Source: Syncephalis plumigaleata
Taxonomy: Eukaryota; Zoopagomycota; Zoopagomycetes; Zoopagales; Piptocephalidaceae
Reading direction: 5' to 3'
Length of the DNA stretch: 64,000 bases
NCBI GenBank assembly: GCA_025201365.1
Contig: JAIXMF010000001.1
Coordinates: 1,798,001 to 1,862,000, forward strand
Part shown: one piece after another, positions 1-64,000 of the stretch
Numbering within the stretch: the stretch's first letter is position 1
Layout of the letters: every line of letters begins with the position of its first letter
Notes under the pieces: generated by a model
What the model was told of the DNA's origin: nothing
What the model saw: only the letters and a program-made list of their open reading frames with translations
The model's database searches: none
Program-made: the position numbers and the translations under genes

Positions 1-267
1 GTAATAGTATGAGTGTCATAGTAATAATGACGATTAATTGTACACACACTTACTCAGTAAGACATGCTTGCATTTCTACTTGCATCTTCCTACCTACACC
101 TAGCTTTAATGCTAAAATGGATTTATCCGTTTCACGAACATGTAGTAGAACGTTGAATCGGAATTTCTCATTGATTGTGTGACCTGACATTTGGTAGATT
201 CGTTTATGAACTATACGTGATGTCATCATAGGATCAGTGTAAGTATCAAATGTGCTACTATAACATG

Positions 268-1091
268 TCACTTGCCTTGATTATTTTGTAATTCGGTGGA
301 TGTTTTAATATGATCAAATTGGACTTTGGCCAATTTACTTGCCTATATATATATATAAAATCATTGTAGTCAATAGAATGAGCTTTCCTTTTCCTCTTAT
401 TTACTTACCCATTCCAATTCGTGTTCCTTAGTCAGAGCAGTCAAGTGTTCCTCGGCCATTAGTAGTTTCTCCATAGATTCCGATCTAATGGCCTTTTGTT
501 TCTTCTTCTTTATACGTTTAGCGGCAGCAAAATACATACTGTAATCATTCTCCATAAGTAGCATACGTCTAGATCATTTCATATTCATCATGACATCACC
601 GTAATGGATTGTTAATACAATGACATCGACGTATATTCTCCTGTATATCACTTACGCTAAATCTGTTTCATCACTTTGTGTACTATCTGGGGTGGATATG
701 TCACCGCTAACATCGTTTGATTGGGCTTGCAACGCGTGTAATTTACGCTGTAGCTTTGCCACTTCTTCGCGTACTTGTTTCAGTTGCAGTTCTAATTGTT
801 GCGCCTGTTGTTGTACCGGGTTCGTTTCCTGGTGTCGCGACAAGTCATTCATACTTATTGTGTCGCTCTAAGTAGAATGTATTCACACAATCACTCCTCA
901 TTAGCTTACTTCACTCACTATATATATATATGTATTCTATTAGTCTTACCTCTTGCGTAGAATTATCCTCCGTCGTGTTGCTAAAAGTATGTGACGAGTC
1001 GTTGGATACATCATGTACTAGAGCACTAACATCAACTGCATCTTCTACTTGCTCGTCATCTGACAACGGTAATGATGTCATTGTAGTCATT
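268..1091 (-). CDS. hypothetical coiled-coil protein, 4 exons
   Basis: I do not recognise this protein. Four exons join in phase. Exon 1 starts at 1091 with an acidic Ser/Thr-rich stretch (MTTMTSLPLSDDEQVEDAVD). Exon 2 carries a Gln-rich heptad region (QQQAQQLELQLKQVREEVAK). Exon 3 has a basic patch (AAAKRIKKKKQKAIRSES), and a short exon 4 ends at a TGA at 268. Donors are GTAAGT or GTAAGA and acceptors are TAG. The layout suggests a nuclear coiled-coil or scaffold protein, but no family is assigned. An open frame just downstream on the same strand (271-50) could be a further exon if the last exon carries a one-base error. Confidence 0.5.
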
Positions 1092-1310
1092 AGACAAGCA
1101 AACTAGAAAAAGAACAAAAATAAAATAAAGACGAACAAATGTTGATGCGAGCATGTTTGCTCGTTTGTTCGTTTATTCCTTTGACAATGACTCATTTCGA
1201 TGACTTGTACCAAATAGGGCGTGCTCATTTCCTTTTTATACACGTATTTAAATGGAAAAAGACACGCTACCATTCTCTACATGTTAGAACATTATCACTA
1301 TTTAATTGCA

Positions 1311-3507
1311 CTACTCGCGAGTAATACTGAACATTTCAGCTAATGAGATACGCTTAATTGCTAGTAATCGAGTTGTAGCAGTATTAACATCTATCCATGT
1401 AAACATTAGTGAGATGATGATTACTATGAATTCAATAATCGCTCATTAATCGTATACACACCTCAAATTGAATGTGAACCGGTTTAAAGAGTAGATCCAT
1501 CTATATCAATCAATTGTTAGTGAATTCATAGTAGAATAATAGTAGTAGTGTATACTCACCTTTATAGCCATACGCTTACTAGTATTTAATTGACAGTAAT
1601 CATATGCCTATTAGTGTGATTAGTATTAGTCTGCATCATTACAGTATAATGAATACATAAACTTACACTTGTACCTATCAATTGTTCTGCTACTTTATTA
1701 CTAATCTCAAATTGCTTTAGCTCACCACTATGATCAATGAATGATATGTGACGGGATAGCTGATACGTATAATGCTTCGTAGTTAATGGTCGTCGACAAT
1801 TAACACATTGTGATACAGATGTGTTCACTGGTACAATTGGACAAGTTGATGATTGTTGATCACTACTATCATTCATTAATATTTGCTTGTTTGTTTATTG
1901 ACTAGATAATCTATTAAACAATGTTCACCTACCATTGTATAACTATCATACCTCTATCCACGATATCAATATCTAATCGACATAGATAGGCATAAACAGA
2001 TCCACTGGTATGAATAGATACTAGATATTCATTTATCATTACTAATCATGTATACACACATTATATTCATATATAATTACATTGATTCAACGCCATTAGA
2101 GACGAATACTAGTGGGTGTGGTCTTCTTTATAGGTTCAACTATGATTAACTATCATACCATTAGTATTAGTAGTAGTATTAGTAATTAGTATGACTAGTT
2201 TACCTTGTCAGTATGCTCGATGATATGTATATAGACTAGGGTTTGTCGCTTTATTCCCAATTGTAATTGTTTCTTGTAATGCGATATCATTGGATTGATC
2301 AAGGTTAATCCTATATATATATATATATATTGTAGATTGTAGATCATTCAACAATTCATATCAATTACTTGTTATTATTATTGCTTACTTATACTTACTA
2401 GTACGTGTAGCACACCATGTATTTGCCGTGTTTACTAGAGGTCCCCATAGAATGAGTGGTATACTTGTAGTATCAGATGAATCATATGCTGATAGAGTAA
2501 CCACTCGTCTAGTAGTTAAACCATACCGAGTATCCATTGTGACTACATCATCAATCTAGTAATAATAATCATGATTAATGTATAATAAGTAATATATTAT
2601 TATCACTTACTTTATTAACAAGTACATTTATTTGAAATGCACCCTTACTATTAGATGATGATGATTGATTAGTTGCAATAATGATTTAATAGAACAACGA
2701 GGCATCCATAACGATGTATTAGATATATTCGTATTAGTATAGTAGTATAGTAGTAGTAGTACTCGTATCTATCAGCGATGATTGTCGTTCTATTTGTTTA
2801 GATGTTGCTATATTTGTATACGCTTTAAACCAGGTGGACCATAATACGTAGTTAATGGTTGTCGTTCTGTGCATTCAATAACAAGTCTATCACCGATCTA
2901 TTATCATGTAAAGTAGTAGTAGTGATTATCTATCAATGCATGCTACTAATACTTACATTAATGATCATTGATGTCTCATTATTATCGGTAGATTGTATAC
3001 GAATAATGACAATACCCGTAGTATCCGCGAGATAAATGAGTGATAGCGATGTCGTATTGTATTCCACATTAACTACTGTACCTATTGAATAATAACAATA
3101 ATAGTGCATACAGTCTAAATGCATACAACTTGAGATGATTGTAGATTACCTTCAATTCTCTATCAATGAATGCTTAATGATTATTGTTGAATTCGTGATT
3201 ACAATGTGATTACTTACTGCATCAGATCCTTTCATAGTTAGTCTACTAATGGTAATGGTAGGTAAGTACATGTAGATGGATAGAAGCATTATTATCATCA
3301 TTATCATTATCATGTAGTATATGCTCGAATGATGTGATGATGTAGCCAAGTATGTCTTTAACGCAGCATCAATTCCTTATCCCATTGTTGTTGTGATATA
3401 GGACTGACTGCTTTAGTTGTCACAGTATGTCGATCATGATGTCTACCATTACTAGTCGTGTAGGGTAGTGGACGTGTCGAGTAAATACAACGTGAACGAT
3501 GTGACAT
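1311..3507 (-). CDS. OB-fold ssDNA-binding protein, MEIOB/RPA1-like, multi-exon
   Basis: A chain of small minus-strand exons with good splice sites. The start is MSHRSRCIYSTRPLPYTTSN at 3507. A first OB-like exon reads NVEYNTTSLSLIYLADTTG, then DRLVIECTERQPLTTYYGPP. A second OB domain near 2550-2400 has DVVTMDTRYGLTTRRVVTLS followed by IPLILWGPLVN, the strand pattern of RPA1-type DNA-binding domains. The C-terminal OB domain (1876-1311) has a CxxC knuckle (CVNCRRPL), then HISFIDHSGELKQFEISN, AEQLIGTSAYDY and LLFKPVHIQFE. The LxGTxxxDY plus basic-helix pattern is closer to the meiotic RPA paralogue MEIOB than to RPA1, which would place it in meiotic recombination on ssDNA. The junction before the last exon does not phase cleanly, so the exact C-terminus is open. 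Confidence 0.55.
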
Positions 3508-3697
3508 GATTGTATGATAGTATGGTAATTACTAATGGAATGAGATATGATCACGTTGATTAACATACACACACATGCATATATTTATATTAGAGTAACA
3601 AGTGAATATCAAATCAATATCATTTATATGGTTATTGATTTCATTTTTAATAGTAATAATAATATACTAGAGTGATGATGACTAGTCTGTTCATCGC

Positions 3698-6653
3698 TTA
3701 TTTCGTCTTTTCACGATGTGTCAACTTAATAAATAGTATGGCGAGTAGATTCCATCCAATACCAATGACAAGCATCCATATTAGACTGCTGCCGTAATCT
3801 AGATAACGATGATTAGTATCACGCATATTACAATAATCATTCTTGTAAACAAGTACAACTTACTATCAAGATGATAATTATGTGGTAAATCATTATTATG
3901 AATCTCCTCGAATGGACGTGCTGCCACTTCCTTAATAAATAATGCCTCGATGGCATAGCGTGGTGATGACACCTTCCAGAGGAATCGTACGTAACTGTAA
4001 ACGGAATCACGATAGACCTCGGTTAGATCGGGAATGACACCGCTAAATAACATGGCCCATGCGAGTGAGAAGGCAGTGCCTACAAGACCGGCTGCATCTT
4101 TGACACGATCACTGATACGAAATAACCTACAGTGAGAATAGTAATTCAGTAAACATATGTATAAATGATTAGTAGATATCCTGGTGACTTACCCATGGCA
4201 AATGATGTAAAGTAGAGTAGCGTAATAATCGTCAGTAGGTAGATGTATTTACTGCGATACGGGAAGAATGCAATAAATGAAAGCGAGAAACAGAGGGCCG
4301 CTATGAATACGCGAGGTAGATCTGCGAATACCTTGGCCAAATAGTAGGGAATAGTCTTCATACCCGCTGAAGTATCACGCCAGTAGACGACCTTTTCATT
4401 ACCAAAAGTGGCAGCACCACAACTGATACCGGCAAACAACACGCCCAATGACATGAATACACCGGCTTGTGCGATAGAATCAATCGGCATGTTGCAGTAA
4501 TGACGAAGGGCGGGTGGGGTCACGGCACAGATCGAGGCAGGCTGCACGCCTAGATAGTCGAGTTGACGTGTGGCAATACTAATGAATACACCACAGCCCA
4601 AATGTAACAGTTGATCATAGATGAATTGATTACGCGAACGATAGATTTGTAGGCAGGCACGCTTGTAACAAAGGATAAACGCGGTGATGCCGTTGGCCGT
4701 ATCACGTACGGCATCAGACTCGCACACAAAGATGAACGAGCGTAGCGTGCGTATAAATTCATTGAACACGTCCTTACAATAGGCGATCATATCACCGAAT
4801 GTAGAAGCGATAGCAGCACCGATTTCCGCAAATAATCCACCGATACCATCACGTTGACCATCCACGCCTTTGGCTCCTTTACCGCCACCTTCCAGTATGG
4901 TTAAGCGATGGAATCTACCCCCGCGTGGTGATGGTATAAACGGTTCCTCACCGCGTAGATGACGCTCCCAATAGGAGAACAAATCATCTGGATGGAAATC
5001 GGCCGAGAACGCCGAGCGTACCTTACCCGACGTGACGGCAATGTAGAAATCGGCTGGATTGTCACCGGGTGGACACGTAAAACCAATACGATGGAAGTAG
5101 TCGAGTGCCTGATCACGTGGACCAATATAGACGACTCGACCACCTTTACCGAGAATGAGTAGATCGTCGAATTGATCGAACGCTTGCGGTGATGGTGAGT
5201 GAATAACCGCTGCCACTGTTAATCGTTGTTTATGCGCAATATTACGCAAAAGTGCGCATACTTCATAGGAGGTGGCCGAGTCCAATCCCGATGTTGGTTC
5301 ATCGAGGAAGAGCACGGATGGATTGGCCACCAGTTCCATACCGATATTGACACGTTTACGCTGTCCACCCGATATACCACGGGTTGCTTCATCGCCGATA
5401 ACACTGTCCATGACGTGGCCCAATTCGAGATACGTGATCGTCTCGAGTACCTTCTTCTTCTTGGCGTGCAATGGTAACTCGGCGGGTAATCGCATTAACG
5501 CGGAATGAATCAGAATATCACGTACGGTCAACTCGCGTAGCATCACATCCTCTTGCGGTACGAATCCGATCAGTTTCTGATACTTGCTCAATGGTTCCTC
5601 AACACCATTCAAGGTAATGGTACCGCTCGTCTTGATAGCCTTGCCCGTAATCAACGAGACGAATGTCGTCTTACCAGCACCGGATGGACCTAGAATGGCG
5701 CAACTTCTACCGGAGGATAGTTTACCAGTGACACCGCGCATGATACTGACACCATTATTGAGGGTGAGGCCAAGATCCGTGAATACAATGTCGAAGGTTT
5801 TCTCCACTTCACCCAGGTCAACCTTGGCCGATTCATCCGAGTCACCATAACCGAATTGTAATAAATGCTGATACTTGGCCTGTTTCAACCTATTCAATCG
5901 ATTCCTAATAGCGAAGAACTACTCAATAGATTAGCATGACATGATATTAATCTAGTTAGCATATTGTTAGTGATTACTTACCACAGCCACGACAATCATC
6001 AATCCGGCGAATAAGGCAACTACACCGAATTTAGATACCGTGCTAGTACCCTCAGGACAACTGGCCAACAAATGACAGCCCTGCACCGTTGTACTGCCGA
6101 GTGGACAGAATTTATTCGACGGACAAATGTTGATCTCTTTAGGGGAAGGGCAATAGTAGCCGGCACAACAATAAAACGGCTGTGCCGTATTTGGTGGACA
6201 CATGAAACCTTGTGGACAACGCTCCTGATGTCCTTTCGCCATACAGAAACTGCCAGCGGGACAATCCCAAGGATCTGTAGAGCCATCGGATGCTTGTGGC
6301 GTGGATAAATACGAGCAATTGAGGTCAGGTCTAGTATTAGGAACTAATTTCAACTTGAATATCTGCGATGCTTTAATGATATCATCGGGAACAAGTGAGG
6401 TGCCACCACCACCACCACCGCCAGCATTACCGCCAGTACCGCCATTGGTATTGGGACTTGAAGCAGCTGGTGAAGGTGAGTTGTTATTGTTATTGTTGTT
6501 ATTGTTGTTGTTGTTATTCGAAGTGGGTGCAGGAATGGGTGCGATATTAATTGGCGGCGTATTTTGTTGCTGAGCTTCTATCACCGCTATACTCGTTCCC
6601 GTGAGGATAACGACAAGCGTCGTAATGAAAGCATTACTCAGACTGTAACGCAT
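3698..6653 (-). CDS. ABCG/White-type half ABC transporter with cysteine-rich N-terminal ectodomain (Adp1-like)
   Basis: ATP-driven membrane transporter; substrate unknown. Exon 1 (6653-5982) has a signal peptide (MRYSLSNAFITTLVVILTG), a poly-Asn tract, a poly-Gly tract, a Cys-rich block of about 90 residues (CPAGSFCMAKGHQERCPQG) and a transmembrane helix (FGVVALFAGLMIVVAVV). Exon 2 (about 5904-4192) has the nucleotide-binding domain with Walker A GPSGAGKTT, signature ISGGQRKR, Walker B VLFLDEPTSGLDS and H-loop AAVIHSP, followed by the membrane domain. Exons 3 and 4 complete it (IWMLVIGIGWNLLAILFIKL) to the TAA at 3698. NBD-then-TMD order with a Cys-rich ectodomain matches yeast Adp1 and plant ABCG24/28. 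Phases of the exon 1/2 junction disagree by one or two bases. Confidence 0.88.
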
Positions 6654-7558
6654 CCTGTACGGTTACCGTCTGAATACCGAAGCAACTGAAGCTAGTGTAT
6701 ATAATCTACGTGATGAAGGAAAGAAACGATAACGTGTAGTAAAAGAGAGAAGCAAAAAAAAGAGATGAATAGGTGAATGTGAACAACAAATGAGCACTCA
6801 CAAGTAATAATAATAAAAGTGAGAGAGGCGTGCCACTATTACGATAACGAATTATATGTTTAAATGATAACACACTAGTGATAACAGATGGCACTGAAAC
6901 AAACCAACCGGTTTAGGAGACGACAAAAATAGATAAAAATATGCTTGGACTACACTCGTAGCACTGTGTCCTCAGTTATGAGTGCATAGAAATGGATAAA
7001 AGAGAGAGGAGAGGAGAGAAGAAGAGAGGAAGAAAGAAAGAGATAGGAAAGAGAACAGATGCAAGTGCAAAAGAGGCGTGTGTTCAATCAAAAAAAGACA
7101 GCAAGAGTTAATGCATAGATTGTGTGGTTACAGCAATAAATAAAGAACAAGAAGATACTTGCAGCGGTCCTTGTTGTTCTTATCACTAATATCGGTGTTA
7201 CTACTAAATAGCAAGTAGTAATGAATGTATGAATGATGTTGTTCAAGACAACGACATCGACAATAGTAATAATAACAATGACAAGTAATAATAAGAAAGA
7301 ACACTACGAATGACGACAGTGAACAAGGCCAAGGATTTTATCACAACGAATAAAGAAGTGGAGAAATGGCTCGTTTTACCAAATAAGTCAATGGTGTTCA
7401 TGCCGCGCGGTTTTATAGATTTACCACAAATGTGGATCATGTATATCCGTCCACATTCCATCCTATTTATATGAGTAGAACACATTATATACAAAAAAGC
7501 TATTTTTGAAATACATTGTATTCTAATACATTATGGTAGATTCAATAGTCATAAATGT
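6654..7558. other. intergenic region, ABC transporter 5' side
   Basis: No gene is supported. Purine-rich tracts near 6985-7045 (AGAG and GGAA runs) probably lie in the promoter or 5' leader of the ABC transporter. Short open frames here lack start context or homology. Confidence 0.5.
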
Positions 7559-8820
7559 CTATATGGTTGTTTCACAAATTGTTACTTGTTCTTCATCTTG
7601 ATCATCTTCATTGTCATCGTTATCTATTGTTTCTTCTTCCTCCGCTTCTTCTTCCGATGTTGATGAGCGTTGTTGACAATGTTGATCCAGTATCACGTCG
7701 TTATTAACATTGGTACTTGTACATGTGTTGATATCAGTCCAAAGTCCAGGTCCAATGGTTACTTCAACGGTTGTCTCTATCGCATCAGCATCAGCAGCAG
7801 CAGCACTTGGAATTGGCGTGTGATAGCAGCACCATGCCAGTAATATGACGTCAATCATTACTATACTCACAAATGATGGTGGTTATTAGTATTAAGGTTA
7901 ATATGCAAGTCAATGCAATATGATTGATTCGTGTATGTGTACTTACAATGAACATGGCCGGTATTAATGAGTGTCAACCATGGATGTCTAATGAACAAGG
8001 CCGTTGAAAGTGATACAACAAACATAGAGTAGAGAACAATGACCGTCGGGCAAAGGCAACGCGACCATGGACTACGCTTGTAAATGATCATTGGGTATTG
8101 CCACCATTTCGAAGTGGGCGTTTAATGGTCGAGACCATTGCTATCTCTGTATTACCATTAGTATCCATAGTGCTATTAGCATTGCTGTTAGCAATTGTAT
8201 TAATAGCACAATTACTGTGATGTGCGTATACGACTAGACTTGCTGCGAGCATAATTGCCATATGACTTAATTCGTATATGTAACGATGAAAGAACTCGGC
8301 GGTTAAACTTGGTTGCCATAATGGTGCAAGTAAATAGGATAGAAACATCTCCTCATCCGCCTCTTCTTGCTCTTGTTGTTGTTGTTCTTGTCGTTTCTCG
8401 AGCGAGTGTATCCATGCTATACTATCTGCCAAGAGTATAACGATAAATAGTATACCAGCGAATAGACTAGGTCTCCATCCGTCAGCCCAATGACCATGCG
8501 GCAAATGAGCACGACTAAAGACGAGGGTGGCTATACGACATTGCACGAATACGACACATTGCACAACTATTGCGCGTATTCCAATGAATAGCGTAATTCC
8601 ATAGTGAATGGTGGCCACCACAGAAATGTGATCAATCTCATGATAGGAACACTACACGCCAGCAGTGTTGTACATAGCACAAATAAACGTAATGGTGACT
8701 GTACAGTAGTGTCATGACTGCATACGCACATGTCCATGTAGACAGTAGACATACAATCCATAACAATAAATGTATGGTTAGATAGTGTAATAATGCAGCA
8801 GTAGCAGTAGTATCTTGCAT
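7559..8820 (-). CDS. unrecognised multi-pass membrane protein with acidic tail
   Basis: Not assigned to a family. A probable exon 1 begins at 8820 (MQDTTATAALLHYLTIHLLL). An intron ending at a GTAG near 8650 would join it in frame to the main exon. That exon holds several hydrophobic helices (TIHYGITLFIGIRAIVVQCV, SLFAGILFIVILLADSIAWI, SHMAIMLAASLVVYAH) separated by a Gln/Glu-rich loop (EKRQEQQQQEQEEADEE). Downstream exons add CLCPTVIVLYSMFVVSLSTA and a long Glu/Asp-rich C-terminus ending at 7559. At least four membrane segments are visible. The junction near 8100 is unresolved: either an unrecognised intron or a one-base break. Confidence 0.45.
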
Positions 8821-9093
8821 CTTAGTATGTTATTACAATCAAATTAGTGACTGATGTTTAATAAACAGGAAAAAACGCGCCTTTTATTCCATCCATCTAC
8901 CTCTCCCTTTCCCCTACTCTATCTCTCTCACTTCTTTTTGTCACAAGTGGATTCCAAGAACATTCTGCTCTTATTGTTACTGATCGTATTCATCTTGATC
9001 ATTGTAGTTGCATCCTATTAAGCGTCAGTTTTTCATTAGTATACACGCGTATACGCCATGAGTGATGAAAAGAACTACAGAAACAGTACAAGA

Positions 9094-10235
9094 ATGAACT
9101 TTGGCGGAACACTTGGGGTTTATGCCGTTAACTTTGGTGGATGACGTTATTAACGCGATTAACGAACTACTCTATCAAGCGACGACTATCTTTCAGGATT
9201 TCGTCGAGGAACACCAAGGAGCGGGTGATCACACGGAGACTGCCATGAATCAACTCGAGACCATACTGGAACATAATATCGACTACTACTTTGATATATT
9301 CGAGTTGTACACGCTTAATCATATTCTTAATCTACCAGATAACTTACCTATCATACTTCCTCACTATAAGGTAGTTAATCTAGTAATAACTACGCTGATG
9401 TATACATTAACGTCATCATTGTCACGTTGATGTAACAGGATATTGCATGGGATGAGGTAACCGAGGATCCAAAGGAATTGGACGCATCATTAGAACGTGC
9501 TAGAAAGGTGTTGCAAAGTGTATGTAATGTTGTTTGTTCATTAGTCAACCGATAGAGTCATTACTAATGAGTCGTATTGCTATGTTAACCTAGACAATGA
9601 TAGTAAATAGGGCGGTCAAGGAGCAGCTACCTCGATTGAATCATTTGTTAGAGCGTGTGCAATGGATGGACGAGCAAGTGCAACACATACTCACCGCAAC
9701 CAATGACTCCAATACACGTAAGCAATGAACATTATCATTCATATACAGTAATAGCTTATATCACAATTAAGATGTATTCAATGAGGAGGATATTAAGTTT
9801 ATTACAGAGCAAGTTGCGCAGCTTGAACAGTCCATGTCCATACTGCAATCCATCGCAGAACCATTTACATGGCAGGGTCAACCAGTGCCACCATCCACAC
9901 GTGATGTCTATTTGGATGTGGCCACACGTACGGCCATTCGACAACGTAAGGCGATGGATAGGAAGCGACATCATCGTAAATCAACTACGAAACGTGCATC
10001 ATCTATTCATACTGATAATATCACCGATACAATGCTGGATAGTAATGATAATGATGATGACAATGATATCATTGAAGATGCCGAAGAAGCATCACAGCAA
10101 CTTGGTCAGACACAGAATCAACTACAACAAATTGCTACATTGGATTCTATCGAGGTAATATGAATATGAATAATAATGAATTAACCACTAATACAAATGA
10201 TGATGATTTAGTTGGCACGCGATCTACTTCAGTAA
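9094..10235 (+). CDS. MIS12: kinetochore protein MIS12/Mtw1
   Basis: Core subunit of the MIS12 complex, which links centromeric chromatin to the outer kinetochore. The N-terminus EHLGFMPLTLVDDVINAINE is the family hallmark, followed by the predicted helices LLYQATTIFQDFVEEHQGAG and HILNLPDNLPIILPHYK. Further exons follow: DIAWDEVTEDPKELDASLER (from about 9440), AVKEQLPRLNHLLERVQWMD (about 9612-9717) and FNEEDIKFITEQVAQLEQSM (from about 9771), with a last short exon LARDLLQ ending at 10235. The ATG at 9094 is out of frame with EHLGF by one base (GAACTTTGG); removing one T gives MNLAEHLGF. This is probably an assembly indel; the alternative is initiation at the internal Met at 9121. Confidence 0.85.
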
Positions 10236-10314
10236 TAATAACAACCAGCTAGTTAATTAATAAATAAATAAATACGTCTCTATATTTGTGTTTATTTACG
10301 TATAAGTTATATCG

Positions 10315-13300
10315 CTACTTTTTCTTCTTTTCCTTATTGTTATCATTGTTATCATTCTCTTCATCTACCTCCATTAATGATTGATCTCCTTCAGGGAATA
10401 GTGTTCGTATAGCGGGTAACATAGCGGGCATCTTCCATAGATCACCAATGGTCACTCGCATCATATCAAAGGCAAATCCCGTACGTGGTGGCACGTAATT
10501 AAGCGGTGGCACACGCGGATAACGTTGACTAAAATGAGTCAACAATATGGAATAGGCGTTCATCCTAGCAGTAATGATCAGCTATCAATTGTATCGTATG
10601 CTATACTGTTTATAATTACCGTTGACCAACATCCACCGCTTCCGATGTAGTGCTGTGCTTCTTATCGATTGCCTCTTGCTTCATGGTATCCTCTAGGGTT
10701 GCCTCATGAATGAGTAGCGTTGCTTGTTGTCCCATTTCAATCAATTTATTACATGGACGTGTGTCACCCGAATAACTATTGATGTCATTAGCAAAAACTA
10801 TAATCTACTAGTATACATCATGTGTACAACTACTTACACGATCTTGCATCCATTCTTGTGTACAATACTAATACCGTAGGCCATTGGACAATGAATCACG
10901 TCGGTGGTACGAATATCGGATAGTTTAAGCGATTTCAACATGGCATGAATACTAGTAGCGAATAAATGAATAAATCGATCATCAATATAGTTATCCAACG
11001 CTTACTTTGATGATAGATCCTCTTTGGTCAACTTGTAATAAAGATCGGGTGCACCTATAAATCGTATATTGGACAGGGTGAGTGGTTCCACGCCATTATA
11101 CTCTTGTAGCCAACTCCAGAATCGCCATGGTCCAATGATGTAAAGTGGATGCTGCTTGCTTTTATGGCCTAGCATGAATTTATCCATTCGACGTATCTAT
11201 TACGAATAAGTACATGTAATAACAATAGTGATTACAACTAGATTAATTACCTGTTGCCATGCTAGTATCAATCGAATGACACCTAGATGATGATCGGCGT
11301 GTAGATGCGATACGAATATCATTTTCAATTCTCGTATACAATCCTCGGCCTCATGTCCTGTCGCATCTTTATTGAAATGACGACGTAGCTGACCCAGTGT
11401 TCCCTCGCCTGCATCAGCATAATATTACCAATATTCGGTATTTGTAGTAGAGTGGCACTAACTATTCGACACACGACTATTAATTAGTCAACTATTCACT
11501 AATGAATAATAACATGTTGCATTACCATTACGACACTTTGAAGGCAATGCTGACCCGGTGCCTAGGGTGATTACAGTGATATCCTGACCTGGTTGTTTAA
11601 TATCTGGTCGTGACGTTGTATCATTCGCCAATACTTGATGTGCCTCTTGAATAGCCGTGGTAAATTCGCGATTATTCTTAATCTCGCGACCTACTGAGCC
11701 TGACCACGTATAATCGAAGGTAGTGGGTATTTGAGATCGATCAATGGCAGGTTTAGGCTCCATCATGTAGATGAGATTGGTTTCACCAAGACAGACATTT
11801 GGCATATTGGTTAACACTAAGGTAGCAATAATTAGTAAGTATATATCAATGTTTACTTGGTAATACTAATAATCACCTTTATCTAATACCATTTGCGATT
11901 GTTGACTAGCATACGATAACGGGAATATAGACGAATCGAGTTGATTCAATCGTAACTGACATTCGGCACTCTTACGGAATTGTGTCAATGCCGGTGTACA
12001 CTGTTCTGATAGAATGATATGCTATAGAATAATATATATATATATATATATGTTAGCGGTCTCATTGTTATCTATCTATATATCTATTTCTTCATTACCA
12101 GAGTGCTAGATGGGAATTTACGAAGCCATGCTTGGAATGTCGCATCATCGATTACACCATCGCCTAACATGTGAAATATACAACGTGGCGCTTCAGTGTC
12201 CTTTGCCTCTGCTAGTGCATTCAGTTGTTCGGATGCTATTAGTGCATCAATGTAATCAACAGATGGGCAGTCAGAACAATAAATATCTATTCATATATAT
12301 TAGCTGAATAATTACTATACTCTACATGTTAATACTGCTACTTACTGCACCAGGGCGTGATGGTCCCACAACCTGATGTGGTTGTATAACAGTACCATCT
12401 GCCGTAGTAACACTTTCTCCTTGTTTTAACTTTGCTATCAAGTACAATATACATCAATACTACTATTATTACTAATTGTTATACTATAAAATTTACCAAA
12501 AATAGGTCCCGGCTTAAGTCCTAATGCCATGGCAGCTTTTGGATCAAATCGACCTGGTACATCATTTCCTTGTCCAATATAGCAAAGTGCCGATCGAGTA
12601 GGACGTGTTCGTGGCATACGCTGACCAAACTGTTTGCGTAGTATCGATATCTGATCCGTCGTCATTACACGTACGGGATCAGATGGACAGGTCATGGCGA
12701 CATTCTCCGAGCTAGTTACTACGGCAATCGGTCGTTTCTGCTCTGATGCTGGCTGACCAGGAAACATGATATCAATGAATTGACGCTTAAGAGCAATTGC
12801 ATCATCGGTAGATGTGTTACTACCACCAGCAGTGTCAGTAGTATCGTCGCGTTTACGCTTCATCGTTCCTTGTCCTTGTTCCTGCTCTTGTTCTGCACTT
12901 GTATCACTGTTCTCGCCACTATCAATGGATGCCGTATTGTCAAATGGTTTCAACTCCACTACGCGTACTCTCATATTTTCATCTCAAAGAATGAACCAGT
13001 ATGCAGTGGATACTCGTTTATCTTTACCGATAATCCAGATCTATAAGCCATTATTAACAAGGTTACCGATATTAGTACATTCAAAAGTAAGCATGTACAA
13101 CACTCGATGTCATTACCGTGCAACAAATGTCGATTAGCAGCCATGAAATGCGTTAAATTAGGTCCACCATGAAAGTGTAGACGACGTACACCCGCATCCG
13201 CTAATGTTAAAATCATGCCTATAACACTATAGTTGTAGCAATACAATTATATAAGCAATAGTCCACGAGTTAAACTTACCGGGAACACCGCCGATACAGT

Positions 13301-13694
13301 CCCAGTTCATACGTGTTAAGAAGACATTGGTGATTTTGTTGGCTCGAACACCATTCTCGACAAATAACCGTTGTGTTCCCTCGCCGCAATTGAATAGATA
13401 ACGCTGCGAGTCAAAGTGAATAATGATAGACGGCGTAGTGTCGGGATTAGCCGTGCCAACTACTTGAGCAAGCCAACGCATTGTACGACGCTGTTGTTGC
13501 TGTTGCTGCTGCTGCTGCAAAGGAAAAAGACGCGAAACGGAATAAGCGTGTGTGTGAGATAGAACGCTTAACGATCGGTAGAATGACGTTACTGGCGTGC
13601 TTCTTTGTAGCGCCACTCCGCTTAGCAGCGGACGCACACTGATCTTAATAGGTAACGTGGTAATAGTTGGCCTCGTTTCTAGCAAAGAAGCCAC
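10315..13694 (-). CDS. long-form tRNase Z (ELAC2/Trz1)
   Basis: Endonuclease that removes 3' trailers from pre-tRNA in nucleus and mitochondria. The N-terminus is basic and Ser/Thr-rich with a poly-Gln run, consistent with a mitochondrial presequence, then [20 protein letters not shown] and [20 protein letters not shown], typical of the degenerate N-terminal half. The C-terminal half has [29 protein letters not shown], the metal-binding [10 protein letters not shown] motif, [23 protein letters not shown] and [13 protein letters not shown], all hallmarks of an active metallo-beta-lactamase fold. The product ends in an acidic/lysine tail at 10315. At least seven exons with small introns. The gene converges on MIS12. 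Confidence 0.88.
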
Positions 13695-14375
13695 TTGGTC
13701 AAAGAGAAAAAGAAAAGAATCAGCGTAAGTGTATTAATGTAAAATGAAATTCAAAAAAATATATTAAAAATGAGTCATTGCATGACATAATCCAGTCATA
13801 GTAGATCATCGTTATTTCCTTAGAATGATTGTTATTCGTAGTATATTAGTGGTGTTATATGTAGATATACAAGCTATAGAGCTGCTAAACGGTTGCTAAT
13901 AGATGAATAGTCATAGATAATTGAAGAATACAGTGTGGCATTTGGATACATCAATTTACGACCCATTACTATTCTCATTGGTATGTTACTCTATCGACTT
14001 GTATGACTATACCTAGTATATCATGCTTTATCGAATGACATGAACAGGAATGAAAGCATGTTGTATCCACGCTGTTTGTTTATCTATTATGTAAATCACG
14101 CAACATTCTATAAATGAAGTACCCGTGATATTCTATGAGCGGAATGGTGCATTGATCTACATCCTTCCTTCCTTAGGAGAATGGCACATGCTTTCAATCG
14201 TGCTTTGATAATCTGCACTGTTGATATCATTGTGCTGCCAGTCTGCATTAGTAGGCTATTGGTCTCATCCCCAATTGTCAGTCAAATAGACCAGTAGATA
14301 GCGAGCAACGATGGTGGAAAAAGCGCAAGCAGCATTTCAAGCTAGAACCTTTGTTCTCGTGCAGCGACTTGGCTT
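13695..14375. other. intergenic region between tRNase Z and the first membrane-protein copy
   Basis: No coding region is supported. It should hold the tRNase Z promoter on one side and upstream sequence of the membrane protein on the other. The stretch from about 14270 resembles the segment upstream of the second copy, so it belongs to the duplicated unit. Confidence 0.5.
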
Positions 14376-14376
14376 C

Positions 14377-14384
14377 TATAAATA
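14377..14384 (+). promoter_or_regulatory. TATA box of membrane-protein copy 1
   Basis: TATAAATA lies 92 bp upstream of the ATG at 14476 and is followed by a C/T-rich leader. A related TATAATAT sits at the same relative place before copy 2. Confidence 0.5.
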
Positions 14385-14475
14385 TTGTTGCCACACGTTT
14401 GCAAACCAGTTTCCTCTTTAATTCTCTTATTATGATATACATTATTTACCGTTAATATAATTAATCACTACAAGA

Positions 14476-15422
14476 ATGGAGAGCAATGCAACTATTGTAT
14501 CTCCTGTATACAATGGACTAGATCAACTAAAGCTGCCGAGTAATATGACCCTATTGGACTTTCAAAGCCAATCAACAACATAAACAATGCCCGTATGCGT
14601 TTCAGTAATAGTGGCAAGCAAGTGGTAGTCAGTATCATGGTACTATGTCTATTTATTAGGAATACATGGAAAGCAGTTAAACTATTACGCTCAAGGCCTG
14701 CAAACAAGAGTTATTGGTGCTGCTTCATACAAGCGTTCTATGGCGTTATAGTGGGAATGGGTGGAATAGCAATGATGCTTAGTAGTACCATTACCTGTCA
14801 AATACTAATTTGGATAGTAATGGTTGGATTAGCCACGTCCAGTGTTTGCTCAGTAGTATGCCTACTAGCGAAGGCTTACGCGGTACAGATGCGCAGTAAG
14901 CGTGTATTATGGTTCGGCATTATGTGCATACCACTTCCAACAATATCCGTTTGGGGATTTGCTTTCAGCGAGGATGTCTACTTCACAAACGACGGTATCT
15001 GCATGATTAACGTCCCTAATTGGGTTTCAATCGCCCGTAGTTGCATAGATGTATTTATCAATGGTGTGTTCTCGTGTATATTCCTTCGTGCTGCCATAAA
15101 ACAGTATCAGGCATTTGGTAGTAATTGCTGGAGTAAACTCAAGTCTGATGGATTGTTCTACATGTTGTGTGTGGCCGTTTCAAACGTCGTATGCGCTGTG
15201 ATAATAGTTTCTCAGCTATTTGGTCCAATAAGCGAAACGGTATTCTTTGTCGACTGTAAGTATGATACGAACTAAGTGTAGTAGTGATATCTGCTAATCT
15301 ATTATGGCATTCTAGGGGTCGTCGTATCGACATTGCTTGTCCATCAATACCAAAATATGCGTACTGCACTTCAAGATAATCGGCCTAAAACACGACAATA
15401 CACATTTTTGCAAATGCAGTAA
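14476..15422 (+). CDS. multi-pass (probably 7-TM) membrane protein, copy 1
   Basis: A GPCR-like membrane protein of unknown ligand. The extracellular N-terminus carries N-glycosylation sequons (ESNATI, PSNMTLL). Hydrophobic segments follow: VVSIMVLCLFIRNTW, SYWCCFIQAFYGVIVGMGGI, ILIWIVMVGLATSSVCSVVC, RVLWFGIMCIPLPTISVWGF, DVFINGVFSCIFLRAAI and LFYMLCVAVSNVVCAVIIVS. A GTAAGT intron (15256-15315) splits Trp and joins the last segment VVVSTLLVHQYQNMRT and a short tail. One base is missing near 14578 relative to copy 2 (ACAACA versus ACAAACA), which breaks the frame after the N-terminus. I could not match a named family. Confidence 0.7.
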
Positions 15423-15868
15423 TTGATCATACGCATGCCGATTATGTCTATACAGCACCATCACAAGAGAATGGATGGAATTCATCCTAGACTAGTTTGC
15501 TAAGAAGAAATATAATAAAATGAAGCTACTTACCTCGTTTGTGAAAATAGCGTGTAACAATGAGGATGAGCATCATTGTAATCAATAATACGAGTCGTAT
15601 TTTAGACCGCTGACATCCACTCGTTGATCATCATGTCAACATGCTTTGTTAGTAGTATGATGACGGATTACTAAGATTATTGCTGACATTTAATGAAGGC
15701 TACAAATACACGCAATTGCTATTGTGAGGATGCTATTCGGTATACTCATTCTAGGAGGAAGGTTGGATGCACAAGGTGATTAGATGGCCAGACCTTTTGC
15801 TAACAGGATAGTGGAAGCTATACTTATAAGGTCTAGACCTTTGCCTGTTTTCATGCAGATACTTGTAC
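15423..15868. other. spacer between tandem membrane-protein copies
   Basis: No gene is seen. It contains the 3' end of copy 1 and the promoter of copy 2. The last 100 bp resemble the copy 1 promoter and leader, marking the boundary of the tandem duplication. Confidence 0.5.
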
Positions 15869-15870
15869 TT

Positions 15871-15878
15871 TATAATAT
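15871..15878 (+). promoter_or_regulatory. TATA-like box of membrane-protein copy 2
   Basis: TATAATAT, 92 bp upstream of the ATG at 15970, in the same place as the TATAAATA of copy 1. Confidence 0.4.
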
Positions 15879-15969
15879 TACTGCTACACGTTTACAAATC
15901 AGCTTTCCCTCTTCAATTCTTTCGTTATAATACACTATTTTATTGTTAATATACATCACTTATACAAGA

Positions 15970-16914
15970 ATGGAGAGCAATACTACCAATTTATCTCCTG
16001 TATACAATGGACTAGATCAACTAAACTCCGATAATATGACCCTATTGGACTTTCAAAGCCAATCAACAAACATAAACGATGCTCGTATTCGTTTCAGTAA
16101 TAGTGGCAACAAGTGGTAGCAGTATCGTGATATTATGTCTATTTATTAGGAATACATGGAAAGCGGTTAAACTATTACGCTCAAGGCCTGCAAACAAGAG
16201 TTATTGGTGCTGCTTCATACAAGCGTTCTATGGCGTTATAGTGGGAGTGAGCGGAGTAATATCAACGCTTAGCAGTAATACGGTTACCTGTCATGCATTT
16301 GTCTGGACGATCACCCTGGATTGGCTACATCCAGTATTTGCACCACTATATGCTTACTATCAAAGGCTTATGCAGTGCAAATGCGCAGTAAGCGTGTATT
16401 ATGGTTTGGTATCCTATGCATACCGCTTCCAACTATCGCTCCCTGGGGAATTGCTTTCAATGAGGACATATACTATTCAGTGGAGGGTGCTTGTATGATA
16501 GATTTTCCCAAGTGGATTCCAATTGTCCGTTGCTGCATAGAAGTGTTTGTCAATGGTGTGTTCTCATATATATTCCTTTGTGCTGTTATAAAGCAATACC
16601 AGGCATTTGGCAGCAATTGCTGGTGCAAACTCAAGTCTGATGGCCTGCTTTACCTGTTGAGTGCGGCCATTTCCAGTATCATATGCGCATTAATATCAGT
16701 TTCTCAATTACTTGGTCCGATAAGCGAGATAATATTTCTTATTGATTGTAAGTATAATATGATAAGCGTGCATCGATTACGAATGCTAATCTGTAATGAT
16801 GATTTAGGGGTCATTGTATCCACACTGCTTGTCCATCAATATCAAAATATGCGCACCGTACTCAAGGATACTCGACCTAAAACACAGCAATTTACATATT
16901 GGCAGGAGCAGTAA
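15970..16914 (+). CDS. multi-pass (probably 7-TM) membrane protein, copy 2
   Basis: Tandem paralogue of the gene at 14476. It shares MESN..., the segment LFIRNTWKAVKLLRSRPANK, the glycan-type N-terminus and the intron position before VIVSTLLVHQYQNMRT, ending QFTYWQEQ. The two copies match almost exactly around the first membrane segment and diverge more in the later loops, so selection or gene conversion differs along the gene. The frame breaks by single bases near 16110 and near 16315 relative to copy 1, after which homology continues. It may be a young pseudogene or an intact gene with assembly indels; similar breaks elsewhere favour the second. Confidence 0.65.
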
Positions 16915-17167
16915 TCGGCTATACACGTGTTTATTACATCTATAACGTATGTATTTATTTCTACTCGACTGCAGTTATACAATATCACACTCGTGTGTTA
17001 CTTTTAGCTGTAATGAATGATAAATTATCTAGCAAGTGCTATCTTCGTTTGTAATAAACATTATACTATTAATTATATGTAATCTATTAAATGCGATGAT
17101 TTATTAATCTCACTATAACAGAGATCGACTGATAAGTACTATTTGGACAATAAATGAATACAATTAA

Positions 17168-18612
17168 TTAGTAGTCATCTTCATCATAGTCATCCTCCTC
17201 ATCATAGTCATCTTCATCCTCATAGTCATCGTAGTCATCCTCATCTCATAGTCGTCGTAGTCATCCTCATCATCATAGTCGCCTCCATTGTTGTTATAGC
17301 ACCCTTACTCTGCTGTTCATACCAGTCACGACCAGCATGGGTAGCACGATGAATTGCCAAACAACCATAGTATTCGACAGTTGTCTCTGTAGACGAGTAT
17401 GGGCTACGCTTATATTTTTTAGACGTGTCATTGGACTTTTTATAATTTGTGGAAGTTGGTGCAGGTGAACTGTAAGATTTGGTGCTAGTGGCGGTCGATT
17501 TAGATGACACTGAACCCTGAGAACTAGTAGTTTTGGTGGCAGTAGGCGTGGTCGTGCTATGCTTATACGTGCTACTAGGTGAAGGCGCAGGCTTAGAGAC
17601 AGGACATAATCCTCCAATGTACAATGTCTTGCCATCCTTGTAGCCGAGGGTTACCGTCACCGAGGTATCGTAGGCCGTATGAACGATGGCAAGCAGCTTG
17701 CCATTCGGTCGAAGTTTAGTGATCTCGCTGTGTCCCTCACGTAGAACGAATAGTGCACCGACTTTGTCGGCACGAATAGTCCTGGTCTCGGAGGCATCAT
17801 TGCTGTACGAGTCGCCAAACTGGTAGAACAACGTCTTGCCACTAACTTTACCGGTGCCGCTGTTCAAATTGTAGCGCCAAATCTTGTTATAGGTCGATGC
17901 CGACGTCTTCACCAACTCGGACACGTAAAGATACTTGCCACTGTGATCCACCTCAATACCGCGAGTAGGTCCCATGGTGTCCAAGAGAGTTGTTTTGCCA
18001 TTCTTGTCGCAAAGCCACACGGTACCGCATTGCCACCCTCGGTAGTCCTACCGGAAAGGTAAACGTAATTGCCATTAGGCGATACGGCTAGATCGGCCAG
18101 CACGGGGAACTTGGAATTTTGGCAAAGAACCTTACGAGCACCTTTGCCATAATCGTCCGCTCTAAATGTCGAGGGTGCGTTGGATGATGTCCAGCTAAGC
18201 TGAAGAACACGACGATTAGCCTTGTCCGTGAGCAGGGCACGTCCTCCGGCAGCCTTGTTAGCATTGGGAACAATGCGCATGCCGGTGAAGTAGGTGGACG
18301 ACTCGGAATCGGTGTAGAACGTGTCAAACTTGTTGGACGCCGTGTTAATACGTCCGATGGTGTTGATTGCGCGGTTAGAATTACGTCCGGATATGACCGA
18401 GTCAATACCATAGACGTTGCCTTGCTTATCGACGGCAAAGCCATTGACCTTGTCGCCAAACCAAACACCCGACGTATTCAATGGACCACGAGCCACAAGC
18501 TTCTTGCTACCGTTATTGTAAGCATGGCCAACGGTTTTCACATCTGCTGATGCAATAACGCTTGTTGTATGATTAGGAAAACAGATGCTATACTAACTGT
18601 ATTGAATAGCAT
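17168..18612 (-). CDS. secreted SMP-30/NHL-like beta-propeller, copy 1
   Basis: A predicted secreted propeller, perhaps a lactonase-like or carbohydrate-active protein; substrate unknown. The signal peptide is MLFNTVSIASVFLIIQQ. Propeller blades show repeated motifs: VWFGDKVNGFAVDKQGNVYG, TGMRIVPNANKAAGGRALL, LADLAVSPNGNYVYLSGRT and GIEVDHSGKYLYVSE. After the propeller comes a Ser/Thr/Lys-rich linker and an Asp/Tyr/Glu-rich tail (DYDDEDDYDDY type) that is unique among the three paralogues. One-base breaks occur near 18560, 18015 and 17247; protein similarity to the copies at 20.9-19.7 and 25.7-24.5 kb continues across the first two. Confidence 0.72.
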
Positions 18613-19680
18613 GATGATAATGATAGTGATGACGATGACAAGAAATTAGCTTGAATTATAGATGATCCAAATTAAATGAGATATAATAAACCCAATATTG
18701 TTGAATAAATGACGAGTGAGTGAGGAGTGAGTATGTGTGTGTTGCGATAAGTTGAAATAATTGTATTGAATGGTTCTGGAATCCGGCCAAGTGCGGTATT
18801 GGTGTTTGCAGAATAGTAGGAAATAGTAGAAATAGAAAGTAAATAGAAATAGTAGTAAAGTAGTAGAAATAAAAAGTATGCAGTTGATTAGCGACTAGCG
18901 ACTAATATAATAGTAGACGAAATAGAGAGAGAGAAAGAGAGAAACTTGCTGATTATGCAAATGTCAATATTAATGAAAAAGTCAAGGAGATCATATGTTT
19001 TCCGGTCAACTTATAAGATTTGACAATGACAATAAGTATCGATCGAGTATAGCAATGCCATTCTAGATGAGAAGATACGAACTAGTAGATGGAGCGAGAA
19101 TAATAAATTAAATTACTTGAAATGGAAATTGAGCCTGTATTTAGTTTAAACGGAACTTTAATATACCTGTCATATACCAAATTGGAAGATAAACCAAATG
19201 GAGACATGTCTATTTCATCGCGCTAATAAGAATTATCCGAGATAAATTCACATTATTCTACGACGTTCTTAAGATGGAAGGGGAATAACCAAAATAAACG
19301 AATGACATATATCCCATGAGAATACACCGAGTGTAATCATTCCTAATGCAAATATACACATATAACTGATGTTTAAAATGCGAGGCATCGGAGCTATTAT
19401 AATCGAAATGATAGATCTGACATCATGTTACATGTATACTAATAATAGCCTGTGAACCGCTTGAATGCCGTCATCATTTAGTCAGAGGATTGTCATGATG
19501 ATAGGCATCAAGCATTAGTTATCATTATCGCTATTGTTCATTCATCGATGTTATCTAATTATTCAAGTATTTGCGAATAGTAAAATTGATTGATTGATTG
19601 ATTGATTGACATTTGATATGTAGAAATAAATAGCATAGTAGAATAGTTTATTATAATAGCATTCTTAGTATGTAGCAGTA
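18613..19680. other. intergenic region with simple repeats
   Basis: No gene is supported. An (A/T)AGTAGAAAT-type purine-rich stretch lies near 18800-18950 and a short (GATT)n run near 19587-19610. The region should contain the promoter of propeller copy 1. Confidence 0.5.
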
Positions 19681-19727
19681 TTGTAGTCGTCCTTGGATTG
19701 TCCTTAGATTTGTCCTTAGATTTGTCC

Positions 19728-20910
19728 TCAGATTGTCCTCAGCCTTGTCTCAGGCTTATCCGTAGGTTTGCTTGGATATTTGTCAGGAAAATTGTCAGCA
19801 GGTTTACTCTTTGACGATTTACGACGAAGCTCATTTGCGGCACGACCAATAATGCCGGTGTCACCCTTAGCGACACAACCGATTTTCTCCTCTGGTTTAG
19901 CATCGGTGCTCGTACCAACCACATAGAGTGTCTCCCCATTGCTGCCACCAAATTCAAGGTTGGTGGGCTTTTGGAATGGCAATTTAATGCTTTCACCGGT
20001 CTTACCAGGCGAGATCTTCACCACCGTACCACTGCCGTTACGTGTAACGTAGAGGAATCCGTTCTTATCGAAACGCATGCCATCGCAATCGATATTGCCG
20101 GTCTTGTCGTATTCTTGGAAGTCAAAGAACTTCTCCTTCTCGCCGGTGGGCATACCAGTGTCGGGATTAAGTTTGTAGCGCCAATATAGCCGGCAGTGGG
20201 TGTCCATCCGCCTACGGCCTCGGTCACGTAGAGATACTCGCCCTTGGATCTACTTCGATGCCGTTGGTACGGCCCATGAGATCGATACGTTTCGCGGTAC
20301 CTTTATCGTCGCAGAGCCAAACGTCACCGGAACCGGTATTGGTCTCGCCCTTCATACCCGATAGATAGACGTGCTTTCCGTTGGGCGACACGGCAAGATC
20401 GTTGGGCTGAATCATAGTGGAGTCTTGACAGAAGACGGTGCGATTATAGTTGGCGCTGTCGCCACCTTGCAATGCTTCGGGCGTTTTGGCATCCGGCCAC
20501 GTCAATTCGATGACACGATGATTGATGACGTCCACCGCTAGAGCACGTCCACCCTTGGCACCGGGACGAGGGTGAACGAATCGCACGCCATTGATATAGG
20601 CGTCTCGTCGGGTCCGTGTAGAACACGTTGGCCTTTCCATTGGCGTCAAGACGGCCGATGGTGTTAAGCTTACGGTTCGGGTTCTTATTATCGGCGCTTA
20701 TATCAACCGAGTAGATGTTACCCTCTTTGTCGACGGCGGTACCCTCGACCTTGTCGCCGAACCACACTTTGTTATCGCCCGGCGACACCATTTGCATTTC
20801 AATTGTCTTGCTAGAAGCACGATTGGGTTGACTTGTTTGTCCATTGTATTGCGCGGATACTTGCAAGAACAATGTAGCGCTAAGAAGGAATAGGTAAAAA
20901 TGGCCTGCAT
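19728..20910 (-). CDS. secreted SMP-30/NHL-like beta-propeller, copy 2
   Basis: Paralogue of the genes at 17.2 and 24.5 kb. The start MQAIF at 20910 leads to a signal peptide that becomes continuous (…YLFLLSATLFLQVSAQ) only if a run of five T is read as six, a clear homopolymer indel. Propeller motifs follow: VWFGDKVEGTAVDKEGNIYS, RALAVDVINHRVIELTWPDA, NDLAVSPNGKHVYLSGMKGE, DVWLCDDKGTAKRIDLMGRT, GMRFDKNGFLYVTRNGSGTV and NLEFGGSNGETLYVVG. The C-terminus is Lys/Pro/Asp-rich with short DKPSK-like repeats. Further single-base breaks lie near 20600, 20250 and 20195; identity to copy 3 resumes after each. Confidence 0.72.
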
Positions 20911-21598
20911 TTTAGATAAACGATGTAAGAAAGCTAGTCGGTGTATGTGTTATAAAAGCAACGGCTTCAGTTATAGCGGATTACTAACGAGATCGACGAG
21001 ATAGACGAGTGAGAATGATATGATATTGGCGACAAGCGCTATTCTGGCGATTGTTTTGCGCGCTATTTAAATATGACAAACGGATAATTCGGAGCAAATA
21101 ATTGTATCAGAATGGTATACCCCTCAATTCCACAATTGGAACGTGTATGATAACAGTCTCATCCAATATAGTCAAATTCGGTCTTTTTCTACAACCATGT
21201 GAGTAATAAATGCAATGATTGTAGCAACAATGTGATTACAAGCACGGTATAGCTTGCCATAGATTCAAATTCGTTTGATGCATTCTAGCGATGTGGCGAC
21301 CCATTTGGAATATTCATGGGTAATGAATGATTCCAAATATAAATTCTACCATTACGCTGCTGAAGGAGTCATACAATATCTCCTAATTGGTACACACATA
21401 GATATTGGCTAGATCACTCTGCTATTAACTAGTTTACTTCACGATCGTGAGACAACGGAAACCGGATACTGACAATAACATGCTTATTTTGGCACGCGTC
21501 CTACCCTGATCATCGAGTAACTTGTCGTGTTTTCACTATGGAACATTTATTTATAATCGTAACAATGTTTCCATATGCTACAAACTAGTAGGCGTACT
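20911..21598. other. intergenic region
   Basis: The promoter of propeller copy 2 should lie here. No coding region is supported. Confidence 0.4.
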
Positions 21599-22093
21599 CG
21601 TTCGATGATACAATAAATGATGAATGGTATGACATTACACTTGTCGGCATTCAAATCTTCATTGTAGCAATGCTATTTATCTTAGGGCATGAGCCCAAGG
21701 AATAACGTACATATATGGATTGGCACATTCTCATCATCAACGCTTTAGGATAGACCAATATTCGTATAAGGAATAAGTCAACTAGCATGGATATTATCAA
21801 CATGGGTTGATGGCTCATGTTCTCGTTCATGGGTCCTTCCATTGTAGCAGAAAAGGACTCACTTGAAACACCAACTCCATTAGAGCACATTTCGATGATA
21901 CACCAAAGGCAACCAAGAATGCCATAGTCGTACAAGGAAATTACGCTCTTCTAATTGTATCAACAGTATTCATTATATATGCATATTCATTCATAAAGGA
22001 AAAGCCGTATCCTCGCCTAGTACAAAGGCTGTTCAACGCATGCTTTGTTCTTTCTTTGTTCCTTCACACTTTATCATGTTTTTTGTTTGAATA
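21599..22093 (+). pseudogene. possible broken or mis-assembled small membrane protein gene
   Basis: Plus-strand frames here read like pieces of a membrane protein: WYDITLVGIQIFIVAMLFIL, then MDWHILIINAL, then a glutamate/proline loop, then NYALLIVSTVFIIYAYSFIK and LFNACFVLSLFLHTLSCFLF ending at a TAA at 22093. The pieces fall in different frames with no clear splice sites between them. Either a decayed gene or one with several one-base indels. Nearby duplicated membrane proteins make an old relative plausible, but I see no direct identity. Confidence 0.3.
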
Positions 22094-22235
22094 AAATTGC
22101 CTAATTACAAGTACTAAGAGACGCTATTCTAGTTTTACAATTTATTCACTTCTTATTTAGCAACATTCAGTAGTGTACACGGATAGCATATTAGCATTTG
22201 TCGTTTCAGTAATTAGTAAAAGCACACGCATCAAT

Positions 22236-23112
22236 ATGTACTCATTTACACAGGTATCATTTATTGTCATAATAATACCACTTATTATGACTATTATTAG
22301 TCAGGAAACAGTTTCCGGTACTCCATCACAAATATATTACAAGAAGATTGCCGGTGGTCATGACGCGGTTACAGGGCAATTTCCATTTGTCGTTAATATA
22401 CTCGAGGATGGAAAGTCGATTTGTGGCGGAACACTTATTAGCGATCGATGGATTCTAACCGCTGCCCATTGTCTTTTCAATCCTAAGCAACTGGCGATAA
22501 AAGGCGAGTTAGTTCATTCGGATCCATCGCGACTGCAAGCGCATTAATCAGAATAGTAGCATGACAAACGACTATCGTAAAATCAAAAGCATCCATACTC
22601 ATCCAGATTACAGAACCGATGAGGGTTCCGATTTTGGTTTGCTAGAACTTGCACACACTACAAAAGATGCCACATTCGTTCAACCTGTCAAGCTGGCGAG
22701 AAATAGGATAAAACTGACAAGCAGCTATGTATATACTGCTTTAGGATGGGGTAAAACCACGACAGAAGAGTATCCGTCATCACTGCAACAAGTGGATCTA
22801 TACGCTGCTTCGGAGAGAACGTGCAAAATGGCAAATACCAGACTATCACAGTTCACCAATCAGTATTTGTGCGTTGGCCTAGGTGATGGCAAGGACACTT
22901 GTATAGGTGATTCTGGCGGTCCATTGCTTGTTAGAAATCAGGGTCAATGGATACAGGTTGGTATAACAAGTTACGGCGATGATTCTAGCGGTAATGATGA
23001 ATGTGGGAGACATGGTACGTTTGGCTTTTACGCACGAGTGTCATATGGTCTGCCCTGGATTCTAGCAACTACCGGCTTGTCAGGAAGACAAATTAGCGTG
23101 GAAATCAACTAG
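22236..23112 (+). CDS. secreted trypsin-like serine protease (S1), copy 1
   Basis: Extracellular endopeptidase. The start at 22236 (MYSFTQVSFIVIIIPLIMTI) gives a signal peptide; the upstream Met at 22173 would not. The mature start is KKIAGGHDAVTGQFPFVVNI, with the His of WILTAAHC, Asp of GSDFGLLELA and Ser of CIGDSGGPLLV, plus GFYARVSYGLPWI near the end. Cysteines fit the chymotrypsin fold. The frame breaks once near 22520-22560 between the His- and Asp-bearing halves, as in the neighbouring paralogue. Trypsins of this type are typical of insect- or animal-associated and some early-diverging fungi. Likely substrates are host or prey proteins (inference). Confidence 0.8.
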
Positions 23113-23436
23113 TTATACAACGATATATGCATCAATGTTGGCAATATACATATATAAAATTATTATACTAAATATTTACTTCCTCAGAAAGTGATGCCAA
23201 ATAACTGTTATAATCATGATAATGTTTTACTCGAGAACAAAGTATCGCTGAAAATAGTACAATCGTATAAAGAACAATGTTCGCGACATTGATCGTTCCC
23301 AATTAGCCAATCCTTACAGGCTTGTTGATTCAATGTAAAGGTTGGCCAGTTGATAAACCATTTAGCCTTACTTTGTTTCTGCATGCTATTCGCAACGTTT
23401 GCCGCGCTCGAGCAAGTTTAAGAGGATACCGACAAC
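23113..23436. other. spacer between tandem proteases
   Basis: No gene. It contains the 3' end of protease copy 1 and the promoter of copy 2. Confidence 0.4.
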
Positions 23437-23444
23437 TATAAAAG
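23437..23444 (+). promoter_or_regulatory. TATA box of trypsin copy 2
   Basis: TATAAAAG, 109 bp upstream of the chosen ATG at 23553. Confidence 0.5.
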
Positions 23445-23552
23445 TGCCACTTGCAAATCTCGTTTGGATACTTTAACCATACACGCCTACGTACATCTAA
23501 CAACTCATTTTGCATTACAATTTGTCTCAACTATACAAGCGATCAAATCAGC

Positions 23553-24441
23553 ATGCAGCATCTACCCAAACAAGCGCTACTTACAACCGCGCTATTGGCC
23601 TGTGTCCTCAACATCGACCAGGGAACCACTCTTGCTACTCCACCGCCTACATATTACAAGAAGATTGCCGGTGGTCATGATGCGGATATGAATCAGTTTG
23701 AATTTGCAATCAATATTATGGGTGATCAAAAAACATATTGCGGTGGTACACTTATCGGTGACCGTTGGGTCTTGACAGCCGGTCATTGTGTAGTCGACAT
23801 TAATGCGACTATCAAGAATGCAACTACGGTTCTTTAGATCCATCACCATTTCAGCTAGGCTTATATCAGGATGGTGGAATGACAGTAAAACACAATGCGA
23901 TCGAGAGGCTTCACGTACATCCGAAATACGATATTAACTACAATGGTCTTTATGATTTTGGTTTACTCGAGCTTGCATCACCGGCACAATATAATAGGCC
24001 AATCCAACCTGTGAAGCTAATCAGGAATTGGATAGTCAATCCAGACAACCATCAATACGCCGCGATTGGCTGGGGAGCCACCCGGTCGGGAATTTCTCCT
24101 CATCGCTACAACAGATTGAACTACGCGCTAGCAATAAAGATGCATGTAGAAAAGCCGATTTAATGTATTCCGTGTCTCGCAATTTTGTTATATGTGCAGG
24201 ACAAGGCGATGGTATAGATAGTTGTGCAGGAGATTCCGGCGGTCCATTGCTCATAAAGAACGGAAATGATTGGGTACAAGCTGGCGTAACAAGCTACGGT
24301 GGCGATTCTACCGGTAGCGATTCGAATGAATGCGGAAAGATCGGTATGCTTGGCTTTTACGCTCGAGTATCTGGTGCCATACCGTGGATCACGGAAGTGA
24401 CTAAAATGTCCGAAGACGATATCAGCATAATACTCGATTAG
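23553..24441 (+). CDS. secreted trypsin-like serine protease (S1), copy 2
   Basis: Tandem paralogue of the protease at 22236. The start MQHLPKQALLTTALLACVLN at 23553 gives a signal peptide. KKIAGGHDADMNQFEFAINI begins the mature enzyme. The catalytic triad is visible: WVLTAGHC, LYDFGLLELA and CAGDSGGPLLI. The near-identical activation region (YYKKIAGGHDA) shows recent duplication, while loops such as GSLDPSPFQLGLYQDGG differ. Single-base breaks occur near 23830 and near 24085; the reading resumes at once in another frame with full family similarity. Confidence 0.8.
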
Positions 24442-24541
24442 ATTTACACGCGATATACATAAGCGCACGCACATATATTGGGAATAATAAATAGTTAGAC
24501 TTGAATTAAATTTTTATTATTATTATTAGTATTATTATTAT

Positions 24542-25729
24542 TTATTGTTGCAATTGAACCCATGTGCGACCACGAGTTAAAGCGGGAGATTTGTATAAAC
24601 AAGCACTGGGTGTGGTGCTGCTCTTTTGCGTGTCGCATGGTCCGGCAATGTACATGGTCATGCCGTTGGGACCGCCAAAGCTAATGTCGGCAACACGTTT
24701 GAACGGCGTCTTGATACGTGATACTGCCTCGCCCTTTGGTGAGATAACCGTGATTTCGCTGTTGCTCATACGAGTCACATAGAGTAAACCTTCCTCGTTC
24801 GATCTTATGCCGTTAACATCGATATGGCCAGTTTTATCGAGTGCCTTAAAGTCAACGAATAGTTCCTTGTCGCCGGTGGGCAGACCGGTATTCAAATCCA
24901 GATGATAACGCCAGATACGATTGTTGCTTGGTACCCAGCCGCCCGTCGCTTCGGACACGTAAAGGTAGTCCTCGTGCGTGCTAAGTTCGATGCCATTCGT
25001 ACGACCCATGAAGTCGAGGCGTGTCATATTGCCGGTTCTAGTGTCGCAGAACCAAAGATCACCCTCGCCCGATTCCATAGTGGCGCGTAAACCGCTAAGA
25101 TAGACGAAACGACCACGCGCCGCCACGGCTAGATCATTTGGTTGGAGCATTTCCGAGTTCTCGCAAACAACTCGGCGTGCCGCATTGGCATTATCCTTCA
25201 AGCTGATGGTGGCGGGAATGATGCTAGAACTCCACACCACTTCGATGACACGATGATTGACGACATCCGTCATTAATACGCCACCGTTAGCGTTTGCGGG
25301 ACGAAAGAATCGCATACCAGTGATGTAGGCGGTCTTATCCGTATCCTCGTAAAACATGGTAGCATTGTTGCTTATGGCATCGATACGACCAATCGTATTA
25401 AGTGGATATTTGCCGTTGGCATCTGGTTTGCCAAAGTTATTGGCGTATATGTTGCCGCCCTTATCGACGGCCAATCCCTCGATATCGCCACCGAACCATG
25501 CCTGATCGAGTTGATGGCTTACTTCGTGGAATTTGTAAGTCTCGTCGAAACTAGCCGCGGGAGATAGAAGATTATCAACGAGAGGAAGGTCCTTCTCGAG
25601 CGGTAAGGATAATGCTGTTAGCGAAACTGGCTCGTCGATTAGTGGAATAGCACCAATGGAGAATACTTGTGATAAAAGAATCAAAGTGGAGATTAATTGT
25701 TGCGTGTTATTAGCGATAAAAGAGTACAT
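24542..25729 (-). CDS. secreted SMP-30/NHL-like beta-propeller, copy 3 (intact)
   Basis: The only one of three paralogues open throughout (395 aa). The signal peptide lies within the first 30 residues (QLISTLILLSQVFSIGAIPL). Blades contain AWFGGDIEGLAVDKGGNIYA, GMRFFRPANANGGVLMTDVV, NDLAVAARGRFVYLSGLRAT, DLWFCDTRTGNMTRLDFMGR, GIELSTHEDYLYVSEATGGW and ISFGGPNGMTMYIAGPC. The order and spacing fit a six-bladed SMP-30/gluconolactonase-like propeller. The catalytic metal ligands cannot be assigned by eye, so enzymatic activity is unproven. It serves as a ruler for the breaks in copies 1 and 2. Confidence 0.8.
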   Translation of the reverse strand: MYSFIANNTQQLISTLILLSQVFSIGAIPLIDEPVSLTALSLPLEKDLPLVDNLLSPAASFDETYKFHEVSHQLDQAWFGGDIEGLAVDKGGNIYANNFGKPDANGKYPLNTIGRIDAISNNATMFYEDTDKTAYITGMRFFRPANANGGVLMTDVVNHRVIEVVWSSSIIPATISLKDNANAARRVVCENSEMLQPNDLAVAARGRFVYLSGLRATMESGEGDLWFCDTRTGNMTRLDFMGRTNGIELSTHEDYLYVSEATGGWVPSNNRIWRYHLDLNTGLPTGDKELFVDFKALDKTGHIDVNGIRSNEEGLLYVTRMSNSEITVISPKGEAVSRIKTPFKRVADISFGGPNGMTMYIAGPCDTQKSSTTPSACLYKSPALTRGRTWVQLQQ

Positions 25730-26585
25730 ATTTGCTTGAATATTGCTAAATGCCGATGTTGATGCTGATGACCAAAGTTGTTAATAGGTGAAAATAATGA
25801 TTAAATGATATCGATGTCGCGATTGTTTTGCAATAGTAGAATTAAACTAGATGCTATGCAAGGAAAGCTGCCTAAGAAATGAACGGTTATACTAAGTAAG
25901 TTGTGAATGATTGTCAAATAAATCGGACGATATTGCCGTCTATTTAAATCATTCTCCATTATCCAACATGACATCCATTAAGGCAGGCATTTCTAACGTA
26001 TGGAATAATAAGCAGTATACGTGCTAACTTGCTCATAGAGTTTCACGATTCAGGAAATGGTTATCAGTTATGAAACGAGTACGTTACAGATAAACCGGTA
26101 ACGAACGAATAGCCATGGTTTACTATATCCCCATGCTGTAACATCCGGTACTAACCAGTAAATAACTAGTAGCCCCCATGTTTCGTATTGCAATATCCAA
26201 CTTGTCAATCTAGAAAATAACAAGTATTATATGCTACAATGCACAGTTAGCAAGCAGCCATCATCTCACGAGAATACTACTACACTACCACTTTCTCCAG
26301 CAGTCTACCTCGTTTGTTTCACCCGGTATCGCTCAGTTTTAACGCTGTTACAGCCTTTAGTTTCTATTTTTATTCTAATTCGTAATTTATAGATGATATA
26401 CAATAATACACATAGTCGCTAAGAATATACAGAGCATTGGACATTAACCAAGTAGAGTTGACGGTCATTTTTCATTACTTGTGCAGTGAATGATCACTAT
26501 AATCAATTGTAATTGTATGTCAAAATAGTGTCACACGTAGAATGATGTATTTACACTTACTCTTTCGTTTCTTTTTACCATTAGG
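25730..26585. other. intergenic region, divergent promoters
   Basis: Lies between propeller copy 3 (minus) and WRAP73 (plus). No coding region or repeat is evident. Confidence 0.5.
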
Positions 26586-28516
26586 ATGCACTTCACCGAG
26601 CGTTTCAAACATACTGTACCGCAAAGCTGTCAGGTATCACCGTCAGGTTTATACATTGCGAATATTTATCAGAATCGTGTGGTGGTGCGCAATGCAGAAA
26701 CCTGTAAACTTGTTCGCCAGTGGACGGCCGCCGATCCCCTCCGTGAACTACACTGGTCTCCCGATAGCGAATTGCTACTATCGTAACTGCCAAAACGGAG
26801 CTTGTTCAGGTATGGTGTATAGATGACGAGAAATGGACTGCATCCATAGACGAATCAATGGCGGGGGTGTCGCGTGTTGTATGGAGTCCCGACAGCCGAC
26901 ACGTATTATGTTTCTCGGATTTACAGGTAAGCTTAGAATCAAGACTTAAACCGTAGCATACCTAATATCGTTAGTGTGTACTTGTTTACATGTAGTTGCG
27001 ACTCACCATTTGGTCACTAACTAGCAAGGAGGCATACTATATCAAATATCCAAAACAACGGGAGAAAAGTGAGTAATATACATATAGTTAATGACTCGAG
27101 TATACTACTATTCTACTACTTACCCCTTCCCTCTCCTATCCCTTGCATCTCGAGTAGCCATGAGTATCACGACTGATGGACGGTATATGGCATTGGCGGA
27201 ACGAAAAGAAGTCAAAGATCATATTGGTATATATGACGTGAATACATGGAACTTGGCCGTGGTACGTGTAATCATCACGTTACGATATTAGCAGTGTTTC
27301 TAATCAGTTAGCATAGACATTTCCTGCGGATACATTGGATTTGGAGGGATTGGCATGGTCACCGGATGGTCATTTCCTAGCCGTATGGGATACTATACTT
27401 GAAGTAAGCTAATTATATTGCTCATCATTCGTTGTATTAACAATTATATATATGTATATATATATGCTTGCACGTATGCAGTAAAATTGTTGATCTACAC
27501 ACCGATGGACGATTGGTTAAATCGTTCGCACCAAACACTTATGGTCTTGGTATACGTTCAGCAACATGGTCACCATCCTCGCAATTCTTAGCTATTGGTG
27601 CTTATGATCAGAAGGTAGATAATTGCATCGTTATTATAATTATCGTCTCATACTAATACGCTATAACTATACAGGCACATCTATTGGATCATTTCACATG
27701 GTCAGTCATTGCAAGCTTTGATCATCCAGCCAATGTGAGACGTGTACCGAAGAGAATGGTAACTACGAGTGTTGCTAGATGAACAACAGCATAGTAATGA
27801 CATGTAGATATATACCAAGAGCGTGATCCCATCACCGTATGAATGAAGTGGCATCGACAGAATCTGTAGCTGCATGTTAGTACCGACTGTATATGGCTAA
27901 TTGAAACTAATCTAATCATTATACTTAGACGAGATTGTAAATTCACCATTATCGATCCCTACCACAAGATCCGATCCGGATAAGCCTAATCCTCGTGTTG
28001 GTATTAATTTGTTGGCATTCGATAGTTCAAGTCGATTCCTCGTAACACGCAATGGTATGCGTAGTATTCTATTTCAATATTGCTATTACGAGTAACTAAT
28101 TGATATTTGCTCTGCCTAGATAATATGTCTCATTGCTTGTGGATATGGGAGATTGGTCGACTAAGGGGACGTGCACTTATCCAGCAGTTATTGCCTATAC
28201 GCACGGCACGCTGGCATCCTACTCGACCGGGCGTGCTTGCATTCTGTTGCGGTAACTGTTTCGTTTATCTTTGGGCGGAGGAGAAGGGATGTCAAGCTAT
28301 TGAACTACCAAGTAGTATGTAGTATAGATGACATATATATATATATATAGGCAATGAACCATCATAACACTAATACCATGTATTCTGTGCACGATTATCA
28401 TTATAGCCAAGTTTATGGCCAATGGTCTAAGATGGAGTTCTAATGGTCGTTCCCTACTACTAGTCGATAAAGATACGATGATGATGGTTCATTTGGATGT
28501 TCAACTAATTAATTAA
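26586..28516 (+). CDS. WRAP73: WD-repeat protein WRAP73 (WDR8)
   Basis: WD40 protein that in other eukaryotes acts at centrosomes/spindle poles and in microtubule anchoring. The start MHFTERFKHTVPQSCQVSPS matches the family. Conserved segments across about eight exons: LHWSPDSELLL, DEKWTASIDESMAGVSRVVW, EAYYIKYPKQREK, ITTDGRYMALAERKEVKDHI, FPADTLDLEGLAWSPDGHFL, HTDGRLVKSFAPNTYGLGIR, SATWSPSSQFLAIGAYDQK, WEIGRLRGRALIQQLLPIRT and ANGLRWSSNGRSLLL to the TAA at 28516. Introns are 45-85 nt. One base is missing near 26784, inside the first blades (…LLLS then VTAKTELVQVW). It converges on the Atg18 gene. Confidence 0.85.
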
Positions 28517-28771
28517 CTTATTATTATTATTATAGATTTGCAGGATAGAGATGTTGATGTTGTTATTTACTAATTCTACCATTCACAATACACTAAATAT
28601 ATTTATATATTATATACTAATGTCAATCATACTAAATATCATCAGTTGGTTAATCAATTCAATTAGAAATAGTTGTATATTATAATAGAAATAGAAGTCA
28701 TGTCATCCATTGATCATCCACTATGCTGGTCATCATCATACCATCGTTTGATCATGAATACAATCTGACTT

Positions 28772-30683
28772 CTATTCTCCTATCATGCTTGATGTAACAT
28801 CCTCATTGGCATCGAGTAGACTAGTCATGTAGAGCATGATTAATACGATTACATAATAATAAAACAACGATGGATATGATTTCTGCTTACCAGTACTGCT
28901 TGTTAAAAACACATTCACCACCTCGTTCCAAATCGATATTGTACAGGTAGAGATAGCCCTCTGAAGTGACCACAATTACCTGAGGAGTAGAACTAATAAA
29001 CAAAATACATAGATATATATAATTAATAATCGATTATTATGTATAGAATTATCAACAACTTACCTGGATAGTGCCACTAAACTTTGTACACCGGCTGTTT
29101 TCAACTTCAAGTGCGCGAAATCACGCGCTGGTTCCCACATTTCCGTTAGTACATCTGGTAAATAGCCGGCAACATTCTTGCCTACTGCCTTCTTAATGGA
29201 TGATGCTCGTAGCATGCTACTAATAATGCCAATATTAGTTTCAAGTATAGAGACATTGCCATACGTTTTCTAGCTACCTCATTCCACCAGATGATCGACC
29301 TTGTCCTCCATTATTATCGCCATACGAGCCGGTAGCACGTCCAATACTACCGGTAGTATTGAAATCGTCATTTTGGCCACCATCGGATAGTTTGAAGATG
29401 TGCACAGTCTCATGTTCACTCGAGACACACAATAGTGAACTGACTAGATTGAATGAGATACAGTGAATACGTGTTGGATAACTGCCTCTACGGAATTGGT
29501 AGAGTTTCTGAGCATCAGGTAATGAAAATACTCGAATTACCGTTCCCTAAATAAAGTGAACAATGATAGGTATAAGTAGATTGTTAATTAGTCAATGATG
29601 TCACTACCTACTTTATCGCTAGCGGTAGCCATCATAGTACCATCGGCATTGGTGACCACATAAGCCAAGGGGCTCTTATGCGCCTGCGTGTATTGACCGT
29701 TTGCAACGATAGTGTATCAAAGATATACACCGTACCTGTAGTAGTGGTGCCATGCTGCGCGGTATCCCCTGGATTAACGAATGGAGAACCGGCCGAAGTT
29801 GGTGACGGTGCCGGATAAATAAGATAGCAATTATCGCTTGATGGTGATAGCGCACAAACAGCTAATAATAATAGTAGTAATAAAAGGAGTACAGGTATGC
29901 ATTAGATATACGTTAGTAATTGGGTAAACACAATCATTCTGAGTGTGTAGAGGAATAGGTAAGGGCTAGAATTAATTACCATGTCGATTAGGAGTGGTTT
30001 CAATGGTATGGATTAGCTTCATGTTGCTTATATCATACACGTAGATTTGCTCCTCTAGCACCACTACTAGACGTCGTCTGTTAAGTTTAACGGAAAGAAT
30101 CTTAGTAGGGAAGGTGAGCTCGCAAATCGTCGATTGTCTCTATAAGGTGATGGATAGAGTAAGAGATCATTCATCGAGTGTACATTGATCGATATAGATG
30201 AGCAATTAGTAAATGATAGGCAGTGTAATATCATTAATGTGTGCTAGCTACCTTCGTATTGACAATCTGTAAACGACGCGTTGAAGGACCGTGCTCTTCA
30301 CCGGCTCCTACCAACGCTACAAGTGAGGTGCAGAAAAGCATCTCAACAATACCCATACCGCCTTCATCTACAGTGTGATGTGCATACGATGTAAGTATAC
30401 GAGTTAGACAACGAGTGATGAACGAGCATAGATAGATACTTACTCTTAGCGTAGCATTTACCATAAGGATCACAGTTATAGATCTTGTAACCAGAGCGTG
30501 TTCCTACCGACAAACAACTATGAATAGTAATAAGCAACAATATATATACGTATGTATGTAATTGAGTACAGGAATATTAATAATAGCATCTACAAATAGT
30601 ACAGTAAACACAATAACTTACCTAAAATCCTGGTTGAAATTAATGAACTCAAGGTCATTATCCAACCTACCGCTGATATTCAT
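28772..30683 (-). CDS. PROPPIN WD40 protein, Atg18/WIPI family
   Basis: Phosphoinositide-binding seven-bladed propeller of autophagy and vacuole or endosome membranes. Exon 1 is [20 protein letters not shown], followed by [56 protein letters not shown] and [11 protein letters not shown]. The diagnostic FRRG motif is present in [19 protein letters not shown], followed by [20 protein letters not shown]. The last exons read [20 protein letters not shown] and [14 protein letters not shown] to 28772. Eight or more exons. A one-base break near 29700 separates [10 protein letters not shown] from [20 protein letters not shown]. Atg18, Atg21 or Hsv2 cannot be told apart by eye; the length fits Atg18. 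Confidence 0.85.
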
Positions 30684-31062
30684 ATTGAGTAGAATAAGCT
30701 AAGCAACAGAAGCGTTGTTGATTCAACAAAAAACAAACAAAAGATGGAATGTACAATGTGATGGAAACAGTTAAAAAACGTACTATCACCGATGAATGAT
30801 GGAATTTTAAATATGAATGTGGAAATCCTAGTATAATAATCATCTCTCCTTTCTGATGGTATATATGTATGATGAGGCATAGAATGAGGGTACAATTCTC
30901 TAATAATGTGAGTGAGTAAGAGAGTAACATGTGTGACGCAATAATAACAAAAATGTGTCACGTGGATATGACGAGCAAGTAACAAGATGAACTACCACTA
31001 CGATAATATGTACGTATATAGAATAAGGTAATGCCAGTTCAAATAGCTTATTATTATAATAA

Positions 31063-33660
31063 TTAGCGTGACTCTCGTAAGGCACGATCCAAGTTGAATG
31101 CCGTGGATATAACACCAATATGAGTGAATGCTTGTGGAAAGTTGCCTAGTTGCTCGCCACCTGAGCTATTTCTTCCGCGTATAACATCAAGTGATTAGCG
31201 TAGCTTAATAATTGCTGAAACATAACCTGTGCTTAAGTAGCATATCCTTGCGATGTCGTCCTGCTCGTGTTAATGCCTAAGAGGAGAAACAATGATATAG
31301 AAATGAATGATAGATGATTAGAGTGAATAGCCACAGGAAGAAAACAAAAGATTACCTCAACCAGCCAGAAACAACACATTGTAAAGCTATTTGTTTAATA
31401 AATTAGAAAACATAAATATATATATGACTTCATCGTATTACTAACCACCCTCTTCACCTGGAACGCCATCGTGTGATGTCAAGACATTATCTAAGCAATA
31501 ATCGTATTAAATGTTTATACCTACAAATGCGTATATCACTTACATCGATATACGAGATTATTTGCAGTGAGTCCACCCTTCTCCGGTGGTAGCATGATAC
31601 GTTCCATAGTATTAATGAATCGTGGATCCGTGGGCGAGATAAAGAACACCAGTGGCATGATAAGCACTGCGGCATCTACCACGTCTCGTGCCTCGTAGGA
31701 CTGGCTAAAGCATTTCAATTCCTTATTGTAGCCTTTCTCCTGTATTTGCTCGTAGATCGTATCACGCGTACGAAGCCATCGCTCTCGATCTGGACAGGGT
31801 AGTACGCGTTTCTCCGATAGACGTAACCCTAATCATATCGCGTTACCAACCATCCCGCTACGCTATATATTGATCTAGTATGCTTACCACGATCGACTGC
31901 CACCCAACACATCACTTTGGAGTAGAGGAAATGTCGTTTCTGATTGCGTACCTCCCATATACTCGTGTCCGCACGTTCCCAATTGTCGCACACGTAGTTG
32001 ACGAGTTTCCGTAGATTACACCACATATCGTACGAGATTGGACTGCCGAACTTGTTGAACAAATAGGCACCATCCAATAGCTCGCCGTAGATGTCCAGCT
32101 GCAAATGGTCATAGGCCCCATTACCGATACGTACCGGCTTCGAGCCACGATACCCGTCCAGATGGTCGAGTATTGTTCCGTGAGCAGTTTCTCACCACGT
32201 ATCCCGTACATGATTTGCAATGATCCATCGGTATTGGCATCCTCGCAACACCTACTGATAAACTCCATATAGGCATCGGCCTCGCCCAACATGCCAATTC
32301 GTATTAGCGCGTAGATAGCGAAGGATGAATCGCGTATCCACGTGAAACGATAATCCCAATTGCGCGTCCCATTAATTTCCTCTGGTAATGAAAAGGTAGG
32401 CGCTGCCACCACTGCACCCGACTTGCATTTACAAAAGTAAGGAAAACATCATTCCCATTAGTATTGCTCGTGTAGATACGCGTTATGTACACATAGAGTA
32501 GTAATCGTCTACTTACAGGCTCGTACACTAGTAGTTTAAGCATAAGCGCACTACGTTCCACCGCTTCACGCCATCGACCTGCGAATTTACACTGACCAAT
32601 CCAATCGAGCCAGTAATCGACCGTTTCTTGGAACAAGTGGTAGACTAACGCGCATGATAATGGCGTATCAAGGGTGCTACACTGCGTAGTGGTGCACATA
32701 CGTAGCGTTTCCTGTTGATTCGGATCGGAACAGCAAAGCGATTGATCCACTGGCTCGCGTAGCACGAGAATCAGGTGTTGTCCCTCGTGCATCGTTATTT
32801 CCATGTAGGCCTTCGGACCACGTAAGGCATTGGGTCCCTCGCCAGGCTCGACAAACTGCCAATTAATTTCGGGAAAGGTGCCGTCATCGTTGGAGCGAGT
32901 CACCCAGCGCAGATCAAGCTTAAGCGACTCGGACGTGAACAATATCTTCTGATCACTCGTATTCGATTTATGTCGAGTACCATCGTAAGTATACAGTGGT
33001 TCTCGTTGCTCTACATTCTGGTCGTACACCATCTGAGCTGTATGTGGATCGCGTGCATAATTGAACGCGGGAGCACACTCCACGCATAGCTTCATCATGC
33101 CACGGGTGATTTGTATATGACGCATAACCCACGGGTAAAGTATCTTTTTCATGGATTTCTTTGACGGACGAGGCATATAGTCGATCACTTGGCATACGCC
33201 CTCTTTACGTAGGAATCTTGTGACTAGCATATTCGTATTCAACAAATACTGGATCATCCAGAAATCATTAACCACAAGATTACCATTAGTCTATTTGATC
33301 AATTAAGCACGTCAAACTTACCTGCTGTTTACAAGTCGATGGTATGCATGGTGATACGGAAAAGTGACCGCCTTTCTTTGCATCAAGAAGACGACAAAAC
33401 ACGGAAGGACTGTCAAAGTCGGGATAGCACAGTAGATCGATGGAGCCGTCTCGTCCGCAGAGTGCCGCCGTACGCATATTACCGATTACACCGTATTCTT
33501 CAATGGGTAAATAGCCGTCCACACGTACATTTCCCTTACTTAGATAGCTTTCAGGTACTTTATCCGATTCATTGTTCGGTTCATTGTTCGATTCACCGTT
33601 GGAAACCTTTTGTAAAAGTATATCAGCGTTCATGTTATTTAGTATCAATGATAAAAACAA
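31063..33660 (-). CDS. GH15-type glycoside hydrolase (glucoamylase/trehalase-like)
   Basis: An (alpha/alpha)6-barrel hydrolase of the family that includes glucoamylase-like and trehalase-like enzymes. The N-terminal domain has [20 protein letters not shown] and [20 protein letters not shown]. The barrel has [20 protein letters not shown], the first catalytic region, then [20 protein letters not shown] and [20 protein letters not shown]. The last exons encode the second catalytic region [19 protein letters not shown] to 31063. No signal peptide is evident, so it is probably intracellular (trehalose or glucan breakdown is inference). Single-base breaks near 32165, 31390, 31240 and 31180, the second at a T run. 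Start may be Met 33660 or the internal MNADILL. Confidence 0.83.
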
Positions 33661-33940
33661 AATAGAATACTATAATAATGGCAAAGCAAGTAGTAGTAGT
33701 AGTAGTAAGGAAAGACAATAAAACAATCAGGTTGTATCCAAGATAGAGCGTATACCAATTAGTTATGTCATTGTCGATCCCTGTATGTCTTATTATCCAT
33801 ATTCATTCTGACGTCATTTGTTTTATTTTAGAAACAAGTTTAACAATGTAGAGAATCATTTTAAACAATTGGAGCAAAAAAACGTATGAATCGAAAAGCA
33901 TTGTAATTGTACAAATTACGCGATGTGTGATAAGAATAGT

Positions 33941-36590
33941 TCAACAACTGCTATTGAGCAACGATATGCTACGTGCTAAATCTATCCATGGTAGCGACAT
34001 CGATTGTCGTTCTTGCCATTCGTATTCCAATAGGTTATACATGAGTCGTAAGTTGGGTTGTATGATCAATAAAAGACGACGTGCCCTTACGAAAAAGTAC
34101 GCATCGAGCAGCGATATACCAAATACTTGATAATATAAGCAATGGTAATCGTGGCTGATCTTGACGTGCCCACTTGACAATGAACGAAAACTCGCCCATT
34201 ACAAGCATTAGCTTCATCTAGTATACATAATAAATAAATAACTGAGATTCACCACTCATATCTATGATGATAGTTATTTACCTATAAAAGTGTTGCATTC
34301 GTGGAAATTATTCAGTAAATCACCGTAACCATCATCTTCAATGTTATCAACGAATTTGAAGACCATCGAACTATCAGTGTGATTTGGTCGAATACCAATA
34401 CTAAGAACATGCGTGACACCTAGTGCCTTTAATAGTCCAACATTATTGGCAGTGGCAATATCACCCAATAGTAGATGAGGTAGTATACGTGAAGGAAACG
34501 TGCCTAGATTCATTATTCACGTTAAATTAACTAATAGCAATATAGTGACAATGAGTATGTTTACCTTCAAATTCACGGGAAAAAACCATTGAATACTTGT
34601 GTCATAAAGGGTTTGTTGTCATCATCCGTGTCCATAAGGTGGTATTCATAGCTAGCGTGTCGGTCTGCGTGTCCGCTACTCCTTCCACTGCTTGTTCCCG
34701 TTGCATCTCCAGATGTAGCCATACCTCATCCTCGAAATCTTGTAACGGCCCACAGAACGTACCCAAATAAACATGGCTGGTCGCATTGACACGTAGACAT
34801 GCAGCGGGCAAACTCAATTGATGTCGTTGCATACAATAGGCCAATGCCAAAGAGGACATGTAGAGGAAGGAGTCATCGGTAAAGTCATAGTAGAGTAGTA
34901 CACGTTGTGATGATGTGTTGCTGCAGCACTAGTGCTACTAGTACGACTGGCAACTAATCGTGTAATATACCATGTTAAATCTCGTAGTTGTGTAATCATG
35001 GTAGCGCGATGATGTGGATTCCACGGTGCCACCGATAGCACGGATGGATTGTAACAGGTAGCAGTGTTGGTTGATGCTGCACCTGTTTGACACTCTAGAT
35101 GATGTTTCTCTAGATCGGCACGAACAGCCGGTAATGCATTGGATCTCACACGAATAATATGATGGAAAAAACTATTATACACTCTGTCATCGTTATTGCC
35201 GTTATTGCTTTTACTATTGGAGTTGCTAGTCGTGGTTGATTTACTACTATCATGATTACTATTATTGACATTGTTGCTATTGTTGTTGCTATTGTTGTTC
35301 GTATGCTCATTACTATGATGATTTGTATTTACAGGACTCGTCGAATGAGATGTCTGCTTGAACGGTGACGACAACTGAACCGGACTCACCAAGTCTGTCA
35401 TCATTTCTGAATCTGTCGGTGTGTGTATACTATCGGTGGATGACTTTGATGAGGATCGTGAACTGGGAACTGCCATCTCCTGATGTCTGTCCTCATTTAC
35501 AAGTGATGCAGTATCCTTGTTGAACTGCGTTATAGATACACTATCACTAACAGTAAGGTCATCATGCCCAAACTATATTCACGTAGTTGTTATTATATGT
35601 ATATGTATGTATATATACAGGTATGACTTACCCATACACCTGGCGATATCTCAACGGGTGCCGCTAATCTATACATGGATTCAGCCTCGCGTTTCATCAT
35701 ATCAAAGGAGGGCGACATTTCACCATTCGATTGCACGGTAACTAGATGCGGGTATTGCTGCGCCCATTGAGTCGTTTCACCTAAATGGTATCATCATTAT
35801 TAACCTCATCATCATCATTACTATTAGTAGTAGTCTTATTTGTTAGTTACCTTTATAGATCATCGTTTGACGTGGTTGCCAATCAGGTATAGCAATACGC
35901 ATCTTACTAGCAATTCCATTTGTGCCTTGACAATGCAATCGGCTACGAAATCACGTACATCACATTGATTGGTTGTCATGTTAAATTCGCCACTGCGATC
36001 GATCACTCCATCAGGGTTAACTTGGTCTCTACCGTAAACTACAATATCCGATAGACAAGCCCATAATCCAGGCTGACCCGAGAAGTGTCGGAACTGATGT
36101 TGGAAGAATGGCAGCACTGTACGGAAATACCAGCCACGAGTTTTATGATAGGCTAACACCTGATCGACCAGTACGGTATTAAGGAATAATGACTGGAACT
36201 CGATGACATAATTGTTGAATCATGCTGGCTATTATCCGCATTATCGTCATTATCATCGTCATCATTTTCCTTGTTTGATAAGGTGTCTGTAGGTACATTG
36301 CGCGATGAAGAGGGCAATTCACCAACATAAACGAGTAAAAGTGGACGTGGCAGTGGATCTTTCTCTAAAGGCATTCCTGTACCGTGCAAGTAAGGAAATA
36401 TAACGCTACTTGAAGGTGGTGGGCCGCGCGTCAATAGGTTGTCTAGTATTCCTTGGAAATCAGCATCAGTCAATAGTGGTGGCTGAACAGTTGACATGAT
36501 ACTGCTTGTTACAGTAGTAGTACTAGTAGCAGTGCTACTACTGAACTTCATAGTTGAAGATAAGGTGTTATCGCTTTGTTCTATCTGCAT
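33941..36590 (-). CDS. dual-specificity protein phosphatase, Pps1-like
   Basis: Protein tyrosine/serine-threonine phosphatase. The start is MQIEQSDNTLSSTMKFSS at 36590. An N-terminal domain with TRGWYFRTVLPFFQHQF and a Ser/Asn-rich linker follow, then LSLALAYCMQRHQL-type and ATSHVYLGTFCGPLQDFEDE segments. The catalytic domain has ILPHLLLGDIATANNVGLLK, ALGVTHVLSIG and the CX5R loop HCQVGTSRSATITIAYIIKY, with Cys and Arg intact, ending at 33941. The large N-terminal extension fits fungal Pps1 (cell-cycle/DNA replication control) better than small DUSPs. Six or more exons. Single-base breaks near 34920 and 34640, and one splitting the final exon after YIIKYL. Confidence 0.78.
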
Positions 36591-37346
36591 ATTAAAAATG
36601 TTTGTCTAGTGGAATATACGTTTATGCTATGAATGCAACATAGACCATTTGCCTAAATATTGATGTGTGTATAAATGAGACTGAAAGAGAGATGTGGTGG
36701 TGGTAAAAGTAATAGAAAGTGTACGTGTTTGTAGAGAGAGAGAGAAAGCAACGAAACAGAAAGAGATCAATGTATGATCACAGTATCGTATTGAGCAACC
36801 AACACCATGGATAATTAATAATTGCAATACTACTTAGTTGTATGTGCATGAGGCTGTCAAGTTATGTACAGCTTCAATGTGAGTAATATAATTATACAAG
36901 AGAATGCGGTTACCTAGTGGTTGGTCTAGTAGCAGTAGCAGTAGCAGTAGTCATTTACATATGCATACGTACATGCATACATACACGCATACATATCCAT
37001 GCATATAGACATATAGGCATATAGACTAGCTACAACACGAATAACGCCACGTGTCTTGTCCTTGTCAGTATTCGTGTGATAACTATTGCAGCATACGTGT
37101 TGCCTTGTGCCATTCATTATCTCTCCTCATGTGGCTTGTAGACTAGCGATAGATCATGACAGTCAGGAGATATGACGTCAAAGGTCAGTGGTATTAAAGA
37201 ACGATACGGTAATAATGCATTGACACAATAGCAATTACAAAGTCATGAGTTTATTACTAGGCATATGTGTTAATATGGCATAAGCATCATTAGAATTTGA
37301 ATGTTAAATCGTAGATTATCAAGACAACAAGATAATAGAACAAGAT
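36591..37346. other. intergenic region with microsatellites
   Basis: No gene is supported. An (AGCAGT)-like run lies at about 36931-36950, and a degenerate (CATA)n tract at about 36955-37025. The Pps1-like promoter lies near 36600-36830. Confidence 0.5.
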
Positions 37347-37363
37347 GGACTATCATTATTATT
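37347..37363. repeat. target-site duplication, 3' flank of the LINE
   Basis: ggactatcattattatt, 17 bp, is identical to 43904-43920 on the other side of the element. It abuts an A-rich tail (T-rich on the plus strand) at 37364-37380, as expected after target-primed reverse transcription. Confidence 0.9.
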
Positions 37364-37493
37364 TTTTATTTTTATTTTTTAAAGCAAGTGGGCCGCTGCT
37401 GTTAATAATTAAATGAATAAAGTTAACTGCATTCTCAAATTATTGTGTAAAAATGATTCGAGTTAGGCCGCCACGTCTTTACGTGGGCCGGCC

Positions 37494-40400
37494 CTAAAGG
37501 CTCCACGAGGGGGCTACCATCTTGAGGTAATACTCCGTTCGGAATACTACCTTGTTGATGGAGTCCCAGGAAGTAGGTTCACTCGGCGAGGAGTGAGAGG
37601 AGCCAGTATGCGGCCGATCCGCATTCTGGCTGGGTCTGGGGCCAGTCAGTTGGCCTGGGGGGTTCGCTGGGGTCTGGTTGATGGATTTCCAGGTGCCTAT
37701 GATGCGCTTTACCTGCTTGCATCTTGGGATCCATATTCTTCTCCATACGATGTCTAGTGCTTTTGTTGACATATGATGTATGACGCTTGTTCTTTCTTCT
37801 TTTGTTAAACCTTTTTGCGTCATGTCTAGTTGAAGCTCCTCACTCGGCCAGCCCAGCAGGTAGCCTACATCGTGGAGGGGATGTAGTGGGGTGGCTCTGT
37901 GCGCTGTTTCTGCCACTTTCACCAGTCGAGGGTGGATTGACCTTTCCGCCCTTTCCCTGTTGATTCTGCTTATAATCCTCATTCCTTCCTGGAATATTTC
38001 GAATTTCGCATTTCTTTCCACTTCCCCCTCGTTGACGTCACAGTTGACTATATGCCTCCAATTTTCGCTTTCCCCTTTGGTACACCTACAGCATACGTCC
38101 GTAGTGTATTTTTCCTTGCTCCATAGGTGCTGTCTAGCTAAGGTAGGTAACTGACCCGTCGCTAGCTTGATCGCGAACTCCCTCTTGTGCTGCGCTCTTC
38201 TCAATGCTCTTTCATCTTCACTTCTGTCCCTTTGCGCTACCACGTTCATCTCTTGCTCCAATCTGGTCCTCAGCGACGGGTGGTGCTTGAGTATATGCTG
38301 CTTGAGTGTTCTTGCGTGTCGCGCCTTGCTTTGTTTCTTGATCAGTTGTCGTGGTGGAAGCAATGTGTTCAGCCCTGACGCCAGCAGATCGTACTGGTGG
38401 ACCTTTCCTGGCACTGTATTCAGTGTCCATCTAGGCACCTGATTTGTGGTGACGGCTGCCGCTTTCGCCTCCATGTCTGCCATCTCGTTTCCCACTGTGC
38501 CTATATGCGCCCTAGTCCATTCTATTTCTGTGCTTGCTTCTCGTCTCGCGACTCTATCTGCTATCAACTCCCATATTTTGTATGTGGGCGTTGCTCTTCT
38601 TTTCGCTCTGGACCAGGGCACCGCTTCCGTGACATACTGCTTCCACCAGGCCACCGAGGTCATGGAGTCCGTCATGATCTTGATTGCTATGCTGTTTGGC
38701 GCGCATGCTATCGCGTGGGCTATCGCCATAGCTTCGAGCATATCTGAGTGGCAGTGTGGACCTGCGTACCTTCCCGTTGCTACTGCCACCTTCGCGTTTC
38801 CTCTCATAACTATCGCTGCGTAGCCTCCTTCTTTGTCTGGGCCAGTTGGATTTGTGACTGATCCATCTGTCCATATAAGCACCGTCTCGCTGTCTTGGAT
38901 CTCCGACCAGTTGTACTGTCTGCCTTGCGCGTCTGTGGACCACGCCGCTAGGTTTTCCTCGGTGAATGGTAGCAGCGTACTGTACTCCTCTCGATCTGCC
39001 AGTCTAGCTGCTATGGCCATACTCTTGGCTTTAGATGCAAGTTTGGGCCACCTTTCTTCCAGTTTCTTGTACCATTTCGGTGCGCCTCCCTGCCTTTCAT
39101 TTCGATTTGTGATGGCATTGTAGCTCGCTAGCCTGGGTGTATCGAGTCCGTCAGTCAGTGCTATGTCTTTCATCTCCACTAGGTCGAACCTCTCCGCTGC
39201 TTCTCTAACGTCTCTTCGAGTCGTTGGAGTCGCTGCGTCTTCTAACAAAATATCATCTATCCTCTTGGATTGTTCGAGTTCGTCCCCTAGTACCACCTTC
39301 AGCTCCCTCGTATGCAGTCGGTATGCCAGGTGAATAGCGTACACTCTATTTCTATCGCGTGTTTCCGTGTAACTGTTGTATATCGATCTGATACTGTTGA
39401 CAAGACTGCATGCTGCTTCTTCTTGTGCTCTTGCTGATTCACCTAGCATACCTGGGCTATCCAACCTCCTCATTAAGTCCGCTATTTGGGAAGTGTCCAT
39501 AGCGTCTCTCACGTTGGTCAGATTGAATCCTTGCGGCGCCCATAGCAATACGTTTGGCATAGACCTAGCCATGTGTGCTTTGCGTTTGATTAGCGTGAGC
39601 CAGCTTCTATCCAGCTCGTCGCACTGTGAGTCCGACAGCGGTAGAGTAGCTGCTTTGTGAGTAATCGCCGGTATTATCACTGAGTTGATGATATATATCG
39701 CAATCTCGTGACTGATCTCCTTCCGCCTTATAATGCTGCAAAGCCCTTTAACTGATTGATGGATGATTCTGAGTGGCTCTTTGCTCTTGCCGTCCAAGGA
39801 CAGCCAGCAGCCGAGTAGTCGGAAAGGTATTGTCGGTGGCGCCACCGTCTGTACCAGACCCGCTTCTCCTTCCGCCAATCGAATTTTCGGTAGTGATTCC
39901 GCTACTGAGTTGCCTAGAGGATCTTTCGCCGTATGAATCGTTTTGTTGCAATTCACCTCGATATCGTGTAGTTCGAAGAAGGATCTACAGATATCTGCCA
40001 GCCTTTGCAAGGTGTCACGATCTTCTGCTACTAGAGTTAGGTCATCTGCGAAGGCTCCATATGCTACTATCTTCTGTGTAGTGCCCGGTTGTCGTTCTCT
40101 CATCGCGTATCCTATTTTGGATTCATCGAGTTTGCTGAGTAGCGTGTCGTAGAATATCAGCCATAACGTGGGTGAGTTCACTTCTCCCTGGTCCAAGCCG
40201 CACTCAGGGTGGTGGGCTTCTGTTTGACCGTGCGCTGTAATAACCGAAGCTGTTCTGCTGTTAAATATGTTCTCTAGCAGAGTTATGAACTCTTCCGGCA
40301 CTTTTATTCTTCGTAGCGAGCAGGCTAGGCTTTGCCATGAGACCGAGTCGTATGCTCGTTTCACATCCAGCATGAGCACCTCTAGTCCTTTCTTGTAGCA

Positions 40401-42587
40401 GATCGAATCATCCATCACTGATCTCAGAATTTGTACAAAGTCGGTAGCTTGGTTCCCCCTAGTGAAGCCGAAGTTCCCTCCTCGCAGTACATGATTCTTC
40501 TCCAGTATGTTTTGTAAGCGCTTCGTCATGGATATCGAGAATAGTTTGCGCATCGTCTCTAGCAGGGTGATTGGCCGCAGCTGCGCCATATCTCCACACC
40601 AGTCTGTCACTTTCGGGATGGGTATGATTTTTCCGTGTTTCCAAGTTTGCGGTATGTCGCTGCGTTGTAAACACGTCGTTATCATAGCTGCCATGATTCT
40701 ATGGATTCGCTTGCTGGCTTGTTTCAACATCTCGTTTGTGACTCCCGACTCTCCTGGCGCTTTAGCGGAGGGAAGTTGACGAAGCGTGGCCTCCAGCTCC
40801 TCCACCGACACGTGGTCCATGAGATTATCGTATATACTTTCGTGAACGTGCGGCATTGGCGCGTAGGCGTCTCTCCACCTAGGGTGTGTCATTGGGTCCG
40901 TACCGTTTCTAATCGACATCCACTGTATAAAGTAATCTCGAACCCGCTGACGTACTTCCTCCGGTCTATCCTCGATCTCATGACTGCTCGTTTGCACGAC
41001 CGTGATGGTTTGCAGAGGTTTCCCTCTTTCCAATATGTTCGTCAAGGTTCTCTTCATGTCCGTATGGAAGTTGAAGTTTCTTGCTGTAACTGCCTTTTGA
41101 ATCTTGTCAGCTACCTCTCTTTTCCTTGCACGACTATATTGGTTGTGCAATCTCGTCCTCAGCCTTCTAATCTCTCCTAGGATGATCCCACCATGACTGT
41201 TCGCCGATTCGGCCAATAGCTCCACGCTAGGATGTTGCGCGGCTATTCTTCTGATCTCGCCTCCTATCCTTCTATCTGATCCACCTTTGCGCAGGATCCT
41301 TGCTAGCTTCCTGGTTACTTGTAGCGTGGGATTTAACATCATAGGTTTGTTGGGCTTCCTTTTGCGGACGGTCGTGAACGGTAAGGTGTCCTCGGCACAT
41401 TTCATCAGGTGAGTGGAGAGCTTGTTCCATAGCTCGCTGATGTAAGGCATATTCGAGTGTGGTAGGTTCGGTTGAGTACGCGTAAATCTCTCTGCTTCTT
41501 CCATCATGCTGCACCAGTCCTTGTCTGTCGCCTCAGAGTAGTTACTCCATTGCGTTTCAGTCACACTCTTGTTGTTCAGTATCTTTCTAGGTTGGGTAAC
41601 TCTGTCCTCGGCCTGCGGGAACATCATAGAGGTGGACAGCTCTAATAGGATGGGCTGGTGAGATCCAGGTATACCTTCGTTTATGTAACTGGTGTCGTCA
41701 GAGGTATCTAGCGCGTTCTCTATGCCCACTCCTGTTACCTGCTCCAAGAGGTTTGCCGATACCAGGAATAGGTCGAGCCGTGCCTTCGAAGTAGATGTGG
41801 AACCGATCATCGTGTTGGTGAATTGTCGGACATCGGGGAATCGATATCGCCATGCGTCAATGAGCTGTCGTTGATCAAGTAAGTACTCTAGTAGTTGCGT
41901 TTCTGCTCTACTACTCGCCGGAGCAGTAAAGTCCGGTTCATCTCCTTCATGTTGCGTGGATGGCAACGCGTGGTGACGTACCGAGCTCCTGTCAATCCAT
42001 GGTTGTGGTGTTGCGTTAAAGTCGCCTGCGACTATCGTTTCGGCTCTCTTCTCACGGGCTTTGTTCAACCAGACTTTTAGGGTATTGTACATGTTGTTTG
42101 CTGTCCCGGCATCTCTTCTCCCCTGATCTGTGGGATATAGGAGCCCGACAATCAACAGACCTCTACCGCGAAAAGCCATACGTACTCCTAGCATTCTCCT
42201 ATCTACTTTATAGATCTCCTGGATGTGCTTCGTCCATTCCTTCTTCAGCAGCATCGCCACTCCATGATAATTTGGTGTGTCGTCGTCTCCGGCTCCCGCG
42301 GTGATAACTGAGTATCTCCTCTGGATGTCCGGTCGGTACGGTATGCTTCTTTCTAATGCGCTCGACCAGCGAGTCTCAGTCAATATTATACAGTCTATAT
42401 CTAGCGGTTCTAGTGCGTTGAGTATTAAGCTCAGCTTAGTCTCGTTCGCCGCACTTGTGACGTTCCAATGTACTATACGCATCTTCTTCGGCCCGTCTCT
42501 TCGTATTCGGTGAAAGTTCGAATACGTGCCAACGTACGGCCATTCTATAATTTCGTTTGGGTTTTCGGGTATAATTGTATTATTCAT
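37494..42587 (-). CDS. LINE ORF2: endonuclease, reverse transcriptase, RNase H
   Basis: A 1697-aa polyprotein. The endonuclease (residues about 30-340) shows IVHWNVTSAANETKL, CIILTETRWS, IVAGDFNATPQPW and GSHQPILLEL. The reverse transcriptase (about 600-1000) shows AKAPGESGVTNEMLK, LRPITLLETMRKLF, LMLDVKRAYDSVSW, GLDQGEVNSPTLWL and the catalytic box AFADDLTLVAED. RNase H (about 1270-1410) shows LIWTDGSVTNPTG, CHSDMLEAMAIAHA, IKIMTDSMTSVAWW and WTRAHIGTVGNEMADMEAKA, so all four acidic positions are present. A C-terminal zinc-binding motif is CCRCTKGESENWRHIVNC. The start is 43 nt after the ORF1 stop, which suggests reinitiation. Confidence 0.93.
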   Translation of the reverse strand: MNNTIIPENPNEIIEWPYVGTYSNFHRIRRDGPKKMRIVHWNVTSAANETKLSLILNALEPLDIDCIILTETRWSSALERSIPYRPDIQRRYSVITAGAGDDDTPNYHGVAMLLKKEWTKHIQEIYKVDRRMLGVRMAFRGRGLLIVGLLYPTDQGRRDAGTANNMYNTLKVWLNKAREKRAETIVAGDFNATPQPWIDRSSVRHHALPSTQHEGDEPDFTAPASSRAETQLLEYLLDQRQLIDAWRYRFPDVRQFTNTMIGSTSTSKARLDLFLVSANLLEQVTGVGIENALDTSDDTSYINEGIPGSHQPILLELSTSMMFPQAEDRVTQPRKILNNKSVTETQWSNYSEATDKDWCSMMEEAERFTRTQPNLPHSNMPYISELWNKLSTHLMKCAEDTLPFTTVRKRKPNKPMMLNPTLQVTRKLARILRKGGSDRRIGGEIRRIAAQHPSVELLAESANSHGGIILGEIRRLRTRLHNQYSRARKREVADKIQKAVTARNFNFHTDMKRTLTNILERGKPLQTITVVQTSSHEIEDRPEEVRQRVRDYFIQWMSIRNGTDPMTHPRWRDAYAPMPHVHESIYDNLMDHVSVEELEATLRQLPSAKAPGESGVTNEMLKQASKRIHRIMAAMITTCLQRSDIPQTWKHGKIIPIPKVTDWCGDMAQLRPITLLETMRKLFSISMTKRLQNILEKNHVLRGGNFGFTRGNQATDFVQILRSVMDDSICYKKGLEVLMLDVKRAYDSVSWQSLACSLRRIKVPEEFITLLENIFNSRTASVITAHGQTEAHHPECGLDQGEVNSPTLWLIFYDTLLSKLDESKIGYAMRERQPGTTQKIVAYGAFADDLTLVAEDRDTLQRLADICRSFFELHDIEVNCNKTIHTAKDPLGNSVAESLPKIRLAEGEAGLVQTVAPPTIPFRLLGCWLSLDGKSKEPLRIIHQSVKGLCSIIRRKEISHEIAIYIINSVIIPAITHKAATLPLSDSQCDELDRSWLTLIKRKAHMARSMPNVLLWAPQGFNLTNVRDAMDTSQIADLMRRLDSPGMLGESARAQEEAACSLVNSIRSIYNSYTETRDRNRVYAIHLAYRLHTRELKVVLGDELEQSKRIDDILLEDAATPTTRRDVREAAERFDLVEMKDIALTDGLDTPRLASYNAITNRNERQGGAPKWYKKLEERWPKLASKAKSMAIAARLADREEYSTLLPFTEENLAAWSTDAQGRQYNWSEIQDSETVLIWTDGSVTNPTGPDKEGGYAAIVMRGNAKVAVATGRYAGPHCHSDMLEAMAIAHAIACAPNSIAIKIMTDSMTSVAWWKQYVTEAVPWSRAKRRATPTYKIWELIADRVARREASTEIEWTRAHIGTVGNEMADMEAKAAAVTTNQVPRWTLNTVPGKVHQYDLLASGLNTLLPPRQLIKKQSKARHARTLKQHILKHHPSLRTRLEQEMNVVAQRDRSEDERALRRAQHKREFAIKLATGQLPTLARQHLWSKEKYTTDVCCRCTKGESENWRHIVNCDVNEGEVERNAKFEIFQEGMRIISRINRERAERSIHPRLVKVAETAHRATPLHPLHDVGYLLGWPSEELQLDMTQKGLTKEERTSVIHHMSTKALDIVWRRIWIPRCKQVKRIIGTWKSINQTPANPPGQLTGPRPSQNADRPHTGSSHSSPSEPTSWDSINKVVFRTEYYLKMVAPSWSL

Positions 42588-42630
42588 TATATATTATGTT
42601 ATATATAATATTCTAGATATATCCTGTATA

Positions 42631-43827
42631 TTATTGACTGGTTTGACCCAGTCCCATACTTCTTGTAGTAACCATGTGTATCTTTGGTGTTCGGTCTGGA
42701 TCGTCGTTGTCGTCGTCGTCGGCGTTGGCGTTGTCGTCGTCGTCAAATTCGTTTGCTGATCCATCTGGTATGTTTTCTTGCTGTTCATGTGAGTTGCTGT
42801 CATCATAGTCCATCTCATCGTCGGTTCCCTCGCGTTCTTCTGCGTTGTTGTTCTCTTGATCCTCTTCACTGCTCATACTCGCTGGTTGCTCGTCGTTTTC
42901 GTCGACTGGCGCTGTCTTCTGCTGTCTGGGTTTAGCTGGCTCCAGACTGTTGCCGGTTAGCATAGCTAGGCCATCGACGTTTACATCACAGAAATCGCGC
43001 TTCTTTCCGTGTGTGTAACCGCCCGTACCTTGCTCTCCTACCGCCACTGGTTTCCCAGTTCTCTGGGGACCATGAGGGGTGGGTGAGGTGCTAACTGCTT
43101 CTTCATTCTCTTCTGGCACATTCCGTTGTTGCGTGTCGTCTTCATTCGTCGTATCCACTCTCTTGCGAAGCCACTCGCTTCCGGCTTGCTTCTCTTCCGT
43201 CGCTCGCGGCGGACTCCTCATGCTTTCGCTCGCGGGGCAGAATTTCGCAATGTGTCCCACAGTATGACACTTATAACACGCGTCGTTTCTAAATACTTTA
43301 ATGTAAGAAGTATTCAACTTTATTGCCTTAGGTATGTTTGCTACAATCCCTTCAAATTTGCAAATCGCGGTTGAGGTAAAGTAATGGTTATCACCATACC
43401 TGCGAGTTACTCGTCTGACAGACAGTACTCTCGCTGCTCCTCCCAGGCTCTGCTGCATTATCCTAGCGACCTCCTCCTCCTCGTCACTAGCGTCCAAACC
43501 TACAAGACGTAGGTTTACCGGGGTGATTCCTTCGAATCCACGGATTTCCAGCTTCTTGCCGTTCACTAGTAGACCCTCTTTGACTAAGGTTCTCGCTTGA
43601 TCTTGGCTTTTCGTGCTGATAATGTATTCGCCAGCGGCTGTGTCGTGGCTAGCTCTCCAATGGGTCTTGCCGAGCTTATTATCCATGGCTGATAGTATCT
43701 CTACCAGGTTGGTCGTAATCGGGACTGCGATGCAGTGGCTCTTTATACGCTTTTCTTTTAGCTGCTGCTGAGCTGCTTCTGCTTCTGCTCTGGCTGCCGC
43801 TACAGCGTATGGGGTCGGTTGTTCCAT
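42631..43827 (-). CDS. LINE ORF1: nucleic-acid-binding protein
   Basis: 398 aa, from MEQPTPYAVAAARAEAEAAQ at 43827. The open frame extends upstream into flanking host DNA, but the element boundary at 43903 makes this the first element-encoded Met. It has an RRM-like central part (EILSAMDNKLGKTHWRASHD, LRLVGLDASDEEEEVARIMQ), one CCHC knuckle (CYKCHTVGHIAKFC) and an acidic Asp/Asn-rich C-terminus. ORF1 proteins coat the element RNA. It is intact. Confidence 0.9.
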   Translation of the reverse strand: MEQPTPYAVAAARAEAEAAQQQLKEKRIKSHCIAVPITTNLVEILSAMDNKLGKTHWRASHDTAAGEYIISTKSQDQARTLVKEGLLVNGKKLEIRGFEGITPVNLRLVGLDASDEEEEVARIMQQSLGGAARVLSVRRVTRRYGDNHYFTSTAICKFEGIVANIPKAIKLNTSYIKVFRNDACYKCHTVGHIAKFCPASESMRSPPRATEEKQAGSEWLRKRVDTTNEDDTQQRNVPEENEEAVSTSPTPHGPQRTGKPVAVGEQGTGGYTHGKKRDFCDVNVDGLAMLTGNSLEPAKPRQQKTAPVDENDEQPASMSSEEDQENNNAEEREGTDDEMDYDDSNSHEQQENIPDGSANEFDDDDNANADDDDNDDPDRTPKIHMVTTRSMGLGQTSQ

Positions 43828-43903
43828 GTTGTACTGGTTAACTTTGATTTTTCCTTTTTCTTTTTCTTTGAAAAAATAAAATGGGAGAAAGAGCTTTTTT
43901 TTC

Positions 43904-43920
43904 GGACTATCATTATTATT
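43904..43920. repeat. target-site duplication, 5' flank of the LINE
   Basis: Exact copy of the 17 bp at 37347-37363. Confidence 0.9.
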
Positions 43921-44618
43921 ATACATAGAGAGTTGGAAAAAGCCTGTAATTAACGCCATATTATTTATTTTTCATCTTTGTATGATTCTTGCTTTCTTCT
44001 TTCCTTTGCTTCTTTCTTTCTTTCTTTTGCTTCTTCTTTCAACTCTTCGTATTTAACGACATTGCATTTGTAAACTGACACTGACATACCATAATTGTTA
44101 TTGTGCTGTCATTGTTCGATCTACGACAATAGTTAGATCGACGTCTTCATCTTTACTTTTATTTCACCTTCGTTAACGTAGAGTGTCTTTTCCTATTCAT
44201 TTCTCTTTCTCTCGTTCTCTCTCTCTTTATCAAGCTCTTTCTTTTTCCATTATTAACCCCTTAGTTAAAAACTGCATGTGCATATTCACCAGTTCTCACA
44301 AAGCAGTAACAACCAGCGGCTAGAACGGCTACTAGCTAGTCTTCTTTCATCTCTCATACTCTCTATTATTCCATAGTGGTCATCTGTCTTTGGCTTGTGT
44401 CTAGCTGTTTTGATTCTTCGTGCCATTCATTTACCGCTCGACTTATCCAACAGCTGCATACGCTACAATCCGCTGTTCCCTTATACTTGTTTGACAATCA
44501 GGGGAAATTGCTTGCATCAGTAATACAGCAGCACGTTCAATCTCACGTCGACACCACCACTACTTTTCACTAGCAATACTCACTACCCTACCCTTCTGTT
44601 CACCTTAGTGACTCGATC
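43921..44618. other. intergenic region, pyrimidine-rich promoter
   Basis: CT-rich and TTTC-rich tracts (44000-44250) precede the HAPSTR1-like gene. No gene is supported; the open frame at 44376 lacks recognisable content. Confidence 0.5.
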
Positions 44619-45686
44619 ATGGAGCCGGGTCAGCAGGATCTAGATCGAAGTCATAGCGAATTAGTCTCGTTGGAGCAGTCTCTACTAGCATCGTTTCGCA
44701 CCGCCGCTCGTTCTGTTACACAACTCTACAAAGACGCACAACGTACACAACGATTCACTTATAGACAAGGCTACGAGCAGTGTTTACAGGATCTATTGGA
44801 TTTCCTCGCCAGTCATCCTCATGTGCAACAGCGTGAAGCTGGTTTAGGCGCTGCTTCCATTCCCGCCGACGATCTTGTCAATTACGCTCAGGCTAAGCAT
44901 GCCGAACTTATGGTAGAGACGGAAAAGTCGCCACCACCATCACTCTCTGCGACTGATATCGCTTCATCTGTAAGCGGCGCCCATTCAACTGGCAGTGTTC
45001 AAGCTAATCCTGCTACTGCGAATTCGACCAATAATCACACGACATTAAGTAGCATGATATTCAATGGTGCAGATACAGTCGCACAACCATTCCAATTTGT
45101 TCCACCTTCTATGCTGCCATTAGCTACGAATAACAACACATCCACTAATATCTCATCGGGACATGCGGCACTCCCTGCTAATAGTAATAATGGAACGCCC
45201 ACTACAAGTGTACCATTTAAACGCCGACACCCGCCTAATGAGATGAGCTTCCTTGGTCGTGACGTGGATATGTCAGACTTTGAAAGCCACGGCGCATCAT
45301 TGCCCAATATGCCGTTGTCGTCGATGAGTTCAAACTTGTACGGTTCAAATGGTTCACCGGTAACTTCATCTAATGGCAATATATTTGGACATCATGGTGG
45401 ATATCATAACAACAATACTAATGGTACACAAGTATTCTCATCTCAACAAACGAATCTACACGCTAACCATAGTCATCACAACGCGCAACATGCTAATCAG
45501 CAAGGATTACAAAATACGCCACATTCCTACCAACAACATCATCAACATCAACATCAACGAGAACTACAGGAACAGCAACAAGAGCAGCAAACACAGACAC
45601 AACGCCATCACGGCACAATGCTGCATCATAATCGTCCACCTGCAACGAAAAAGGTACGCTTCCGACAAGATAACTCACCATCGTAG
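44619..45686 (+). CDS. HAPSTR1 (C16orf72)-like protein
   Basis: Intronless, 355 aa. The N-terminal helix region SLLASFRTAARSVTQLYKDA followed by RFTYRQGYEQCLQDLLDFLA and DDLVNYAQAK matches the order of conserved segments in HAPSTR1, a stress-signalling partner of HUWE1 in animals. A second short conserved patch is PFKRRHPPNEMSFLGRDVDM. The rest is low-complexity Ser/Thr/Asn/His/Gln. The basic end TKKVRFRQD may be a nuclear signal. The assignment is by pattern recall and needs a profile search. Confidence 0.62.
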   Translation: MEPGQQDLDRSHSELVSLEQSLLASFRTAARSVTQLYKDAQRTQRFTYRQGYEQCLQDLLDFLASHPHVQQREAGLGAASIPADDLVNYAQAKHAELMVETEKSPPPSLSATDIASSVSGAHSTGSVQANPATANSTNNHTTLSSMIFNGADTVAQPFQFVPPSMLPLATNNNTSTNISSGHAALPANSNNGTPTTSVPFKRRHPPNEMSFLGRDVDMSDFESHGASLPNMPLSSMSSNLYGSNGSPVTSSNGNIFGHHGGYHNNNTNGTQVFSSQQTNLHANHSHHNAQHANQQGLQNTPHSYQQHHQHQHQRELQEQQQEQQTQTQRHHGTMLHHNRPPATKKVRFRQDNSPS

Positions 45687-46520
45687 CTGTGTGCTACTTT
45701 AATAATAATAATAATAAGGTAATCTCAGTGTTAATCCATGATGTGATCACCTTTAATCGACATATAATTACCGGTTACTTCAAGTTGCTGTACTATAGCT
45801 TGCCCTTACATACAATCATTTATTTTTGCTATCAAACTTACTGTGATTGATATATATCATCTTCATTTTTTATATAATACCTCCTTATAATAAATTTATG
45901 CTATTTGACTGTAATATTTGTATCATCATCCATTTGTCATTTCCCTTTATGTAAATTGGATGGAAATAGCCTGTATAATAGCCAATAGCAGCAGCAATAA
46001 AGTAGTACAACCAGATACTCGTGTAACACAACAAAAAATATGCAATGCTCATGCCCCGTTGTTTCAACATTGATACTCCTTCCACCTAGAATTCTAGAAT
46101 TCCATCGTTAATGATATGTACATGTACGATGACTCGTACTGCCTTGTTAAAGATGATGATGGACGTAAACGCGATGCAGTCATTGGAAAACGGCATTTCG
46201 GTATAATTCTAGCGACATGCATATCTATAAATAAATACGAAACACTGCATAATCATCCAATGAGTCAGTATCGGAATGATGTTTATACGTTCCGTCATCG
46301 TAGACTCACTTTTATAGCAACATGACTCAGAAAACCTATAAAATCCAAGGTAAATTCTAACAAGCTACTAGCCACTATCATCATCACCATCATTGCTATC
46401 AATTCACTTTGACTCTTACTTTCTACTCAAGCGCACATCCAATCTATTGTTGTAGTAGCCTTTCGCTCACCTTTTGTTGGTTTACTATTTCTTTTCTTTC
46501 GAACTACTCTCGGTATAACC
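45687..46520. other. intergenic region
   Basis: No gene is firmly supported. A minus-strand frame at 46085-45885 encodes a hydrophobic stretch (FLLCYTSIWLYYFIAAAIGY), but it has no homology signal or splice context. Confidence 0.4.
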
Positions 46521-47483
46521 ATGACTCAAGCTATTCCATTCAAGATCTTCTACAAGGGAACTGGACGTCTTCTCTATGTCGACAACGGTATCGATTGGAA
46601 CGGTATGGCTAATAAAATAATTCTTTTATTCCCTGAAGCTGGCAATAGTGCAGAGGATATTCAACTTTTTTACAAGGACAACGACGGTAAACCAATGGTA
46701 TTTGATACATCAGACGAATTGAATAAGATAATTCAAAGGATAAGTGAAGGAGAAGAGCAGCTCCAATTCCTTGTATGGAACAAGAATCATAAACATAAGC
46801 ATCATCATAGTCATTATAGTCATCATCATAGTCATCATTTAAATCCAAACCATTATGTTCATGGCTTTCCATGCCAGTTGATTCCAGGTAGTAGTCATCA
46901 TTACAATCATGGTCATCATTATCATCATGGTCATCATAACTGTCACAATGGACTTGGTACTACATTATTCTATGACTATGAAGATAACAAACAACACAAT
47001 GAGATAACAACGAATAGCGAACAAGATGACTCAAATGTATCTGACAATGACAATACTATGAATTGTGAAAACAAACATAATACTAGTAATAAGGATGATC
47101 ATGATTTAGAATCATGGGATAAAGATATTTGGATGCAAGAAACTTGTAATGATAATTCATTGCCATGTAGACCAAGTTTACCATTGTTTACAGGTCATCA
47201 TCATCATCATCATCATCATCCATTCCATGGACATGGACGTGGCGGCCATCATCATCATTATCGTCATCACCAACATGGACCATGTACCAGACCATATCAG
47301 CAAGGTCATCATCATCACCAGCATCATCATGGCGCACCACACGAACATGCAAATGGTTTCATGAATTGTAACAGAGAAGCCGCTATTCATATGTTTGGAC
47401 CATTCAATCATAGACATGGACACTTTCCACATCGCGGTGGATTCGGAATGCATATTGGACGAGGTGGATTCGGTCATTGCTAG
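46521..47483 (+). CDS. PB1-domain protein with long histidine-rich tail
   Basis: 320 aa, intronless. Residues about 6-90 read as a PB1-like fold: IPFKIFYKGTGRLLYVDNG, NKIILLFPEAGNSAEDIQLF and the acidic OPCA-like motif YKDNDGKPMVFDTSDEL. The remainder is very rich in His, with HHHSHYSHHHSHH and HHHHHHHHPFHGHGRGG blocks alternating with Gly/Asn, and a middle acidic Asn/Asp segment. PB1 mediates hetero-oligomerisation in signalling. The His tail could bind Zn, Ni or Cu, or drive condensation (inference). No partner is evident nearby. Its codon pattern CAT-CAT-CAT makes it a natural slippage site. Confidence 0.65.
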   Translation: MTQAIPFKIFYKGTGRLLYVDNGIDWNGMANKIILLFPEAGNSAEDIQLFYKDNDGKPMVFDTSDELNKIIQRISEGEEQLQFLVWNKNHKHKHHHSHYSHHHSHHLNPNHYVHGFPCQLIPGSSHHYNHGHHYHHGHHNCHNGLGTTLFYDYEDNKQHNEITTNSEQDDSNVSDNDNTMNCENKHNTSNKDDHDLESWDKDIWMQETCNDNSLPCRPSLPLFTGHHHHHHHHPFHGHGRGGHHHHYRHHQHGPCTRPYQQGHHHHQHHHGAPHEHANGFMNCNREAAIHMFGPFNHRHGHFPHRGGFGMHIGRGGFGHC

Positions 47484-47861
47484 TCATTAATACATATACA
47501 CATACACATATGCGTGTGTTATTGGCATAGTTACCATTGCCGTTATTAATCGACATTTACATCCAATGCGAGATGTCTATTAATAAATTTATATTTACAA
47601 AACTTACTATGTATATATTTATGTTTACATGATTATCTTTAGTATACTAATTATCGAATAAGCAAACGATTAACATGACACGTTCATCGATGTGTTAGTT
47701 CATTTTTTACTAATGCCGTGCTAACTGTTAACTAATAAATGAATGAGCAAATGAGTGAATAAACGCATAAACAAACGAGTGTGTTCACAACTGTATACTA
47801 GGACAAAATAAAGCATCTTGATGATGATCGATTATCACAATGCAAGCGTGTACTACTTGTA
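47484..47861. other. convergent 3' flanks
   Basis: 3' flanks of the PB1/His-rich gene (plus) and the micro-exon gene (minus). AT-rich, with several AATAAA-like signals on both strands. No coding region. Confidence 0.5.
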
Positions 47862-50082
47862 TTATTGCTTACTCTTGTTATCCACCTCGACATAACGCTC
47901 ACAAATGCCATAGCTTGCCAGTATTCGTTTGCCTTTGCTTACATGATCACCCTGTACCATGATCTCTCGTGCATCCTTTTTACCAGCTACTGGTCCAACT
48001 ATCGTGTAAGATGTCAGTTGTTAGTATCAGCTAGTTTCATCTACATGGATAATCAACCAATGGGATAATCAACTACATTTGTATCACTAGTGTAATGATG
48101 AATACGACATATTTATTCAATAAATGAGAGAATGATCTTGTAGATATACTTGTTGTTGTACCAAGGAATAATGACTTGAATGGCGTGGACACAAAAGGAT
48201 CTTGCACCAATACATTTTTGACTTGAATACCTATAATATCTACTCGATGATGTCCTTGTCTTGCTCTATAATCGTAATGGATTAGTATGAGTATGATTAT
48301 TTGTTGAATTATTACTTACCGCTTATTTCTATCATTCAATCAATGTACGTTGTATTGTGATTAGCATACCGTAAAGGGCGATTGAAATCTTGACTTACAA
48401 GCTGTTATACACAACCATGCATGAATCATGTACCATAGCGTGGTTAGTACATCGATTCATTACGATCACGATGGTAACTTACGTCCTACCATACAGGAAC
48501 AGGTGCGGATCATGTGCCATATCGTAGTTAGTACTCATTCAGTACAATCTGAATGATTACTTACACCCTATCATACGCAAGCATATGCGGATCATGTGCC
48601 ATATCATAATTAGTACTCATTCAGTACAATCCGCACGGTAACTTACGCTCTATCATACACAAGCATAAGTGAATCATGTGTCATATCGTAGTTAGTACTC
48701 ATTCAGTACAACCCGAATGGTAGCTTACATCCTATCATACACAAACATACGGGAATCATGTGTCATATCGTAGTTAGCACTCATTCAGTACAATCCAAAT
48801 GGCAACTTACAAACTGTTATACGCAAGCATACGTGAATCATGTGTCATATCGTAGTTAGCACTCATTCAGTACAATCCAAATGATTACTTACGGTCTATC
48901 ATACGCAAGCATATGTGAATCATATGTCATATCGTAGTTAGTACTCATTCAGTATACTTCGTGCGGTAACTTACCTTCTATCATACGCAAGCACACGGGA
49001 ATCATGTGTCATATCGTAGTTAGCACATCCATAAATCATGGCCAGAATGATTACTTACGGCCTATCATACGCAAGCATATGCGGATCATGTGCCATACTG
49101 TAGTTAGTACTCATTCAGTACAATCCAAATGATAACTTACGGTCTATCATACGCAAGCATATGCAGGGCATGTGTTATATCGTAATTAGTACTCATTCAG
49201 TATACTTCGTGCGGTAACTTACCTTCTATCATACGCAAGCATACGCAAGCATACGGGAATCATGTGTCATATCATGGTTAGCGCCTCACTCATTCCAGCT
49301 AGAACGGTAACTTACGGGCTCTTGAAATGGTAATCACATATAATTTTGATTTACACTGCAATTAGCACAGTACACATTACAGTCAATGGTATAGCTTACC
49401 AGCACTCACGCTTGCTTCGACAGCTAGAATAAAAATTACGATGTGATTAGCATGTCAAAACAACCATCTGATATACATGGACTTACGAGCTATCGATAAT
49501 CATCAATGGACAATGAAACAATAGACTACGATTAGTACATCAATCGACATGGCATAGTAGTCATACGTACCACCTATTTGTGGAATAATTCCATTTGGAT
49601 GGTTAGCTCATTGTATGGTATGGTCAGCATGGGATGACTACTACTTACGGCCTATTGATCCATGTACCGTGTCGATAGGGCAGTATGATTAGTAGCATGT
49701 CAAGTGGTTTATTTATTTATCGGCAAACCTACGTTCGACTATCGGAATAGACACACACACACACAGGAGGATTGAGCATGATTATAATACAGTTAGCACA
49801 TTGAATGGGATCATTATTACACTGACAACATACCAACTATTGACGGAATAAATGTACAAATAGTGATACAGCATGGTTAATACACGGGACATTGTGGTCA
49901 AATGGTAGACTTGCCAGCTATCGAGCAATCATTAATGAGTCAGCTAGTGTCCATTATTATCATTGTTCTCGTTGTTCCTATGACATACCACGACGGGCCA
50001 ATGCGGGCTTGGCTTCAACGGCGACCAGACTGGCGACAGCGACAACGGCGATGGCAATAGCGAGAACGGCAGAGAACTTCAT
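47862..50082 (-). CDS. secreted cysteine-rich protein encoded by about 23 exons, 17 of them 3 nt (micro-exon gene)
   Basis: Exon 1 (50082-49989) encodes a signal peptide (MKFSAVLAIAIAVVAVASLV) and KPALARR. Exons 2-21 are 3,3,6,3,3,3,24, then thirteen minus-one triplets, then 9 nt: CTG 49917, TTG 49836, TCGAAC 49738, GCC 49651, GTG 49573, CTC 49489, 24 nt 49423-49400, CCC 49318, AAG 49225, ACC 49143, GCC 49061, AAG 48978, ACC 48895, TTT 48813, GAT 48731, AGC 48649, GGT 48567, GAC 48485, CTT 48401, and 48328-48320. Exons 22 (48265-48150) and 23 (47998-47862) are ordinary. Every intron (about 62-95 nt) has a GT (once GC) donor, a CTAAC/CTAAT-like branch site in nearly all, and an AG acceptor. 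Joined from exon 2, one frame is open to the stop: CCRTPCSCRSKRECC, PRPPRPLIAVTLNKRARQ, then VDIIGIQVKNVLVQDPFVS and GDHVSKGKRILASYGICERY. About 145 aa. The exon 1 phase is off by one base. No known family recognised. Confidence 0.7.
48399..49318 (-). repeat. tandem array of about eleven intron+triplet units, 82-84 bp period
   Basis: The triplet exons 49223, 49141, 49059, 48976, 48893, 48811, 48729, 48647, 48565, 48483 and 48399 are spaced 82,82,83,83,82,82,82,82,82,84 bp. The spacing 49316 to 49223 is 93 because of an internal duplication of about 10 bp (CATACGCAAG). On the minus strand each unit reads GTAAGT, about 25 nt, TACTAAC or TGCTAAC, about 40 nt ending GCGTATGATAG, then three exon bases. 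The unit bodies are near-copies, while the three exon bases differ (AAG, ACC, GCC, AAG, ACC, TTT, GAT, AGC, GGT, GAC, CTT). Confidence 0.88.
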
Positions 50083-50267
50083 GTTGATGTTGACCTAGTG
50101 GAATGGATAGACAGATAAGCTGACTAGAACAAGAGTAAATAGTAGAGAGAGTAGAATAGAACGAGGATATAAGGCAGTGGTATATACGAGTAGTAGTAGT
50201 AGCTAGAGTAGAATAAAGTAGAAGAGTGAGTATGAAGATGGCAAGTCGAGTGTGTCAAAAGTGCTCG
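50083..50267 (-). other. 5' leader of the micro-exon gene
   Basis: A pyrimidine-rich (minus strand) stretch between the TATA box and the ATG. No other feature. Confidence 0.4.
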
Positions 50268-50274
50268 ATTTATA
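50268..50274 (-). promoter_or_regulatory. TATA box of the micro-exon gene
   Basis: TATAAAT on the minus strand, 186 bp upstream of the ATG at 50082, followed by a pyrimidine-rich leader. It supports transcription of the array from this side. Confidence 0.5.
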
Positions 50275-50794
50275 GCCGAGATGATGATGATGGCGGATAT
50301 TGGTATAGCAGAATGGTCAACCCATTGCTTACGGGTAGTGCATTCAGTAAGCAAGTACCAATTAGATGAATGTCTGTCATGTAGTGTAACCGCATGAGCT
50401 GTCAATTGTCTGAATCCACGCATCATCGTCAGTTCAGAATGCTTCATCAATGATGACGCGTACACCTGTTACAACCATTATGACTGGTTAGATGCTATTG
50501 AAATGGCTGTATCGAGTATTATGTATAAGTATAGATTGACACATCGAGTGCTAGTATTATGAACTGGATTAGCGCGTTCAATCTTTACATCTAAAATAAC
50601 AGTTAATTGATTAAAAATGATCAGCCATAATAATGAACCTCATCAATACTTGCGATATTCTTTTAGACAATAAAATGGTTCTTGTAATACCATGCGCATA
50701 TCATTCGATACCATTCTGGTGTAACCATTTCTGTAGTATATGGTTTCAAACTGTCGTGTACTCGTGTGTTCTCCTAACTCTTCCTTCATTTCCT
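50275..50794. other. divergent intergenic region
   Basis: Upstream of the micro-exon gene (minus) and of the F-box gene (plus). No gene is supported. The in-frame extension of the F-box frame from 50633 looks like leader rather than protein. Confidence 0.45.
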
Positions 50795-52699
50795 ATGAGT
50801 AAACAAATTGCGTCTAAACCTCGCTCAACGTCGGAACGGTCTGCCTACACGGCGCTAAGTAGGTTATTTCGTCGACGACAGTCATCTCCGACTATTGCCG
50901 TAAAAGCGGAGCAACCTATTTCACAATTTAACAAATTACCCGTCGAAATATTATTGAATATTGCTAATTATACACAACATGAAGACTTGCTACAACTTTT
51001 ATTTACTTGCCGTGCCGCTTACTGGCGTCTAATGGAGGTGTTCGACTGGAGGAAACGATATATCGCCGAGTATCCCATTGATGATAGACGTGAGCTGGCA
51101 TGGCTACGTCAACATGTGCGGCGTTTAGTCGTGTCAGGCTCCTCTGTATCTCCACTGGAAACATCGTCCGAATGGTTTTTCGCGTATTGTCGTCGACGTA
51201 CCACCGAACGAAACATGCTACGCGGTCGTTGTTTAGAGCATTCTTTCACACTGCCCCAAGCATTCACATCGAGTATAGTTAAAACTCGGAATATCAAAAA
51301 CAGCATTAGTAGTAGTAGTAGTAGTAACAGTAATGGTAATAATAGTGATGCATGGACGGTAATGGCAGCCGATGCACGTCGCACCGTTATCTACCACCAG
51401 GTAAATCGACGTCTCGTTGTTATTCGCGCAGATATAACGAGAAGCAAACAACTACAACGGGATTTTACGTCCAAATCCTTAATGGTAAAGCAGCGTCAAT
51501 GGGAATTGACCTGGCCTATTGAGCCACAGATTGTTAGTAGTGTGGCCATGGATGACGCGTTCCTAGTGGCCGAATGCCGATCTGCCGATCGACGTGAATC
51601 ATTGTTATGCGTGTGGTCGTGTCATAGCGCATTCGTTATCGCATGTCCAAGTCGTGTGGTAAGCCTGGTGATGATGCGTGGTTGCTGGTTACTCGTACGA
51701 ATACCGGATAGCACGGATTCAAACTACGCGTGGAATCGATTTCAAGTGTATAACTTGGAGGCGAGGCAATGGTGTTCGGGATCCATTGTACTTCGTCTGT
51801 ATCAACGACCGAACCTACTCGATATCGATAGTAGAACTGCCTACGTTCACACTTGTTTCACGCGAGGAATGGATCAAACGGTTCAATGGAACTTGTGGAG
51901 ATTTAGCTTGTACGAGTCCGCGCGCTGTATCAACTCGGGCGAGTTCCCTCGTCCCACCATTGAGACACCCGATAGACGTCACAGTTCATATAGTGGTAGT
52001 GGTAGTATGGGGTCACGAGTATCGCGATCGAACGTGAAGGCAATCAGATACTGCTATAGCGACTCCTATAATACTAACTCTATCGTTTACGATATTGCCG
52101 TTTATTCCGCGACACCATATCATGTAGTAGCGCTGCAGCAGGTGAATCGACATCATGATACGAAGAAACAGAAGGAGCCGGTTCTATGGCAAACGGCCAT
52201 AGCTGGAAGTATCGATCTAGTGGGTACGTTGAGCACATCACGTATGCTATTGATTTATTGTCAAAATCGTGTCCATCTACTATCGGAATCGGATGGATCC
52301 ATCGTGTATACGCACTCATTGGATTCCATAGGGTATATAGCACCGGTACTCGGCAACACTTGTGCTATATTCTATCGAGATGGTGGTTCGCATCAGCTGT
52401 ACAACGCGCTAACCGGTGAGAAGTGCTCGCCATGGACGACGGTAGATGGCAGTCCAATTGTACTGTACGGCTGGCGGCAATTATCGGTAACTCATCTTGT
52501 GGCGAAACGTGGAATAGAGCCGATGATACTTGATTACCTACCATTAGATAAACAAGGCAAGCGTATCTCCACTAATCCATATGTGGCCACGTATGGTCAA
52601 GCAGCTGATACCAGTTATTTATTGCCATTCCGTATCAAGAATTACGTCTCACTATTATCCACATGGCAAGATAACAATAGTGATGGTAACAATAGTTAA
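50795..52699 (+). CDS. F-box protein with unclassified C-terminal half
   Basis: About 634 aa if it starts at MSKQIASKPRSTSERSAYTA (50795). The frame is open from 50633, but the extra 54 residues are hydrophobic/Cys-rich and unlike the rest. The F-box (FNKLPVEILLNIANYTQHED then LLQLLFTCRAAYWRLMEVF) lies near residues 45-85 and would bind Skp1 in an SCF ubiquitin ligase. The remaining 500 residues have beta-propeller-like spacing (SLLCVWSCHSAFVIACPSRV, LLIYCQNRVHLLSESDGSIV) and may be the substrate-recruiting domain. A Ser/Asn-rich insert occurs near residue 170. Intronless; no breaks. Confidence 0.75.
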   Translation: MSKQIASKPRSTSERSAYTALSRLFRRRQSSPTIAVKAEQPISQFNKLPVEILLNIANYTQHEDLLQLLFTCRAAYWRLMEVFDWRKRYIAEYPIDDRRELAWLRQHVRRLVVSGSSVSPLETSSEWFFAYCRRRTTERNMLRGRCLEHSFTLPQAFTSSIVKTRNIKNSISSSSSSNSNGNNSDAWTVMAADARRTVIYHQVNRRLVVIRADITRSKQLQRDFTSKSLMVKQRQWELTWPIEPQIVSSVAMDDAFLVAECRSADRRESLLCVWSCHSAFVIACPSRVVSLVMMRGCWLLVRIPDSTDSNYAWNRFQVYNLEARQWCSGSIVLRLYQRPNLLDIDSRTAYVHTCFTRGMDQTVQWNLWRFSLYESARCINSGEFPRPTIETPDRRHSSYSGSGSMGSRVSRSNVKAIRYCYSDSYNTNSIVYDIAVYSATPYHVVALQQVNRHHDTKKQKEPVLWQTAIAGSIDLVGTLSTSRMLLIYCQNRVHLLSESDGSIVYTHSLDSIGYIAPVLGNTCAIFYRDGGSHQLYNALTGEKCSPWTTVDGSPIVLYGWRQLSVTHLVAKRGIEPMILDYLPLDKQGKRISTNPYVATYGQAADTSYLLPFRIKNYVSLLSTWQDNNSDGNNS

Positions 52700-52986
52700 A
52701 AGCTAACGATGTTAACTAATTGGAAAAATCCAGTATTTGTTATGCGTAGATGTCAGTTCAAGCAATTCACATATCATAGAAAGCTAATAAATATCACAAT
52801 TTGCCTTTAACAAGTGCGTATATGTATCATTAGCATAGCTAATACTATTTATTACGAATAAACAACGAATACCAAGCAAATGTATAAGTAAATTTATTAA
52901 CAATAACTAGGTAGTATAAAGCTAGCATAAAGAGCAAACAATGATAGTATGGTATTATCCTTTACTAAATTTGTTGGATCTGCCGG

Positions 52987-53544
52987 CTAAGCAGGTTTGC
53001 CAGGCCTATGAGGTTTGCCAGGTTTATGATGATGTTCGTGATGATGTTTATGTGGCCTTTTAATTCCACTAGTCACACTAGAGCTACTAGGAGTTCCTGG
53101 TATCGCAGGTCTGCCAGGTCTGCTAGGTCTACCAGGTTTGCCAGGTCTATGATGATGTTCGTGATGATGTTTATGTGGCCTTTTAATTCCACTAGTCACA
53201 CTAGAGCTACTAGGAGTTCCTGGTGCTGCGGGGATTTCTGGTATTGCACGTCTAACAAACCTTTTAGCTATCTTTTTGCTTGCTGCATTAACATTTCTCC
53301 GGAACAAGGTTTTTATATCGGGCTTGCTTGATGTTTTGACCATGGACGCTTTACTCGAACAAACATCAGATATGCCACTTGTCTGATAGATATCGTGTGG
53401 CAAATAAGAATCTTGTGTACCTCTGGCATTAAGTTTATTTTTAACGCTAGCACGACGAATTATTCTAGGTTTGGCATCTACAACAGTCAAAGCAGTCATT
53501 ACAACTGCGAAAAATATACATGCTGACAATTTGGACAACTTCAT
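52987..53544 (-). CDS. secreted dibasic-processed protein with internal repeat
   Basis: 185 aa, intronless. The signal peptide MKLSKLSACIFFAVVMTALT ends in VDAKP, followed by RIIRRAS. Several dibasic sites (RR, KR) suggest Kex2-type processing. The C-terminal third is a tandem duplication: PGTPSSSSVTSGIKRPHKHH followed by HEHHH and a Pro/Gly/Arg/Lys stretch (PGKPGRPSRPGRP), repeated with PGKPHRPGKPA. The pre-pro leader resembles that of the micro-exon gene 3 kb away on the same strand (MKFS…VEAKPALARR). Function unknown; the His/Pro/basic composition fits an antimicrobial, metal-binding or wall-binding peptide (inference). Confidence 0.72.
   Translation of the reverse strand: MKLSKLSACIFFAVVMTALTVVDAKPRIIRRASVKNKLNARGTQDSYLPHDIYQTSGISDVCSSKASMVKTSSKPDIKTLFRRNVNAASKKIAKRFVRRAIPEIPAAPGTPSSSSVTSGIKRPHKHHHEHHHRPGKPGRPSRPGRPAIPGTPSSSSVTSGIKRPHKHHHEHHHKPGKPHRPGKPA
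53009..53233 (-). repeat. tandem duplication of about 122 bp inside the secreted protein gene
   Basis: 53009-53110 and 53131-53233 are nearly identical over about 100 bp, including the His-rich and TPSSSSVTSG coding stretches. This indicates a recent in-frame duplication. Confidence 0.8.
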
Positions 53545-54183
53545 AGTAATATTTAACTAAACAAATAAACTAACGGATTAATTATAGAAGAATAAGAACA
53601 AGCAATAAATTAATAATAGATAGTAAGTACTGGTTGCAATGGAGAGATAATGGAAAAGCGAAGTATATAGATGTAACAGACTTTATTTAAACGGATAGCT
53701 TACGTATGCTTTGAGTGCTGCACGATTCGCGTGGTTGTACAAAAAGCACACGCGGTTGAACTTGCATAATAATGCTCGTGTTGAGTGTAGAGCGTTGAAT
53801 TCACACAATCTCGCAACATTACAACAAGTTCACGTATAGCTTTAAGCATATTTGTAAATGATACGATAGTACAGGTTGTTCCAACCAGTTAACATTGATA
53901 GCCTTTGACTTTTGTGTTTATTAATAAACAAGTTAATACTATTAATTATAATTAAATAGATCAGTTATTAATAAAAGTTAAAGTTTAGCAATGTTAATTG
54001 GTTGAAACAACCCTGTAGTTGCTACCTGCTCTCTTTCTCCCTTTCTATAGGCTGGCTTGTTACAAACCTTTGTTACTACGCTTTACCTTCGCTATTCCAC
54101 TATCATATCCACCGATATTGGTGTCTAGTCTGCATTCTTATCAGTTCTCTTAGCGACATACAACGAGTAGCAGCAATAACAAG
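53545..54183. other. divergent intergenic region
   Basis: Promoters of the secreted repeat protein (minus) and the LRR protein (plus). No gene is supported. Confidence 0.5.
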
Positions 54184-56460
54184 TTGGTAATGATGCTTAG
54201 CGAAGCAAATGGTGCAGAGACGTCGTTAGCGTCGTTTACTACGTGGCCCGTTCCTAGACGAGACACGACTACAACGGATACTGCGAGACTACCTTGGCTT
54301 CAAACATGGCAACAGCGTTCGAGTAAATCCTCGAGAATAGTATCGACCAATACTAAAGGACAACGAAAGAACCAACCAACTCGACCTCGCATTCATTCTC
54401 GCTATAATACCACGAACGGTATGTTCAACACGTCGCCCCTTAGCGCTAATACCATCACCACCACCACCAATATAATACCTTCTACTTCGTCTATTAAATA
54501 CGATGCGAGTGCAACTAAAGTGGCCATACAAGCTGCCAATTATTTGGCAATGTCTCCCGCCTATGCGACGCTTCATTTAAACGAGCAGAGTGCTCGTCTC
54601 GTTGAACAGACCGCTCGTGACACTGCTACCATTCGTGCTATTCGGCAGGGTGACTGGTCCCAGTTGACGAATCATGATATTGCCAATTTGATTCGCGGGT
54701 TAACGCTCTCATTTCCAAATGGCGGTTGCACCTACCTGACACATATTGCACACTCGGGTATATACATGTCAGTGGAGGAGATACGAATGGTGGCCCAGCT
54801 AGTGCGTGCACCCATATGCAATGTACGTGAACTCACCCTACGTAATGTTTCATTAGCATCGAATGGCGCGCGAGTATTAGCGAAATCGCTAAAGTACAAC
54901 ACGACACTACGTCGTCTGGATCTTGCGGAGAACACGCTCACCGGCAGTGATATGCAACGACTTTGCGCTAAACTCGAGAAAGCCTCACAGTTGCAATACC
55001 TAGATTTAGCGCGAAATCCCCTTGGACCACAAGGTATTGATGCCTTGCTAATGAGGTCCAATCAAAAGTCGCATTATTTCGGCACATTCGACGGTACGAG
55101 CATGGCAAAGCGCAAGCATCGCGCGTTAAAAGTCAGGCATCGTGGTAACACGCCAATCCTAGGATTTCCCTTGAATTTAGCCATGCCATTGGTGCAGTTG
55201 AATGTACGTGACACGTCTCTAGGACCGGAGGGCATGAAACTACTCGCTCGACTTATCGCCATTAAGCGAACATTACGCTGGGTTAACGCGGCCGGTAATA
55301 ATGGCGGCGTGCTGGGTGCACAGGCTATCGCGCAAGTACTGGCGGATCCCACGCTTAAACTGGCACGTCTTTCACTCGAACTGAACGATATTGGTGTTCA
55401 GGGCGGTGAGGCGATTGCTCATGCACTCACCACTAATGTTGCATTGACGCATTTGCACCTACCGAGGAACAATATAAAAGATCAAGGTGTCAAGGCAATT
55501 GCCAATGCTTTACGTAGTAATCATACGCTACGCTATCTGCAACTGGAGTTTAACGGTATCACGCACATTGGTGCTCAAGGATTGAGCGATACACTACGCG
55601 AGAATGACGTGCTACGCGGTCTACAGTTGCGATTCAACTTTATCGGCGATAGCGGTTGTCAATCGTTGGCCGAGGCGTTAAAGGTCAATACCTCGCTCGA
55701 GCACATCTCCCTTTGCAACAATCAACTTACCGATGCGTGCGCCGGTTGTTTATCGGGAGCACTCGCTCGTAATCGTGCTTTACAGCACATATCATTGACG
55801 CAGAATCGTGGACTCGGCCTCGAGGGACATCGTCAATTGGCCGAGACACTTATCAAACATAATACTACGCTTAAATCGATTCGCGTAGATTACGAGTTCC
55901 CCGAATGGGTGCCCATCTACGAAATGATCCAATCAGGCGTTACGCGTAATTTCTGGCAAGATCGTTGTCGAAGAAAGGCCGCCATCGAATTACTAGTTCA
56001 TTCGCGTATCATCCTATCGGCTCGCCCTGCAAATAACAACAATAATAGTTTGCTGTCGCATCAGTCGATAGCAACCCTACCGACAGAAGTAAAAATGACT
56101 ATACTAGGATGGACCGTGCGTCATCTACTTGAACCCGCGGTAATTCGTCGTGTTTTCTCGTTGGCAACCGCGCCATTCAAGCATCTTCATCGTCGTACGG
56201 CAACATCGCGTATACTCTCGTCGGATGCCAGCTGCATCTCGGTCGATCCTAAGGATTGCGGCATAACAACGTCCGGTAACTCGACAGTATCAGCGAAAGC
56301 CATGAAAGATGGTCATTTCAATGGCGTTACCGGTAGTTCATCATCGGATTACACTGATAAAATCTACTTTTTACAAGAATGTCTAGGTGTACTCTATAAA
56401 CCGGATGCAAGTCATGATGTCAATACCATCAATGGATACACGACCTTGTTCGGCTTCTAG
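54184..56460 (+). CDS. leucine-rich repeat protein, RNI/NLRC3-like
   Basis: 758 aa, intronless. A Ser/Thr/Arg-rich N-terminus (about 150 aa) is followed by roughly 12 ribonuclease-inhibitor-type repeats of about 28 residues, for example TLRRLDLAENTLTGSDMQRL, QLQYLDLARNPLGPQGIDAL, LARLSLELNDIGVQGGEAIA, ALTHLHLPRNNIKDQGVKAI, TLRYLQLEFNGITHIGAQGL and SLEHISLCNNQLTDACAGCL. This fold is a protein-binding horseshoe. A C-terminal helix-rich part (LPTEVKMTILGWTVRHLLEP) recalls an F-box-like helix but is not certain. No NACHT domain is seen, so it is not a full NLR. Start may be 54184 or the Met at 54193. Confidence 0.75.
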   Translation: MVMMLSEANGAETSLASFTTWPVPRRDTTTTDTARLPWLQTWQQRSSKSSRIVSTNTKGQRKNQPTRPRIHSRYNTTNGMFNTSPLSANTITTTTNIIPSTSSIKYDASATKVAIQAANYLAMSPAYATLHLNEQSARLVEQTARDTATIRAIRQGDWSQLTNHDIANLIRGLTLSFPNGGCTYLTHIAHSGIYMSVEEIRMVAQLVRAPICNVRELTLRNVSLASNGARVLAKSLKYNTTLRRLDLAENTLTGSDMQRLCAKLEKASQLQYLDLARNPLGPQGIDALLMRSNQKSHYFGTFDGTSMAKRKHRALKVRHRGNTPILGFPLNLAMPLVQLNVRDTSLGPEGMKLLARLIAIKRTLRWVNAAGNNGGVLGAQAIAQVLADPTLKLARLSLELNDIGVQGGEAIAHALTTNVALTHLHLPRNNIKDQGVKAIANALRSNHTLRYLQLEFNGITHIGAQGLSDTLRENDVLRGLQLRFNFIGDSGCQSLAEALKVNTSLEHISLCNNQLTDACAGCLSGALARNRALQHISLTQNRGLGLEGHRQLAETLIKHNTTLKSIRVDYEFPEWVPIYEMIQSGVTRNFWQDRCRRKAAIELLVHSRIILSARPANNNNNSLLSHQSIATLPTEVKMTILGWTVRHLLEPAVIRRVFSLATAPFKHLHRRTATSRILSSDASCISVDPKDCGITTSGNSTVSAKAMKDGHFNGVTGSSSSDYTDKIYFLQECLGVLYKPDASHDVNTINGYTTLFGF

Positions 56461-56648
56461 TCTTTCTTTCCCTTTGTATGTAATCAATCTGTTTGCTTTT
56501 GTATGTTTCATTGTAGTAATTATAATATTAATAAACTGACGCTGTAATTAGTAAATACTCATTTATTAATAACAAAAGTTGATGACTAATTGGTTAGAAA
56601 ACCCTGTGTATAGCAGCGATTACTCTTGTTTATTCATATTATTAACAA

Positions 56649-59600
56649 TTATTGACCAGATGGTGTTACATTTTCATTGCCAACTACTTCATTGCTATAG
56701 GGTGAACGATCAAACGCGTCATCTATGGACATTGCATCATTGTCTTCGTCGTTATTGCCATCATCCGCGTCCATAGCATATATTCTGACTCGTCTTCCAT
56801 CATCGCTAACACAAGCAGCTAGTCGTCTCTTTTCCCGACCATTCACTGCAAGTCGTCTATTAGCTACGGTGGTTACTTCACTATTACCATGCATGCCATT
56901 ATGATGTTCCGTGTTGGAGGCAACACTATCGGTAATTCTATCGATGAATCTTGCTCTATCAAATCGACACACTTGCGACTCGAATGTCTATCGTCGTAGT
57001 TGTTTTTTAGTAAATGTTGAAACGACATTTGAATGGATTACTTACCATAGTACTAATCACATGGTTCAGTATATCATGTTTCCATTCTTCATTTACTAGA
57101 TCATCACTAGTTACCGTGTAGTAATCTAGATCTATAAAATTGCTTGTCACCAGATATCGTTCTACCATTCTACTTAGTTACTCGTATGTTAACGTATCGA
57201 TTCTATTGCAATTACCTTGATATTTATCTTTTGAAAGTGACACGCGTAAGCTTAATGTTTCATCGTCAAAGAATTGCATATCTAATACACGTATTTGTTG
57301 ACATGTATCAATAACTGCTGCTGCTGCTGTTGTTGTTGTTGCATTGGATGTACATGCAACTAATGGAATCCTTGCTATATGTGCATTTGTAATTGTATTC
57401 GCTGTGTTACTCGTTGTGCAATCGACATCTAACATGGTTTGTACGGGTTGTGCATATGGAATTCTCATAATCCATACTTGTTCAATTTAGTAACAATTAC
57501 ATAGGAATATATATGTCATCGTCAATGATACTTACCAGCATCTGTTAATGTCATATCATTATCGCTACTTGAATGTTCTGCCTCATTTAGCGATGAATTA
57601 CAATAATAAGCAACATAGCAATAATGTTGCTTATCCTTCTACGGAATAGTTAATATCCTACCCAATAGTAGTAAGCAGCGACGACTTACCTCATTAATGA
57701 CAACACGCATAGTACAAATGGTATTGGTATCATTCCCCGGTTGAGCAATAGTCAATGCAGATACTAATTCGATGTTATCGTTGATGGTGTCCATACTTGA
57801 ATTAAATATCTTGCGCATTAGTCCGGTTATCTTGTTAAATCGATGAGTCAGCTTGTTATTCTTTGATTTAACTTTGTGGAAAAACGAGTAGAGTTGATCA
57901 GTACCGCGTAGTACTTCATGGAATGGATCTTCATCACTATCCGCTACATCTTCATTATCCCTAATGTATTGTTCTCCAGCCAGCGATTGTTTCATGAATG
58001 TTTGCACCAGTTCTTGTTTAATCTGAATAGGACGATGCTCCTTGTACTGTTTCCCTGTAGTCATTGTAATGGATGCTACATGTGTTCATTAGTACTATGC
58101 TGTCATTGTCATAGCATAAATAACCTACCGAATTCCAACCATGTAATGAACTCATTGAAACAATCAATCTCATTGCGTATATTCTTGGATAACGAGATTA
58201 TCTGCGATATAAATCGATCTATGGATGCTTGACCTTGTTGAATGTCGGTAGTCTTGAATCCAAGTGGGCCATATCGCTCATTCCTACATAAATGTAAGTA
58301 ATATAGAAACATTACTTCATCTCGCATCTTTTCTTCATCTACACATGCGCGTATATCATACCAAAGAGTGAACGTTTTCACTTTATAGGTGATTTGTTCA
58401 AGTTCCTTCACCGCTGGAAGTAGCTTCTCTTCGATTGTTTCCTGCATTGTTCCTAGTGATTTCTGTCCGGTAGATCGCCAACGCTTAATATGCTATTATC
58501 ATCGTGTGGTTAGTGGCGGTCATATACTATTCGATAATCATCAATAGCTACCTACATTTTCCGTAAGATTTTGCTCAAAATACTGTTCAAACACTCCATT
58601 AAATGATAAGGTCGCCATAAAATAGAGGAATGCACCATGAGGTGTACAATCATCTGTAAGCAATCATTACTATGATAATCCAATATAAAAATACGCATTA
58701 CTTCTTACCACCATGTCGCCATAGTAGACTTGCTAACGAGTGAACCTGCTCATCAATTGATTGTCGATAATTATGATACTCATTCTTTAATAGGCGACAT
58801 GCATCATTGATTTCATTCAGTAGACGATTGGTGTTCGTTGACAATGACTCGATTACTGATAGCTCACTGGCGTATTTACCAATATAATGTAATGAGAATT
58901 GTTGCAATTCAATGACCCTTCCCGTATCTGTTGTACGTATTGTAAGTAATAGCAAATAGGAAAGTGTTTCCTCGTCAATGTATACACTTAGAACACCCTA
59001 CATTGAATGTTAAGTATTGAATGTTAGCTTGCTTAATCGTACATAAATAACACGCCAACCTGAGGTCTATCATATCCAACTACGCCAATATCAAGTAATC
59101 CATTGAAACTAGCAATGATACGGTAAGTATAATGATGGCTACAACATGTATACTACTATTATCTACCTTAATCTTGTCCATCCACCTGCATCAACGATAG
59201 CTAATAGTCCATATGGCGATGTGGATAAATCATCAGAATGCATTGATGTGTTAATGGCTCGTTTGGTTTGTACATCAGGTTTGCTGTATTCACGTTCATT
59301 AAACACAATGTCACGATAAGTATAGATTGATGCACATTACCGAATAGTATTGGGATGTTCAACAGGACAGTTAGATGATACTGATCGATCACGTAGTATA
59401 TCAAGCATTTTAAGCCTTTCTCGATCAGGTATGGCTTCCTAAATGATCCACTTAATGAGTATTTGACATCGATCATGTAACATTTGCCAATTACCGTAGC
59501 AAGTTTTGTCATCCAATTTAGTCCAACGATACTTGAAGTAGGCAAGCAAGTAGATCGTGTATTCAACGAGTTATTAGCATCCTCGATGTTGGTGCTTGAT

Positions 59601-60175
59601 GTATCGACAAGTGGTTCGATCTTATGCACTAGTTTCCCATCAAAGCTATGCAATAATTTCACGCTACCATCAGCATAGCCAACAGCTAATAGTCGACCAT
59701 CAGGACGCCAGTTGATGCAGGTGATCTGCGAGCTATTCGACTCTGCTGGTAGTGTCCAGGCACGCGACCATGAAATACGCGATACGGTTAAATCACCGCG
59801 GCTATGCGCGATGGCCAGTATATCCATGGTGGGACACCAACTGGCTAACTGAACGGGATCAGCTAACGAACGCTCCGAGTATAAATGAAAATGACGAGCA
59901 GTATCAGGGTGTACCGGTTTCAGCGTGCTCAACGCGATATTGGCAGAGACACGTCGTTCCAACGACAACGGTGATTGTTCCTTTACCGACTTTATTGACA
60001 TTGCTTTAGCGGTTCTACGCTGTCGTTTTACTCGATGTCTACTCTGCTGCTCCTCCTCCTCAGGTGGTTCGTCTGTCTCCGACACTGAATCATAAACTGC
60101 TACCGATTCAAGATCAGTAATAGGTGGCGTGAATGAACCAATGAGAAATGTCACGTCGTCTCGTTGTCTATCCAT
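56649..60175 (-). CDS. APC4: anaphase-promoting complex subunit 4 (APC4)
   Basis: Scaffold subunit of the APC/C ubiquitin ligase. The start MDRQRDDVTFLIGSFTPP at 60175 is preferred over a hydrophobic upstream extension. The N-terminal WD40 part has LASWCPTMDILAIAHSRGDL, TCINWRPDGRLLAVGYADGS and VKLLHSFDGKLVHKIEPL. The APC4 long helical domain follows: SLSTNTNRLLNEINDACRLL, LPAVKELEQITYKVKTFTLW, RNEIDCFNEFITWLEFG and DPFHEVLRGTDQLYSFFHKV. The C-terminus RRLAVNGREKRRLAACVSDD, GRRVRIYAMDAD, ends at 56649 after an acidic tail. A basic insert (RHRVKRQRRTAKAM) near residue 55 may be a nuclear signal. About 9-11 exons with short introns. Confidence 0.82.
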
Positions 60176-60689
60176 TTGAAATAATAATAATAATAATAGG
60201 ATAAGCAACTAAGAAATGAATACTCTAGTATTACAATGTAATGCATCATACATTCTTACACCCATACTAAATGATAAATAGCTGGATGATTGATGCGTCA
60301 TTTCATTTCAATACATGTGTGTGTCCAGCCATTGAACCATTCAATCTATTAATCAATTAATTGAATGTGCTCTAGAACCACATGGACACATGAAATGGTC
60401 TTGGTCCCGTTCCGCATCTATCTAACTCTCTTATTTCTCTCTTTCTCTCTCTCTCTCGTTAAACAGGCTTGCTTCTTTCTTTAACTTTATATTTATTTAA
60501 ATCACATCTACTTTTATTGTCACTCTCACATTCTCCTGTTCACTGGCTGTAGACATTGTCGCTTGTACGCTGGTCCCGACCATAATTGCGACAAGTTGCC
60601 CAAGTGACTGTGTTGTCTAGATAATTATATACGCACATATATACGTACACGCACACGCATATACATACATATATATACATATATATATA
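60176..60689. other. intergenic region with simple repeats
   Basis: No gene is supported. There is a CT-rich tract at about 60430-60465 and a TA/CATA microsatellite at about 60640-60689, ending at the TA target of the Tc1-type element. Confidence 0.55.
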
Positions 60690-61939
60690 CAGTGACTCAC
60701 ACAAGTGCCGGAATGTTTTGCATTTTTTTACATTTCCCCTCACATTTTTATAACCCTTTGTTTAACCCCATCCATATTACACAATTTAATAAAGCTTTCA
60801 ATTGTCTATCTAATGATATAAAAATAATAATATGTTAATTAATAAAATGTTTAATTTTATACACTTCAAAAATCGTGACTGCATTCCGGCAGTTGTGAGA
60901 GCAAATTCAAAAAAATTTTATTTTCTAATAAAGTTATTAATATTCTATAAACTGTTATTATTATTGTATATTATAGTTCTTGAACATACGCTGCATCGTT
61001 TACATTGCAAAAAATTTATTTTTTATTGAGTTTTTATAGTGGAAAGGTAACATGAAGGCACTATCAGAGAAGAAGGTAAAACGCGCTATTCATGAGCTTA
61101 ACGCTGGGAAAAGCGCGCGTCAAGTGGCTAAAATGCTTGATGTACACGCTTCTACGATCGATGCAATATCAAAAAAGCATCTACCGAACCGTGTGAAGTC
61201 GAAGGGGGGTAATACTGAGGTGCTCTCAGAGACGGACAAGCGCTTTGTTGTACGTGCAACGGTGAAAGAGAGGATGAAAAGCGCGGTACAAGTGCGCAAA
61301 GCACTCAAAGAACGCTTCGACATAGCTGTATCGGATGAAACAGTGCGGAGAGCGCTTAGATCCGCCGGGCTAGGGGCTGTAGAGAAAAAGAAAAAACCTC
61401 ATCTAAGGGAGGTCAATATCAGGAAGCGACTTCAATGGGCGTTGGCGCACAAGGATTGGACCGTCGCTGACTGGAGACGCGTCGTTTGGTCAGACGAAAC
61501 GAAGATAAACCGCTACAACTCCGACGGGCGCTCCTGGGTGTGGAAGCGGAGTGAGGAATCGCTTCAACCGCGTGACGTGAAAAGCACGTTCAAGCATGGC
61601 GGTGGCGGTGTGATGATTTGGAGCAGCATTTCGGCCGCTGGACCGGGCTGGCTATGCAGAATTTATGGAACAATGGATAAGGAGCTATATCAAAAGATAT
61701 TAAAAGACGAATTAGAAAAAAATATTAATTTATTAATGGAGGAACTGAACATTACTAAGGAGCAGGTCATATTTCAGCAAGACAATGACCCTAAGCATAA
61801 GGCCAAATCGACCATGGAATACTTCGATAAGCAAGCCTACACGGTCATGGAGTGGCCGCCGCAGTCTCCAGACCTCAATCCTATTGAGAATATGTGGGCT
61901 TTCGTGAAAAAGCAACTCAACGAGTATGATTCGCCACCT
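60690..61939 (+). mobile_element. Tc1-type DNA transposon, interrupted
   Basis: The left end is CAGTGACTCACACAAGTGCC at 60690, preceded by a TA (60688-60689), the usual Tc1/mariner target. Inside, at about 60880-60900, a partial inverted match (CATTCCGGCAGTTGTGAG) to this end suggests a long or subterminal inverted repeat. A transposase starts at 61052. The body is cut near 61940 by an LTR-type element, so the right end must lie beyond the window. Confidence 0.75.
61052..61939 (+). CDS. Tc1-family transposase (DD34E), 3' part displaced by insertion
   Basis: The N-terminal helix-turn-helix pair is visible (KRAIHELNAGKSARQVAKML, ETVRRALRSAGLGAVEKKKK). The catalytic domain has WSDETKINRYN, QQDNDPKHKAK and WPPQSPDLNPIENMWAFVKK; 34 residues separate the second Asp and the Glu, which is the Tc1 spacing. 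Family similarity stops after LNEYDSPPCN; the frame runs on to 62167, but that tail is foreign sequence from the inserted element. The catalytic core is complete, but the last 60 or so residues of a normal Tc1 protein are missing here. Confidence 0.85.
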
Positions 61940-62163
61940 TGCAACGCGGTAGCCCACGTTTACATTAATCCCAATTCGCGTTCCCATTTAACTATCTGTA
62001 CTACACAAAATCTTAATAAAAAGAGAGCTCCTCGCCACATTATGTGGGAGGGACACCTACGTTTTCACTTCAAAAACCCTAGCGGCAGTTATCTTTATTC
62101 AGTGTGTGCTTATACTTGTTTCAGTGGTAGCAACGGAGGATACGCAACTTCAGTCTGCGTTAA

Positions 62164-63831
62164 ATGAGCACCAGATATCAATCAGCAAGGGAACGCAGAG
62201 CCAATCAGTCACAGCAGTACCAGCGGCAGGATTCAACAGAGAATCAATCGTCAGATAATACAGTTGTCGAGCAACAATCACCACCATCGTCAGACACAGA
62301 AGTTTACTACGACACAGAGGCAGAACTTACAGTTACATACGACTCGGAAGAAGAAAATACGGCTACGACACCCCCATTAACAGGCACTAGCACGTACCGC
62401 GTCCCAAGTACACCATCATCAGAAGGATCAATCAACATCGACTTCCTCCCGGAGACTCACCGGGAATCAGACCTATCGCCTGCCCTAGATCAACGGCTAT
62501 TAACAGCGTCATCACACACATCATCACCAGTACCGCGCTCGTCGTCATCGCAATCGAACAACACCGAAATAGTAGACACGAACATGGGAGACCCAGTAGA
62601 TATTCGTGACCTCATCCGCAACCTTATGCAGGAAGCACTACAGGATATGCGTGCAACCATCGCCCACGACATGCAAACGGAGTTACAACCTATACAACAA
62701 CAGTTAAACGACGTCACAAACCCTAATGCGGCGACACACGCAACAACCGTCGATCCCGCAACACCACAACCAATCAATCACGACGCGTTAGTCGCCGCTA
62801 TCACGGCAGCAGTCAATGCTAGTAATCACGGACGTTTAGCCGGTGGCCACCGCGACTTGTGGTTATCGCCGAAGGCACCGGAATATCAAGGCCGCGACAG
62901 TGAGGTACCCTTCAATATATGGTGCAGGATGATATCGGACGAGGTCAGAATGTACGCCGATTGGACAGAGGAGCAGAAAGTGTGGGCAATCACTCGACAA
63001 TTGAAGGGTGAAGCCGCCACGTGGTATCAGTTCTATGCAGAACAGGCAGATGCCGGTCGCCCAGGTTACACGCCAATCACCACTTGGGAACAGCTGCAAG
63101 CGGCGTTACGTAACCACTTCCATCCCAGGGAGCAAACACACGTGCTGCTAACTCGATTCGACAATCTCAGACAGGATCGGCGGCCACTATCCGCGTACCT
63201 CACGGAATTCCAACAGCTGGTGATGCAACTTCCGGAACTACCCGAGGAACTCAAGATACACCGTTTCCGCAGCGGACTATCCATATCCCGCTGGCAAACA
63301 GAGTTCAACATCCGCAATCCGACCACATTGAACGAAGCCATCGAATTCGCTATGTACCTGGATTCAACACGATCCAACAACAATAGCAACAACAACAACC
63401 GCTATAGCCGACTCACCTACCAACCGCAACGCTCCGCCCAACCACTACAATACCGCGGACCGCAGCCGATGGAACTCGACGAGATGGCGTTTCAACCGGG
63501 GCCAAACGACTGTTTTAACTGTGGCCAGCCTGGTCACCGGCGTTTCGAGTGCACCAATCAGTCGAGGTGCTACAACTGTGGTCGTCACGGTCATACGACA
63601 CGCAATTGTACGCAGAATCGACCCCACGCGCACCGAGCACCCCCAGCCAACCGTCCCGCCGCCACAATGACACCTCGTCAAGCCCCCATCGCACGGGCCG
63701 GCCAACGCGCAGCTCAGCCAGCCCATCGTCGCCCGCGGCTAAATAATGTTGAGTTCGGCGAAGGTGCGGTACCAACCGCCGACATCCACGAATACGAAGC
63801 AGATGCGGAGGATTTTGCCGCCGACCAGTAA
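62164..63831 (+). CDS. gag-like protein of the LTR element
   Basis: 555 aa with a Ser/Thr/Gln-rich N-terminus, a retrotransposon gag (capsid-type) segment around residues 240-400 and two CCHC knuckles near residues 445-480 (CFNCGQPGHRRFEC, CYNCGRHGH). Two knuckles and a separate gag frame fit Ty3-like elements. The base composition is more GC-rich than the host genes around it. Treated as a resident element; no further function is assigned. Confidence 0.8.
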   Translation: MSTRYQSARERRANQSQQYQRQDSTENQSSDNTVVEQQSPPSSDTEVYYDTEAELTVTYDSEEENTATTPPLTGTSTYRVPSTPSSEGSINIDFLPETHRESDLSPALDQRLLTASSHTSSPVPRSSSSQSNNTEIVDTNMGDPVDIRDLIRNLMQEALQDMRATIAHDMQTELQPIQQQLNDVTNPNAATHATTVDPATPQPINHDALVAAITAAVNASNHGRLAGGHRDLWLSPKAPEYQGRDSEVPFNIWCRMISDEVRMYADWTEEQKVWAITRQLKGEAATWYQFYAEQADAGRPGYTPITTWEQLQAALRNHFHPREQTHVLLTRFDNLRQDRRPLSAYLTEFQQLVMQLPELPEELKIHRFRSGLSISRWQTEFNIRNPTTLNEAIEFAMYLDSTRSNNNSNNNNRYSRLTYQPQRSAQPLQYRGPQPMELDEMAFQPGPNDCFNCGQPGHRRFECTNQSRCYNCGRHGHTTRNCTQNRPHAHRAPPANRPAATMTPRQAPIARAGQRAAQPAHRRPRLNNVEFGEGAVPTADIHEYEADAEDFAADQ

Positions 63832-64000
63832 ACACCGGCAGCTTACTGGTCCAAGCCCCCACCTTGCCGGACCCCCCTCTCCTCGCGATCTCTGCACTGC
63901 TGAATTGTAACACACATTCCGACCCCTCTACCCACACACATCCCCTCCTCACCCTGCCATGTACTATCAATGGCGTTCCGGCACGCGCGCTCGTAGACTG
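63832..64000 (+). other. continuation of the LTR element after gag
   Basis: GC-rich sequence, presumably the spacer or the start of the next coding part of the LTR element. Too short to identify. Confidence 0.4.

Follow-up and report, generated by a model that had tools for sequence, protein, structure and literature searches.

Syncephalis is a genus of mycoparasites. On the minus strand of the window, by which we mean the whole 64,000-nt stretch of S. plumigaleata DNA that was analysed, a signal-peptide exon (49989-50082) is followed by 20 small exon-like gaps between introns with well-formed donors, branch sites resembling CTAAC/CTAAT, and AG acceptors. This arrangement and its splice signals had been described in an earlier note on the same DNA, and both were seen again upon re-parsing. 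Two details of that description were corrected: the number of gaps of exactly 3 nt is 16 rather than 17, and the exons of the window gene are not all multiples of three, because the gap that had been read as CCC is AGCCC, which is 5 nt long (49316-49320). The predicted exons of the window gene are as follows.

49989..50082, minus strand: exon 1, signal peptide and start of the propeptide, MKFSAVLAIAIAVVAVASLVAVEA / KPALARR plus one base (phase 1), donor GTATGT
49915..49917, minus strand: micro-exon 2, CTG, followed by a GC-AG intron with donor GCAAGT; contiguous in the intronless paralog L071
49834..49836, minus strand: micro-exon 3, TTG, from the parse and contiguity in an intronless paralog
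49733..49738, minus strand: micro-exon 4, TCGAAC, from the parse and contiguity in an intronless paralog
49649..49651, minus strand: micro-exon 5, GCC, from the parse and contiguity in an intronless paralog
49571..49573, minus strand: micro-exon 6, GTG, from the parse and contiguity in an intronless paralog
49487..49489, minus strand: micro-exon 7, CTC, from the parse and contiguity in an intronless paralog
49400..49423, minus strand: exon 8, 24 nt (CTGTCGAAGCAAGCGTGAGTGCTG), predicted start of the mature peptide, APVEASVSA; a 24-nt counterpart is present in the paralog L051
49316..49320, minus strand: exon 9, AGCCC, 5 nt, phase-switch exon (phase 1 to phase 0)
48399..49225, minus strand: eleven single-codon exons, AAG ACC GCC AAG ACC TTT GAT AGC GGT GAC CTT (KTAKTFDSGDL), one per module of ~82 nt
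48320..48328, minus strand: terminal micro-exon AAATAAGCG, final codon K and in-frame TAA
47862..48265, minus strand: 3' exons after the stop, the first starting with AGCAAGACAAGG at 48265 and the last starting at about 47998

When the frame was read from the signal-peptide ATG, exons 2-7 finished the propeptide with a second dibasic site (...AVVERR). The 5-nt exon 9 shifts the phase from 1 to 0, and therefore each of the later triplets is a whole codon; the TAA in the terminal micro-exon ends the frame. The predicted product is a prepropeptide with the C-terminal sequence APVEASVSAEPKTAKTFDSGDLK and without cysteine, and the peptides predicted downstream of its RR sites include APVEASVSAEPK and TFDSGDLK. 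Exon 8 can be read as 24 nt with a GTAAGC donor, which is needed for the frame, or as 14 nt with a GTGAGT donor, which breaks it. The unforced parse took the 14-nt form in the window gene, and the frame was likewise broken in the paralog L052, which counts against our reading.

The earlier note had derived a Cys-rich product, CCRTPCSCRSKRECC, from a frame that continued into the two large 3' exons. We found that this product belongs to another frame and is an artefact; the window copy has no Cys-rich domain, and both 3' exons lie beyond the stop in the ATG-derived frame. Among six copies of the last exon, pairwise differences by codon position were 57/46/44, and the single changes comprised 47 silent and 76 replacing ones. 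Because these differences are spread evenly over codon positions, the last exon looks like a UTR, and the large 3' exons are probably 3'UTR. A four-Cys body does exist, with its frame intact, in the paralog L066. What stood of the earlier proposal was a micro-exon gene similar in style to the schistosome micro-exon genes (MEGs) and the aphid bicycle genes; its core, a fungal gene that encodes a secreted product from 3-nt exons, is well supported by the sequence evidence.

The 3-nt gaps in the window are not a chance feature, since the pattern YAG-N3-GTAAGY was in excess on the minus strand (14 occurrences, 13 of them in the window gene, and one on the plus strand), whereas the same pattern with other gap lengths from 0 to 30 nt occurred 0-4 times each. 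Genome-wide, ATGATAG-NNN-GTAAGT gave 797 matches compared with 5 for the reversed control. When the gap was left free between 1 and 12 nt, 647 matches compared with 15 were obtained, and the gap was exactly 3 in 99 of the first 100 matches listed. As 162 of 412 parsed exons match the exact pattern, these 797 exact sites extrapolate to ~2,000 single-codon exons in the genome.

The window gene has many relatives. Its upstream region and exon 1 gave 42 genome matches including itself, which were 75-92% identical except for short pieces, and the terminal-exon signature TAAGCRGTAAGTAA was found at 92 genome sites compared with 3 for the reversed control. The family comprises 137 precursor protein matches in the S. 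plumigaleata genome, 133 of them starting at residue 1; the first family search used a profile alignment of 11 of the 21 predicted precursors, the rest being near-duplicate, similar, incomplete or frame-broken. In total, 21 of up to 137 family loci were examined in full, and the counts are not independent, as copies and modules are related. The 21 copies share one layout: after a conserved signal/pro exon come tandem modules of ~82 nt, each with one intron and one 3-nt exon. Of the 448 array introns measured, 377 were 78-82 nt long. Without any parser, 163 of 173 TATGATAG acceptors in the 21 genes had GTAAGY exactly 3 nt on. The predicted precursors have a secreted Kex2-type prepropeptide layout, with a signal peptide (assigned by eye), then one or more dibasic sites and then a variable body, and R31 and R32 are invariant among the 11 aligned precursors. 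Additionally, all 20 terminal exons examined contain a TAA that is in phase with their first base, and the phase-switch position is taken by a 5-nt or 2-nt exon in every parsed gene but one (20 of 21). Four of the 21 copies were not intact as parsed, which counts against our reading: L058 and L070 with a 2-nt exon, L063 without a phase-switch exon, and L064 with an extra 9-nt exon containing an in-frame TAA.

The 412 codon exons parsed in the 21 genes represent 44 triplets, and none is a stop in phase 0, compared with 17.1 expected from base composition and 4.3 from position-specific composition; the other two frames gave 3/391 and 51/391 stops. No stop was present at 406 sites defined by pattern only, and the TRR triplets within the genome-wide signature were TGG 20 times, TGA once, and TAA and TAG never. 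The missing stop triplets may stem in part from avoidance of cryptic splice signals. In 13 of the 21 genes (counted by hand), a frame-blind parse opened at the ATG and reached a stop within the terminal micro-exon. Parsing used a minimum distance of the AG from the branch site and, later, a minimum intron of 62 nt; the latter stops before the short last intron (stop check 2/21), and the terminal exons come from the minimum-distance parse. Triplet bases carried 0.04-0.24 bits of information, adjoining intron bases mostly more, and splice sites 1.7-2.0 bits, which is partly built in because the parser requires AG and GT or GC. Because the array introns are related repeats, the uniformity of their splice signals is also partly shared descent, which counts against our reading. 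At the 406 pattern-defined sites, chosen without the parser, AG occurred 12 times in the 34 nt upstream of the acceptor compared with 673 expected by shuffling; the parser-based count (72 compared with 784) is partly built in, because an intervening AG is penalised. Triplet frequencies followed the codon usage of five ORFs in the window only weakly (rho 0.20, p=0.12), with 0.16 and -0.40 in the other frames and 0.22 in the reverse complement, so that the frames are not clearly separated; synonymous choice agreed better with the usage of these ORFs (rho 0.39, p=0.003). We considered but dropped the idea that the array intron has a conserved RNA structure, as RNAalifold on 40 aligned array introns gave no base pair.

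Two intronless paralogs, L071 and L072, carry the pro-region exons already joined and uninterrupted, much as a natural cDNA would. The contiguous read of L071 is GTGCTGTTGTCGAACGTCGTGCTCC, and by eye 20 of the 21 positions of the joined exons 2-7 match L071 and 18 match L072. The predicted 3' junction, TAAGCA^AACAAGACAAGG, is similar to TAAGCAAACCAAGACAAG in L071, and a junction much like it reads through without a break in the intronless paralogs. An intronless copy of the codon-array body was not found in searches with the L065 and L060 bodies, an empty answer that is uninformative by itself, and splicing of the body is accordingly without this natural-cDNA confirmation. Twelve predicted bodies compared with 43 family proteins gave just two weak matches (E 0.31 and 0.77). 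The deposited model P0134 (BDF22DRAFT_657452) can be fitted to L064 with eight consecutive 3-nt exons followed by the 3' exons. The metagenome proteins P0139, P0142, P0144 and P0150 seem to terminate in intron read-through resembling that of the micro-exon genes, so arrays may be present on their contigs. The occurrence of intronless and micro-exon paralogs of one precursor side by side is a natural experiment on intron gain and loss.

Some close copies differ by a whole module. L067 and L068 differ by one 83-nt module, corresponding to one residue, as do L054 and L055, and the window array contains a 246-nt three-module repeat. Modules were 67-99% identical among the matches listed for a query of three modules. 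For 351 array introns in 18 genes (three near-duplicate genes were left out, and related introns were examined inside the family only), the best match lay in another gene for 260, and no simple tandem order was evident. In one of five close pairs, L060/L061, micro-exons changed faster than introns (33/143 compared with 268/3020), while the remaining four showed no faster micro-exons (3/92 v 43/1391, 1/68 v 22/1267, 5/116 v 87/2466 and 4/62 v 50/979). The colinear modules of the five pairs comprise 90 codons, 17 of which had changed, 12 at two or three positions compared with 3.8 expected under an even spread (p=5e-5); the flanks of 12 of the 17 differed at only 3-10 of 120 nt. Overall, codon change was modestly above that of the flanks (34/270 compared with 870/9990, p=0.04, the gap-free count of the flanks being inflated) and was absent in two of the five pairs. 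The multi-position changes are compatible with strong selection in favour of novel residues or with a codon-exchange process targeted to the exon.

We consider the window gene to be, with a probability of about 0.82, one member of a large S. plumigaleata family of secreted prepropeptides with codon-exon arrays, whose ~80-nt introns would be individually spliced. In every module, the 3-nt exon is accompanied by a donor, a branch-like site and an acceptor of its own. Each intron would be removed by intron definition to give a short mRNA, the product would enter the secretory pathway and be cut by signal peptidase and at Kex2-like (RR) sites, and the released mature peptide would be encoded one residue per exon. 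Gain or loss of a whole module would add or delete one residue without a frameshift, with splice signals retained while codons diverge. The predicted mature peptides are hypervariable (His/Gly-rich, four-Cys, amphipathic or acidic), and the chances seem roughly even that they serve as effectors or antimicrobial peptides that work extracellularly, either against the host fungus or within it.

The micro-exons could instead be optional cassettes, with combinatorial skipping yielding many peptides per gene. Symmetric codon exons keep the frame in any subset, the two adjoining 9-nt exons of L064, one with a stop, look like alternatives, and schistosome MEGs splice their central exons alternatively according to excerpts of PMC10526429. 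Nevertheless, we regard this as improbable, since the uniformly strong donors and acceptors suggest constitutive use. It is less probable still that a mobile, introner-like intron inserted between the codons of an intronless ancestor. The array introns are homologous repeats, intronless paralogs exist, and introner-like elements, which are likewise many similar spliceosomal introns within one genome, are known in fungi (excerpts of PMC4457414). However, introners spread to new sites across many genes, whereas the Syncephalis introns appear to have been duplicated in tandem with a codon within one family; hundreds of independent insertions would not all be spaced by exactly 3 nt in phase 0, and the one-module differences and the three-module repeat suggest that codon and intron were duplicated together in tandem.

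We also weighed whether the array is a noncoding satellite derived from an intron junction, with everything from exon 1 to the 3' exon spliced as one intron, or whether the copies are pseudogenes, leaving a short secreted peptide. The modules are tandem repeats and could have inherited their splice motifs as such, and the four copies that are not intact agree with this explanation. It is nonetheless very unlikely, given that stops are avoided both within the arrays and across the genome, splice signals are retained where triplets diverge, AG is depleted upstream of acceptors, the pro-region micro-exons are joined in the intronless paralogs, and the TAA is in phase in all 20 terminal exons examined. 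Least credible is the use of the micro-exons in a frame that crosses the large 3' exons into a Cys-rich protein: this frame is open in the window copy and is followed by P0134 on L064, but it needs the 14-nt exon 8, or exon 1 ignored and exon 9 taken as 3 nt, P0134 requires a weak 913-nt first intron, the last exon has no codon-position bias, and stops number 3/391 compared with 0/412 in phase 0, so that the Cys-rich frame and coding 3' exons were rejected.

The codon-exon family was compared with known systems. Conotoxin-like prepropeptides have a conserved signal and pro region, dibasic cleavage and a hypervariable mature peptide; the likeness, including the C-CC-C four-Cys layout in L066, is one of layout only, with no homology shown, and mature conotoxins are not known to have a separate exon for each residue. 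The MEGs of Schistosoma mansoni are similar in their conserved signal peptide, secretion, many symmetric micro-exons, variable bodies and occurrence as a family in a parasite; the 21 Syncephalis genes have 412 3-nt exons with a signal-peptide exon 1. In excerpts of PMC10526429, MEG exons are given as 3-81 bp (abstract) or 6-81 bp, mostly 15 bp (text), with introns of 0.1-5 kb, shorter at the ends. In contrast, Syncephalis body exons are nearly all 3 nt, the introns are homologous ~80-nt repeats, and exon plus intron forms the tandem unit. MEGs belong to a different kingdom, and two family profile searches (A1 and A2) returned no schistosome protein. Aphid bicycle genes likewise make up a large family that evolves fast and encodes putative secreted effectors from many tiny exons, nearly all of one phase; excerpts of PMC9168663 describe a mean of ~17 exons, with the internal ones in phase 2, and CYC motifs, whereas in Syncephalis the pro-region exons are in phase 1 and the 3-nt codon exons, in tandem modules, are in phase 0. 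A 3-bp exon in Drosophila homothorax (PMC7392893) and 1-nt exons in Arabidopsis (PMC4674806) and Fusarium CYP621A (PMC12940212), all from excerpts of these papers, indicate that the spliceosome can join such short exons, but they were reported singly and not in arrays of dozens. The functional microexon of Trichoderma Xlr2 (excerpts of PMC11121469) is one regulatory exon in a fungal transcription factor, as opposed to codon arrays. No report of such genes was found among the listed, openly accessible papers on microexons in fungi, effectors, mycorrhiza, Syncephalis and Zoopagomycota, and none of five terms looked for was present in PMC9860276.

If cDNA confirms the codon-exon arrays, they would represent a coding architecture near the lower limit, with one amino acid per exon for dozens of exons consecutively, in roughly 90 genes or more in one fungus (from the 92 terminal signatures, some contigs perhaps being duplicate haplotypes). 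Such genes would test how the spliceosome handles consecutive 3-nt exons and would offer a route to peptide evolution through single-residue indels without frameshift. Because automatic annotation misreads such genes, as P0134 does on L064, the class may be overlooked elsewhere. A more speculative and rather doubtful extension is a codon-cassette system that builds a secreted-peptide arsenal residue by residue, in which whole intron-plus-codon modules can recombine and codons are added, deleted or replaced as units. Genomes of mycoparasitic fungi are described, in excerpts of PMC10386755, as depauperate in secondary-metabolite genes. The family, if real, would constitute a hidden peptide arsenal in mycoparasitic fungi, and its architecture may let the fungus rework its peptides residue by residue.

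The earlier note had described a signal-peptide exon followed by 20 small exons with donors, branch sites and AG acceptors, and this arrangement was borne out on the minus strand at 50082-48320. The features of the window were as follows.

From 50082, minus strand: signal-peptide exon (exon 1) of the window gene, 94 nt, encoding the signal peptide
Within 50082-48320, minus strand: 20 small exons set apart by introns that have GT donors (one GC), CTAAC/CTAAT-like branch sites and AG acceptors
49225-48399, minus strand: eleven 3-nt exons in a tandem repeat with a period of 82 nt and a higher-order period of 246 nt
46521-47483, plus strand: very His-rich 320-aa ORF containing 3-base repeats, adjoining the micro-exon gene
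37494-43959, minus strand: non-LTR retrotransposon-like ORFs of 1697 and 442 aa (endonuclease/RT/RNase H and zinc-knuckle ORF, by eye)
61052-63831, plus strand: Tc1/mariner-like transposase ORF and, immediately after it, a gag-like ORF carrying zinc knuckles (both judged by eye)
17241-18020 and 24542-25729, minus strand: two SMP-30/gluconolactonase-like genes, the first by eye and the second by a protein search, which placed its closest named relatives in other Syncephalis

The pattern YAG-N3-GTAAGY occurred 14 times on the minus strand of the window (13 in the window gene) versus once on the plus strand, and every other gap of 0-30 nt between YAG and GTAAGY occurred 0-4 times. The window gene and 20 family loci elsewhere in the genome (each 6.6 kb or less) were parsed by dynamic programming using splice signals only, with the reading frame unused. 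In the typical model, exon 1 ends in ...CGTCGTG (phase 1), and a small number of exons come next, most of them 3, 6 or 9 nt long. These are followed by one 5-nt exon (AGCCC in the window gene; 2 nt long in both L060 and L065), a series of 3-nt exons and a terminal micro-exon ending in TAAGC. In this model the single 5-nt or 2-nt phase-switch exon shifts phase 1 to phase 0, and every later triplet is then a whole codon (codon exon). In 13 of the 21 genes the unforced parse kept a single frame from the ATG as far as a stop within the terminal exon (counted by reading its output); the frame was also open across the 34 codon exons of L061 and, up to the end of the examined stretch, across 64 in L065. 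The window gene and L052 (C370:3600-10200, on a 42.6-kb contig) required a 24-nt, not a 14-nt, exon 8 for an open frame. L052 is a near-duplicate of the window gene with an identical codon-exon run, possibly its allele or haplotig. As read, four of the 21 copies were not intact: one 2-nt exon was present in each of L058 and L070, L063 had no phase-switch exon, and L064 had an additional 9-nt exon bearing an in-frame TAA. Exons 3 and 4 of L064 form an adjacent 9-nt pair, CTTAAGGCC (which yields the TAA) and CAAATCCTG, and look like alternatives.

Judged from their sequence properties, the triplets past the phase-switch exon are whole codons. The 412 such exons of the 21 genes comprised 44 distinct triplets and no stops, where base composition predicts 17.1 stops and position-specific composition 4.3; the other two frames across the junctions contained 3/391 and 51/391 stops. 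Sites defined by the pattern YAG-NNN-GTAAGY only, in the same genes, also lacked stops (n = 406). The exact pattern ATGATAG-NNN-GTAAGT was found at 797 sites genome-wide versus 5 for the reversed control, and its TRR class consisted of 20 TGG and one TGA, with no TAA or TAG. TAA was in phase with the exon start in 20/20 terminal exons examined, preceded by TGA in L056 and by TAG in L070. In the codon exons, position 1 was 45% G and position 3 was 77% pyrimidine. The correlation with codon usage was weak, at rho 0.20 for phase 0, 0.16 and -0.40 for the other frames and 0.22 for the reverse complement, and synonymous choice fitted codon usage better (rho 0.39, p = 0.003).

Splice-signal conservation and AG depletion predict that the array introns are spliced. 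Over 412 modules (units of ~82 nt, intron plus codon exon), information was 0.19, 0.04 and 0.24 bits at the triplet positions, 1.7-2.0 in the donor hexamer and 2.0 at the acceptor AG, the splice-site values being partly built in because the parser was restricted to AG acceptors and GT or GC donors. Independently of the parser, GTAAGY lay exactly 3 nt past the acceptor at 163 of 173 TATGATAG acceptors. At the 406 pattern-defined sites, AG was observed 12 times within 34 nt ahead of the acceptor versus 673 predicted by shuffling, and 626 times at -75 to -42 versus 812 predicted. A branch-like adenosine was present 40-44 nt from the exon in 375/448 array introns of 70-90 nt; because these introns are related repeats, the uniformity of their signals is partly shared descent. 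A conserved RNA fold of the array introns was looked for and not found.

Two intronless paralogs that resemble natural cDNAs, L071 (C130:10791-11051; partial record P0132, BDF22DRAFT_718768) and L072 (C149:5921-6040), have the signal/pro region in common with the family and encode MKFSAII...SPNRIRRAVVERRAPRAEL... and MKFSAVI...NPNRIRRAIVERRAPPSHHHH..., respectively. Past the RR codons, GCTGTTGTCGAACGTCGTGCTCC in L071 resembles GCTGTTGTCGAACGCCGTGCTCC from the joined window-gene micro-exons, and the predicted joining of pro-region micro-exons therefore rebuilds the one-piece sequence of a relative. At the 3' junction, L071 (TAAGCAAACCAAGACAAG) and L072 (TGAGCAAGACAAGGACATC) were similar but not identical to the micro-exon-gene prediction, TAAGCA^AACAAGACAAGGACATC. 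Longer open frames among further genome matches suggest additional intronless paralogs; searches with the codon-array bodies of L060 and L065 found no intronless copy of either.

L067 and L068 differ by one 83-nt module, i.e., one residue, as do L054 and L055. Between L060 and L061, whose 34 codon modules correspond one-to-one, differences were found at 33/143 small-exon, 268/3020 intron and 3/258 donor positions (exon versus intron, Fisher p = 1e-6); 21 codons were the same, one had a silent change and 12 changed the residue. This exon excess was not seen in the other four close pairs: WIN (the window gene)/L052 (exon 3/92, intron 43/1391), L057/L062 (1/68, 22/1267), L067/L068 (5/116, 87/2466) and L054/L055 (4/62, 50/979). 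In more distant pairs, for which the paired modules may not truly correspond, exons differed by 18-59% and introns by 12-33%. Across the 90 codons of the five close pairs, 34/270 codon bases had changed versus 870/9990 flanking bases (p = 0.04, gaps left out of the flank count), and 12 codons had changed at 2-3 positions versus 3.8 expected by even spreading (p = 5e-5). For modules at different places, 43% of codon bases differed when the flanks showed 3-6 differences per 120 bases (42 pairs), and the codon differed in 1/12 pairs at 0-2 flank differences. Selection or codon exchange could account for the clustered change.

Genome queries returned 171 matches for a 246-nt array piece (199 candidates, 40 scored), 42 including itself for the promoter-to-exon-1 stretch (75-92% identity except short pieces; 200 candidates, 40 scored) and 137 for an intronless family precursor, 133 of them starting at query residue 1 (161 candidates, 150 scored); gene numbers are approximate because some contigs may be duplicate haplotypes. 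The terminal-exon signature TAAGCRGTAAGTAA had 92 sites versus 3 for its reversed control. With the gap in the ATGATAG/GTAAGT pattern freed to 1-12 nt, 647 matches were found versus 15 in the control, and the gap was 3 nt in 99 of the first 100 listed. Because only 162/412 parsed codon exons fit the exact 797-site pattern, the genome total may, by extrapolation, be ~2,000 single-codon exons.

The predicted window-gene product (24-nt exon 8) is MKFSAVLAIAIAVVAVASLVAVEAKPALARRAVVERRAPVEASVSAEPKTAKTFDSGDLK. With signal peptides and Kex2-like cleavage sites judged by eye, the conserved precursor part stops at dibasic sites and the remainder is hypervariable, as in the bodies of L056 (APDHHHGHHGGHH), L053 (AQDPPALKAKAKAKLQQG), L066 (ALVQVPCEDGFVRMPEFRNKCCKIMEGHNARSTVCAAEE, C..CC..C layout) and L060 (APQDIQALLNGANLAGDEFIKYWFASVPSNAGAAVEHILE) and the glycine/alanine-rich 64-codon body of L065. 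The second RR site is absent from L067 and L068 (AVVEHYV). The bodies of L060, L061 and L065 may form amphipathic helices, to judge by their hydrophobic-moment maxima (0.44-0.58, calculated without a control).

Two profile searches matched S. plumigaleata proteins and organism-less records, mostly JGI metagenomes; no other named species was among the matches. The deposited model P0134 (BDF22DRAFT_657452) can be fitted to L064 with 13 exons, including eight consecutive 3-nt exons that are the same as here; it follows a different frame, and its first intron is weak. The metagenome protein P0139 ends in RRGTSGHGHIN, resembling read-through of the exon-1 donor, and such endings hint that environmental relatives or other species with the same architecture may exist. 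P0139, P0142, P0144, P0146 and P0150 (metagenome/ENA) are homologous precursors with this apparent read-through end; P0148, P0149 and P0163 (annotated or metagenome relatives) have long, quite different bodies.

S. plumigaleata is placed in Zoopagomycota, Zoopagales, Piptocephalidaceae (NCBI taxonomy). Syncephalis pseudoplumigaleata is considered obligately mycoparasitic, and titles cited in the same source describe the genus as mycoparasites (PMC6784888). Secretion, family size, variability and this life style point to a putative effector or antimicrobial-peptide role. Isolated exons of 1-3 nt are known from other organisms (PMC7392893, PMC4674806, PMC12940212). No report of tandem single-codon exons was found among the papers listed by literature searches on microexons with fungi, effectors, mycorrhiza, Syncephalis or Zoopagomycota. 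In general plan the family resembles schistosome micro-exon genes and aphid bicycle genes, each encoding variable secreted products on many small symmetric exons, but its structure falls outside the definitions of both. The general strategy, the use of micro-exons for variable secreted products, has known parallels.
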